In this document: positions 1-64,000 of the stretch, one piece after another
How the letters are laid out: the number at the start of each line of letters is the position of its first letter
Numbering within the stretch: position 1 is the first letter of the stretch
From: Hoplostethus atlanticus
Taxonomy: Eukaryota > Chordata > Actinopteri > Trachichthyiformes > Trachichthyidae
Length of the DNA stretch: 64,000 nucleotides
Reading direction: 5' to 3'
Assembly (NCBI GenBank): GCA_034670405.1
Contig: JAXDDX010000117.1
Span: forward strand, 186,001-250,000
Program-made: the position numbers and the translations under genes
Notes under the pieces: model-generated
What the model was told of the DNA's origin: nothing
Database searches by the model: none
What the model saw: only the letters and a program-made list of their open reading frames with translations

Positions 1-484
1 CATTCCTCTTGATAACGCCTTGCCTATAAAGCTCTGCAGGAAACCCGGACTGACCTTACAATCTAATGCTTCTAAATGAAAAATACTCAGCTCCCTCCTT
101 TTAATTTGACTTCACTTTAAGGACAACTGTATGCAATGTGATGAAGTTTTGAATCGGTTGTGGATTATTGTCAGTGTTTCTCCAAGAAATTAATAACCTA
201 AAGGATCTTCCATTCAGTCAGTCTAAATGCTGTTTCTGACGCCTTGTTGGGGAAACATGGGGGAATGTCATCTAAGCTGTGAAATATGGCAGGTTACCAA
301 CTCGGTGTAGGAAAAAAACCAAAAGAAAAGAATGAAAGAATGAAATGCCCATCACTTTTCTATGACTTTCCATAACCAAGTCAGAGCTCTTCCATGGCCA
401 AAAATGTTGGAATACACCTCCCCAAATTCCTTTATAGTCGAGAAATTCCATGACCACAGTGCAGCCTGGTGTTACTGGTCTGAC
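1..484. other. ZSWIM8 intron 9, partial; nothing recognised
   Basis: Lies downstream, in the gene's direction, of ZSWIM8 exon 9 and runs off the window. I see no conserved exon, repeat end or RNA gene. Short open frames here have no recognisable content. Confidence 0.5.
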
Positions 485-660
485 CTGTGAGGGCTCATGG
501 TGGGATCCAGTACCGCCAGTCTCCACAGCACCACCATCTCATCACACATGCTGGCACAGGCATGAGCTGCCACCTCCGACTGACCATTGCTCCGCCCGGT
601 GTGGCCGCTGGCACTGCTGTGGGACGCCGATGTACGAACACTGTACCACCAGCCAATGAT
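485..660 (-). CDS. zswim8: ZSWIM8 exon 9 (residues about 372-429)
   Basis: Ninth coding exon of ZSWIM8, the SWIM-domain substrate receptor of a Cullin-RING E3 ligase that acts on Argonaute in target-directed microRNA decay. The acceptor AG is at 662-661 and the donor GT at 484-483 (CACAG|GTCAGA). The translation begins IIGWWYSVRTSASHSSASG and continues through GRSNGQSEVAAHACASMCDEM to a LAVLDP segment, which I recognise as vertebrate ZSWIM8. The exon is 176 nt and brings the running total to 1,289 nt, leaving two bases of a split codon. The next exon is outside the window. There are no frameshifts or stops. Confidence 0.93.
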
Positions 661-929
661 CTGAACACATACAATCAACAAACACAAAGTAAGACAACTC
701 TATGAAGTCAGTGTATGTGTGCTTGTGTGAGTGCATATGTTTACCAGTTTTAAGTCCACTTGACAGGCCAAAAAGTCCTGGCAAGTTCAGAAAATGACTC
801 ATTCAGACATTTTTGCCTTCAAGTTCCATATTGGGTTAGAGCATGTAGCTGTGAGGTTTAAGTTTCTTTACCATGGTGGTGGTTTCACATGGTGGTAAAT
901 GAGAGGATAAATGAGGGAAGAGGCCATTC

Positions 930-1195
930 TTATAACCTATAAGAATAGGCATCTATTGCACGCCCGACCGTCCTAGTAGGGGGATCCTAGTAGTCCCAAG
1001 GTTTCTTCCATTTTTTTTTCCATAAAAGGTTTTGTGGGAGTTTTTCCTTGTCCTCTGTGAGGGTCCAAGACTGGGGGTGTCATGTCCTAATCATTTATTG
1101 TTTTCACACTTTGGGCATTGTGAAGCCCTTTGAGACTGTAACGGTGATTAAGGGCTATACAAATAAAATGTGATCTGATTTGATTTGATCTGTAA
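930..1195 (+). repeat. L2-type LINE 3' UTR tail in intron 8
   Basis: Contains the block found at the 3' end of many fish L2-like LINEs: a 'ttgcacgcc' motif, 'ggtttcttccattttt', 'ttttgtgggagtttttcctt', 'gaagccctttgagact', then 'gggctatacaaataaaat' and a short run of GATTT units. The same block occurs at 20455-20645 on the plus strand and at 58366-58640 on the minus strand, so at least three copies are in this window. No coding part is attached here, so it is a 5'-truncated insertion. Confidence 0.75.
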
Positions 1196-1752
1196 GCACT
1201 AAACCCCATTCCAGCAAATAAAAAGGTGGTAAACTTGCTTGCTTGACAGTGAAATGGTTTGCAGCAAAAGCAGGCTTTTTAAAAGTTACAAACGGGATAT
1301 TTGAACGGTTGAGGAACATCCACAGCTACATACTCTATCCCTTGGGGATCTTGTTGAAACGGGTCTTTAACCTGACTGTAGAACAATTGATACATATCTA
1401 CGAGCCTTTCAAGTTATTATACAAGGTCCTTGCCACCAGGAAAATGCTATCAATTTGGGCTATTGAGCAGGACTCATATTGCGGATTTTGTCAGGAGGAT
1501 CTCTTTTGGCTTTTCCCCAAAAGTAGCCTCCTTTTGGCTGAAGGTTAAAACATGGCTTTTAAATGTGTAGTTGAGGTGGCTTTGCCCTCTACACTCCACT
1601 GGTGAAATGTAGGTGTTCCAGGTCTAGAATGACATTTTCCAAATTGTAAATGCCCATATCTACTTTAAATGTCAAGTTGCTCATGTCCTCCTTTTTTTAA
1701 ATCTTTGTAGTAGCTTGAATTAATTTCCAATAGCTTAATGTTAATGGTGTAC

Positions 1753-1954
1753 CTGTTCATAGGTGAGACACTGCTCGGTGAGGATCTCCAGCAGTGGTGC
1801 AGCATTGCTGTCTCGTCTCTTGAACATCTCCCTGACAATGGACAGAAGGTTCCAGATGCCCTCAGGCTCCCGACCCCTCAATGGTCGCAGAAGACACGCC
1901 CACTCAGCGGCAGCCGGCGGCTCCGTAGATGACAGATACATGGAGTTTACATCA
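1753..1954 (-). CDS. zswim8: ZSWIM8 exon 8 (residues about 304-371)
   Basis: Exon of 202 nt with acceptor AG at 1956-1955 and donor GT at 1752-1751 (GAACAG|GTACAC). The translation runs SDVNSMYLSSTEPPAAAEWA, LLRPLRGREPEGIWNLLSIV and REMFKRRDSNAAPLLEILTE to QCLTYEQ, a very highly conserved ZSWIM8 stretch. The split Ser codon (AG+T) matches the end of exon 7 and the exon ends on a codon boundary. It lies C-terminal to the SWIM zinc finger, in the helical body of the receptor. Confidence 0.95.
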
Positions 1955-2923
1955 CTATGGGTGAAAAAGCACAAACCCACCCGCATGCATACACACACCT
2001 CTGCTGTTAATCGCAATATGCACTCATCTACAGCTACATGTACTGTATGAAGGTATTTCCCTGCCAAAAATATATTCAGAAGTGTAGCTCATGGTTTGAA
2101 AAAGCAAAAAAACAATTTGAGCAAGAAAAATAAATTGTGAATAGACTGATTTGCAAAACTGTAAGAGAATCAGAGCAAGAAAATCTGATTTGTATTTACA
2201 AAACACTCTTTTGAGTTCTACTTTTACACTTGCAAACATCAATTTTGTGCGCGACGACTTTTGTCAGTGTTTCAGCGCTCAAAGCCTGCCAAAACATTTG
2301 CAAGCTTGTGGGCCAGGATTTGCAAGCGAGATCAGTGATTTGCAAGCAAAGGGGAGGCGAGGGCTAGAACAGAGAGCTACTTGATTGGTGCATGGAGATT
2401 GATCACTATGCTCTGCACTGATTGGACACAGAATGTGCCACTTCGGCTGGCACCATAATGGACGCCCAGTATGGTATATATGCTCTATTGTGTTATTGTC
2501 AATTTAGCTATAGTGAATTTTTTTACTAAATGTAAATAGCCTTGAGTAGAACTAGCTAATTTGCTAGTTACAAGAAACTATATTCGATTTGTAGGTTTCG
2601 ATTCGATTTGTAAGGTCAAATAATATCAGTGTAGCAGACTCACTGCCCCCAGGGTAGACAGAGACACAGGCAGGAGTAGAGAGTTCACAGGCCCACAGGT
2701 CGCTTTATTTACATCCCAGCATATAAAACTTGCTGGTCTTGACCACCGCAAATATTTAGAATATCTGTGCTCAAGCCTTTAGGGGACTTGTTTCAAGACC
2801 ATTATGTGTGAAATTGCTAAGAGGTATGAGTGTTGTGCATTGAATTATGAAATTATACTCTTTATGTATATGTTATTCTCGTTATACAAATCTTTCCACT
2901 TTATTTAGTGATTCATACGTTAC
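1955..2923. other. ZSWIM8 intron 7; unclassified fish repeat and possible LTR end
   Basis: Intron between exons 7 and 8. The part from about 2045 to 2480, rich in 'gatttgcaa' and 'tttgcaagc' units, looks like a dispersed repeat that I cannot classify. At 2632-2740 a minus-strand segment reads like the 3' end of an LTR, with an AATAAA in that orientation and an end matching GCTACA, similar to the LTR at 61027-61492. Both readings are tentative. Confidence 0.3.
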
Positions 2924-3044
2924 CTGAAGACGACAGGCGAAGGCCCACAGAACTTGTGCAGGGTCTTTTTTATGTTGTCGCTGAGGGTGGACTCATCCAG
3001 GTACCACGTACTCTGGTCAGAGGCTGAAGGACCCGCTGTGGGGT
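2924..3044 (-). CDS. zswim8: ZSWIM8 exon 7 (residues about 264-303)
   Basis: Exon of 121 nt, acceptor AG at 3046-3045 and donor GT at 2923-2922 (TTCAG|GTAACG). The product is DPTAGPSASDQSTWYLDEST followed by LSDNIKKTLHKFCGPSPVVF, which matches vertebrate ZSWIM8. The split codons at both ends agree with exons 6 and 8. Confidence 0.94.
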
Positions 3045-3231
3045 CTACACACACGCACACACACATACAAAATGAATGGATATAATATAGTAATTCTCAT
3101 TTTTCTAAGCGATTCATCCAAATAATATCTGTCCTGCATAATAAGGCCTTGTTATCGCACATTTACATTACTCTTTAACAGAAAGGACTCTCCAACCCAA
3201 GCTGTTACCCAAGATAAAGGACATTTTATAT

Positions 3232-3258
3232 TTATACGTGTGTGTGTGTGTGTGTGTC
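3232..3258. repeat. (TG)n microsatellite
   Basis: Short TG dinucleotide run in ZSWIM8 intron 6. Confidence 0.85.
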
Positions 3259-3808
3259 AGTAGATAGGGCTGTAAGGACAGTTGGGAGTTGTTAAGTTAG
3301 CTCCTATCATCCCGAACCACAGTCTGAACCTACTAGACAAATGGAGTCAGACTGCCTCCTCCAGGCCAAAGGCAGCAGTGATTGCCTGACTGGTTGTTTC
3401 ATAGCGGATTTGGTCGCAGGTGTGGTTCTAGTTCAGGTTGCCAAATCAAAAATTATGATCAAAAAGTCAAAAATGTTGCCTCATTTTTTTTAGTATGAGT
3501 GGCTGAATGAATGATGGGTTAATACTGCTCTGCTCTCATGACATCAAAATACCATAGCCTGATGACAATTATTGGTTTGAAATGTCACTTTACATTGTAG
3601 AGACATATGACAAGTGAGACAAGTGTTCTCAACATGTCATAGTTTTTGTAGATTAAGGGTTAGCACTCGTCATATTACACCGAGTAATTAGTTATTAGTT
3701 ATGAATGAGTTTAAGTTACCATGACACATATTTTGCGTGGCGTAATGCTGTTACCACTGAGTTTTATTAATCTGGCCCAGTATGTTTTAACCACTGTTGT
3801 CAAAGTAC

Positions 3809-3890
3809 CTGGAGCTCCACACACTGTGTTGATGGCAGTGGACTGAGAGGACAGCAGCTCATCCAGCAGCCGCTGGGCTGTGGGCAGGAT
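3809..3890 (-). CDS. zswim8: ZSWIM8 exon 6 (residues about 237-263)
   Basis: Exon of 82 nt with acceptor AG at 3892-3891 and donor GT at 3808-3807 (CCAG|GTACTT). It encodes ILPTAQRLLDELLSSQSTAI and NTVCGAP, a conserved helical segment right after the SWIM region. One base is left over and pairs with exon 7 to give Asp. Confidence 0.94.
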
Positions 3891-4034
3891 CTGGAGAAAC
3901 ACAGACACTTATAGTTAGAACCAACTGTGCATTTACACACCAAGCAAGTAGAGTAACCAGTTGCCAGAAGTCTATTTTTCTATGACCTAAAACAAGTTAG
4001 CCACATGTATTAGTGTAGCTATATGTCTCACCTT

Positions 4035-4205
4035 GCTGCAAAACCATTGACGCTACAGTTGGAGGTTCAGTGCCTTGTTCAAGGGCAACTCATGGCAGTA
4101 CTTGTTTAGGGAGTAGAGTGTTGGCCATTCACTTGTCCTGCCCAGATTTTTCCAGGTAGTCCAGGATTTCAAACCAGTGACCTTCCCGAGCCTACTGTTA
4201 ACCCC
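4035..4205 (-). repeat. tRNA-derived SINE-like fragment
   Basis: Read on the minus strand, a B-box-like element (GGTTTGAAATCC) is followed by the 'ttgaacaaggcactgaacct' body typical of fish tRNA-derived SINEs. The A box and the tail are degraded, so the call is modest. Confidence 0.45.
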
Positions 4206-4377
4206 AAGTGAATTTAACTGCATGGGTTCCAACAGACTTGATGTGATGATATTCTACTTCTCTTTCAAAATATTGCAATGTCCTCAGAGAAGACAGCGCC
4301 ACCAACTTGTAAGTGAATGCATGGACTCCAATCTGGCTCACGGTGGCACAGTGGAGCAACTTAGAGAGCTTATTGTA

Positions 4378-4384
4378 TGTGTGT

Positions 4385-4428
<44 letters not shown>
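4378..4428. repeat. (TG)n microsatellite
   Basis: About 25 TG units with one interruption. It is followed at about 4450-4545 by an impure ACT/CTG trinucleotide array. The long open frames seen across this block are low-complexity artefacts. Confidence 0.9.
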
Positions 4429-4429
<1 letters not shown>

Positions 4430-4550
4430 TACCTCTCTCTGTCCCTCCTGTTACAACTGCTACTACAGCTGTTACTACAACAACTACTACTGCTACTGTA
4501 ACTGCTACTACTACTGCTACTGTAACTGCTACTACTACTACTGATATCAC

Positions 4551-4912
4551 CATTTGTGGCCTTTCTGTTAGCTTGAACAAATCTGCCCACTCTCCTCTGA
4601 CCTCTCTCATTAACATGTTGTTTTTGGCCACAGAACTGCCGCTCACACATATTTTTTGTTTATCGCACCATTCTCTGTAAACTCTAGAGATTGTAGTGCG
4701 TGAAAATCCCAGGAGGGCAGCTGTTTCTGAGATGCTGGAAGCATCATATCAGCAATCATACCATCATCTTGCCCATTCTAATGTTTGGTCGAACAAAAAA
4801 CTAAACCCCTTCACCATGTCTGCATGCTTATATACTGAGTTGCAGCCACTGTTTGGAGGAGCAGGCTATTTGTGTTAACGAGCAGGAGTACCTAATAAAG
4901 TGGCCGGTGCAT
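4551..4912 (-). mobile_element. Tc1/mariner-related element remnant
   Basis: Carries the block 'ggccacagaactgccgctca ... caccattctctgtaaactct ... gtgcgtgaaaatcccagg' and ends in 'cctaataaagtggccggtg', which I recognise as the 3' half and terminus of a widespread fish Tc1-like family. The opposite terminus is not visible and no transposase frame remains. Confidence 0.55.
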
Positions 4913-5663
4913 TATACCATAATGCAATGCAGCCACAGCCTGCATCTTTGTATCTATCATTGGTCTTAATTTTGTTTCCATCAACCGTTTTTTTGTAATT
5001 TGAACAACCGGGCATGGCATACCACAGCATTATTCTCTCTCCAATCTTGTTTTCTCCATTGGAAAAACTTACAACACTATCACTCTCTCCACCTAAACAA
5101 CACAGAAAAGGGGTTGTCGAAAGGTATTCTGAGAAACGTAGGAAATTACTAACTGAAGTAGAAGTAGACAAAGCAGGTTGAGGGAAAGTGGGAACACCAA
5201 AAACACAAACTAAACCCCAAAAATGCATCACAAATAATTGATAATATCTAACAGTTCCAAGATTATCTGAGTGGGGAATTTTCCTTTAAAGAATACCCTC
5301 CATCCTGCTTGGTTCAACATGCATAAAATCTGGGCTTCTCGGAAAAGCAGTCTTGATCTAGGATCACTCGTCAGATCACATGGAATATGCGTTTTGGTGG
5401 ATATTTTAGCCAAAACGCCTTAGAGCACCACAAATGTCTAAATTTCCAGTATGGGTGGCCATACTCTACCCACTCCTAGCTAGTTAGTTACCTGTGAGAC
5501 GCCGTGAACGCCTGTATGTTGTTAACAGCGCTAGCCTGCACGCCGCTAACTCGTGATCGATTTTTGAGAGCGTGGTAGATCTTTGGGACTTGCATTATCC
5601 ATAGTAAGACCTTTTGGTAATACAACGTTGTTAGTTGTGAACAGACCTGTTAAGTCTTTGAAC

Positions 5664-6494
5664 ATGCCAAAGCCGAAAGGTGAGGCGAAATCCAAGGAGG
5701 ATTATGTTTCGCTCGCACAGGTACGTGAGCTGTTGCAACAACAAAGAGAAATATTCACTGAACTAATACAGCAACAACAGGAGTGTTTTAAAGGTTTCGT
5801 CCAAATCATCACGGACTCAACAAACAAAAGACTGGATGCGATATCAAAAGATGTTCAAGATGTCAAAACAAGCATTCATTACACCCAAAAGGAGGTCGAT
5901 GACATCAAAACCGGCAATGTGAAACAAACAGCCCACTGCAATACGATGCAGTCTGAGATTTTCAAAATATGCGAAGGTCTACTAACCACGACCGAGAAAA
6001 TGGAATACCTGGAGGGTCAATCGAGGAGGAATAATCTGGTCATGGATGGTGTCAAGGAGTCACCTAACGAGAGCTGGGCTGAATCGGAGGAAAAGGTGAA
6101 GAAAATCATCTCGGAGAAGCTGCAGCTTGGCCAGCGGGAGATCGAGGTTGAACGCACGCATCGGACCGGGAAACCTGTTGCCGACAGCGAGAGGCCCAGA
6201 CCGATCGTCATAAAGTTTCTGAGGTACAAAGACAGAAGGGCGGTTCTGCAAAGAGCCAAAAACCTCAAAGGAACTAACGTTTTCATCAACGAGGACTTCA
6301 CAGATGCAGTTCGACAGAAGAGAAAATAACTTTTGCCAGCTATGAAAGCGGCACGCGAGCGAGGGGACATAGCCTTTCTGAGGTACGACAGACTAATTAT
6401 CCACCCAGCCACACAACAACCACACAGGAGCGAGAGGAACAACATTGGCCTTCATGGTGGAGTGAGGGAAACTACACCGGCTAGGGACATTTGA
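5664..6494 (+). pseudogene. LINE ORF1, coiled-coil RNA-binding protein, nonsense mutation
   Basis: The first ATG in a good context is at 5664 (MPKPKGEAKSKEDY). The N-terminal third is rich in Gln/Glu and predicted coiled coil (VRELLQQQREIFTELIQQQQ). The later part (LEGQSRRNNLVMDG ... RTHRTGKP ... RPRPIVIKFLRYKDR) has the order and motifs of an L1-ORF1-like RRM plus C-terminal domain. A TAA at 6327-6329 interrupts the frame after VRQKRK, but the same frame stays open and family-like (AARERGDIAFLRYDRL) to a TGA at 6492-6494. The simplest reading is therefore one nonsense change in a formerly 276-residue ORF1. Confidence 0.75.
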
Positions 6495-6584
6495 ACTCTT
6501 AGCAGGTATGCCTACCTCTCCTTTTAGTGTCTGTCTATGTATGTCCATAATGTTAACATAATCATGGGTACAAATACTTTCAAT

Positions 6585-9434
6585 CTGCCAAGGAAAGGTT
6601 TGTTGATTGCTCATATAAATATATGCAGTTTGAGGAACAAGGTTCACGAGCTAAGCTGCATAGTGCTGTCTAATAACATCCATATCTTAGCTGTATCTGA
6701 AACTCACCTGGACTCTTCTCTCGAGGACATGGAGTTATCAATACATGGTTACAAACTGTTTAGAAAGGAATAAACACAGAGGCGGAGTTGCGATATATAT
6801 ACACAACACCATATTCCAGCCAAACAGCGCAGTGATTTAATGTCATGTGACATAGAGGCTCTGTGGATGCAGGTTCACTTGCCTCATTCAAAACCAATAT
6901 TAGTTTGCTGCTGTTATAGACCCCCAAATGCTGACATTCAGAATTTGGATGGAATTTGTGAGATGCTGGACAAAGCATCTGATGAAAATAGAGAAATATA
7001 TTTTGTGGGGGATATGAATATTGATTGGTTTAGTGCAAAGTGCACACTGAAAAAAAAACTTCTTGCAGTGACAAATGCATGTAACTTGACTCAAGTTATG
7101 AAATTACCAACCAGAGCGTTTACAAATAAGACTGGAAGTACCACATCAAAATGCATTGACCACTTTTATACCAATGTACCTGAACACTGCTCTAAGGCAG
7201 TATCAGTGGCTGTTGGCTTTAGTGACCATAACCTGATAGCGCTCACAAGAAAAACCAAAATCCCTAAAGTAGGTACAAGGGTAATTAATCGGAGGTCTTA
7301 TAAGAGATTCCTATAGGAATCATTTGTGAATGATGTAAAACATGTGAATTGGTCATTGGTATGTGATGAGGATGATCCTGAAATAGCATTAAATGTGTTT
7401 ATGAAATTATTCATGATGATTGCAGACAAGCACGCCCCAATGAAAAAATGTACAGTAAGATCAAACAGTGCCCCATGGATCAATGTAGACCTGAAAAATC
7501 GAATGGCCCAGCGTAATAAGGCAAAAAAAGAGGCAGACAGATCTGGATTGCTGGCTGATAGGGAGACTTACTGCAAATTAAGAAATCATGTAACCAAACT
7601 GAACAAGAGTAAAAAGAAGGAATATTATCAGAATAAAATCAATGACGTCAAACATGATGGGAAAAAATTATGGATAACATTAAATGAAATAATGGGTAGG
7701 AATTCAAATCAGTCTGCCTCTTACATTGAGTCTGACGGAAGATTTTTAACAAAACCAAAAGAAATAGCCAACTATTTCAATGAATATTTTACGAGTAAGG
7801 TCGACAACCTCAGACAGAATATGAGACCAACTGATTGCTCCTCATACACATTGATAAATAACTGTATAATGAATGACAAAAACTGTAAGTTTAATTTTAA
7901 ACTGGTAGGAATAAGAGATGTAGAACGTTTGTTGCAGTCTCTGTCAGATGATAAATCGTCAGGGACTGACAATCTAGATGGCAAATTACTTCGAATTGCT
8001 GCTACCTATGTCTCCATTCCAATATGCCATGTCTTCAACAAATGTTTGTCAAGCAGGGTGTGCCCAAAAATCTGGAAAAAAATCAAAAGTTATCCCATTA
8101 CCCAAGGACAATAAATCTACCTTTACAGGAGCCAATAGTCGCCCAATAAGTATTCTCCCTGTGTTAAGCAAATTATTAGAAAAAATTGTTTTTGTGCAAA
8201 TTCAGGATTACTTTTCATGCAACAGATTAATGACAGGTTCACAGCATGCTTACAGAGAGTCACTCCACAAGTACTGCACTAGCTGAAATTACAGACAATT
8301 GGTTAACACATATGGACAATAAGAAAATAGTCGGAGCAGTATTATTGGACTTCAGTGCTGCCTTCGACGTTATTGACCACAAGCTATTGATATGGAAACT
8401 CAGGTGTTATGGCTTCAACTCAAACGCAATCTCTTGGATGGACAGCTATCTGTCTAACAGATCACAAAGAGTATTTTTCAATGGTAACTTTTCAGATAGC
8501 AAAAACACATATTGCGGTGTTCCACAGGGAAGCTGCCTAGGTCCACTTTTATTCTCAATATTCACCAATGATTTACCGTCTGCCATAAAAGAAGCAAGTG
8601 TAGTGATGTATGCAGATGACTCTACACTGTACAGTGCTGCTTCAACATGTGATGAACTGACCAAGGTACTGAGCAGAGAATTAGATATAGTGTCTGCATG
8701 GGTGGAGAGCAATAGGTTGGTTTTAAACATCTCCAAAACAAAATGCAGTCTTCGGTTCAAGGTCCACACTGGCCCGCGACCCACAACTGAATCTGACCAT
8801 GTCAGCAGTGCCAGTTGAACAGGTTATAACAACCAAACTTCTGGGAGTAACACTAGATGGCTTATTGACTTGGTCAGAACACATTGCAAACATTATCAGC
8901 AAGATGGGGAAGGGAATTGGAATGATACAGAAATGTTCCGCTTATTTAACACCATCCACACTAAATCAGGTCATCCAATCACTCGTCCTGTCTCACATAC
9001 AGTATTGCCCAGTCATATGGTCATCCGCAAAAAAGAAGGAAATAAATAAACTTCAGTTAGCACAAAACAGAGCAGCTAGACTGGCACTCCATTGTTCAAT
9101 GCACACAAATATTGATCACATGCATACACACCTAGCATGGCTCAAAGTAGAACAAAAACTCCAAGTAAGTCTACTGATGTTTCTCAAGAACATATTACTC
9201 TCAAAGAAACCAGAAAACTTACACAATCAAATAGTCCACATCAACTACAGACATAATCACCATACAAGGAGTGCCAGTCTAAGTAATTTGTTACCCCCTA
9301 GACCAAGAACAGATTTCCTAAGATGCACTGTTATTTATAGAGCAATTATAAGACGGAACGACTTACCTTCTCTAATCACATGCACACAAAATAAATTCAC
9401 CTTCAAAAAGCGACTGAAACAATACCTAATGTAG
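6585..9434 (+). pseudogene. LINE ORF2, endonuclease + reverse transcriptase, multiply broken
   Basis: APE-type endonuclease motifs appear in order: HINICSLRNK, VSETHLD, VGDMNID and FSDHNLI. RT motifs follow: NSRPISILPVLSKLLEK, DFSAAFDVIDH, GVPQGSCLGPLLF and the catalytic YADDST (about 8610), then a long C-terminal tail to the stop at 9432-9434. Frame changes are needed near 6770, 6838, 8085, 8260 and 8770, and there is an in-frame TAG at 7314-7316. The fragments otherwise stay collinear with a complete ORF2, so decay is by small lesions and not by large deletions. Confidence 0.85.
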
Positions 9435-9923
9435 ATGACCATATGACGGGACTCCCTTGACCATAGTCCAGTCTTGCTTTTGTCCTCTGTCAAGAATTGA
9501 GTCTGGTACACTAATGTTCATGTGAACATGTTTTGTCTTGATGTCTGTCACGATTGTTATGTTCTGCTAGTATGCGTTTTGCTAATTCGTGTTTCTATGT
9601 GAAATATATTGTATATATTGTTATCTCTGTCATATATTGTCAATATATTGTTATGATGTCCTGCTGTTATGTGTATACAGTATGTCTATTTGCATGATGT
9701 CAGTCATGCTGTTATGTCCTTGTGTGTATATGTGCATGATGTTATTCATGCTGTTATGTAATTTTTAATCTTTTTGTGGACCCCAGGAAGACTAGCAGTC
9801 GCTCTGCGACAGCTAATGGGGATCCAAAATAAACATAAACTTAGCTGAACAACCATGACTGTACAAACATCATGATGAGTTGAAGGAAAGGAAGGAATGA
9901 ATCCTCTTGTATTAAGGTCTTAC

Positions 9924-10031
9924 CTGCTGAGGCAGCTCGCTGATGAGGTACTGGGCAAACTTCTGGAGCTGGTCCCTCTGCAGCCTCGACAAAGACTCAG
10001 AGACTGGAGCCCTCAGACACACTGCAGACGC
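9924..10031 (-). CDS. zswim8: ZSWIM8 exon 5 (residues about 201-236)
   Basis: Exon of 108 nt, exactly 36 codons, with acceptor AG at 10033-10032 and donor GT at 9923-9922 (CAGCAG|GTAAGA). It encodes ASAVCLRAPVSESLSRLQRD then QLQKFAQYLISELPQQ, identical in style to vertebrate ZSWIM8 just after the SWIM finger. The full LINE in intron 5 is immediately downstream. Confidence 0.95.
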
Positions 10032-10888
10032 CTGCACACAGAGACACTGCAATTAGTACCAACATATATACCACGAGTATGTATGGGTCATAAAAACAGA
10101 ATATTCAAATACACATTCATAGGGATCAACATCGAGTTTTGGAATTTGGCTGTGAACTTCTTTTTAAAATATTCAGATGTGTCATTAAAATAATTTTAAC
10201 AGAGTGAACTACGTAGAGCTCAAAGAGCCCTACGAACCTAGAGAGAGGGCGTCTGGTGTCAATTCAAAAATCCTGTGCCTCTCTCTGGCGTTGTTTTGAC
10301 CCCATCCACCACTAGCTGCTTTCATAAGCAGTTGTCTTTATCAAAGAAAGTAAAGGCCAATCTGGTTCAAGGTTGTATGGCTCCATCCGGGTATTTCTAC
10401 CAGCCAGTAAGATGGAGCTAGCATGACAATATTTGCACTGTGGCAATCTCTTCTATTTTGGCACTGACAGAACATTCAAATATTAATTTAGACCACAACT
10501 GAATTGTCGACTATTCATTTCTTCAAATGCATTTGACGAGTTTGGTTGGTGTTCAATATGATGCATGAGCCATATCACAGTCAACTAGACATATATCATG
10601 GTATGGTATATATAGAAAATATTGTTGCTCATTCCCAACTGTGCATTTAGTAGACTTATAGACCACTGTCATTTCACATATTATATCACATATATTATAT
10701 TGAAATTGTCATTACGGCGATATGGTAATCATGAAAAGTCACAATTACTGCATTCTATTTAATACTCCTGCTTTGTCAAAAAAAAGGTTTTCTAACTTAG
10801 TTTCAAACTGCTCTAAACCACTGTTCTTAACAGCATTGTAACTGGGCCTAAATCCCAGTGATGTTAGACAACCATTACTGGTTCACGC
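10032..10888. other. Intron 4 sequence without recognised features
   Basis: Mostly AT-rich intron sequence leading to the hAT insertion. The 8-bp GTTCACGC at 10881-10888 is the left target duplication of that element. Confidence 0.5.
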
Positions 10889-12174
10889 TAGGGGTGGGCG
10901 TTATGGCCTAAAATTTATATCACGGTATATTTAGAATTTTGGACGGTAACGGTATATATATCACGGTATATTTGTTTTTCTTATAATAATAATAATTTTA
11001 AAAAATGCTTTAGGAGCAGTACAAGACTCTGGGATGAACAGTTTATTCCCGGGGGGTTAACTATGAGGTTTCTACTGGGCTCTTCCATTAGTATTCTGTA
11101 ATCTGTATATTATGACAAAATTGACATTGAACTTAAGTGTTTATGAATGTTTTATTGTGCAAAACTGCACTGTATTAAATATAAATAGCACCTTATATGC
11201 AAACTTTTTTCTAAAATAGGTTCTGAACAATACAAAGAAATATTAAAAAAATAAATAATAAAATAAATAAATTTCAAGTATTCCAATACTTCAAATAACT
11301 TCTACTGTATATAACAAAAACTTCAAAGGTTAGGCAACATGCCAAGAAAATAATTATAAAGATAAATAGCACATTATATGCAAACTTTTTTCCAGTTTGG
11401 CTGAAGTATTTTCGACCTGGCATCACATACCTCGGATCCAGTGTTTTGATCAATGCCTTAAACCTGTTTGTATAGGAACCATGTCCTTACATAGGTACTC
11501 CGTTATGGAATGTGTAATGTCCTTCCACCGCTTGCTTTTTTTGTCATACGGATAGCCACTGGAAAATGACTCGGCTAGCGACGTCTGCGTTGTGGTTTTT
11601 TGTTTAGCACCACTTGCGGAGGGACTGCTTGTCTGCGCGCATCCTAGTACTCTCTTCATACTCGCGGACATGTTTTGTTTTGAGGTGATAAAAGAGATTG
11701 CTCGTGTTACCACCGCCGGCAACAACTCTTGCTCGACATTGCCTGCAGATAATAGTTTTCTGCTCAAGGTCCGACTTTTTAAACCCAAACCACGTCCAGA
11801 TGATGGACGAAGCACCTTTCTTTCTAACTAATTCTTCTTCTTTGTTTGCATCGGGAACGGGAGCTCCCGCATCATGCTCGCTGCCTTCCATTTCACCATG
11901 CATCTTCAGAAAGCATGCGTCTGTTTACGTCGAAGTTTACGTTGCACTACTCACTTTTTCACATCGTCTTTTTCCACAAACTAGTTTATTATCTTTAAAT
12001 GGCAGCGCGCAGTTCGCTGGCTTTGTGTGTTACGTTTGTAAATTTGAAAAAGTATTTTTACATTTCAAGAGCCTAAAAGTAGCCTTCTACCGGTACATCC
12101 GGTAGAGTCAAATCTCTACCGTGGCACGGATTTCTACCAGTATACCGGTTCAACCGTTATACCGCCCACCCCTA
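10889..12174 (-). mobile_element. hAT transposon, internally deleted, with 8-bp TSD
   Basis: Terminal inverted repeats start TAGGGGTGGGCG at both ends, followed by a related 'ttat'/'gtat' stretch. The flanking duplication GTTCACGC is perfect at 10881-10888 and 12175-12182, the 8-bp length expected of hAT elements. The 1,286-bp body encodes only the N-terminal BED finger and the beginning of a hAT transposase on the minus strand. The catalytic core is missing. Confidence 0.9.
11450..11903 (-). pseudogene. hAT transposase N-terminus with BED zinc finger
   Basis: An ATG at 11903 (MHGEMEGSEHD) opens a frame whose residues about 33-81 form a BED-type finger: the aromatic lead WTWFGFKK, the Cys pair CRQC, and the His pair in LFYHLKTKH. 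A frameshift near 11630 moves the reading to a second frame with the typical transposase start TSLAESFSSGYPYDKKSKRW. No Asp-Asp-Glu core follows, because the element ends in AT-rich sequence. Confidence 0.8.
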
Positions 12175-12182
12175 GTTCACGC

Positions 12183-14479
12183 CATCCCCGTATCCAGCAA
12201 GCTCTCGAAGGCAAACAGATAACGGAAGCCATCACGTTTTATTCAGCAAAAGACATGGCTCCGATAAACACTGCACGCAACAAAGGTTTTAAAAGGATGA
12301 TCAACACCCTGGATAAGAGATACATGATCCCCTCCCCCAATCATTTTTCCTAAATTGCACTGTCATCACTTTATTCCAAGTAGAACTATATAACCATTTA
12401 CGCTGAAAAGCAGATGCCTGCAAACAGCATACTTTCCCAAGATCATACCGAGGATATTGCTCAAGGATTGAGAGAAACACTGTCCGCCTGGGGCTGCAGG
12501 AGAAGCTACACATCCGTTGTATCACTTCACATCCGTTATCGGCTTGATTTGTTTTGATTTGTTACAGAATAGAGTGCATGCAGTTGGCAACATAAAATAT
12601 GTATTTAATTGCAATTCTATTATGCAAAATTATAATCGCAATTACAATAGAGAGAATTAATCGCCAATTATAATTTTTGTGATAATCGTGCAGCCCTAAT
12701 CCTAAGTATAAGTATCAAATTTCCTCAATATCACAAGTTGTTTTTATTCTAACTAGAAGCAGATTTTTTTGTTGTTGATATTATGTGTTAAATAGCAATG
12801 GACATGCATTTGTCAAATAAAAAAAATGACATAGGCTTGGCATGATGTTGTATGAGCATTAATTGGTACACTAGACTATTTGCAAGTGCATTTCTTTGTT
12901 TTGTTTTCAAAGAAAGCATGAAATATGACCAATATTTTCTGACACTAAAAAATAATAAGGTGGGGGGTGGTGGGTGGTAGGGTTGTTTTCAGTGGGGGAC
13001 TTTTTGTTTCGAAACAAAGCACTGTAGCAAGGTGCACCCTTGACCTGGGTGTGACCCTCGACACACCAATAGTTCCAAAACTTGTCTTGTACTTCACTAA
13101 ACAGAGGTCGCAAAGAAACCAATCTGCATTTTAATTAAAGCAAAACAGCTCGTTACAGGATCTCCACTCTGCACATGAATGAAAAGGAACTGTGACCAAA
13201 AGGATCTAAACAATCGCAGTGTCCAGTCGCAGCCCTATGTGCCCCAGGGATCCAGATCCCCATTTCACTCTGTGTCACCTGACTGGAGGGTGACCTGGTG
13301 TGAACACGGAAGCAAAGGAATATTACCCGCTCTGTGCCAAAGTCCCAAAACTCACCAAATAACTGATTTTACTGGCACATTCTGCAAAGGACTCGATGGA
13401 AATGGAACTTGCCTTTTTATATGCAATTATCTTCTGTCCTGAGACACATAACAATGCCGTGTTTGGTGTCTAAAATTCAAATTTGGGGTTACGAGGAATG
13501 TGTTATTACAAACAGTCTTTAATACATTCAGGAATAAGGCTCAATACTGGAATACGTTAACTGAGATGAAGCCCTGTCAGTTAGCAACCATTCCCGCTAA
13601 GCTAACCAGACCCTGCGCCGTCATCCACTGACATCCAGCTGCCATTGTGCTGTACCCGATCAGCAAAACCGCAGGCTGAAGAGACATCAACCCAGTCTCC
13701 CTCGCCTCACCTTCCTGACTGCTGCCGACCTGCCTTCCAGCATCTCACCTTCAGGAGACCCGGTCCTGTCTCAAAACACTTACTTATGGTCTGCACACCA
13801 TATCTATGCAGTGGGGCCCCAATTGATGTGGTATAGTTAAATTGACTTATGATTCTGAAAGCGCATGCACTACCAATCATAATCATACTGCTAATTACTC
13901 CACTACAGCATAGGCTAGAAATTGAGTTTTGATAGACCACATTTACTGCAATAGTTTGTTTGAAGGCTGATGATGGAACTGCAGTAGCTAATTCGCTATG
14001 TGTTTGGTGGTTGTATGAATTGTATGAGAGTTACCACTGACATGGGGAGTGGAGATGACAGAATTAACATTTAGGATTTTTCCATTTAAAGATATTTCGT
14101 TTTACATTTTACTTCTACGGGATTAAGGAGTGAATGTAAAACGAAATTCCCAGAGTAGAAGTTCCCAGAGTTTGCCACAGCTCAGTTGGGAATCTGTTGC
14201 ACAAGGTGACGGTGACAGAGAGGCTGTGGTAACATCCATAGCGTCAGAGAGAGAAGACTAAGGCAGGCAGGCTGATGAACAGGCAGCCTTGAGGCCGACA
14301 ATCTGCTGCTGGGAGGCCACAGCCTCATTCAAACCAACAGTGCTAATGAGACCCAGTCTGCAACTGGGGGGAAAGTCACAACAAAGCTATGGAGAATTGG
14401 TACAATGAGTGAGTGTGTGTATGTGCAGGACAGAGAAAGGTGAGTATGTGGATGTTTAATGTGTGAAGAAAGAGAGAAG
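12183..14479. other. Intron 4 sequence; one possible hAT end
   Basis: At about 12615-12697 the sequence ends in 'gataatcgtgcagcccta', which resembles one terminus of a fish hAT family. No partner terminus was found. The rest (12700-14479) has no recognisable gene, RNA or repeat end. Confidence 0.35.
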
Positions 14480-14945
14480 CTCTCCAGCTCTCTGACCATT
14501 ACTTCATGTCCTACTCTCTCCCTCCTCTCCCCCCTTACATCCTCCCCCTACCCACATGGTTTCTTCCCGTCGCAATCTCAGCTCGCTCTCCCCCACTGAT
14601 CTTTCCTCTTCTGTTCTCTCTGCTCTCCCTGCCCCTGAATCCTTCTCTCTCCTATCCCCTGATACTGCCACTGATCTTCTTCTCTCTACTCTGTCCTCTT
14701 TGGACAATCTCTGTCCCCTCACCTCCAGGCCTGCACGGCCAACTCCACCTGCCCCTTAGTTGTCGGACTCAGTGCGTACTGAACGCAAATGGAGAAAAGG
14801 CAAACTCCCAGCGGACCGTCTTAACTTCCAATCTCTCCTTTCCACTTTTTCCTCCGCTCTATCAGCTGCTAAAGCTGCTTTGTTCTGCACTAAAATTCAA
14901 ACTTCTGCTTCCAACCCTAAAAAACTCTTTGAAACTTTTTTGAAA
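14480..14945 (+). mobile_element. L2-type LINE fragment, endonuclease-RT linker
   Basis: Ser/Leu/Pro-rich translation (SSRRNLSSLSPTDLSSSVLS, LLSTLSSLDNLCPLTSRPAR, then ERKWRKGKLPADRLNFQSLL) matches the linker between endonuclease and RT in fish L2-like ORF2. There is a stop at 14758 and a frame change. The fragment is short, and the CA repeat begins about 90 bp downstream. Confidence 0.7.
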
Positions 14946-15037
14946 CACCTACCAAAACAGAGTACTAGAGTTCCCAGGGCCTACATACACTGTGATATCA
15001 GGAGAGAGCAGACCCAGCACTCCACCCAAAGGCATGA

Positions 15038-15038
<1 letters not shown>

Positions 15039-15119
<81 letters not shown>
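15039..15119. repeat. (CA)n microsatellite, 81 bp
   Basis: Uninterrupted CA run of about 40 units, long enough to be highly polymorphic. Confidence 0.97.
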
Positions 15120-15122
<3 letters not shown>

Positions 15123-15879
15123 ACTGTGTTTCCATGCAACCCCAATATTCAAGTGGTAATTCAATTCAATTCTTTTATTTTCCCAGGAAAAGCCTACCTG
15201 ACACGGGTATTTAGAACAGCAGATGTAAAAGCTTTGAACTGGGTATCGGTTGAATCACTATTGCATTATATCAATTGGTGATAGAGTAGCGAAAACGGAC
15301 ATTCATCTATATGAACTGATGAATGAATTGCTGATGAACTGGTGGACCTGATCACAGACTGATGAGTCAGCCTGCAGAGAGGAGGCTAAATATAACACTC
15401 TCCTCTCTGTTGAGCTTTCTCCCACCAAACACATTGGACACCACTTCAGAGTTGTGTGGAGCAAACATGGTGGTAGGTACTTCGAATTATAAATCGAAAA
15501 GTAAAAGGCAGTTTGTTTCGGCATAGAAGCAACTTTTTCCTTGGGTTGAAAAGGACAAATCGATCGATCGTGAAGCACAAGCCAATCAGCTTCAAGCAGC
15601 ACTCTATCCAGGTGCCTGTAAATTTCTTTCCAAAATGGCACCAAGCTCATTGCAGTGGTGTGTAGTTTCCCTGACCTCTATGATACAATGTCATTCTTTC
15701 AGTGACGGAAACAAAAATGAGAGAGCATGGAAAGACGTCAAGCAGATGGCTGAGTTAAAACCTGCTTGCATTCATCATTCATCAAGTTGAGCCGTCAAAC
15801 TTGTGAGTACAGCGATTCACATACCTAGTGTATGCCACAAAACTGTCACACACACAAACAAACACACACTAAGACTCAC

Positions 15880-16052
15880 ATTGTGGATCCTGAAGAGGCA
15901 AAGCGCCACCACGTGAGCACACCACTTGGCCCCGGCGCCACAGGTGCAGCTGCAGGAAGTGATGCGGCAGCGGTCGAACATGACCGCCACATTGTACGCT
16001 CCCTTAGACTGACCAGCCTGACTGGACACCACTGTAGCACTGAGGTGGAAGC
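15880..16052 (-). CDS. zswim8: ZSWIM8 exon 4, SWIM zinc finger (residues about 143-200)
   Basis: Exon of 173 nt with acceptor AG at 16054-16053 and donor GT at 15879-15878 (CACAAT|GTGAGT). It encodes FHLSATVVSSQAGQSKGAYN, then VAVMFDRCRITSCSCTCGAG, then AKWCAHVVALCLFRIHN. The SWIM signature CxCxnCxH is met by C176/C178 (or C178/C180), C187 and H189. This defines the family and is the reason for the SWIM name. The exon ends exactly at codon 200, so the reading frame across exons 1-4 totals 600 nt. Confidence 0.97.
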
Positions 16053-16234
16053 CTTGTGCAGAGAGAGGAAAACAGAAAGAAAGACAGAAAGATAGAATGA
16101 ACCAGAAAAAACAAATAAAAGTTAGTTCTATATTCCCCTTTAGAAAAACATTAGATATTAGAACACAGAGGTTGTAGTTCACCTGGGTGTGGCCCATTGA
16201 CACACCAACAGCATGTCAGTGGGCCACACCCAGT

Positions 16235-16380
16235 TGCCAAACTGAAAGAGCTAACGGGGAGGCGCACTGACCGGGGGATTGAGTGGGAATCAGCAGGTGG
16301 GATCCGGTGGTTTTACAATGTGTGTACTAAAAACGTGTCTGTGTGTGGCCGCCCCGGGTGGTAGCGAGTCCGCTACACTA
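16235..16380 (+). repeat. Possible LTR 3'-end fragment in intron 3
   Basis: Ends '...gggtggtagcgagtccgctaca', close to the end of the complete LTR at 61027-61492 ('gtagcgagcttgctaca'). No TG start or target duplication was found. Confidence 0.35.
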
Positions 16381-16674
16381 TACAAACTCCATTTACCAAA
16401 AAAACACTTGCTTGTTCAGCACAAATAACAAAATTAGCAATTGAAATGTCACAGCAAACTTCATGGACAACACACACTTTACAGAGTTTTGGCAGAGTAA
16501 AACATCCAAGCATATTTATACGAGTCAGTGCACAGGAGAAGAAATATGGCAACAGGAGGGGGACATCCAGGCTGGAGGAGAACAAGCAACAGCAGGCCGG
16601 CAGGGCAGTGACTCGCTAAGGGCTGGTCTTTATGTCCCAACAGAAATGGAATCACTTTCCTGTAACGGATATGA

Positions 16675-16752
16675 TCATGGACAGTTTTTGTTTTTGTTGT
16701 ATTAGTTTTTAATAAATGATGAAAACAGTTCTTGGTAGTGGACCCCACTGCA
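16675..16752 (-). mobile_element. Tc1/mariner-like terminal fragment
   Basis: On the minus strand, 'cagtggggtccactacc', 'aagaactgtttt' and the bases after them are shared with 20087-20160 on the plus strand. The motif cagtggggtcc is a common Tc1-type end. Only one end is present. Confidence 0.5.
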
Positions 16753-17464
16753 TGCAAATAAACCTTTCAATTTGAAGATCTTCATTTTGTTCATTTTGCC
16801 TTATTGTGGCATAGGAGAGATGATTCAGATGTTTTGTTACCCTCCCTTTGGTCACCTAATTGCCATAGTTTTTAGGCTGTCATTGTAAATGTCATTAGTA
16901 GATGTTAAGGAAACAGAGCATTGGCATCATCAAAATTCCATGGCAGCCATGGAAGGTGTTGTGAAGTTCTATGGCTGCCGTAGAAATTGGATGATTTCTT
17001 TTCATTGTTTCAATTGTACACTGCCACATTAACATTTACACCTGGCAGACTCGGATGATAAAATAGCAGTCTGATCACGCCTATCTCTATACTCCTCACA
17101 AAAAAAATCCCCAATAGACAAAGATAGAGAAAAAAACGCAAATAAGACAAAGGCATCAGGTTCAATGTAACCTAATAAGTTTTTGGTTCACGTGCAAATG
17201 TAAATTAACAATGCATCCTATACTTTCTTCAGTCAAGATGAATAGTTCAGTCTTTTGTATCATGTCATATGTGCATGCCACTGAGGTAAACAGCATTTTC
17301 CAACTTGACATGTGGGGGGTGATAAGCAGTGTGCCTTTGTCACTGTAAATGTGGACTGTTTATCACAAGTCCTCCTGTTTCTGGGGTTTTGGCACTGGGG
17401 TTATGAAGGTAGGAAGAGAAGGCTGAGCTGCAATGATGAAGACCATTCTTTGTAGGGTAGGATA

Positions 17465-17932
17465 TTAACTTTCTACATTTGTATACAGTCTATCTAACTG
17501 TAGACTGATGGATGCCGAAGTCTTTGGAATGGTTTTGTAGCCTTTTCCAGCCTTGTGAGCCTCAACATCTCTTCTCCGGAGGTCCTCTGAAATTTCTTTT
17601 GACCAAGGCATATTGCACTTCAACAAGTTGTAACCAAACTTTGTGGGGTTTTTAGATGACAGGACACATCTAAGCCACACCTCATATCATTGATTGGATC
17701 ACCTGACTTCAATTACCCCTTTTCATAGAAGTCATTATCCTAGACGTTCGCAAACTTTTTCTAGTCCAAGCTGTTAACATTTGAACAATATGTTTTGAAA
17801 CACTTTTGTGATATTCACATTGAGTTTATCTATTGTCATGACTTTGATGAAGATCAGACCATATTTTAGGAGCCATTTATGCAGGAATGCAGGTAATTCA
17901 AAAGGGTTCACAAACGTTTACTTGCAGCTATA
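17465..17932 (-). mobile_element. Tc1-like transposon remnant
   Basis: On the minus strand the translation includes SKEISEDLRRRDVEAHKAGK and GYKTI, the N-terminal helix-turn-helix of Tc1-like transposases. The non-coding arm 'tgactttgatgaagatcag ... gggttcacaaacgtttactt' follows to a TA at about 17930. The rest of the transposase is gone. Confidence 0.75.
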
Positions 17933-18713
17933 GCAGCAGCATAGTCGAATAAGATGTAAGAAATTGGACATAATGAAAGGATGACAGGCTGTATTAGTGA
18001 CCTGGGCCTATAATATGGAATAGATTTTTAGCTGCCATGCACAAAATGAAACACAGTTCGATTCCCATAGATGAAAAGCTGGAGAGTGTTTGAGAGAGAT
18101 AGAAAAATGTGGAAATAGAGAATAACAGAGGACAAAGAGCAAGGATGTTGAAGATACCGGTGGGGAAGTGAAGAAAGTATGTTGGAAAGGATGAGGAAGT
18201 GAGAGAGGGAGGAGGAAAAGAGAGCAACCAGCCAACAGCTTTGCCCACTGGACAGCAGCCAGGATGAGAGGCAGGAACAATGATAGAGGAAGGGCAGTAT
18301 TAAATGACAGTTTCACTGTTCCACATTAAACAGTAAGGCAGAGATGTTTTCTGTCCCTGTACAACACACATACACAGCATTTTAACCTATTTTGCTCTCC
18401 TACCACGTGTACTGGTAAACTGTGGCTTTCCATTACCTCATAGTAAACTCCCAACACAGTTGAAAACCTAATACTACACACTGGGCTTTCCCTGGACTTC
18501 AAGGGAAAAGACAGAGTGTCAATACCATGCAGAACCTCTTAACCTCTAAACCCTGGGTGATGGAAGTCTTAAAAACACTACAGAGGTTCAGTTGCTGAGG
18601 TGGTTAAGATTACTGTCCTGTTTACAGAACAGTCACCAAGTCTTTGTCTATAGTACTGTAGGATTGGATTTCCCTGGTCTCATGGATGACTGAGATTTAT
18701 AATCTTGATCAGG
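17933..18713. other. Intron 3 sequence without recognised features
   Basis: Purine-rich and simple stretches only. No exon or element end recognised. Confidence 0.45.
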
Positions 18714-18780
18714 GCGTCTGGTGACTCAGCAGGTTAAGGTGTATATGGTATACACCTTAACCTGCTGAGTCACCAGACGC
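18714..18780. repeat. 32-bp perfect palindrome with 3-nt loop
   Basis: Arms 18714-18745 and 18749-18780 are exact reverse complements around TGG. Each arm reads like the 5' head of a tRNA-derived SINE ('ggtgactcagcaggttaagg'), so this looks like two SINE heads fused head to head. Confidence 0.95.
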
Positions 18781-19249
18781 TGCTCCCAAAATTTAAATCT
18801 GCTTCATTACCATTTCCCATTTGGGTCATTATCACATCATGTGGACAAAGTTTCAACATTTGTCCTTCAGCTACCTAAAATGGTTTGCTAGAACTGTTGG
18901 TAATTCTAACTACTAATGAGTACTACTAGCTGCAATCTAATCAACTAGCTTTCACCTGGCAGTATCCATTGGTTTGAATGAGGTGAACCTTCAATAATCC
19001 AAGTGTTTAAAGATGCCAAGCTGGCAGAAGCACAGTGCTTGGCTCTTGGTGACTAAGGAACCTGTTTTAATGCTCACATAGGGAACTCCTCCAGATCAAT
19101 GGTGACTTTATTCAAACATCCAGGAGATGGCTACTACCAAGGCTAAAATCCACTGCTCTGCTAAATCTGCAAATTCAACTTTTCAAATGTTCAGCATATT
19201 AAGCTCATTAAGCGGACAGCTCCATGGCTTCGGTTGTGTGGTGGGGGTA

Positions 19250-19440
19250 TGTGGCAGACTGGGGGAGGGTGTGGTTGAGGTGTTGGCTGGATGCAGGAGA
19301 GAATCAACTTGTATCTGGCACTGGCTGCAGCCAATTACGGCTGAATGGCCAAGTTCAGCCGGGAAAGTTTAAATGTGTGTTTGTGTTTCAGTCGAGAAGA
19401 AGGAGAAAGGAGTGGAAATGAGCCGGATGGGCAGCGGGTG
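19250..19440 (+). repeat. LTR fragment related to the 61-kb LTR
   Basis: Shares 'tgtggcaga', 'tgggggagggtgt', 'ggctggatgcaggagagaat' and 'actggctgcagcc'-type sequence in the same order as the LTR at 61027-61492. Only the 5' portion is present. Confidence 0.55.
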
Positions 19441-19749
19441 CACTGACCTTAGGGGCACCTGGAAAGCTGTTTGGGGCCAGAAGCTAGGGTAAAAAATACT
19501 TGAAAGGGTTGTAGCCAGCCAACTTACTGAATTAACAGCACTCATAAGAGTGGTCAACGATCTTCTGTTAGCTATTGATTCTAACTCAACCTCAGTATTA
19601 CCATTACTCGACCTGAGTGCAGCTTTCGATACAATTGATCACAACATACTCCTAAATAGTCTTGAGTACTACATTGGTCTCCAACAAGTGCGTTTGTAGT
19701 TTAGGTCCTATCTACTCAATAGAACGCCCAGTGTCTACCACAACAATAT

Positions 19750-19925
19750 AGGCGTTTTTCGACTGCAAGAACTAAAACCTTTTGGATACTTTTTTGAGCA
19801 GGAACCTTCTCAGCAGGAACCTTTTTAGTTCCCCAAAAAGAGGTTGCTTTCCACCCATACCAAAGTACCGGGGAGATTATGCAAATAAGTTTAGTTTGGT
19901 TTCATACGTCATTTACAAGATTCAA
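19750..19925 (+). mobile_element. Fragment of a 'cgtttttcgac' DNA element inside L2
   Basis: Nearly the same as the start of the element at 20818 (shared 'gttttYcgac', 'gaactaRaaccttttgg', 'taccaaagtaccggggaga', 'gtttagtttggtttcatacg'). It is truncated on its right. Confidence 0.6.
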
Positions 19926-20086
19926 CCCATGTTAACAATGGCAGACGCTGAAATCTTAGTACATGCCTTTGTATCGTCAAGATTATTGCAAGGTCCTCTT
20001 CTAAGGTTTACCTATTGCACGCATTAAAAATCTCCAGCTTATGCAGAATTCAGACCATCCTATTAATCCGATTTTGTTAGACCATA

Positions 20087-20240
20087 TACAGTGGGGTCCA
20101 AAAGTCCACTACCAAGAACTGTTTGTTTTCATCATTTATCAAAAATTAATTAAAAAAAATGTACTCAGTTGTTACTTCTTGTTCAAGAATACATTATTTA
20201 GAACTGATACAAACCAACTTTTTTAGATCTTTGAGAAATG
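20087..20240 (+). mobile_element. Tc1/mariner-like terminal fragment
   Basis: Begins TACAGTGGGGTCCAAAAGT and matches the minus-strand piece at 16675-16752. No opposite end was found. Confidence 0.55.
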
Positions 20241-21201
20241 CTCGTATGAAATTGAAATATATATCTTGTTCACACACTATTTGGTAAGGTTTTCTCAAAT
20301 TGTTGTCATGCTATATACTTCATGTATGTCTTCTATCCGTTTCCAGGCTGTGGCTGGGCAGGTTTGGTATCCTTCTGCCCCTTTGTATATTCTGTGTCCC
20401 ACTGTGTTTATTCTGTATACTTTGTTTCATTTTGCTTGCCCGCCTCAGCACCTATTGCACGCCTGATCTGAGTAGTCCCTCCTAAGGTTTCTTTCATTTT
20501 TTTTCGAAGAAGGTTTTGTGGGAGTTTTTCCTTGTCCTCTACAAGGGTCCAAAGTTGGGGGGTGTCATGTGCAGTCATTTCTTGATTTCATAATGTGGGC
20601 AGAGGTGAAACCCTGTGAAGATTAAGGGCTATAAAAACTTGACTTTGTAACTGATTTTTAAAGGGGCTTTGCGTATTTCAACAATATCTCTCACTCTTTG
20701 TCTATTTCATCAAAACAGGCACATCACTAAACGTGCAAACAAACTGTGCATGCGCGCACACCTAAAAAGTTGCGCTTTTAAACACCTTTTTTCTACATTT
20801 CTCCCCTGGGCTATAATTGGTGTTTTCCGACCACAAAAGAACTAGAACCTTTTGGGTACTTTCTGAGCAACCTTCTCAACAAGAACTTTTTTAGTTGCCC
20901 AAAAGAGTTCGAGGTTGCTTTCCGGCCACACCAAAGTACTGGGGAGATTATTCAAATAACAAGAAGTTTAGTTTGGTTTCATACGTCACTTAGGTACACG
21001 ACGACCCCCACAACAACGCCAATTTCAACACAGCAAACACAAAGGAAGCAGCTATGATGTTGATCCACCAAAAAATAAAAAGTTGGTCAATGTATATAAA
21101 TTGATCTTACTCCAACACTGCTTTGGTATGAACATATTAGAATCGTTTTTTGGAACCAAGGCGTGCTGAAGTTGAAGCAGAGATTGAACAAGCCGGTATT
21201 T

Positions 21202-22935
21202 AAAGGTCCCATATTATGGAAAACGGCTTATTCCTGGCGCTTATACATGTTCCACAGGAAATCATTTACCTAAGCAGCTGAGAAAATTTGAAATCTGGAA
21301 GTCAACCCGTTTTTCTGTATTTTCCTTTTTCCAAAAACGGTGCCAAAGATAGGAGAAAAACAGGCCGTTTCAGAAAGTAGCCCCTTTGGACGTCATAACG
21401 GGCGCTAATCCAGCCCCTCTCAGAGCATGCCCACGCCCAGGTGAACAACCAATCCCATTTACGGCATTACCAATCCCGTTTATGGTATTACGGCAGCGCC
21501 GCAAGCCGTTGCTTATGGTGCATTCCATTGTACTCGGAAATCGATAATTCCGAGTCGGTATTCCTAACTTCCAATCTAAATGTGTTCCAGTGCATCTGCT
21601 CGGGAAAACATAATCGCCCGCAGCAAACTCATGTTTGTATGGCAAGTCTCAGAATGTTACAAGCATCTAAACTCAACATCAACTACTACAGCGCCATTAG
21701 TGAATAGAATCGGCGCATTTCACATTCGGACGCCGTTTTCTTTCGAGTACACTGGAATGCACCATTACTTTGCGACGAGTGAAGCTAAAACAACAACATA
21801 TCTACAGCGATATATCAACTTTCCAGTTATTATTTTGTAGGATGCAGGCAGCACAGTCTCCCAACACGCAAAAATGCTAGGACAGAGTGGATTAATTTTA
21901 TTTTTAACTGCAACGGCTACAGTTTTTTCTGTATGTGATGATCACTGCTTGAGCAACGGCAGGATTAGCATCTAAATTGAAGCTTAAAGATGGAGCAATT
22001 CATAAGATACGTGACCCATCTGCAGAATTGGAATCTGTAATTGTCACCATGTTTTGATTTAATTTACCAAATTAGTCTGGTTAGTATATTTGACTGCTGG
22101 TTAGCTAACGAGCTAGCGGGGCCAGCCACGGGCTTGTTGGGCGTGGAAGAAGTAAGAAAACTAAAGCTGGAGTCATTAAAAGTAAAGTAAAGTAAAAGTA
22201 AAGTTATTGGTTGGAGTCAGGACTCATCTTTAAGTTATTTGTTGGGACCAGTGTCTGTTTTATAAGTCTGTCGAACGTGTCAGGCTCGGTAAACTTTAGC
22301 CACCATTAGTACAATCGCGTTTGGTTGTTTGCGCTGCGCTGTTTGGATGCAAATAGATTGCATCCAATAATATATTGACTAACTAGCTCAACAAAATTGT
22401 CAATCCTAGCTTGTCTGCAAGTTGTATTCAATAAGCTTATGGACATGAGCCATAAACAGACCGGCTACAGCAGAGAGTGTCGCTCACACACCCACATACA
22501 CAAAACAAACTACAATATTACACAGAATTGTTATCACTGAGAAACTAAGTGGAACCGCCTCAGCTGCCTCTTCCCATTCTGGGTCAGGCTCCGGCTCAAA
22601 CATGTACGGTCTCAGTGTTGGTTCTGGAGCGGCCGCCATGGTTATGGTAGATTTCTGCATCAAGCTTATTTGTTTACCTTGAGCAGCATGAGCGCTCTGC
22701 TCTCCGTGGAGGTTGTATGTAATGAGCACTGCTCTGATTGGCCGCCTCACGCCTCACTCACGGCCAATCAGAGCAGTGCTCATTACATACAACCTCCACG
22801 CCCTCAAAACGGCCTGTTCTTTACAATGGAGAAAATAAGAGACTGAAACACACACCACAGAAGCTGGTTTTAGGATTGTTTTTGATATAGACTTCACAAA
22901 CGTCTTGTAAAGAGCCCCAGGAACAGTTTAAATAG
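21202..22935. mobile_element. TTAA-associated repeat ('aaggtcccatattatg' type)
   Basis: Starts within TTTAAAGGTCCCATATTATG, a terminus common in fish DNA transposons with TTAA targets. The right terminus is not recognised. It contains the hairpin at 22705-22800 and no transposase frame. Confidence 0.45.
22705..22800. repeat. 40-bp perfect inverted repeat, 16-nt spacer
   Basis: Arms 22705-22744 and 22761-22800 are exact reverse complements. The spacer is 'cctcacgcctcactca'. Confidence 0.97.
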
Positions 22936-22967
22936 CCCAAAATGAGTACAATACCCGCCCTTTGGGC

Positions 22968-23240
22968 GGCTGTGGCTCAGGAGGTAGAGCGGGTTGGCCT
23001 CCAATCAGAAGATCGTAGGTTCGATCCCCGGCTCCTCCAGTCCACATGTCGAAGTGTCCTTGGGCAAGACACTGAACCCCAAATTGCTCCCAATGGTCAG
23101 GCCAGCACCTTGCATGGTAGCTCACTGCCATTGGTGTGTGAGTGTGAGTGTGAATGGGTGAATGAGAGGCATATACTGTAAAGCGCTTTGGATAAAAGCG
23201 CTATATAAATGCAGTCCATTTACCATTTACCATTTACCTT
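22968..23240 (+). mobile_element. tRNA-derived SINE
   Basis: A tRNA-like head has an A box (TGGCTCAGGAGG) and B box (GGTTCGATCCC) at the right spacing. The conserved body 'tgtccttgggcaagacactg' and the tail 'aagcgctttggataaaagcg' follow, then CCATTTA repeats. The same head occurs on the minus strand at 30395-30545. It is not a functional tRNA because the acceptor stem does not close. Confidence 0.85.
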
Positions 23241-23455
23241 TAAGCCAGTATTTGAAAATGACAGTTGGCGGACTGGATGGTTCCCAGTCCCCCGAAAAGT
23301 AATACCTCGTTAGCAGGAACTTATTTGGGGCCAGGAACTATCCCCGAGGAACCTTTTCAGGGCTAGTTCCCCAGGTGGGAAAGGTCAAAGTTCCTGGGAC
23401 TACCAATAGTACTAAATTCTGGGATAGTTCCTGCGGTCAGAAAACGTCTGTGTTT

Positions 23456-24091
23456 CTCTGTGTTTTTGTGACTTTGTAGACTTTTATCAGCGTGATTCAG
23501 CTGGTGAATGTGTCTCCTTTAGGGACCATTTAGGATCATTAAAGCTGCTTTAATCCTGTCCACAGCTTGCCCTGGTCACACTAATCCACTCATCTGGGAT
23601 GAGGAGCAACTAGAAAGCCAGGGCCAGTTTGGGCCAGGCCCAACACAGCACCACCCAGGAACCCAGGATCTGGCCTCTTTCAGTGCCCACAATTACAGAA
23701 GATCCCTTAGCTTTCATCTAGCTTCCATTGGAATTTAAGTATTTCCCAAACAATTCCTGGTTAGGTGGAGCAACACTAAAACAAATGGTGTTGAACAGTG
23801 TTGGGTGGGAGAATTTGGTTACTATACTGTATGCAAACTATGGTTAATACATGTTAGCTAGTTTGCCTAGGTAGCACTGCTTGCTAGGCTGAACATGTTA
23901 ATTTCATTCCTGTAGCAGTGAACATTATTAAAGCCTTTCGCGATAACACTGTCACTGTCAACCCAAACTGTATGTGAAGCACGTATGTATGTAAGCACGT
24001 TGTAGGTTTTATATGATGGGAATGGGGGTAATTGTTCAAACTTCTGTGATGCTTGTTGATTATTGGTTGGGATTTTTGTGTACACCTACTG
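23456..24091. other. Intron 3 sequence without recognised features
   Basis: Nothing identifiable apart from the left target duplication ACCTACTG of the next hAT at 24084-24091. Confidence 0.45.
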
Positions 24092-24221
24092 TAGGGCCCT
24101 ATGGAATCCGCGATCGCGGAATCGCGGAGGATTTCACGGAATTGAGACATTAACACGGAATTCTGAATTATCGCGGAATGGCACGGAATTTGGCTTCAAA
24201 AATGTTTTTTGCTTCAAAAAT

Positions 24222-24848
24222 TGTTACGGCCAGTCGTATTTTCATTGTGTTGGAGAGTGAGAGCTCTCTTTTCTTGTGAAGATCTGTGTCATTCAACAGG
24301 TGGCATTTTCCAGCGCAGGGATTGGCCGATCCAGAAGAGGCCGGTCTATTTAACTTCCGGGTTCTCTGACGTACGACGAGGGTCGATGTTTGACAGCGGC
24401 GCCTCCTCGACTTGCGATCTTTTGACTGTGAATTTAGATAATCATTTTATTGCTTGTTGTTGTTGTTGATTAGCTTAGCTTGAACTCTCTTGCACATCTC
24501 TGTAAATATCCCAGGCACTTGTATAGCACTTGTATAGCACGAAGCAGTAGGGGTGGATCGCCATTTTTGTTTAATCCCTGTTTCTCTTGTTTTTGGTTCG
24601 GTTTAGGTAGGTAGGTTTAGTAAATGTCTTTTTGTTTGTTTCTTTTACTCGGCTAGGGCTTAGGTAAGACTATTATTGAGGAAATAGTGTTTTGTTTATT
24701 GTTTTGGCCTTTGGTTCACCCTGACGTCCAGCTTCACTCATTGTATATTTTCACTGTGTATAAATAAACTGCTCACTTTTGCACTTATTTACGTTCTTGG
24801 TTTCTACTTTATGTTGCGCTCCCCGACTCCTAGACCGGGGACGTAACA
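24222..24848 (+). mobile_element. 5' LTR of a retroviral/gypsy-type element
   Basis: Begins TGTTACGG and ends CGTAACA. It has an AATAAA near 24765 and is followed 5 bp later by TGGGGGCTCGTCCG (24854-24867), a tRNA-Pro-type primer-binding site. The LTR is 627 bp. No 3' LTR is present. Confidence 0.8.
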
Positions 24849-24953
24849 TAAATTGGGGGCTCGTCCGCTCTTTTTTCTGTGATCGCCGATGCTGGGAAGG
24901 TTTGGTTATTTTTTGTCTTTGGTTGGCAGTTTTTCTTTGTGTGGTGGTATAAG

Positions 24954-25301
24954 ATGTCTGAAATGTCATTTAATATGGATGTGTTTGCACAAAATCCCAC
25001 CCTTGATAAATTAGATAGATGCACAAAGGCGGATCTGTTGTTGATCGCTAGTTTGTTTGACATCTCTATTCCTTTAAACGCACGTAAGGTAGAGATCAAA
25101 ACTTGTGTGGCAGAGCAGCTGGTGGAGAGGGGTATAGTCGCAAAAGTAAAGCCTCAGCCGGGTAGTGCACCTGAGGGTTTAGATGGCGTAGCGGGAGCAG
25201 CGGCTGCCGCGGCCACGCAAGCCATACAGCGATACAGAGAGAAGCTTCAGCAAGTACAAAACGCTGCTGACCGACAAAAGAGGAAAACACAAAGCGCCTA
25301 A
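24954..25301 (+). pseudogene. Partial gag-like ORF of the LTR element
   Basis: An ATG at 24954 opens a 115-codon frame after the primer-binding site. It has an acidic N-terminal segment and an Ala-rich and Gln-rich C-terminal part, in the position and style of the N-terminus of fish gypsy/ERV gag. It stops at 25299-25301, where hAT-type sequence resumes. No capsid, nucleocapsid or pol follows. Confidence 0.6.
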
Positions 25302-25879
25302 CCATCATGTATCACAATGGTGATGTCAGCCAGAGATGGGGAGAAGCATGAACTTTTAAAGGACATCCCTTTGAAAGAAATTACATTTTACAATTACAGT
25401 TTTTCTGATTTATTTTAAACAAATTATTATTTTTTATTATTTAACTATTGAATTATTATTTCGTTATTGCACTGCACTGGCAGTTGAACTGCACTGAACT
25501 GCATTGAACTGAACTGAATTGAACAAATTTAAAAAAATAAATAAAAAAAAATGTAAAAAGAAAAATGCATTGAACTGCACTGGCACTGTTTGCAGATGTA
25601 CTGTTATTAAAGTTAGTTAAAAACATAATTTTGTATTGTTTTTTTTTGTTAAATCCGAAGGAAAAAACATTAAATCCGAGAAATCCGAAAACAGGAAAAT
25701 TCAAATCTGAGAAATCCGAAAACAGGAAAATTCAAATCCGAAAACAGGAAAACATAAAACGGATTTCATAGGGCCCTAACCTACTGGTATGCCATGAACT
25801 AACCACTGAAAAAACTTAAATTTATTTTGGGGGGGATTTACTGTTAAATGTGTACATTCTGATAGCGAGAATTAGAAGG

Positions 25880-25904
25880 TTAAAAAAAAAAAAAAAAAAA
25901 AAGT
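25880..25904. repeat. poly(A) tract
   Basis: Run of about 20-25 A in intron sequence, just after the hAT. Confidence 0.8.
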
Positions 25905-26029
25905 TATTTTTCATTTCACGGCGATTTCAAGTATGAAATGTACCAATGTGGTATGGATAGAAAGTGGGCAGTCTGTTTTTATGCCAGTTAGCAACTGCTT
26001 GGCCACACCTACTTTCTTCTTGTTATTAT

Positions 26030-26200
26030 ACAATATCTTATTATTGGGCCGGTGGTTGCCTAAAGGTCAGAGGCCTGTAGGTTGTTAGTTTGAACCCCTA
26101 GAACTGTAAAATTATGTGAGAGGAAGCCAATGAGCAATGCTCTCCTCTCCTTTACCACTTCTGCCCTTGAGCAAGGCGGATCTTAAAGGGAGTAGTTAGG
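26030..26200 (+). repeat. SINE-like fragment
   Basis: The segment 'ggccggtggttgcctaaagg' is followed by a degenerate B box (GTTAGTTTGAACCCC) and 'cttctgcccttgagcaaggc'. It looks like the plus-strand relative of 4035-4205. Divergent. Confidence 0.4.
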
Positions 26201-26214
26201 AGTTACTTAACCCC

Positions 26215-27070
26215 TTAAAGGAAGACTGAGCTGGTGTTCCTCCCGGGGAAGGGCTGTCCGCACCGAGACATGGCACCATCATCATTGATAATGCTGTGGT
26301 GACGTCAACTCGGACTACAAGGAATCTGGGTGTGACCCTGGATGACCAACTGTCGTTCTCGGCAAACATCGCATCAGTGACACACTCCTGCAGATTCCTC
26401 ATCTACAACATCAGGAGGATTCGCCCCTTCCTCACTGACAAGGCAGCGCAGGTGCTCATCTACCTGGACTACTGCAACTCCCGCCTTGCTGGTGCCCCGG
26501 CATCTGCCATCAGACCTCTGGAGCTTGTTCAGAAAGCTGCAGCTCGTCTGGTGTTCAACCGCCCCAAGTTCTCCCACACAACTACCCTTCTCCGTTCTCT
26601 ACACTGGCTCCCTGTAGCAGCTCACATCCAGTTCAAGACCCTGGTGCTAGCCTATAGGGCAGTGAAAGGAACAGCTCCTTCTTACCTCCAGGCTATGGTC
26701 AAGCCTTACACCCCTGCCAGCTGAGTCGCTGCCCATCTTTCGCCGCAGGCTGAAAACCCACCTGTTCAAGAAACACTACCCTGACCCTTCCTCTTAGCAC
26801 TTACCTAATTGTCTTCACTTATTTGTCTGAGCTCTTGTTTATTAGCTCTTGTTTATTTGATTCACTTATTTGTCTTAGCTCTTGTTTATTTGATTCATTT
26901 ATTTGTCTTAGCGCTTTTGTTTCTCATTTGTTTAAGTAAAAAGTAGGTAGCTAACTTATTGCACTTTTACCTTAGCACTAGTTATGCTCTTAGTTGCTTG
27001 TTTAGGAAGGAAATGCACTTACAATTTCTGGTGACTAGTAGTTCTCTTGCCTACCTATGTTGAATGCACA
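26215..27070 (+). mobile_element. L2 LINE 3' half
   Basis: An ORF segment at 26296-26724 reads LGVTLDDQLSFSANIASVTH, YCNSRLAGAPASAIRPLELV and SLHWLPVAAHIQFKTLVLAY, the C-terminal RT domain of L2. It ends in RRRLKTHLFKKHYPDPSS. The 3' UTR stops after 'ttgaatgcac' without the final 'aagtcgctttggataaaagc' hairpin that is present in the copy at 52045-52895. A deletion removes part of the coding region before the SLPIFRRRLK end. Confidence 0.85.
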
Positions 27071-27219
27071 GTAGAAGACCGCGTTTGTACTGGGCAGCTC
27101 CAAATGTTAATGAGTGTGTAATTTTATGATAGTGGTGTTGCTGGGTAACTGTGTGTGTTTGTGGTGCTACATGTATGTACCATGTGATAGGAATTAATCT
27201 ACTGTTAATGTAGACCCAC

Positions 27220-27314
27220 CGATCTGCAGAGGGTCTTTGACAGCTCTGATCCGGTAGAGTTGCTCTCCACGCTGGAACTCATCTGGACTGCCATTGGCCA
27301 GGCAGGAATACAAC
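27220..27314 (-). CDS. zswim8: ZSWIM8 exon 3 (residues about 111-142)
   Basis: Exon of 95 nt with acceptor AG at 27316-27315 (CTGCAG|GTTG) and donor GT at 27219-27218 (ATCG|GTGGGT). The product is LYSCLANGSPDEFQRGEQLY then RIRAVKDPLQI, which matches vertebrate ZSWIM8. Split codons at both ends fit exons 2 and 4. Confidence 0.95.
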
Positions 27315-28740
27315 CTGCAGCAGGAAGAGAAAAAAGAAAGGCAGAAGGAGGGGAAAAGAGGAGGGAAGGTGAAGCAGAGAGAGGAAGAGAAAGCGACAAG
27401 AAAAAGATAAATTAATGAGTGAAATATTACCCTTCTGTTAAGAGTTTTTGCCTGGTAAGCCATTTGTCTGTACAGAGCAGGAGGAATAGGAGGAATCAGA
27501 CAGAAAAACTAGGCTACCTAGTGCTGTAGCAGCTATACCACTAAACACCAGAGTCCTTGACAAATCATAAGGAAATTCAAGAGCCATCGTTGTCTTGTGT
27601 GCGTGTGTGTGCGTGTATGATTTTGACAGATGTGTCTGTCCATGTGTTTGTGTATGAGTGTATGTGTGTGTGATTCACACACACAGAAATGGACTATTAG
27701 ACACAATTAACACCAAAATCAATACAGTGTAAAATTAATGATTTGCATTGTTTGCTTTGAAACTTTCTATTTTACAAACTTTTGGAAATACCGTTTCTCT
27801 TTTGTCAGTACAGGAGTTTAAACTGAATTGAAATTGAATTGAGAGAAAAAAAACAGGCAGAGCACACACACGTCATTCCTACTATGTGGTGCTTACTAGA
27901 CCTCACAACGTATGACAAAAAAAAAATACAGATTTTCCATATTTATATTCTGTCCAGAAAAACACACTAACCAAGCCCCCACAGTTAAATATTACATATA
28001 TCAAACATGTTTAAAATTATAAACTTTGATCAATTTTCTCTTTAACTTATGGATGGAACTTTAGAAGTGGGACAAAGAATCTATTCATTAAAGTTTAATG
28101 ACGTTAAATTACTGATACTTAAACGTGATGCCATTGCAATAGACTGGTTTCTTAGAGTAGAACTACTACAGAACAAAAGGGTGGACATTGGATTTCATGG
28201 ATGTGCAGACATTTTGTTAAATGAATTCAGTAATCATGAAAATAAATAAATAAAGATTTCATCTTAAAATAATGAGTATTTTATTATTTTATGACATATT
28301 TCCGGTAGAATGCGTGTGTATGTATGTTTGTTTGTGTGCTTGTAGTTTGTATTAAGGTTCCACCAATATGGGTTTTTGAAGGCCAACATTATTACTGATA
28401 TTTTTGGACTGAAGCCGCCAATATTGTGCCGATATTTTAAATATAATTGTCCATCCAAAAATTCCAAGTATTCAGTGTTTGCGCCAGAATTTTATAATAC
28501 ATATTCATTCATACTTGTGCTGATCAAAATGTCTCATCAGAATCAAGTCGGGTTGATAGCTTTGCGTAGACAAGCTGAAGAAGTGTAGAATTGATCAACT
28601 CTACAATAAATTTGGAGTCAATCAAACTATATCATATCCATCATACTAGACTTGACCAGATGCCATTTTAATAAAATGACATTATCAAACCAGATATTAG
28701 CAAATAAACATATGTGTGTAAGCCTGGTGTGTATGGTTAC
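27315..28740. other. ZSWIM8 intron 2; no recognised element
   Basis: Simple GT-rich stretch around 27600-27680 and AT-rich sequence. A divergent 'ccaatatgggtttttgaagg' segment near 28350 may be an old repeat that I cannot classify. Confidence 0.45.
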
Positions 28741-28894
28741 CTGATGTCCTCCTCGTTCTCGGGGAAGCTCCAGTATGCGATGCGGAGCTGCAGCTGCTCT
28801 GGGACTGGAGGGTAGACCTTCTCTACAACCTCAAACGGGATGTGGAATGCTACCTGCTTGGCTGACAGCTCCACCAGAGGAATCACCTGACCAT
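28741..28894 (-). CDS. zswim8: ZSWIM8 exon 2 (residues about 60-110)
   Basis: Exon of 154 nt, acceptor AG at 28896-28895 (CCACAG|ATGG) and donor GT at 28740-28739 (ATCAG|GTAACC). It encodes DGQVIPLVELSAKQVAFHIP, FEVVEKVYPPVPEQLQLRIA and YWSFPENEEDI, a diagnostic ZSWIM8 segment. Confidence 0.96.
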
Positions 28895-30394
28895 CTGTGG
28901 AAGACCATAGAGAGGAAGATGACTTCTGCTGGCTGGGAAAAGGCTCTTCTCTTTTCTTTGGCTCTGTCAGAGTGTCTGTGTATGCGTTTCTTTCCTATAT
29001 GTTGGACTACATCCTCTGTGTTTAGTTTGTTAAATTTAAACCTGCAGGTTAAATTTATTAATTTGAGTTGATTAACAACAACAGCTGATTGGAGTCATTT
29101 GATGCATATTGCGTCAATGTCTCACAGCTACACCTGTATAACAATAAGCTAATGAGAATGCAGCCTGCTCATTTGGAGAGCATGCAACTAGTGCAGCTGA
29201 TTGGATTAATTTTAATTAATTTTAATTTAATATACAATTAGTTAGAAAAAAAAGACAATAACTGCAGCATTGACAGTAACACAATTTAATATTGATTTAA
29301 TGAAATTTATGACAGATGAAGAACTGCAAATGGACCAATATGTGTGTGTTTGTGTGATTATGGAGACCATCAAGAATGCTGTACAAAGTGCAGCGTAAGC
29401 TATATAACAGAAGTCTCATTGAGAGCACAGTGGTCTGCCACCGAGAGTGAAAAAGTGGTAGTTCTCATTTTACATGCCTCATTTCCAAGCCATTACTTCT
29501 TCTGCCATCAACCATATATGGAGGAAAGCAGTCAACCCACATAATACCATCCTTGGTGTAATGGCTGTGGTTCTCACGGTTAAAAGCCATGGTAAACCCA
29601 TCAATGCAAGGAAACTAGAGTCACTCCGCTATGTTATGCTGAAAAAAAATGGAGTTAAGCTATACAGTGCCAAAGAAAGGCATGCATCCAACTTCAATTA
29701 ATTCTTCACAGACTTTATTTTTCTGATGTGTTGACATCTATCCTTCCCACAAGTCCACTTTCAGAGACTGACAAAGCAGCAGCCCTGGGTCTTAAGTAAC
29801 CTGTACAGAGCTGTTACTGGCATAAGGAGCAGTGTACATACAAGTTTTGCCCTTTGCCCAGGTAATATTTAGGCACAAGAAAATTAGTTTTTAACCCTTT
29901 GTCATGTCATGATCAATATTTTGTCTCAAAAGGGAGAAGAATTTAAGTAAGAAAGAAAAAGATCTGTGCCACAAATCCATCCTTATTCAGACCGTCTGGT
30001 CTGTGTAGATCTATCCAGGACTGCTAAAAGCTCCAGCAGTCTGTCAACCTCATACAGTGTCCTGTGGTGGCCAACATGACCTTGGACCCCGGGCCCCTAA
30101 ACACAGCACGACTCACCAGTTCTCACAATAACACATACCTAAAAATATAACCGTGGCAAAAAAATATAGCCTGGCTAAAACAGCATGCATCCTGGCTCAC
30201 TACAGCTCCTGCATGCTGCCATACTTCTAAATGGCTTTGTGCCATTTAGTGTGCCAGCAGACTAAAACATGTGACCACAACTAGTCCTCTGTATTGTTGA
30301 CCTGAGAAATATGGGAGCCCTCTTCCCTGTCTTCACAAAACAAATAAACAAATACTTATTTATTTATATTATATATATATATATATATATTATT
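28895..30394. other. ZSWIM8 intron 1, distal part
   Basis: No gene or complete repeat recognised. An (AT)n run lies at about 30364-30390. Confidence 0.45.
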
Positions 30395-30545
30395 TATTTC
30401 TGTCTGACCATCGGGAGAAATTTGGGGTTCAGTGTCTTGTTACTCAAGGACACTTTGACATGTGGACAGGAGAAGCTGGGGATCGAACCGCCAACGTTGT
30501 GATCAGTGGACAACCTGCTCTACTACTGAGCCACAGTCACCCCTA
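30395..30545 (-). mobile_element. tRNA-derived SINE, 5' half
   Basis: Reverse-strand head 'gactgtggctcagtagtaga' with B box GGTTCGATCCCC and body 'caagacactgaaccccaaat', the same family as 22968-23240 but truncated before the tail. Confidence 0.75.
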
Positions 30546-30589
30546 AAACATGATGGCCCGTACGGGGAACAAACACTCGACCTTGGCGT

Positions 30590-30800
30590 TATCAGCACCA
30601 CACTCAACACACATTTTCTTTGTGATCATTAAAGTCAGGGGGAGTGGTTGAAAGTGCACATCTCATCTCTGCTATCACATCCAGCCTTAAACGGTATTTT
30701 GATTTCATGCACATTAGATCACTGAATCCAGCTTCACACAGATATGTGCTTGCAAAGGGTACCATCAGTTTTAAAGCACACAATGACAACTATGGGTAAT
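30590..30800 (-). pseudogene. hAT transposase C-terminal dimerisation fragment
   Basis: The minus-strand frame LMVPFASTYLCEAGFSDLMC then KSKYRLRLDVIAEMRCAL is the conserved C-terminal end of ZBED/hAT-family transposases. No inverted repeats or other transposase parts were found nearby. Confidence 0.7.
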
Positions 30801-33800
30801 GGGTATGGAGCTCTTGCTCCAAACCAAAACTCCTTTACAGACCCTTGAGAATGCAGTCTTTGTAGCGTACAATCACATGACAGCTCAATGTTCAACGGTT
30901 TTTAGTAGTTTGTAGAAAATTAGCAGAATCCTGTCACACCAATTTGTTTTGCTTTTTTTTTTTGCTTATGGTAAGTAAATTTAGGCAATCGCTTGTGACC
31001 CAATCTGCATATCAGGCGATCCCAAGTTGGGAATTCCAGGACTAGGCCTGGACTAGAGTATCCTGCCAGAGAAGGTGCATCTGGGCCTTTTCCTAAATCA
31101 TGATAGGATAGGATTCATCCATTGGAGAATGAAGCTGCTTGCTTTTGACATTCTAAGAAGAGATAAGTCAGCTAGCAACCAAAAGGTAAGCCAAGGTCTC
31201 CTGCTAGCTCTCTCCTAGTGAGCACGGTGAGGTTGCAATGCACTCTGCTTTTAATGGATAGGCCATGCTGAGGTCCAGGCTGAATAGAAGCCATTGTATC
31301 ACCACCACGGCAGTTTCTGCCACACTCTTTGCCCGATCTTCACATCTCATCATCTCCTTTATGGCCCTCACTGTCTTTTGTCTGCCCGGCACCAGTCAGT
31401 GCTCACAGGACACCCTGCACAATGAGCGGCCCTTGAATGACAGGACACTGGACCTAGGTTAGATCAGATCACTGCAGAAACAGCCCCTCTCCAGTTTGGC
31501 GGTTTTAAACTAGACTTCACATCTGACAGAGTCCTCTATGTGATTTAGCTTAATCATGACCTTGGGATTAAGCCAAACCAACACATGTATAAAAAAAATG
31601 CATGTGCCAAAAATAAGCCAAAATGAATATTTTCTCTCAATTCCTGAAAAGCTAGATTTTTGGGGATGCCAGATTTCACTTTCATGAGCTTTATCATGCA
31701 CTGCCTTGCTATTGGCCATCATGGGAATTAGGCTATTTTTGAGGTGTTAATTTAAGCAATCAAAATAGACCTCAATTGTACAACTATGTCCCTTTTGCAG
31801 TGCTAGCTTTTGTTAAAAAAAAAAATTTTAAAAAAAATGTGTGACTGCTCATTTCACAGATAAAAAGGCAAAATACATGGTTTGTAGCAACCAGCATCAG
31901 TGGTAGGGAATTAAAGAAGCTACAGCATCATCTTTCCATGCAAGGCAAGCAGAGGGAAGCCTGTGAAGAAAGAAAGAAAGAAATACAGCATGAAAAAAGA
32001 GAAAGACTGCCAGACAAACAGAGACAGACTGTCAGATAGTAAAGAGCTTGAAGCTGAAGAGAGGAGGATGGCTGGGTAGTAACAGAGCTCATGTTGCCAG
32101 CCTCTAACTGGCAGTCGCCTGGTGACTGACGGCAGGCTGCCTACCAATCAGCAGCCAGAGGGGACCTACTACAACAGCTGCTCCTTTGTAGCCGGCCGGT
32201 GAAGAGGTGAAAAATCACTCGCTCTCTTACTAGATCAACAGCTCCCTCACTCCTTTCCGCGCTCCCTCCCTCCCCCATCTCATGCCTTGTGCCTGCTTGT
32301 GCTCTCCAGTCTTTTTAAGGGAAGAAAGATGAGGATAAGACAACCATCAATCTTTTCTTGGCCAAACCTCACAACATTGAGGGGGGGATGTTGACGTTTC
32401 AGAAATCTTTTGTGCAGCAGAATTGGGGGGGGGGGGGGGACTGGGTAGTAAAGTTCCCATTTTGGATTTTGATTATCAGGGCGCAATGGCAAACATTCCG
32501 GCAAAGGCACTGTTTTAACTCATTCAGAAGCCATTAGCCATCAGTTAAAAAGACTTAAAGTTAAAAACTGCTGCCTCATAGTAAAATAAATAAGGGGGTT
32601 GTTTTGCCAACACAATTCCTAGCTTTGAAGTACTGGGGCCTTGCTAGTGACCTGTGTAAGACAAAGCCTTTTTTACAGCTCACAGCTGACTCGACAGCTC
32701 CGTCCCCCTTCACAACTTCAACCCAAATGCTGTGCGCTAACAGACACATACTAACAATCCCCCAGTACAGCCACCCACCCCCGCCCCTCCCTCGGTTCAC
32801 CTCCCCTGTCTGTTGCTCCTGCAGCCCAGAGTTGTGCCCTCGAACAGCACCTTCCAAGCTCTGGCCCAAAAGGCCTCACAGGGAAGGGCTCTCAACTGAC
32901 TAGTTCAGCTAGCCTACTGGTGCTCCCCCCACTCTGCAAGCACACAAAAAAGGAGGTGGAGTTTAAGGCATCCTGGATAGAGAGAACAGGGCTTTGTGAG
33001 ATGCCATAACAAGGTTTTCCCTGAGATCACAATGAACCCAAAACCCTCAAACTGGTTTCTCATCTGTCAATAAACAGATATCATATCAATGATACACTGA
33101 ACCAATGGGTTATCAGTGCCACTCACCAGCACTGGCTGCTCTTCGCCTAGCATAGTGCTTTCTGCTTGTTGATGAGCTTAGTAACAGAGAACATGGAGGC
33201 CCTCTAGAGAATAAACCCTGAGAACAAGAAGAGCTTGCTGTACAGAGTCAACACACACACACACACACACACACAGTATGCTGGCTGACTCAGGGAACTG
33301 GGTTCCAAAACAGGCCCGAAAACACTTTCATCAACCAGTAGGTGGGTTCCACTTTTATTATTTTGCAAGCCATGTAATAATTAAAATAAGGACACTTATT
33401 TTAATTATCACACATCCAAACCTTTGGTGCAAGTGATTGGAGAGGTAGTATGATAACAAACTTGTGAATGAACACTGACACTGCTCTTGCTCAGGTCCAC
33501 AAAAATTAATTGACTTATATCTTAGCCATGTTGGGTCTTTGAAATACTCAGTGATACTCTGACAAAGCAAGAGCAGATAGAGTGCAAGACGTCACTGAAT
33601 GCATCACGATAACCATATAATAAAATACAACCTGCAACTTATGTTTGCCTAGCTGCCATAGTGTTTGACGAATTTGATTTGTAGACATAAATTACATAAA
33701 TAACTCCAAGAAGGTGCCAAATAGTTTAGTGTAGTAGGCAAACTTGCCAACCACAGATAAAATTACTAATGTCCTACTGTCCTGCCAATGTCCTACTTAC

Positions 33801-34057
33801 AGGCTGTAACCCTGTTCTATTCACCGCAACACATAAGCATGTTAATTTTACATCAATGACAAAATGCAACAGTTGGGTTGTCAAGGCAGTTTCCTATTGC
33901 AAATATGCGATAAGAATAACACAAAGAGTAGGAAAAAGGTTTGGAAAAAGCAAAAAAATAAAAATAAATTGTCTTTTAATTAATTAATTTTAAAAAAAAA
34001 AATTAATTTTGTATCCAAAAATGAATGAAGAATCTGTGTTTGGTGTGGGTGTCCTAC
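30801..34057. other. ZSWIM8 intron 1, proximal part
   Basis: Unrecognised intron sequence with a CA microsatellite at 33249-33274, a G9-10 run near 32430 and several A/T homopolymers. No exon, RNA gene or element terminus identified. Confidence 0.5.
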
Positions 34058-34235
34058 CTTTTATCTTGACAGTAGGGGAGTTGGGTCCAGCAGACTGCTT
34101 CCTCCATCCCCTCCAGTTCTGACAGAGGCTCTCGGCCTCAGAGATGAAGGAGCACAGGGAGTCTTCCTCAAACCGGTCTGAGTCTTCAAAGGAGAACCTC
34201 TCCCCGTCCTCCCATTCGGCAAACATCAGTTCCAT
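34058..34235 (-). CDS. zswim8: ZSWIM8 exon 1 with start codon (residues 1-59)
   Basis: The start ATG is at 34235-34233 (context GTGATGG, G at -3 and +4). The product is MELMFAEWEDGERFSFEDSD, RFEEDSLCSFISEAESLCQN and WRGWRKQSAGPNSPTVKIK, the invariant N-terminus of vertebrate ZSWIM8. The frame stays open a little upstream but only from a GTG, so this ATG is preferred. The donor GT is at 34057-34056 (AAAAG|GTAGGA). The acidic N-terminus precedes the Cullin-RING-binding region known from the family (ZSWIM8/EBAX-1). Confidence 0.97.
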
Positions 34236-35462
34236 CACATCCACTTTTATCTCCTTCAGACACCAGAGGACAGCTACGAAGGCCACGGCCTTTCTTCAGA
34301 CTAAAGTCAAGGGAAACAAGCCAAGACTGTCCACAACTGACAGGGAGAATCGAAGTCTCCTGACTGGGGGAGGGGGAGCCAGAAACAACCAAAACACAGC
34401 TGAGAGGCTTCCCACTGGGCCTTCAAACACAGCTACATAATAGTAACTATAACAAGGTAGCGGTTAACTTTATTCAGTATATAGGAAATATTGAACAATA
34501 ATGGAAGTTTTGTTAAGTAACTTAACTTAAAGTTTTAGATGGAGCTTCTTTTCTTTACAATCAAGCACCTTGCCATTTAGGGCAATATACTTTGAAACTG
34601 AATCCACTCCATATTGCCTGGCTGAGTCGCGGATCCCTTCAAATCCCTACTTTGCGATGAACACAAGGGTCCTCTAGCTTTTGGCTACACCATTACTGCT
34701 GCCGCCGATAACGGACGAGCCAAACTCACCAGCTGAATATGGTTAATGTCAACAGATTTGAAGAGTCTGGTGAATGCAAAACTGAAATCTTTCCACTTGG
34801 TATTTAGGAACGCAATTACACTAATACAGTTTAGCAACTGCTATGCTAGAGGTAATATTTATCTAGTTAATAATTAAATCTTTAAGATGGCATAAAGTTG
34901 TTTTCCTTTATCCCGACGACTCTTTTAGCCAGTCAGCTGGGCAACACACAATTCTCCAGACAGCTGGACAATTCGTCATTACAAGGAGCCTAAAAACAAT
35001 TTTTATAGTAAAACATTACTCCCTCAAGCAAAATATTTTCGATGACCTAATGTCAAGCCACGTAGTACAGGCAGTTAAATGTCTTTGTTCGACATTCGGC
35101 TTGCTACTTATACATGATGCTAGGTTAGGTATGCATCAACATGCTAATGCTAATAGCTAACGTTAGCTGAAAGGCTAACTAAGCTAATAACAGGTTACTA
35201 TGCTAACAGAAATAAAGGCGTCAACTGACACTCGTTTTAAACGTCGATTTCAATGGTAAAATTGTTTTCCAATCACTGACAAGCTTGTTAATATCGTTTT
35301 ACAATTGCTTGCCTCGGTCCTCCTAGCCAACGTTAATTCTATCTATTAGCTAGCAAGCTAACATCCAATCAACTAGCTTAGATTGGGCTGCTGTTTGTTT
35401 ACATTGATCGGTGATGCTACACACCTTTTATACTGGACTGACTACGTGCTTCTTTATGTTAC
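34236..35462. other. 5' UTR and first intron region of ZSWIM8
   Basis: On the minus strand a good acceptor (pyrimidine-rich 'tgtttcccttgactttag') ends at about 34300, so the start-codon exon probably begins near 34299. The remainder to 35462 is then an intron in the 5' UTR. The alternative 'ccctcccccag' acceptor near 34368 is also possible. No other gene is seen. Confidence 0.45.
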
Positions 35463-35800
35463 CTGTCTTCAAATGATGCGCCTCTACTCTTTTATCTGTC
35501 CAAATTATAAACGCCTGGTATTGTGGCGTTAATCTCCACTCCCAAAAGTATTTCCTTTCTTTGTATTTGTATCAAAGAGCATTCTCTTTCAAAGCTGGTG
35601 GGTTCCTGATCAGTTCTGGGGCGGAAATCCTCATAAATCCTATTTCTCTTCCCGGCTGACAGTGGTTGTCCTGTCGTCCTATGCCGTCTAAGCCTCCTAA
35701 CCACACCGGGTTCCACAGATGATCTCCTCAGTCCTTCTCCTCCGGTCTCTATCAGTCTGCCGGGGAAAGATGGCTCTCCTCTCCTACTGCTCCTCGTCCA
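35463..35800 (-). other. zswim8: Probable non-coding first exon/promoter of ZSWIM8
   Basis: The minus strand reads '...catttgaagacag|gtaacataaag', a good donor at 35463/35462, at the end of a stretch with more CpG than its flanks. No ATG-led ORF of recognisable content is present. The upstream limit is unknown. This is inference from a splice site and position. Confidence 0.45.
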
Positions 35801-36742
35801 TCAGCTGATTACAGCTTCCGGCTGCCTGTCTTAATGTTAAACATATTCTGTAGCTGTCCTACAGTTATTAAGATAAAACACCAGTCGATTGTAATGCAGG
35901 CATATGGAATTAACCTAACTCTCATTTATCAATTACCCATCTACCTTATGATAAAGAACTATTGTAATTCTGTGATAAATTTTAGAAGCATACTATACAA
36001 AAATATAAGAGCAAAACAAAATATATAAAATACTAAGCAATATTATAGTGATACCATAATAATATTACCATAAATATGGTAAGTTACTATAAACTCTCTA
36101 TTGAGTACCACAAACAGGCTATAAGCCCCAATAAAATGATTATAGGAGTATTATAGTCAATGTCGACCCGACCCATAAAGCGATTTAAGCGGCCGCTTGG
36201 GGCCCCGCAACTGACTGCTGGAAACTCAGCTCAACGACCTGTCAATCTTATGCTGTGAGTCGATGAGTGTCCTTGTTACGGTACGAAAAGGTAACGTTAT
36301 TTCTGTTCGCAAAACCACCATGTCAAAAATAAACTATGCGTCTGGGACAGACCAACGAAAAAGAAAAAGAGACCAGGAAATTTGGTATTTAGCAGTGTTT
36401 TGTGATTAACTTTACCACCTTCTCAGGATCAGGGCCTGCCCTAGCTTTTTGGGGCCCTAGGCATGCTATGATGCTATCAAAAACATTGATATCCCAACAG
36501 GAATGCATAACAAATGTGCCTTCAAAATAGAACATCTTTTTTATTTTTGAAGATATAGAAATAAACTATTAACCATCTTTATAAATAATAATTTTGAATA
36601 TTAAGAATATTAAGCTGTCAATCAGGTAAGGTACAAGAATCGCTGTCTCTCTTAAGTGCTGCTTGGTGAATCTAATATTCCAGTGGCTCCCAGAAGTGTC
36701 GCCTGCAGCTCTCAAGCCCTGAATGGTTTTAATATTATGTCA
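35801..36742. other. Intergenic region with hAT-like scrap
   Basis: AT-rich and mostly unrecognised. At 36140-36480 are 'ggggccccgcaact', a short Met-led basic peptide (MSKINYASGTDQRKRKRD) and 'cagggcctgccctagctttttggg', reminiscent of ZMYM1-like hAT elements. The call is weak. Confidence 0.35.
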
Positions 36743-38680
36743 TTAGGTCATGTTGTTGTAAAAGACGCGATGTGATCTATCAAGTAGATAAGACCTAAAC
36801 CAAGAAAGGGCTGATCCCCGGATACCAATATAATGTTCAAGACGGTTCAAGTGTATCGTATGATCAATTGTGTCGAAGGCTGCACTCAGGTCAAGTAGCA
36901 ATAGTGCTGAGGATAAGTTGGAGTCAATAGCTAACAAAAGGTCATTTACCACTCTCGTGAGTGCAGTTTCGGTCGAGTGAAAGGATCTAAAGCCAGATTG
37001 GAAGGGATCAAGTAGGTTATGTTTTGACAAAAAATCTGTAAATTGACTGGCTACTGTTTGTTCAAGTAATTTGGAGAGGAACGGCAGATTTGAGATTGGT
37101 CTATAGTTCTGAAGTACTTCGGGGTCAAGGTTCGGTTTTTTCAGTAGTGGCTTGATCACGGCCGTTTTAAAGGCGGAGGGCACAGTGCCAGTGGACAGCG
37201 ACCGATTGATCATATAGAGAATGGAGGGTCCTAGAATAGGGAAAACTTCTTTAAGCAGTTTAGCAGGCAGAGGGTCTAGCATGCAGGTCGTGGGTTTCGA
37301 AGACAGAGTTAGCTTGGTGAGAGAGTCTAAGGAAACTAAATCAAACTGTGAGAAAAGACATTCAGCCCGGGAAACACCAAGTGGACTTTTCAGGGGTGAG
37401 ACGGCACCACCAGTAGAGAGTGTACTGGTGATCTCATCTCTAATCAGCGTGATCTTCTGACTAAAAAAGGACATGAAATCATTCGGAGAAAACAGAAAGC
37501 TATCAGAGGGGGAGGGATTCCGTGTTAGCTTAGCAACATTGTCGAATAGAAATTTTGGGTTGTTTTTATTTGCACTGATTAACCTAGAGAAGTGTGCAGT
37601 TTTGGCTGACGAGAGTGCACATTTATAATTTTGCAAGCTATCATTCCAGGCAACCCGGAAGACTTCAAGTTTGGTCAATCGCCATTTACGTTCTAGTTTT
37701 CTACAGGCTTGTTTAAGTGCACGAGTGTCGTGGGTAAACCACGGTGCAAACTTCCTAGCGTGGTGTTTTCTAGTGACTAATGGGGCGATTGAGTCAAGCG
37801 CGTTGGTAAGGCTAGCGTTTAGTTCGTTGGCGAAATTGTCGAGTGAGCCAACATGACCAGAGAGTGGTGCGAGAAAACTGGGCAGTTTTTCAGATAGTAA
37901 CGAGGCCGTAGTGGCATTAATACGACGGCTAATATATGTATCTTCACACTTTTGGTGTGGGAAGATCAATTCGATTTCAAATTTAATGAGATAGTGATCA
38001 GATAGGGCGGGCACATAAGAGGAGACCACTAAAGCAGAAACAGGAATGCCACGGGTCAGAACCAGGTCAAGGGTGTTGCCGCCATGGTGGGTTGGTTCAT
38101 TAACAAATTGAGTGAGGCCGCAAGTATCAGTACAATCTAGGAAGGCCTTACTGAGAGGATCAGTGGAATTATTCATGTTAAAATCACCGATAATGAGAAT
38201 ATTATCAGCTCGGGTCACTAAGTCCAAAATGATATTGGAGAACTCTTCTAAGAAGAGCGAATAGGGCCCAGGTAGGCGATAAAGTACTGCTAAGTAGAAT
38301 GACGGGAGATTCGTAGCTGTAGGGCACAGAAACAGGACTTCGAAGGATGTAAATTTGTTGTTCGTGTTGGGAGTAAGACTAAGGATAGGGTTAAATATCA
38401 GGGCACCTTTTTTCGTCTCCCGGGCAACCTGAGAACTAAGAAAGTTTGGGGGAGAGGCTTCAATTAGAGGCAGAAAATCATTTGGCTTTAGCCAGGTTTC
38501 ACAGAGACCCATCATGTCTAGATTATGTTCAATAATCAAATCATTGATCAGCAGCGCTTTTGTTGACAATGATCTTATATTGATGAAGCCCACAGTGAGG
38601 CGTTCAATACTGCCAGAATTTTTATCAATGTTAATGGCAGTATGCGTGGGTCTAATTTCAATTAAATTGCTGTAATTTAC
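36743..38680 (-). CDS. L2 ORF2: endonuclease + N-terminal reverse transcriptase
   Basis: At least 616 uninterrupted codons. The frame is open upstream of the first start-like codon (GTG at 38593). Endonuclease motifs: [35 protein letters not shown] and [12 protein letters not shown] motifs: [34 protein letters not shown] and [14 protein letters not shown]. The frame ends FYNNMT, just before where GVPQGS and YADD motifs would be. There are no stops or frameshifts, which suggests a fairly young copy. Confidence 0.88.
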
Positions 38681-38937
38681 TGTGGGTCGGTAGGAAATTT
38701 GATGGGTGCGGTGGGAGAAAGATACAGTCTTAATTGGAAGGACTGTACTGTAATTTTCAGATCGAGAGGTGCTGCTGCCAGACTGGTAAAACTCGGCAGA
38801 TAAGGGGAGAAAATGGTGAGGGGGGGCACAGTCTCAGTCTGTCCTGCTGTAAGCTCTAACCTGGCAGACTCCACACCCTTTCTAGGCCTAGCAGGTTCTC
38901 TAATCGCCTGCATCCCGGCAAGCTCTACGGACAGATG

Positions 38938-39090
38938 TCAGCTTTCCCTTAAACATCTATCTATGTTGCTAGATAATAAAGCAGCACCTACCCCATTAGG
39001 GTGGAGGCCATCAGCTTTCAGCAAGCCGGGTTTGCCCCAGAAGGAGGGCCAGTTATCTAAGAAGATCAGACTGACATCTCAGACTGACAC
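38938..39090 (-). pseudogene. L2 ORF1 C-terminus, SGNH esterase type
   Basis: Reads DNWPSFWGKPGLLKADGLHP then NGVGAALLSSNIDRCLRES and a TGA. The DGLHPN block is the Asp-His motif (block V) of the SGNH-hydrolase esterase domain found in ORF1 of L2/CR1 elements. Everything N-terminal to it is missing. Confidence 0.7.
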
Positions 39091-39194
39091 TCCACTAACA
39101 TCAGTAGAATATGAAAAAACACTCAAATAAATGTCAAACAATAAAGTCCCTGTTTCCCCACTGAGTTCTATAAGCACCTTTTGCAAACAGTTTC

Positions 39195-39695
39195 ACCATT
39201 ATTCACTAGAATGGCAGATGGATTTTTTTTTAATCCATCCCACAACATATGAATACAGTACTCATCTCAGTACTATTTAAGCCAAATGAAGACCTAACCT
39301 TCTGCACAAGCTATCACCCCCTTTCTTTAATCAACACAGATATCAAAATCATTTGTAAAGCGTTAGCAATTTGAATCAAATCAACCATTCAATTTCTCAT
39401 CCACCCAGATCAAACAGGATTCATTAAAGGAAGACATTCCTCAAATAATACTCTTCAATCTGATGAACATTTCCCATGGAAATAATAAACAGTTATTTTA
39501 TCATTAGAAACAGACACAGAAAAGGCATTTGATAGGGTAAACTGGACATTCCTCATCAAGACTGGTTTCGGAGAATCGTTCATTCAAAGGTTTAAAATTC
39601 TCTATGGTAGCAGTCACTACTAATAGATTAATCTCATAAAACTTCACACTCCGCAGAGGGACCAGACAAGGATGTCCACTCTCATCTCTTACTTT
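39195..39695 (+). mobile_element. L1/Tx1-type LINE RT fragment
   Basis: The translation shows YHPLSLINTDIKIICKALAI, DQTGFIKGRHSSNNTL, EKAFDRVNWTFL and a degraded RRGTRQGCPLS-like end, all in L1 RT order. Stops at about 39480 and 39615 and frame changes show it is dead. Both ends are missing. Confidence 0.8.
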
Positions 39696-39845
39696 CTGAA
39701 AAACTGCCAAGTTTTCTTGCACCACTCTCTGGTCATGTTGGCTCAGTATAGTATAAAGTAATCCCTCCTCTGGTATCTCTCTGTTTTCTGCTAACAATTT
39801 CATGATATTTTTTACGCTAATCACACGTAAAAATCATTCAATTAT

Positions 39846-40240
39846 AGGTGTGGGTATCGCCACTGATTTCCCGATTCAATTCGATTCCGATTCACAAGGT
39901 CCCAATTCGATTAGATTTCCGATTTAATACGATTCGATTCAATATTGATTTGGTTAGGGATATTTCAGTTACAATACCAATTTTGCTTGGATATGAAAGA
40001 GATTCTCTGAGAACTAATGCTGTAAATTGTACAAGGAACCCTCTAACCTGGTGCATTATTAAAAATATTAATGTTTACATTAAGAATTGACCCCAAAGCA
40101 CTGGCAGTTACATTAATGTACTTTTTATTTAACATGACCAACACACTACAGCAGTCAACACAATATAGTGCAACTCTACTAATGTAAACATCACTAATAC
40201 CTCAGGAAAACACTTTACTGCGATTGTCTCACAAAGCTTT
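39846..40240. repeat. hAT-like terminal fragment ('cgattcgat' type)
   Basis: Begins 'ataggtgtgggtatcgccac', then 'cgattcaattcgattccgat' repeats, resembling one terminus of a fish hAT family. No matching right end or target duplication. Confidence 0.4.
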
Positions 40241-40425
40241 TGTGCAATCAACTACAGTGGTTGGGATTGAGATCACCAATCTACTCACCACTCGTGGTGC
40301 CGTCTCACCCCTGAAAACCTGACTTGGTGTTTCCCGGACTGACTGTCTTTTTTCAAAGTTTGATTTAGTTTCCATAGACACTCTCCAAGTTAGTTCTGGC
40401 ATCTAAACCCACGACCTGCATGTCT
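40240..40425 (+). mobile_element. L2 ORF2 fragment (same family as 36.7-38.6 kb)
   Basis: Matches, in the opposite orientation, 37270-37450 of the intact L2 ('acgacctgcatg', 'ggtgccgtctcacccctgaaaa', 'ttggtgtttcccggactga'). Confidence 0.7.
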
Positions 40426-42904
40426 ACATTACATTTACATTACATTACATTACAGGCATTTGGCAGACGCTTTTATCCAAAGCGACTTACAATAAGTGCA
40501 TTCAACATAGGTAGGCAAGAGAACCACTAGTCACCAGAAATCGTAAGTGCATTTCCTTCCTAAACAAGCATCTAAGAGCATAACCAGTGCTAAGGTAAAA
40601 GTGCAATAAGTTAGCTACCTACTTTTTAATTAAACAAATGAGACAAAGAAGTAAATCAAATAAACTAGAGCTAAGACAAATCAATGAAGCAAATAAACAA
40701 GAGCTAATAAACAAGAGCTAATAAACAAGAGCTCAGACAAATAAGTGAAGACAAATAAACAAGTGCTAAGAGGAAGGGTCAGGGTAGTGTTTCTTGAAGA
40801 GGTGGGTTTTCAGCCTGTGGCGAAAGATGGGCAGCGACTCTGCTGTCCTGATATCAGGGGGGAGTTCATTCCACCACTGTGGGGCCAGGACAGAGAAAAG
40901 CCGTGACCTTGTAGATTGGCCGCAGGGGCCTCTGAGCGACGGGGCAACCCGTCGCATTGACGCAGCAGAGCAAAGTGGTCCGGCGGGGGTGTTAGGCTTG
41001 ACCATGGCCTGGAGGTAAGAAGGAGCTGTTCCTTTCACTGGCCTATAGGGTAGCACCAGGGTATTGAACTGGATGCGAGCTGCTACAGGGAGCCAGTGTA
41101 GAGAACGGAGAGCCTGGATGAGCACCTGCGCTGTCTCGTCAGTGAAGAAGGGGCGAATCCTCCTGATGTTGTAGAGGAGGAATCTGCAGGAGCGTGTCAC
41201 TGATGCAATGTTTGCCAAGAACAACAGGTCGTCCAGGGAGAGGGAAAAAAGCAGAGGACCCAGAACCGAGACTTGCGAAACCCCAGTAGTGAGCCTGCGT
41301 GGTTCTGACACAGACCCTCTCAGCGTCACCTAGTAGGAGCGACCCATCAGGTAGGATGCAAACAGGGAGAGTGCAGAGCCTGAGACACCCATCCCCTCAA
41401 GGGTGGAGAGGAGGATCTGGTGGTTCACCGTGTCAAATGCTGCAGACAGGTCCAAGAGTATCAGGACAGAGGAGAGAGAGTTCACTCTAGCGGCATAGCC
41501 CAACTCTGTCACTGCCAGGAGGGCAGTCTCAGTCGAGTGACCCACCTTAAACCCGGACTCGTGGGGGTCCAAGAGGTTGTTCTGAAAAAACTTTGCACTA
41601 AAAATTGCACTGAGGGTCACTGCAATGACCATCAAAAATGTCTCTCAATTCAAGTAAAACCAAAAACAGCAAGCCATGTAGAAGTTCACAGTTTTGCGAT
41701 TCAAACCAAAAGAGATTCAATAAAATGACATTATTCCAATGTAACAAAGAGTAACTAACTAACTAGGTTGACTAAGAGAATGTAAAAAAGTGTTGACATT
41801 ATTGCATGTAGCACCTCTAGAACTTAAGACATACAGTGCTTTTTTTCTGTCCTCAAATACCTTAATAAATCAAATACTCTGCCTTTTTGGTTATGAGAAA
41901 ATCACTATGGTTCCAATCTTCACAGCATTCTAAAGTGCACAATGAGACCAAAACTGTGCAAGTACCCCAGGTTTATACACGCACACAGACACACTCACAC
42001 ACACATAGACACACGCACCTCCAGCTGAGTGTACTCCTTAATTGCCAGGTCACTTTTCAAACGAAGCAGGCAGGGTTTCAAAGGTTTTCCATCATCCAAA
42101 CCCATTATAAGTCTTTGGATGAACGTAAAGGTGTAGGTGAGCTTTTTGGGATAGTCCAGATGCAGGGCATAAATCAGACCGTATAGCATTACGAGCAACC
42201 ACAGCAACTTTCTGTAGCATCTCTGACTACGGAGAGAAGTGCAACAGGCAGCTCTAGGATGTCTGGCTCATCTGAATCTTTCACCTGAAATGGGCACAAA
42301 TTGTGCTTTACTACTCAAAGAAACAACACGCTGAGTTTATCTTTCCTGAAAATGTGTATGCATCACACTTACATTCCATGTTTTGAAGAACTCTGAACCA
42401 TCCTCATTCAAGTAGACAGGGAGACCACGAAGGACAACAGTGCGTCTTGTGATGACATCCAAATGTTCCTTTACAAGAGAACAATGCAGGACAAGACATG
42501 ATTTCACAGTTCAAATGTTACACTTGGAATTCACAAAATGTGTTGATTTAAAATCTAAATTAGGATTCAGACAAATTGTGTTTCCCGGCAGGGTTTTGAG
42601 CAACTACAAATTATCAAACTAAGAATTGTGACTCCAATTTAGCGTGTTGTGCCAATTCAAATGAAAGCTTGAGGACTTGTCAAGTGGTAGAGAACATCCA
42701 CTGACAGTGTTTCCCCTATCATTATATTAGCCCGCTCCACCAAGCTCACGTTCCGCTCTCCCTGAACAACATGGAAATTTGTTTAAAAACGAAAAAATAT
42801 ATAACGTAATGTAATGTAAATGTAATGTAGACATGCAGGTCGTGGGTTTAGATGCCAGAACTAACTTGGAGAGTGTCTATGGAAACTAAATCAAACTTTG
42901 AAAA
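40350..42904. repeat. 99-bp perfect inverted repeats 2.36 kb apart
   Basis: Arms 40350-40448 and 42806-42904 are identical over all 99 bases when one is reverse complemented. Each arm contains a junction between L2 ORF2 sequence and (TGTAA)n L2 tail sequence. The segment between them holds the L2 copy at 40428-41640 and the last SAMD3-like exons. Confidence 0.97.
40428..41640 (-). mobile_element. L2 LINE, internally deleted
   Basis: On the minus strand the RT region QNNLLDPHESGF, STETALL and [19 protein letters not shown] (41635-41330) joins to LGPLLFSLSLDDL and SVTRSCRFLLYNIRRIRPFF, then SLHWLPVAARIQFNTLVLPY and SLPIFRHRLKTHLFKKHYPD (41329-40766). The full tail 'aagcgtctgccaaatgcc' to (TGTAA)n follows. 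The YADD region is missing and one stop lies at 41330. Confidence 0.85.
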
Positions 42905-43386
42905 TTATATAACATTTAAATTTGGCTATAATGTTCCTTAATTTTATTAATTATTCTTGAAGTGTAGTTATGAACATGTAATTCGAAGTAAAAAAAACAA
43001 CAATTGATGACAGGTGTCCTTCAGAAATCACACCTCAGGAGCGTGATAATGCGCTACATCATATGAAGATCACATCACACACAATTGCAAGACCAACTCT
43101 GAGCGAAAGCGATGTAGCATGATTCAGGCACACAGGAATTGGCCGCTGTATTCTTCTGTGTGCTGGAATTCTGCAGTGCTACTGTATTTTCAAGTATGTC
43201 AATTGACTAACCTGGAGATCATATATCCTCAGTATGTTGCGTAGTTCCACTGCCATCCTGCCTGTGCCGCCTGCCTTAACCCTGTACAAGGCGATGAGTT
43301 TTAGACTGTGTTGGTCCAGCTCAGAGTATAACTGGTTCAGAAGGTTTATGTTAGTAATGCGCTGGAACTCACTACAGATCTGTAAA

Positions 43387-44173
43387 TGTCGGAGGAAGAA
43401 GCCCAGGTTTCAGGCCAGTGATGAAGACCGGACCTCCACGCCAACACTTAATCTTCTTCATGATTCTGTAGATTCTGTAGTTACTGGAGTCTCAAACAGG
43501 TTCAAAGAAGTCACTGGAGATGATCAGAGTTCGATGCATAGAGTTTTATTCTTCAACAGAGACAAAACCCGAGTTGGTTTCCCGGAACCAGACTGAAATA
43601 CAACTGTCTGTGCATGATCTTATATATCCCAAGAACTGGGTGGAGAATACTGATTCTACGCCCAGTTTTTTCCCAAATTTAGTTTTGTTTTGCCCGGAAA
43701 TAATGGTGTCAACGCCCGAATTTGGTCTTATGGGGGGTCTTTGTGGGCATATAGGCGGTCCCGTTTTACTCCATTACGTAACCGTTAAACCTGGAGTTTT
43801 GGGGACTTTCCCGTTCACCATTACGTAATGGCCACCTGGGCCTCTCCTATCTGCACATGCCCCGCCTGTCTTTTTTCTAGGTACTTCTTATCAAAACGGG
43901 GCCTGTGCAGCTCGTCCTTGGACACCCTTATTGTGAGAGGGTCTCAGACTGTATTTTTTAAACACTTTGTGATTACTGTGGGGAAACTTTATGATTACTT
44001 TATGATCTTCAGGTTACATGCTTAATCAAACACACTCTTTGATTACTTTATGATCTTCAGGTTACATGCTTAATCAAACACACTCTTTATATTTATGCAG
44101 ACTTAATATTTTGATATTAATAATATTGCTTAATACAAGGCATATTATATCTTAACTATAATTATTAACAACA
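43387..44173. mobile_element. Solo LTR candidate
   Basis: The 787-bp segment starts TG and ends CA on the plus strand and is flanked by TAAA (43383-43386 and 44174-44177). On the minus strand it carries an AATAAA. A 48-bp unit is duplicated in tandem inside it (43993-44040, 44041-44088). It lies immediately upstream of the acceptor of the SAMD3-like exon at 43379. The duplication is short, so the borders are tentative. Confidence 0.5.
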
Positions 44174-44237
44174 TAAACAAAGAATGTATGGAAAAGTTGA
44201 GTGATTCAGGTGAGTGAAAACAATACAATCTATTGCT

Positions 44238-44239
44238 GA

Positions 44240-44271
<32 letters not shown>

Positions 44272-44274
44272 AAA
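44238..44274. repeat. (AAAG)n microsatellite
   Basis: About nine tetranucleotide units in the intron following the second part of the SAMD3-like first exon. Confidence 0.9.
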
Positions 44275-45064
44275 GGAAATCAATCCATCAATCAAACCTG
44301 ACTGTCAGTTCGGAGGGCTGGCCAGTTCTCCATGAAGTCCTTCACTGGGTTCCCTTTGACAACTTCTTGGCGACGCAGGGCAAAGGTTGTCTGCATTAGC
44401 TTCTCAATAAGTATAAAGTTTCTCTCCCTCTTCTCCACTTCTTCAACAATTTGTAGCCTGAGCTTCTCCAAACTAGCCTCATTTTCTCCTCTCGGGAAGT
44501 TGGGCAGGTAATTGACCTCCGCTTGCCTGGACTTCTTTATGTTGCTGTGTGTTGACTCTCTGTCAGGATGGTTTCGTCTCCTCTTGCCAGCATTGACAGA
44601 TACTTCTGCACATCCAGATTTTGCCAGTTTCGTTCTGTAGTTCCCCATCTTATATTTGAGGCTCACCTTCCACCCATACCACCCACTATTACTTCCTGCT
44701 TCTTTGAGACATGGGTGCGCTGCAACCAGTGCCTCAGCTGCTTGCCCTACTTGTTGATCACTCGGATAGGCTGTGAAAGTGTGTATTGTCCTAGCCATGT
44801 TCTCTAGGATTTCATGTTTTTGGGCTCTAGTTAATCTATATGGCTTCCCTGATCTTTGGAAAACAAGGTTTCCCTCTGCAAGATTGTACTCAACCTCATA
44901 TGAAAATGATGGGACTGAAAATACGTCAGGCCATCTTTGCTGGCGTGCAGAAAGGGGCACATGCGGGAGGATTTCAGTGTCATCTGTCCCAGTTGAATTG
45001 GCATCACCCTCTGTTCGCACAACTTTCAAGACAGCTTTCCATGATAACTCTTGAATGTCTACTA

Positions 45065-46088
45065 CAGTGGTTCCCAAAGTGGGTGCCGTAATGACTGGCC
45101 AGGGGTGCCGCAAGATCTGTTAATTTCCATATTTTATTGTGTCTATTTAATAACATTTCATCACATAAAAATAGGCTACATTTGAACTACATTTTATATT
45201 ACATTTGAAACATGTCATTGTAAAAACAGAAGAAATAAGCAATAAACATCGAAATCGTTCATATTAAAAAAAAAAACTGTTAAAATGCGCATTCATGTCG
45301 CTTCGAAGAATGAAGACTATGACTGGATCCGCGATCCTTTCAACTCCCGATCATCAGAATCAGCAAAGAAGTTGACAATCAAAGCCCAGGAAGAACTTGC
45401 AGAACTGAAAATGGATCGCACTTTGAAATTGAAGTTTGGAGAAATTGTGGGACACGAATATCCATCTCTGGCAAACTACGCGATCAGTGTGCTATTGCCT
45501 TTCCCAACATGGCTTTCTCATCCCTGACATACGTGAAAAGCAAGAGAAGGCATCGCCTGTCAGTGGAGTCAGATCTACACGTTGCGTAGAGACTGTGCTC
45601 TCAACAGCAGGCTCACACGTCCCACTAAAATGCCTGATAGCTCCATACGCGGAGTTATTTTCGTTCTTTGTTTTTCTTATTAACCTAAAAAGTATTATTT
45701 TACGTTTTGAACAAAGCAAAATAAATTCACTTTTTTCACTTTTTTTTTACCAATTAACATAATTATTTATTATTATTTTAAGTTAAACATTGATCTGTAA
45801 ATCTGCATAAATCACACACAGCAACAAATATAGCCTTAGTTCAAACAAGTCAATCAAAATGGTTGACATCTATTTTTTCTTATCATTAGCTGAGTGGTTG
45901 AGAATAATGTTTCATTTTAAGAAGTTATTTTATTTCACTTCATATTGATGCCAGTTCATTAAAATACATTCTTATAACATATGCATGGTGTCATTTTTAG
46001 CTTAAAGGGGGTGGAGGGGTGGGGGGTGCCGTGAAAAGAAATTGACTATGAAGGGGTGCCTTGGTTTGAAAAAGTTTGGGAACCACTG
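45065..46088 (+). mobile_element. hAT derivative (1,024 bp) inserted in the SAMD3-like exon
   Basis: Terminal repeats CAGTGGTTCCCAAA at both ends, with GTCTACTA duplicated exactly at 45057-45064 and 46089-46096. On the plus strand a remnant of the transposase C-terminus is readable (DYDWIRDPFNSRSSESAKKL, GHEYPSLANYAISVLLPFP) with a frame change near 45510. The catalytic part is missing. Confidence 0.92.
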
Positions 46089-48215
46089 GTCTACTAGACA
46101 GCAGAGCTGGCCATCAAAATCAGGATCCTCATATTGGAGAGAAAAATCAAAGTCTAGCCTTGGCTTGAACTTTTCTCTCATAATGGTCACCAGCTCATCC
46201 ACTGACCCGGGTTGTGCCATCAGGGTCATTTTCATTGCTACATTAGTGGCTACGTGCACACGAAGCACAAAATTCTGTGGTGCTGCCATTTGCTGAAAGT
46301 ATGAATAACACACACAATTGGCCAAATGAAAAACTACCTAACATCTACTGTCTGTTTGTATACATCATGAGGAGTACAGACAAAGCAAATATCATAAGTT
46401 ACATGATAGAAACCCATTGCTCTTACTCATTTTTAGAAAATGAGAGTATACTCACTTCAGTGCAGCAATATAAACCGTTTAGGAGTCAGTAGTAGTTTTC
46501 CTTCAATGCTGTAGGCAGAGAGAGTGGATGGGTCATTCAGCTGGGACACTGTGTGGACACTCAGGTTGAGTGGAGAGAGTTCGTAGGACCTCAAGTGTTC
46601 GATGTAGCAGGACTTGTGCTTTCTGGTGAGAAACAAAATATCACTATTGATAAGGAGGATCTGCTCAATTTTGCCAAACTGAGGCAGTCCCCCTTCTTGT
46701 CCCACAGAGACAAACATCCCCACACTATATTCCGTTCCATCAATGGCAACCTTTGCTGTGCTGTACACAGTGTTGCTGTCTGTCCTTTGCTGCAGATAGA
46801 TTCTGGCTACCTCAGAAAGTGTTGACACCAAGACAGAGGTGACACCTGAAGTTTGTAAATGAGCCTTGAAAAAACATGGTGCGCTGAGATAATATGCCAC
46901 CGTGTGTTGATGCCTTGCTGCCAGAGTTTTGAGCACATTCTTAAAATTCTGGGTGCCATGCACAACAAGCTTGAAAAAGTGGTGCTTCCCCTCAAACCGC
47001 ATAGTCCACAGATAGACAAGAGGCCCATAGCACTTAATGAGATCAGGATAGTGTTCAGTGTAATGGTGCTTGGGGCGAAGCCTATACCTTGGAAAAAGCT
47101 CAAAAAGAGCTTGTCTGTGATCTCTAATTTTACTCTGTAGATACTGTATGGTTTCATCAGTGAATGTGGGGCACAGGACAATCTCCACTATCTCCTTCAA
47201 ATCCATCAGCACAACCCAACCCTTCTTCAGGGACTATACCACCCACCATGAGAGGGAGCAGTCTAAGCAGTGTGGCCGATTGTACCCTTCCCAGCGAATG
47301 TCTTTGGAATAGGCTGTGGCTTATCAACTTTATCTGTGTGCTGGTAAGAGAATGATGCAATCTTCCTATTCAAATATTCCAAAGTGAAGTACTTGCGTGA
47401 AATCATCTCCTGAATACACAAGGCTAACTCTATAGGTACAATGCCTTCAAGCAGGTCATGAAGAACATCAGGTGGAAAACCAGTGATGGGATGAAAATGA
47501 TGTAAATTCTGTCTCAAAACACAATCTCGTTTTACACCATGCTCACTCGGACTGACCCCATGCACAACATCTTGCACAATACGATCATGGTCATCTTTTG
47601 TTTTCAGAGTAAATGCACCCTCACTGACATCATGAGCTTGAAACTGCTCTTGTGTGGCTGTACAAAATCTACAGACATACTCTGCCCTGAAAGACTCCAC
47701 AAAGCCTGCTAAACTATGAGCTGCAAGATTGTCTGCAGCAACACACAAGACCGTGCCCTGAATAGATTGGCCTATGGACTCAATGAACACACCATCTTCT
47801 TCAAGGGTGCGGATATCATGTAACAAAGGACCAAGTACTCTTTCATATCCACACCTTTGGAGGTCTGGTGATTTACACAGCACTGCATGCTGAATTACAT
47901 GCAAAGCAGATCTGTATTTACTGGGTAGATCAGCAAAGACCCAATACACACAGCACAAAATAGTTTGTGTATTTTTCTTGAAGTGCCCAATGGATTTGCC
48001 AGTTCAACTTCATCAATGTACAAGAAAAGTGATAGTTTAAGCTCTTCTGATGACATCATGTAATTTTCTTTGAAAAATGACCCATCACGATGACTCTTGT
48101 ACTCACGATGTACTGACCTGGTGGTACATTTTTAGATTCCTGAATTTTGTCAAGAATGTCAGTGTGTTTGAACACTTCCTGAATCATCTGCAGTATAGGG
48201 ACATATACTGTAGTG

Positions 48216-49930
48216 CAGGGGTGGCCAACCAGTCAGAGACTAAGAGCCACATTTTTTACTGTGTTACCGCAAAGAGCCACATCATACACATGGGCACACA
48301 TGAACATCACCCCATCCCTTCCTCTCTCACACACACACACACACAGACCTCTGCTCAGCCAGATTTATTGTAAATGTCACACACCAACATGATAATGACA
48401 GAAATTGACTCCTACAGTACTAAGACCACAGGCCAGTCATTTTCAACAATGAACATTGTGTGCACTGTCTCACACACACAAACTCTCAGTTCAACCAAGT
48501 CCACAAACAAAAATATAATAATTTACAATAGCGTTTTTATTTTACTATGCATGTTGCTTAGTGGGACTTCTGGCATTCCTTGCCTTGAACAATCCTCTTC
48601 AAATCTGGCTTGTATTCCGTTGTTGCCACTCGAAGCAATTCTTTCACATGGGTGTCAGTCAGAACAGATCGATGCTTTGATTTCACGTGTTTCAGGGTAG
48701 AAAACACAGACTCGCAGACGTATGTTGACCCAAACATTGACAGTATCTTAAGCGCAGCCCGTTTGACATTGGGGTATTTTTCCATTGGCACACTTTTCCA
48801 GAACTCAATGGTCCCTTCCCTTAAAGCAGGTTTCAGTTGGTCCTCCTCACAAAGATCGATCATCTCCAACTCAGCCGCAGCCTCATCTGTGACTAGCGGG
48901 GCTTTCAAACAGTCCGTCTCCGCATTAAATGGGTCGACGAGGAACGTAATCTGTGGCCTTTTCAGTTGTAGATCACGGAACCGGGTCACAAAGCTTTCGT
49001 GTAGGTTTTCAACCAGTGTTGCATATCTGGCTCTTTGCTTATCCAGGGCGGCGCTGGTGACTTGCCCGCTGGCTTTTAGCAGAGTGGGAAAATGCGTTAA
49101 ATCTCCCTTTTGAATATGCGCCTTGAACAGCTTCAGTTTGTTGACAAACGCAAACACACTTTGCACCAGGTCAGGCAGCATTTTTAACTTACCCTGCAGG
49201 GTCAGGTTCAGTCTGTCCAAGTGACACAGCATGTCGACCAAAAAGGCCAGATCCATAATCCACTCGAGGTCCGAGAGCTCGGGATAGTCCTTGTCCTTCT
49301 CTTCCATGAACAGTTTCACGGCATCCAAAAGCTCAAAGAAGCGAGAGAGTACCTGGCCTTTTGACAGCCACCTCACAGTGCAGTGCAGCGGCAGGTCACC
49401 TGGAAGCCCTTGGTCCAGCTCAGCGATGAGATTCTTGAATTGCCTGTGGTTAAGCGCATGTGTGCGGTCAGTTCAGTCCCTTTTGGAAATTCCTGGTCGA
49501 TGTTAGCATGGAGTGAGCTGAAGTGGCGCTGAAGATTTGAAGCTTTGAAATGCGCTAATGACGCCTGACATATAAGGCAGAATGGCTTGCCATTACGTTC
49601 AACAAAAAAATATAAACTCTCCCACTCTGTTAAAAACGTCCTGTGTTCATCTTCATATTTTCGTTTTGCTGTGCATTTTTTCCCTGCCATTTTGAGAGCG
49701 AACTTGACACAAATTGTTTACTCAAATGATCTTGCCCCTACTGGGAAACTTTGCGGTATTTTCATCTCACGCACATGCGCGTTTGACGAAAATACCGTAT
49801 TGAACTCAAGCGAAGCGAACACGCACATTAAAAAAAAACACAAACACAAACTTCGATATGAACGTAAGAGCCGCATGAAACCAGGCAAAGAGCCGCATGC
49901 GGCTCGGGAGCCGCGGGTTGGCCAGGCCTG
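48216..49930 (-). mobile_element. hAT transposon inserted in the transposase gene
   Basis: Left end CAGGGGTGGCCAACC and right end, reversed, CAGGCCTGGCCAACC. CTGTAGTG is duplicated exactly at 48208-48215 and 49931-49938. The termini continue with the 'agagccgcatgcggctc' motif typical of this fish hAT group. Length 1,715 bp. Confidence 0.93.
48558..49690 (-). pseudogene. hAT transposase, internally deleted
   Basis: The N-terminal zinc-finger part is at 49690-49440 (ESLYFFVERNGKPFCLICQA, NLQRHFSSLHA). The C-terminal part is at about 49400-48558 (RWLSKGQVLSRFFELLDAVK, YVCESVFSTLKHVKSKHRSV) and ends ECQKSH. The two parts are in different frames, and the central catalytic region expected between them is missing. 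It is not a host ZBED gene, because it lies within hAT terminal repeats. Confidence 0.85.
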
Positions 49931-50832
49931 CTGTAGTGTGTCCTGGCTCCAGAATGTATTGTACTGGTCTAACAACAGGAAAGTTTCTTTCAACATATGT
50001 TTTCCTACGCTTAGCAGAACCCAACTCTGAGCCTTTCCCAGTGGTACTAAGAAGAATATTGCTGTCCATTACAGCATTCACTACTTCATTGATGGGAGCT
50101 TCACTAACAGAGTTGCCATGCTTCTGTAATATATCAGTGATCGTTAATTTGACAAGAGGTTGAGATAAAGAAATTATCTGACCCAAATGTTCCACTATTT
50201 CCTGTGATGCTAACTCTGAAACATGTAGAATAGTTTGCATCTTCAAGAATAAAGCAGCTAAACTGTGGTTTAACTGGGCTCTCAACTGGATAGGGTCACA
50301 GTGACTATCATCATCAACTGGTTCTGTACTTTGAGACTGGGAAGGACCCTCGTCTGGGTCTGCAATGATGGTTGCCTCACTGCCATCGTTCATGGACCAA
50401 ATGTCCTCGCAAAACTCTAATGGAGGATTTTTTGCATGTGCTCTTACTTTGTGAGTATTAAATGATGAATATACGTTGGTGCTATAGCCACAATTCTTAT
50501 ATGGACATGTTACCATCATGCTTTCTTAAATGACTCCTTAAATGACCTAGGAGAGCCTCCTCTGAAAAGGGCTGCTTGAACTCACACAGGGGACAGGTGA
50601 AGACCACACGTAATTGCAATTCTTGACACAAACCACCACTAGTCACCTCTTTATGAAACCTTGATAAGTGAATTTTTAGGGCATTGAACGACTGAAAAGT
50701 ACAGATGCAGGAGTCATAAAGGCATGGCAAAGGACTGACTCTAGAAAACTGGCTATGCTGCAGACGATAGTGCCTCAGTAACCCTGCCCGCGTGCCTGCA
50801 GATGCTGTACAAAATTTACACTTCCACTCCAT

Positions 50833-52044
50833 TGAAATTATCAGTATGTACAGTATATAGACTTGTTTTCTATAATGGCTTAAAGAGGTCACTTAACTCT
50901 GCCATTTGAATGGATGCACCAAATGCAAGGAGGACAGTTTAGCCTTGACAGTAAAATGTCAGTACAACAGCTGAAGTACAAGAATTGGAATTGCAATGTT
51001 ACCTTTACATACCTTTACACCCTGGCTGAATGCAACACAATCAGTTTAAGCCTAAAAGGGGTGGAGAAGACAAAAAATAAGTTACAGTGAGCAGGCATTC
51101 TTTAGCAATCCAAGTTGACTTGGCTAAACAGGTTTTTTAGAATTTAGCATTACCAGAGTTAGGCACACACAAAGTTTGCCAAAACTACAAAGAATAAATT
51201 ACCTATTAACTTCATCTTGGTAACAGCTCAATCATGCATGTGTAGAACACCTTAATAAAACATTTAATTAATGTTAAGTTGCTTACTTTTGCTTCCTGTG
51301 TGGGTCTCAGAACTTGGTTTAAAGATAAAAGTAAACCCTTAATATAGAAAGAAAATACAAATGAAAATCGTTGAAAACATGGCTTGAATGGCTTAAGTAA
51401 TAACACTGGCACAAGCTGACTGACAGCCACTGTACTTTAGATGACACGAGTAACCAGCTAGCTAGCTAACAGCAACCTTAGCTGTATGTGAAAGTTGAAA
51501 CCCAATTTCAGCAGCTAGCAAACAACCATCAAGCGGTAGAGACTAACACCTCATGTCCACAAACATTACCTTTAACGGTACATGATACGGGCTAGCGAGC
51601 TGGTTAGCTACTATTAGTGTTAGCTACCGTAGCTGTCAACTATTAGGCTAGCTTCTCACTGTGAATACAGCAATCAATAATGACAACAAGCAATTGAATT
51701 TACTCATAGTGATGAGGACTGCAGCTGTCTCCGACTCCACCGAAATCTGCGGCATTATGTTATCCAACAGACGAACAAGCAAGTCTTCCCTCTTGGTCCA
51801 AGTAACGTTACCCGCGCTGCTGCAGTCAGGCCGTTAAGTACAGGATCAAATCTTCCAATTACGGAGCTCACACAAAAATGTAAACGTTACTGTTCTTAAA
51901 AACGCTAAGTTTTCTGCAAACATCTATGTTTATAAATTTGAGTAGAGTTAAACACTCACATTTATAAATTGTCGCATTTTGTTCTGTTGTGTTTTTTTCC
52001 TCCTTCACTAAATCGGGTTCCCGTTGATTTTAACCAATAACTGA
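50833..52044. other. CACTA-like element 5' leader region
   Basis: Upstream of the transposase ATG. No further ORF is recognised. The sequence 'gctagctagctaacag' and other GCTA-rich repeats lie near 51460-51640. Confidence 0.4.
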
Positions 52045-52895
52045 GCGACATCAGGACATCAGGAGGATTCGCATCAGGAGGATTCCCCCTTCCTCACTGA
52101 CAAGGCAGCGCAGGTGCTCATCAAGGCTCTTGTCATCTCCGCCTGCAACTTCCTCCTCGCTGGTGCCCGGCGTCTGCCATCAGACCTCTGGAGCTTGTTC
52201 AGAAAGCTGCAGCTCGTCTGGTGTTCAACCGCCCCAAGTTCTCCCACACAACTACCCTTCTCCGTTCTCTACACTGGCTCCCTGTAGCAGCTCACATCCA
52301 GTTCAAGACCCTGGTGCTACCCTATAGGGCAGTGAAAGGAACTGCTCCTTCTTACCTCCAGGCTATGGTCAGCAGCTCTCTGCTGCCTCGAGGCGACTGG
52401 TTGCCCCATCGCTCAGAGGGCCCTGTGGCCGATCTACACGGTCACGGCTTTTCTCTGTTCTGGCCCCGCAGTGGTGGAATGAACTCCCCACTGATGTCAG
52501 GACAGCTGAGTCGCTGCCCATCTTTCGCCGCAGGCTGAAAACCCACCTCTTCAAGAAACACTACCCTGACCTTTCCTCTTAGCCTTGCCTATTTGTCGTC
52601 AATTATTTGTCTGAGCTCTTGTTTATTGGCTCTTGTTTATTTGATACACTTATTTGTCTTAGCTCTTGTTTATTTGATTCACTTATTTGTCTCATTTGTT
52701 TAAGAAAAAGTAGGTTGCTAACTTATTGCACTCTTACCTTAACACTAGTTATGCTCTTAGTTGCTTGTTTAGGAAGGAAATGCACTTACGATTTCTGGTG
52801 ACTAGTAGTTTTCTTGCCTACCTATGTTGAATGCACTTATTGTAAGTCGCTTTGGATAAAAGCATCTGCTAAATGACTGTAATGTAATGTAATGT
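52045..52895 (+). mobile_element. L2 LINE 3' half, inserted near the CACTA-like right end
   Basis: Translation shows SAIRPLELVQKAAARLVFNR, SLHWLPVAAHIQFKTLVLPY and, after a frame change, RRRLKTHLFKKHYPD. The full 3' tail 'taagtcgctttggataaaag' followed by (TGTAA)n ends at 52895. The first ~60 bp contain a duplicated 'atcaggaggatt'. 5'-truncated. Confidence 0.87.
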
Positions 52896-53120
52896 AATGA
52901 GTGTCGTTACGCAGGAAACGTCAGGTCACATGTGCGAGTTTAATCAATTAAATTTAGTAAAATATCACTCTGAACTCAAAGAAATAGAGTCACTGGAAAT
53001 CAAAACACCCACTTTAGTTCACAGTACTTGATTGTTTAATGTTCTATTAACTATTTCAAGGGTTTTGATTATAATGCACTCTATTCTTATGAGTGTGCTA
53101 TACTATTGGGGTTTACAGTG
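52896..53120 (-). other. CACTA-like right terminal region
   Basis: Contains repeated 'actc'/'gagt' motifs and ends in CAGTG at 53120. Direct evidence for the end is the CACTGTAAACCCC motif in reverse complement. Confidence 0.6.
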
Positions 53121-53154
53121 CAGAGTGTGAGGACATGGCTGCTGCTCCTAAACC

Positions 53155-53370
53155 CCCTTAGTGACATCCAGCAAGCCCCTGGGACTTGGGCCCCTGACTG
53201 TACAGCAGCTCAAAGGGGGAGAACCAGTGGACTGGTGGTTTGCGGAACTTCTTGAACGGCAAAGACAACATAGGGAATCATCAGCTCCCAGTTGCACTCA
53301 TCCACCACCTTCCAAAGCATTCTCTTCAGGGTTTGGTTGAAATACTCAATGAGCCCATGTTCCCTTTTCC
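53155..53370 (-). pseudogene. Gypsy/ERV integrase fragment
   Basis: The minus-strand frame reads GLIEYFNQTLKRMLWKVVDE then WELMIPYVVFAVQEVPQ, the C-terminal side of a retroelement integrase core. A frame change follows near 53230 and the similarity stops. No LTR adjoins it. Confidence 0.7.
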
Positions 53371-53459
53371 CCACTGCAGCAAAGGGAGCAACAGGAGGAG
53401 CAGACCCGGGAAGTGGCATCTCTTGCTGTCCAAGAAGGAGCTACAGCAGCACAGGAAGG

Positions 53460-53543
53460 GCATGGAGCATGGAGCATGGAGCATGGAGCATGGAGCATGG
53501 AGCATGGAGCATGGAGCATGGAGCATGGAGCATGGAGCATGGA
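53460..53543. repeat. 7-bp minisatellite, 12 perfect units
   Basis: GCATGGA repeated 12 times without error. The ORFs through it on either strand are artefacts of the repeat, since a 7-bp unit cycles all frames. Confidence 0.97.
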
Positions 53544-53564
53544 GACGGTGAAATCATAAAGAAC

Positions 53565-53655
53565 TCTTTATGGTTTCACCTAGATCCCACCCCAAGGGTT
53601 CTACAAAGAATCCTTTATGGTTACACCTAGAACCCACCCTGAGGGTTCTACAAAA
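53565..53655. repeat. Two-copy tandem of a ~46-bp 'gggttctacaaa' unit
   Basis: Two diverged copies of 'ctttatggtttcacctagat...agggttctacaaa'. This motif is common in fish DNA-type repeats. The class is not determined. Confidence 0.6.
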
Positions 53656-54714
53656 AAAAGATGGTATAATGAACAAAGCTTCAAAACACAAAGTTTTACT
53701 TTATTTCACTAAACATGAACATTAACGAATGTGGTGGTGAGACTCTTTGAGGATGAGCCAACAGGACAAGAAAACTTGTAAACAGCTTACAGGGGAAAAG
53801 TGAGCAGGTTGGAGACCAGGAACATCCGACTGTCCTCAGGAGGGACTATGATCTCTGGCAATGGTGTCATTGAGAGTAAAAAAGGAGAGAAAAAAGATGA
53901 TTAGTGACAATCATAGGCCAACTTGCATGTGCAGTTGGCCTGTTTATTCGGAGAGGTTTATTCTGTTCGGACTAGGCTGACACAGAGAATGGCGTTTCCT
54001 CCCAGACCCTTTCACTGCAAATTTTGAATGCACTTGCTGCACCATTGTGTCACCAATAAGGGGTCACGTCTCCTTTTTAATTTGGTTTGTGGCTCATGTA
54101 AAGCACCCTATATCAAAGAGAGGAAGTGCTAAGATGATAAGATGATAAGAAACCTGTTGACAGGTTTGAAACCTGTTGACATCTCTGACACTTAAAGACC
54201 ATTACCAAAGAAGGAATCTACAGTCCGTGAAGCCTTCCTTTTCTAGCCATTGACAGACTTTGTTTTGTCCTTCTCTGTATAGCTCATCTACAAAAAAACA
54301 AAGAAACATCATTAAAACATGAACATGAAGTGTGAAGTGAGACTGATTTCACCTTCTCCTTTTGAAATTTCAAAGATCTTCTGGAAGTGTTACTCAAACA
54401 GAACTCAAACAAACAGGTAGTAGGATAATTAGGCTCCATCTTTGGTTGTCATGGTTGGTTGTCACATCCACGTTGTTCATTCCTCCCTTCATAGTTCATC
54501 TCCCCCTCAGAACACATTTGTGGTTAGCCACAACCAGTTAAACTGGTTCTGTCCTGAAAACCTTGAGGCAACTTTCAAGGTCATGGGTTCAAATCTAACT
54601 CATGTCATTTCTCAATTGGTATTCTCACTCTTCCACCCTACATTGCTATCTCTCTCCACTGATTATAGTCCCACTATACTGTGTCTTTGCTCTCCTCTAG
54701 GATAAGGCTGCATT
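53656..54714. other. Nothing recognised
   Basis: Unique-looking non-coding sequence with no element end or gene-like frame. Confidence 0.45.
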
Positions 54715-55435
54715 TATAAATTCGTAGCAGAGCCCCTCATTCACGCCTTTGTCACCTCCCGTCTGGATTATTGCAATGGAGTCCCTAGCAAATCCCTGGA
54801 TAGGCTCCAGTATGTTCAGAACTCTGCTGCCAGGGTTCTCACCTGCAGTGTGGCACGGTGACGCAGTGCTTGCACTGCTGCCTCACAGCAAAGAAGGTCC
54901 TGGGTTCGATTGACTCTGGGGTGCCCAGGTGGGTTATCTCTCGGGTGGAGTTTGCATGTTCTCCCCGTGCTCACATGGGGTCCTCTTCCACAATAAGGAC
55001 CCCAATTGAAAAGACATGCAAGAAGATCGCCTGTCCTGTCCCTGACCACGACGTGGACAAGTTGGAGTTGTTGGTCCCCGGGCGCCGTAGAGGGCTGCCC
55101 ACTGCTCCTGGCTGCCCCTGGAGAGGCACCGGAATGGATGGGTTAAATGCAGAGGACTAATTTCCGCAGCCCTCCCTGCATGTGTGTGTTTGGCGGCCAC
55201 CAACTCCTGCATGCTGTGTGTGTGTGACATCACGTGGATTAATAAAGTGTGTTGTTCTTCTTCTTCACCAAAGCCTGGCAGCACATTACCCCCACCCTCA
55301 TCCACCTCCACTGACTCCCAGTCAAGTACCGTATCACCTTTAAAATCCTGCTCCTCACCTACAAGTCCCTTCACACCCTTGCTCCCCAGTACCTATCGGA
55401 CCTTGTGGCAAACATCCATGGTAAAACGCTAATGG
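54715..55435 (+). mobile_element. L2-type LINE fragment split by a SINE
   Basis: Before the SINE: AFVTSRLDYCNGVPSK and LQYVQNSAARVLT. After it: ITPTLIHLHWLPVKYRITFK and LAPQYLSDL. The two parts are collinear L2 RT-C-terminal sequence, so the SINE landed in the coding region. Confidence 0.8.
54845..55260 (+). mobile_element. tRNA-derived SINE (V-SINE-like)
   Basis: Begins 'gcagtgtggcacggtgacgc', has B box GGGTTCGATT near 54902, then 'ggagtttgcatgttctcccc' and a long body ending at about 55240 near 'attaataaagtgtg'. The family name is tentative. Confidence 0.7.
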
Positions 55436-56032
55436 TTTGAAATCTTATCAAGACTGTCACCAAGAATTGAATTATATCTTTCTAATATTGTGTTGGTAAC
55501 AAGCATTTTCTTTCAGTAAACAATGTAATGATGATTCCTCCTCACATCCACATTTCACACTGCATAATCCATCCTAACTGCTGTTTGTTGGCTTGCAGCC
55601 TGGCTTTTCCTCTCTCTATAGCCAATATCACCTTGCTGCCTACTGCTTCTTCCTAGAGTGGGTGCTACAAAGAGACCCACTTGGTAAAGGAAACTGACTC
55701 ATCCTGTGGTAGGGAAAATCATGCTATAGATGCTATGCTATATAATTTACCTGAACTTTGCTTGCATTGACAAGGACAGTAACATGACAAAGCAGTAGCT
55801 TTGTTTGTGAAATTTTGTACAGCTATTTTCTTTCTTTCTTATTTTCAAGTATATATTGGGGTTTTCTTGTCATTCTAACATCTTCTAAAAATATTTTAAA
55901 ATTGAATAGCAAGTCAATAGCTTCAGCTTTTATCATATACATCAGGGTGGAACACCAGCTTCCAGTCAAGTGATGGTAACTGTTTCCCTAGTTCACCAGT
56001 GACAGGTTTAAGGTCATTTGCAGGTACCATTC
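55436..56032. other. Nothing recognised
   Basis: No gene or repeat terminus seen. Confidence 0.45.
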
Positions 56033-56033
56033 A

Positions 56034-56591
56034 TACCCCTTTCACACCGGAGCAACGACCCGGGTTAATCCCGGGTTAGGTGTTGGTGTGAATGGGTCAA
56101 CACGGGTTATCAGACCCGGGTCAAGAGCAGCTCGGCTGTGGTGTGAATGAGGCGACCCGAGTTATGCAATTGACAGGAACCTCATTGGTTAAGATCAGAA
56201 GTGCATTAGTATGCAAGACAGTTCACAACAACAAACGAATAACAACAGAGAATTGGAAAGATTTTGAAATCACAGAGCTTCTGTCCATTCGTGGGGAAGA
56301 AGAAATAAAGCGACAAATTACCGGGACGGTAAAAGATTCAATTATCTACGGCGTGGATAATATAATACAGCAATTTCACACAGGCAATACGGCAATGTCA
56401 CACAGTTACTTGTTCGGCCATGCGTCGCAGTGACGTATATAGATGTAAATATGGTGACACGGGTCTTGTGCGGTCTGGTGTGAATAGTGACGACCCGGGT
56501 TATTCCTGGGACAGTGGTTTGGTCTGAATGGGTCCAACATGGGAATGACTGTGTGTGTTCAATATCCCGGGATTTGTGTGTGAAAGGGGTA
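56034..56591 (+). mobile_element. Harbinger-like element with Myb/SANT-like frame
   Basis: The ends match as inverted repeats, with 'atacccctttcacac' at the left and the reverse of the same at the right. Inside, a plus-strand frame reads ENWKDFEITELLSIRGEEEI then KRQITGTVKDSIIYG, like the Myb/SANT-like protein of PIF/Harbinger elements. The DDE transposase is absent. The target duplication is unresolved (AT or 3 bp). Confidence 0.6.
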
Positions 56592-56767
56592 TTAGTTACA
56601 TGGCTGATATCAAAGGGGCAGGGGAGCTTATAACCACAAGCTATCGTGGCCCTTGAAATCAATGTTGTATGCAGGTCTTGATGTGTCCAGGCAATCGGAG
56701 TATTGGTAACATCAAATATTCTGACAACAATCATAGATGGTCAAATACACAGCATTTGCAATGAATA

Positions 56768-57055
56768 CTGGGTAGATAGATAGATAGATACATACTTTAT
56801 TGATCCCCGGGGGGAAATTCTTGGGTTGTAGCAGCATAACAGTATCAAAGAATGCACAAAATACAAAGGCAAGGTACAATATACAAAAAACAAAGGTAAA
56901 AAACAACAAACAACAAAAAACTAAATTCTAAAAAAAACTACTTATAAGAGCGAGCGAATGACTGGATGGTACGTGTATACAGAGTTAAGGAATGGTAATG
57001 GGTGAATGAATGTGAAAGGGGGAATGAAGTGGCTAAAGTGTCTAAAGTGCAGGGC
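56768..57055 (-). mobile_element. LINE 3' tail at a TAGA microsatellite
   Basis: (TAGA)n is followed by 'tactttattgatccccgggg', a block common at the 3' end of a fish LINE group (Rex6/R4-like or similar). No coding region is attached. Confidence 0.5.
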
Positions 57056-57063
57056 AAAATGCA

Positions 57064-58200
57064 GTGGATGCTCAGTACTCTAGTTCCCTCTCCCCTGAAC
57101 TTTATAAAAGGAAGCTTAACCTCCAAACTCAATACAATTTGTTATCAACTGAAAAGACAGAACGACTCTTGTTAAAATCACATGGATATGTCTATGAGCA
57201 TGACAAGAAAGCTGGCCGTCTTTTAGCACACCAACTTAAATGCTGATCAGTTTCTCAACAAATCTATTGACTATTGACCCAGGAGAAATTAATGAAACAT
57301 TTACCTAATTTTACTCAAACCTATATACGTCAGAAATAACAAATGACAGTACTGATATGGAACATTTCTTCAACAATCTCCAGGTTCCTTCTATAAATAC
57401 AATGCATAGGGCTGAGACTGAACTCCCATTACAACATACAGAAATCATTAATGTGATAATGGCAATGCAAAGTGCCTTAGCCATAGAGCCCCTATCCATC
57501 ACAATCATTGCCATCAATAAGTGGAATTCATAGAGGAGGAGAAAAGCATAGATTATCTCTATATGTGGACGATTTATTATTATATGTATCAGACCCTATT
57601 CTAAGTATACCTTTACCTTTATTACCCATGCTTTGGTAAGGGTGAATGCTACCCTGTTAATGACTTGGCTCTTCAAATACAAAATACAAATCCAAATGTC
57701 TAGAAATGGCTTTAAATACTTGGGCATTAATATCACAGGACACATGCAGAGCCTTTATCAGGAAAACTTTTCTCCTATTTGAGAAAGTCAGACTAGATCT
57801 AAAGAAATGGAAAATAATTAACTTGTCCTTGGCAGGAAAAGTAAATTGTATTAAAATGAAGGAGCTCCCCAAATTCCTTTATCCGTTTCAATGTGTCCCA
57901 CTTTATCTTCCTAAATCTTTCTTTAAATCTATTGATAAAGCTTCCATTTCATTTATATGGAATGATAAGAGCCCTAGAGTACGTAAAGAACTACTACAGA
58001 GGCCTAAGCTACAGGGTGGCTTAGCTCTTCTAAATCATTGCTATTATTATTGGGCTGCAAATGCTCAAATAATTATTTACTGGCTTCAAACTCCAGATAC
58101 AGACTGGTGCCACTTTGAAGCTACATCTTGCATTTCAAGATATGGTTTCAATTTAGAAAGAACTTTGGGTTCAAACATTTTCGGAACATAAATCCTATAT
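57064..58200 (+). mobile_element. L1/Tx1-type LINE ORF2 remnant
   Basis: Pieces in order: KRKLNLQTQYNLLSTEKTER with GRLLAHQLK (57090-57246), an INETF-type segment after a gap, the catalytic RLSLYVDDLLLYVSDP near 57555-57600, and the post-RT part WALISQDTCRAFIRKTFLLF, KWKIINLSLAGKVNCIKMKE and SFIWNDKSPRVRKELLQRPK (57706-58191). Internal deletions and frame changes separate them. It is the same type as 39195-39695 but covers different parts. Confidence 0.82.
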
Positions 58201-58365
58201 GCAATAATCACCTTTCTCCCCAAGCTAGATTAGACTCTGCATTCTCTGTTTAAAGAATATGTGAAAACCTTTTTAAAGTGTAAGCAGGAGGCTTCAGGAT
58301 ACCCCAATTGTGTGTGCAGGTGTGCACACATAACTGTGCAGACCCAGCAGCACTACATAAATCAA

Positions 58366-59060
58366 ATCAAATCAAATCACATTTATTTGTATTGCCCTTA
58401 ATCACCGTTACAGTCTCTAAGGGCTTCACAGTGCCCAACATGTGAAAATAATAAATGGTTAGTACACGACATCCCCCAGCCTTAGACCCTCACAGAGGAC
58501 AAGGAAAAACTCCCACAAACCCTCACTGGGAAAATTGGGAGAAACCTTGGGAGGGGCTACTCAGAGAGGGATCCCCCTACCAGGACGGTTGGGCGTGCAA
58601 TAGATGCCGAGTTTGGGCAAGCAGCGTATACACAATATATGAAAGTTTATTTTGGTGGGACATCCAGATCTGATGGGGCGGCATCACAGCAACGGCAACT
58701 CAGTCAGCGTCATCATAGGACTAGGGGACCATGCAGGCGCCAACACTGCCCAGATAGGAGAACGCAACGTCCGCTCAGTCAGCATCGTCCTAGGAGGCGG
58801 GACCAACCAGACGCCAACTCTGCCGGGCTGCAGCCTGGAACAGATAGGAGACTCACCCACACACACCCATACACACACTCTCACTCACACAGACATGACC
58901 AGCGTCAGTGGACAGGAGCAGGTAGACCAGGAGAATAGGACATGTAGGCAGGATGCTAGTATCCATCGGCAGGACCCTGATCTAGGATGAGCTAACTGGT
59001 CTAGCCTTACTCTGAGAAGAGACTGAGCCACTCCCTCAAGGCTGGTCAAATGACAGAGAG
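58366..59060 (-). mobile_element. L2-type LINE 3' UTR
   Basis: On the minus strand, GATTT units at the end are preceded by 'gcccttagagactgtaacgg', 'gtgggagtttttccttgtcc' and 'ttgcacgcccaaccgtcc', the same block as 930-1195. It extends a further 400 bp of 3' UTR, including 'ctgttccaggctgcagcccg', which is shared with 20330-20360. Confidence 0.7.
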
Positions 59061-59246
59061 AATAAAGGATTACTATGACAGAGGTCATACAAGTAGATCA
59101 TACAAGTAGATCCCCAAAAAATCTGTTTAATAAAGCAGTCAGAAGCTGTAACAAGCTCATTTTGAACAGCTTGTGGGGGCGCTAGTAGTAACTGACTCTG
59201 AACAATTCGCACAGTAAATGTTTAGCGACTTATTTGATGTACGTCT

Positions 59247-59650
59247 GTGGCTCTGGTACAGTGGCACTACAAAACTAGCGAGGCCTCTAGAGCTAGAGAT
59301 GTTAACGTGTTCGTAGGTGTAATGACCACCGCCCATGTAAGACTCATGCCGTACGAGCTTTTGGACAAATTACAAGAGACAGTCTTATACTGTGACACTG
59401 ATAGTATAATCTTTGTGTCACGTGATGGGGAATGGATTCCACCATTAGGGTCATATTTGGGAGATTTGCCAGATGAAATCAATGACGGTGAAATCTGCGG
59501 CTCCGAACAGGAAGATTATATTGCGTGTCATCAGGTCCTAAATGCTACGCCTATTGTACACATCAAAACAGAGTCACAGTAAAATGTAAGGACGTCACTC
59601 TGAACTGCAGTGTGCGGTTGTCACGCACCAGACATTGCGCAGACTAGTTG
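59247..59650 (+). pseudogene. DNA polymerase B C-terminal fragment
   Basis: Contains VFVGVMTTAHVRLMPYELLD and then LYCDTDSIIFVS, where YxDTDS is family B motif C with the catalytic Asp pair, followed by LGDLPDEI. Near 59515 the frame shifts and continues with a GPKxYAY-type thumb motif to a stop near 59648. Motifs A and B and the exonuclease domain are absent, so it cannot work. A role in protein-primed replication is known for the family. Confidence 0.8.
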
Positions 59651-60025
59651 AAAGCTTTGTGGCTAATTAGACTACCGGGGAGGTAATAACTACATAGATA
59701 GAGACAATCCAGCGAAAAAAGAAAGATGCAGCTTAAAAACGCTACAGTAGTGAAACTGCTGCAGATTGTTTAGAACAAGCGTAGTGCTTTTCCTGATTAT
59801 ACCACTTTTGTTTTTATTTGCTTGTACAATGTTTTGTTTTTTTCTTTTCCATCTTTTTGTATTTTTTATTTGTATTTTATATTTTAAATATCTGTATTGA
59901 AGGAATTATGTTGTATTTTGTCTTGTTGAAATATGCTGTTTTTTTGCATATTAAATAAATGTGCTAATGTGAAAACATATTTTGACTTGAGTCTTTTTAT
60001 TCATCACATACATACATACATCATA

Positions 60026-60178
60026 ATGGCTACATATATTGGGCTGTATCTGGGACACATTTACAGACTATTGAATCATTACAGACGAGATTATGACTAT
60101 ACTCAACACATTTTGGTAGGATATGCCCTTTGTTGTCTGCATGTGGTAGCCAGATTGTCTTGTACTTGTTTAGAATAA
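60026..60178 (+). CDS. Small ORF, 50 aa, unknown
   Basis: ATG at 60026. The product begins MATYIGLYLGHIYRLLNHYR and ends with a Cys-rich CLHVVARLSCTCLE tail. The stop TAA overlaps an AATAAA poly(A) signal. It sits between the PolB and protease remnants and is convergent with the protease. It has no recognised similarity and could be chance. Confidence 0.3.
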   Translation: MATYIGLYLGHIYRLLNHYRRDYDYTQHILVGYALCCLHVVARLSCTCLE

Positions 60179-60206
60179 AACACATCGTCAGTTCTGGTTA
60201 AGAAAA

Positions 60207-60460
60207 CTATATGGGGTCCGAGAATGCCGTGGGTGTTTTTCCAAACAAATCAAAAAAGTAAGCCTCTCTGCGGGCTGTGATGTATATGGCCAGCCAACGC
60301 ATACCAGGGTAAACTGACCGGATCTGTGTTGACTATCGGCATAGCAGGCAGTTTTTCAATATCGTAGGGAATCTGATCACAGGCAAACACTCCCAAAAAA
60401 AGCCTTTTTGGGATCTGACTTAATAGTGATCCAATAGTACTTGTCTGCAGTTGGATATTT
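60207..60460 (-). pseudogene. Adenain-like cysteine protease fragment
   Basis: The first frame has LGVFACDQIPYDIEKLP and then PIVNTDP. After a one-base shift near 60305 it continues RWLAIYITARREAYFFDLFG to a TAG at 60209-60207. These are the motifs before and around the active-site His and acidic residue of adenovirus/Polinton proteases. The residue before the Trp that is His in the family is Arg here. The Cys half is missing. Confidence 0.7.
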
Positions 60461-60640
60461 CAAGTCATAAACAGCATAGCGGATTAGGTTGACAGTTCTA
60501 TTCAGAACTGTTCTGAACCTTGCCTCTAGCCATACATTTCCTGTTCTGATCAGTGAAACATGTTGTCCACAACCATCGTCAGGCTCGAGAGTAAAACGAT
60601 ATATATCCGTCGGGACACACCGCAAAAACTACGGCCACAG
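60400..60640 (-). pseudogene. Major capsid protein C-terminal fragment
   Basis: Reads IYRFTLEPDDGCGQHVSLIR, then NVWLEARFRTVLNRTVNLIR and YAVYDLKY, the layout of the C-terminal double-jelly-roll strand region of Polinton/adintovirus capsid proteins. Its end overlaps the protease start in another frame, as in related elements. The upstream part is lost at a tandem repeat. Confidence 0.6.
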
Positions 60641-60642
60641 AC

Positions 60643-60683
60643 ACTCAACGATGGCACTCAACGATGGCACTCAACGATGGCTG
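60643..60683. repeat. Three copies of a 13-bp unit
   Basis: ACTCAACGATGGC is repeated three times in tandem where the capsid frame breaks off. Confidence 0.9.
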
Positions 60684-61026
60684 TCAGCTCTCATGTCAGC
60701 CGTATTGGCTGACAGCTGAGATACCAAGGCCGAGGTTCCAAGGCCAACATGTGACCAAGGTACAAGATTTACAAAATTGCAATTTAGCTTTGGAAGCTTT
60801 GTGACCCTTTACAGCTAAAAGCATGCAACAAAACATTAACATCAGTCAGATGAGATTCTTTGTCAGGGGAAGCAAGCAATATACAATGCATGCAAGCATG
60901 TACAATATCATGGTAGAACCACTACGAAATACATCAGCCAAATGTTGACGTAATGCAGCAGAGAAATGATTAGGGCTCTCAGTAAACCCTTGCGGCAATG
61001 CGGTCCAGGTGAAGTCCCAATGAAAG

Positions 61027-61492
61027 TGTGGCAGAATGGGGGGAGGGTGTCTGTAAGGCGTAGGCTGGATGCAGGAGAGAATTGAGCTAGTGGGCTGATT
61101 CTTCCTGTATCCAGCACCGACTACAGCCTTTTAACCTGTGTGTGTGTCTGTGAGAGTGAGTTCGTCAGGAGACGAGGGAGTCGACTGTCGAATGTATGGA
61201 GCGGAGAGAGTGAGCAGGACCAACAGCAGCGGCTGATGTGTCCCAGAGGAGGCAGCCGGGGCAGATCTGGAAGAGCTGGCCTGTCGAGTTGGAGCTGGTA
61301 TTGCGTCCTGGTCCTTGGTATGTCTGACCTGGTGGGACGGAGGGGAGAGATGCGACACCGAAAAGCAACGGTCAAGACTGGGTCGTTTTTTTTGGGCTGT
61401 GATGCAATTAAAGCGGCCTGTCCGCCCGTTGACTCTCCCCTCCTGCCTGTGTCTCTGTCTGTCACAGCCCCAGTTGTAGCGAGCTTGCTACA
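61027..61492. mobile_element. Solo LTR with 5-bp TSD
   Basis: Starts TGTGGCAGA and ends TTGCTACA. GAAAG is duplicated at 61022-61026 and 61493-61497. The 466-bp LTR has a relative at 19250-19440 and similar ends at 2632 and 16380. There is no internal sequence between two LTRs. Confidence 0.85.
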
Positions 61493-61513
61493 GAAAGTAA
61501 AGGCAGATCCTGG

Positions 61514-61682
61514 GGGCGTCCTGGTGGCTCAGTGGTCTAAGGCACATACCACATAACCGTGGCATCCTGGATTCGAATCCAGCCCGGGACCTACAGTATG
61601 TCGCATGTCATCCCGCCTCTCTCACCTGATCTTTCCCGTCTCTCTCTACTGACTGTCAAATAAAGGCAAAAAGACAAAAAAT
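61514..61682 (+). mobile_element. tRNA-derived SINE with TSD
   Basis: Head 'ggcgtcctggtggctcagtg' with A box TGGCTCAGTGG and B box GATTCGAATCC, body to 'tgactgtcaaataaaggc', and an A-rich tail. Flanks AAGGCAGATCCTGG (about 61500-61513) and AAGGCAGATACTGG (about 61683-61696) differ by one base and fit a target duplication. It is not a functional tRNA because there is no closing acceptor stem. Confidence 0.8.
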
Positions 61683-61990
61683 AAGGCAGATACTGGCTAT
61701 CTAGGTGTACTGGAACAGAGAAAATGCACTACACAAGTCAACAACAAAGAAAACAGGGGGTAAACCCGAAAGAATAGTCACAGGATAAGGCACTACTAGA
61801 ATGGTATGACAACTGCATTTCTATCAAATCCTGTATAAATCTCCACTCCACAGGTTTCTTTAAAGGTTTAATAGGAGTGTTACAGGGGCTTGGTGTTTCA
61901 ACAATGATACCTTGATTTAAGGGATTGAATCACAGGTGTAATACCTGCAATTGCCTCAGGTCTTAGGATATTGTGGACTCTACGGTTGAG

Positions 61991-62981
61991 GTTTAGAAGG
62001 GATTGTAGAAAGAATGTTAAAGACCAAACTGGCAAAAAATCTCAAGGACTGGTCTGAACTCGGTATATGCATTGCCCATAGCTTTGTCTGAGATCTATAG
62101 CAAATAGGAACACTGGACTCAGTCCCCATGAAATCTTCATGGCGAGACCTATGAGAATTCAAGCATAATTTGCAGCTGAATGATGATGCAGTGATGAAAT
62201 ACTGTGCTGCCTTGACTAACTGTATAAAAAGTATTCACTCACAGGTTGTGGCAGTCCAATAGAAACATCTGATTCTGATTCAACAGCTGATCAACTTTGC
62301 TCCTGTTTATGCGATGCATGGGATTGCTGACCATCATCATTTGGCATGGCAGAGCTTCAGGAACAGCCTACTAGAGGGCAGGTTGGTAATAACCTGGCCA
62401 AAGTAGATGATAAAACCCTGTACCCACAGGCTTAGCCTACTAGACCGCAGGTTGGAGATAACCTGCCAGAAGAGGACAGCCGCACAAGGCTCACATCCAC
62501 ACACACTCTCACGTACACTGATGTAATGGTGAATGCCCTAGTAACCTCTTCCTCTTCCCCTATGCAGAACTACTCATGCTATTGAATCTCACCAGAGCAT
62601 CCTCCACACCTCTCTGTTCACCATGAACAGGTAGAAATCGAAGCTCCTCTGTAAAGTAGATGACAATAATGTGATCATCGCTTTTCAGTGTGTGAATCAT
62701 GGATACTCTGCTTTTCATGTTACTGTAATACATTTTGGTTCTGATTCTGATTGGTGTGCTCATGATTTCACTATTGCTAATGCCAATAAACTTCCTCATC
62801 CTTTCAGAGTCAATTGCTGCACACCCCTAGCTACCAATAAAGATACGCATCCTTGTGGGATCATCAGTACCATTGCAATGTCAAGATAATAACAACGGTC
62901 GACGGTCTATTTCCCGCTTGGTCTACCTCCCTGTGCCATACCAGTATGGCCTGGACTAAGAAAAATATAACTTTTCCTACT
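61991..62981. other. Mostly unrecognised
   Basis: Retroelement-like sequence may continue to about 62160, but I cannot support it. The rest shows no gene or terminus. Confidence 0.35.
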
Positions 62982-63555
62982 TACACTATATGGCCAAAAG
63001 TCAGTGGACACCTGACCATCACACCTATATGAGCTTGCTGGACATCCTATTCTAAAGCCATGGGCATTAATATGGAGTTGGACCCCCCTTTGCGGCCATA
63101 ACAGCTGCCACTCTTCTGGGAAGGCTTTCCACAAGCTTTTGGAGTATGTCTGTGAATTTGTGCCCATTCAGCCAAAAGAGCATTTGTAAGGTCAGGCAGT
63201 GGACGAGAAGGTCTGGCTCGCAATCGGCATTCTAATTCCTCCCAAAGGTGTTCAATGGGGTTGAGGTCAGGGCTCTGTGCAGGCCAATCGAGTTCCTCCA
63301 CACCAAACTCGTCTAACTATGTCTTTATGGACCTTGCTTGGAACGTCATGCTGGAACAGCAAAAGGTCTTCCCCAAACTGTTGCCACAAAGTTGGAAGCG
63401 CGCAATTGGCTAAAATGTCTTCGTATCCTGTAGCATTAAGCTCACCCTTCACTGGAACTAAGGGGCCAAGCCCAATCCCTGAAAAACAGGGTGGCTGAAA
63501 CACCTGAACTCAATAATTAGTAGGGGTGTCCACTGACCTTTGGCCATATAGTGTA
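62982..63555 (-). mobile_element. Tc1-type nonautonomous element, 574 bp
   Basis: Starts TACACTATATGGCCAAAAG and ends with the near-perfect inverse, CTTTGGCCATATAGTGTA. Flanking TA is present. The minus strand keeps the end of a Tc1 transposase: GELNATGYEDILANCALPTL, FGEDLLLFQHDVPSKVHKDI and, after a frame change, DWPAQSPDLNPIEHLWEELE. The N-terminal two thirds are missing. Confidence 0.92.
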
Positions 63556-64000
63556 TATGAAACATAACCAATTCTCCAGCCTTTGCTCCAGGAATTTATC
63601 CTGCAGGTCAGTATGGTCCATATAGAAATGACAGGGGATTTTATTTCTTTAAGTATAATGTTACTCACACTACAGTGTCTTGTGGTGGATACTTGTCTAG
63701 GGAAAGCTGTACTGTTTTTCACCATGCTGACTGATACTGCTCATTTTGGATTTTATTGGAATAGCTTAGGACATTTGCAATGGACTGGAAACAGTTCCTA
63801 GACATTCAACATTGGATGCATCGTTGTATACTGTATTTAAGTATACTGTATTTAACTTCTGGAGGGATTCTGAACTACTTGACTCATCTAGAATAGTTTG
63901 AGTATATTTTTCTTGCTTACCAGGTTGCTGTTAGCTGTACTTTGATTGCTTAAGTATTAGTGCTTTAATCAGTAGTCTATTGTTAGCTGCTAGTTGGTCA
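63556..64000. other. Nothing recognised
   Basis: Short AT-rich sequence with a duplicated 'gtatactgtattta' at about 63820-63855. It runs off the window. Confidence 0.5.

Follow-up and report, generated by a model that had tools for sequence, protein, structure and literature searches.

Introduction

The closest described relatives of the locus reported here are the Mavericks of vertebrates, surveyed by Nino Barreat and Katzourakis (2021; PMC8097293). That survey reports 3,511 loci in 143 vertebrate species, 96% of them eroded, and describes the element as two modules directed towards its centre, one carrying integrase, minor capsid, PW, capsid and protease and the other PolB, ATPase and PZ. 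It gives the ends of the element as (AGT)2//(ACT)2 and describes 6-bp duplications.

The window analysed here is a stretch of 64,000 nucleotides from Hoplostethus atlanticus (contig JAXDDX010000117.1, positions 186,001 to 250,000), and coordinates given without a prefix refer to it. An earlier note, made from the sequence alone, had placed the collapsed relic of a Polinton/adintovirus-type element at 59200..60640. This assignment to type holds. The same genome has protease, capsid and ATPase-like frames beside PolB, and the locus is almost certainly a vertebrate Maverick (a Polinton, or beta-adintovirus-type element) that is truncated and dead. As a genomic fossil it is genuine but unremarkable, one more degraded Maverick of an already described group.

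Results

Alignment of DNA (blastn) to copies of the element in the same genome, searched as an assembly of 632,777,144 bases (~633 Mb), showed that the relic extends from 58,244 to 60,612. This is wider than the span of about 1.4 kb given earlier, and the left edge had to be moved to 58,244 because a young repeat of ~700 bp splits the relic's PolB gene. PolB lies on the plus strand and protease and capsid lie on the minus strand, with the two modules pointing at each other both in the window frames and in the copies. All pieces of the relic are collinear with one element type of the same genome, and the part that survives is the centre of that element, towards which the PolB and capsid modules both point. 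Frameshifts or stops occur in all three surviving genes and each gene is truncated, as judged from the window frames and from the proteins of the copies compared with the window.

The first PolB fragment (fragment A, 58,244-58,306, plus strand) directly precedes the motif B region; its 63 nt are 98.4% identical to seven of the eight fetched copies, 96.8% identical to the eighth and identical at 63/63 positions to L036, and by eye a weak continuation can be followed to about 58,361. The second (fragment B, 59,062-59,805, plus strand), recognized by blastn, a protein block and PHROG 1907, has broken frames and ends just before the C-terminal end of the protein. It contains NKLILNSLWGR (59,150-59,182) and YCDTDS (59,388-59,405), which we take to be a motif B-like stretch and motif C, respectively, and GPKCYAY (59,534-59,554) in a frame other than that of YCDTDS. 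Fragment B is 80.6-82.0% identical with gaps to all eight fetched copies (blastn) and its open block is 91-92% identical to all eight in protein, the homology stopping at 59,805, a few codons short of the PolB stop of the copies. The piece at 59,238-59,579 matched the PHROG 1907 DNA polymerase (E=9.6e-8) as well as all four of the candidate public proteins compared with it (57-67% identity, E 1.8e-11 to 7.2e-21), one of which shares both a DGExxGxxQEDYI stretch and the GPKxYAY block. Taken alone, the window piece matched no Pfam family; PF03175 (type-B PolB, viral/organellar) is matched by the copies to which it is so similar, with 83 matches in the assembly, several of them inside open frames of 1354-1390 aa.

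On the minus strand, an adenain-type protease interrupted by stops and frameshifts (60,020-60,459) corresponds to residues 5-180 of a 191-aa frame in copy L015, which matched the window at E=5.6e-24 and 1.3e-7. GVFACDQIP and VNTDP lie in the minus frame 60,459-60,250, and RWLAIY and FFDLFG in the minus frame 60,332-60,207. The same L015 frame matched PF00770 (Peptidase_C5) at E=1.8e-7, above the cut-off, and weakly matched solved adenoviral proteases (E 0.008 to 0.02). A capsid-like C-terminus lies in the minus frame 60,628-60,377; the frame-broken piece at 60,423-60,612 corresponds to residues 395-457 of a 457-aa frame found upstream of the protease frame in L016 (E=5.4e-20 to the window). 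The DNA alignment of the capsid gene reaches 60,612 in L018 and L019 and 60,597 in L016, and weakly continues to 60,639. At the right edge of the relic, near the fading of this alignment, three copies of a 13-bp direct repeat were observed (60,642-60,686).

The protease and capsid frames of the copies match the window in collinear order, and the adenain-type protease lies downstream of the capsid gene in both. The overlap of protease start and capsid C-terminus reported earlier is one between frames read from stop to stop. The first methionine is residue 23 in all three of the copy protease frames, and in L016, by frame coordinates, it falls beyond the capsid stop.

Neither minus-strand fragment yielded its identity directly. 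Searched alone, the window's protease and capsid fragments had no relevant match in Pfam, in PHROGs or among PDB sequences, and the capsid fragment had no homologue in the protein collection. Even the 457-aa capsid frame of L016 matched no Pfam family and had no meaningful match among solved structures (best E=0.19). Its homologues at E up to 0.001 number 893. The closest named ones are from fish, from which, together with repeat remains recognized by eye, the window looks like DNA of a teleost. Among the matches listed (120 of 893) many, from fish, reptiles and amphibians, carry the label uncharacterized protein F54H12.2-like. This label we assume to mark Polinton capsid proteins. A structural model of the window's 83-aa capsid fragment folded poorly (pLDDT 53) and was discarded. 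The model of a capsid homologue, P0013, built from a 25-row alignment (pLDDT 72), matched capsid proteins of PBCV-1 (E=3.2e-17), grouper iridovirus (1.5e-16), Sputnik (4.2e-15), Faustovirus (2.7e-14) and mavirus (5.2e-14), with TM-scores of about 0.5-0.6 to the matched proteins (PBCV-1, Sputnik and mavirus among them), and it also matched viral capsid proteins in BFVD. With the modelled fold of this homologue, the capsid piece is identified as the C-terminal end of a major capsid protein of double jelly-roll type.

Profile searches with the three fragments, as suggested in the earlier note, therefore succeeded for PolB only. That note had named the lack of a profile match for two of the three fragments as grounds for giving up its reading, and this is what direct searching returned; the result is overridden by the same-genome copies. 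The identities of the protease and capsid pieces were settled because relatives in the same genome could be compared, so that all three proposed identities hold, PolB through PHROG 1907 and the other two through the frames of the copies. The motifs listed earlier are all present in the window, and the PolB and copy-frame matches go beyond chance: the same 12 query proteins searched against the reversed window gave 54 matches at E up to 10, the best at 0.008, far weaker than those to the true sequence. That chance motifs or unrelated sequences happen to lie side by side might have seemed plausible from the protease and capsid fragments, which lack a direct profile match. The weakness of the decoy matches and the collinearity of the pieces with one element type speak against it, and the same-genome copies refute it, leaving it a vanishingly small probability.

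The organization of the missing parts was read from five pieces downstream of PolB, fetched from copies (L015 to L019: L015, L016, L017, L018 and L019). In L015 and L016, open frames of 246, 133 and 267 aa share the strand of PolB, and beyond a spacer a frame of 191 aa lies on the opposite strand. In L018 the frames on the strand of PolB are of 163, 133 and 267 aa, followed by 158 and 412 aa on the other, and L019 has 246 and 370 aa followed by 191 and 439 aa on the other strand. L017 has only the 246- and 133-aa frames and the central block is absent. The 246-aa frame of L015 is ATPase-like, its match to Pox_A32 being weak and short of the cut-off (E=3.8e-4). No Pfam family was matched by the 133- and 267-aa frames, which by their position would correspond to the PM and PZ genes of PMC8097293. 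In L015 (copy C827), the next long minus-strand frame is a reverse transcriptase at L015:3076-3999, where the capsid gene would continue, and that gene looks interrupted.

Alignment to the copies placed a deletion junction at 59,805-59,807, where positions 223-2028 of L018, comprising the PolB end and the ATPase-like, 133-aa and 267-aa frames, are missing from the relic. The collapse is thus a deletion of ~1.8 kb that removed the ATPase and two further genes and brought PolB against the central spacer, and both outer parts of the element are also gone. In a search of the window at E 0.01, the ATPase-like, 133-aa and 267-aa frames of L015 found nothing. Both sides of the junction are visible in eight of the ten fetched pieces (L015, L016, L018, L019, L032, L034, L035 and L036), where they are 1.0-1.8 kb apart; in the other two, L017 and L033, the central block is not seen. 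The earlier proposal of a collapsed element with convergent genes is upheld for the collapse. The convergence is native to the copies and to the vertebrate Mavericks as described in PMC8097293, and deletion as the cause of the gene order was rejected, since the copies are convergent without it.

The retention of the central spacer beside an internal deletion is also what would be seen in a non-autonomous deletion derivative that had spread in its short form with the help of proteins from full copies. We regard this as very unlikely: terminal repeats are absent, and when a query across the junction was searched against the genome, none of the 39 other scored matches crossed it or extended past position 69 of the 161-position query (40 of the 102 candidates were scored). 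With a 1.8-kb query, all 39 other scored matches ended at query position 806 or 809 (40 scored of 1197 candidates), none reaching beyond 809. The spacer itself (59,807-60,019), which aligns to that of the copies, contains AATAAA on both strands (59,954, plus; 59,996-60,001, minus). It is scarcely credible that the central block, with antisense capsid and protease and these poly(A) hexamers, was kept through use by the host, for example as a putative source of small RNAs against intact-looking copies; we favour a simple remnant of a Maverick.

The earlier note had also suggested searching the genome for complete copies with terminal inverted repeats, and one was found. In copy C333, which spans 14,859 bp, the inverted repeats align over 370 columns at 98.9% identity, start with AGTAGT and end with ACTACT, and CACCGC is present on both flanks as a 6-bp duplication. 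A 373-aa frame near one end matched the rve core (E=9.4e-12) and Chromo (E=1.4e-8). For copy C509 terminal repeats were not found, and the right-hand piece fetched was a host retroelement with reverse-transcriptase frames. When C333 was compared with the window, its terminal repeats gave a best match of only 24 nt (E=0.019) and its integrase-bearing piece gave no match from within the element. A short stretch at 61,513-61,558 is repeated next to C333, outside the element, in a SINE-like region. No target-site duplication was found at the relic. With no ATPase, rve integrase, terminal inverted repeat or 6-bp duplication found in the window, the relic is a fragment of a Maverick and not a complete member of the group.

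The lack of a terminal repeat in the window, together with the position of both relic edges inside genes, would also fit the capture by end-joining of a piece of viral DNA, comprising the PolB end and the capsid module, that was never a full insertion made by integrase. However, full or near-full copies are common in the genome, and one that decayed after insertion would look no different. We consider such a capture unlikely, and prefer arrival as a full element followed by decay.

Within PolB, a young high-copy repeat occupies 58,362-59,060. It was 100% identical (rounded) to all 39 other scored matches in the genome (40 scored of 2271 candidates, including the window), from which it follows that the repeat arrived late; its family has been active very recently. 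The repeat is at least 699 bp long and opens with TCAAA units, and in L040, the sole other copy read, similarity appears to extend slightly beyond 59,060. Two more diverged pieces lie elsewhere in the window, near 948-1188 and 20,467-20,614, and an Rfam scan of the repeat found nothing.

The relic itself is older. Without gaps it is ~90% identical to the copies (660/731 columns to L011 for PolB, 701/783 to L018 for the other block), and over 59,245-59,805 it is 7.5-10.5% diverged from the eight copies compared there. Eight copies are 98.7-99.5% identical to each other. The dN/dS of the open PolB block against the eight copies is 0.12-0.13, calculated from 13-15 synonymous and 7-8 other changes, which suggests that most of the difference built up while selection still acted on the gene and that the relic comes from a lineage other than that of the young copies. 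Fragment A, at 97-100% identity to the copies, stands above the ~90% of the rest of the relic; this excess may reflect chance or a separate history, and has no obvious explanation under a single one.

Finally, scans of viral_contigs with single fragments, a PolB alignment and two degenerate patterns reached no Mavericks. Among the hits, L001 was a 12-residue match in a 157-kb contig and was attributed to chance, phi29-like phage capsid genes are present in L003 and L005, and L006 had only a 26-aa frame at the match; all were set aside. One metagenomic viral contig, L002, encodes at L002:3084-7598 a 1505-aa PF03175 polymerase collinear with both window PolB pieces; no capsid was recognized among the ORFs scanned, and none of the five others scanned received a confident Pfam name. 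Beside the relic, a 175-aa open frame at 57,664-58,191 resembles by eye the end of a LINE reverse-transcriptase ORF, for which Pfam found nothing, and a minus-strand frame at 63,047-63,316 resembles by eye the end of a Tc1/mariner transposase.

Discussion

Judged from the families to which its proteins belong, the intact element would most likely replicate with a protein-primed PolB and be inserted by the integrase; its ATPase would package the DNA, and the adenain-type protease would mature the double jelly-roll capsid that receives it. The relic is incapable of replication, packaging, maturation or insertion because every gene is truncated and frame-broken, and a present function is not likely. 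We infer that a full element arrived and that both outer parts and the 1.8-kb internal block would then have been lost; the repeat was inserted later.

The locus offers a worked case in which two of three fragments were invisible to direct profile searches and became certain once same-genome copies were compared. The host genome is of some interest in itself, with many similar copies that have long open PolB frames.

Among known systems, the adenovirus endoprotease family PF00770 is matched by the 191-aa frame of L015 and not by the window's own broken fragments. With the beta adintoviruses, as described in PMC11071296, the element shares PolB, a hexon-type capsid and an adenain-type protease, and one copy has an rve integrase with a C-terminal chromodomain; this likeness is drawn from the description. 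The OTU-like PolB domain of the adintovirus definition was not found by Pfam in the 371-aa N-terminal piece of one copy (L031:2-1114), a part that the window does not have, and for this reason we prefer the name Maverick; this group and the beta-adintovirus concept overlap (PMC11071296). Unlike the vertebrate Maverick layout, the relic is without the ATPase, the two neighbouring frames and both ends, and its PolB abuts the central spacer. It nevertheless has the facing modules and the order of capsid then protease described for vertebrate Mavericks in PMC8097293, the ends and 6-bp duplication of which are seen in copy C333, and it is degraded, as are most of the loci known from that survey.
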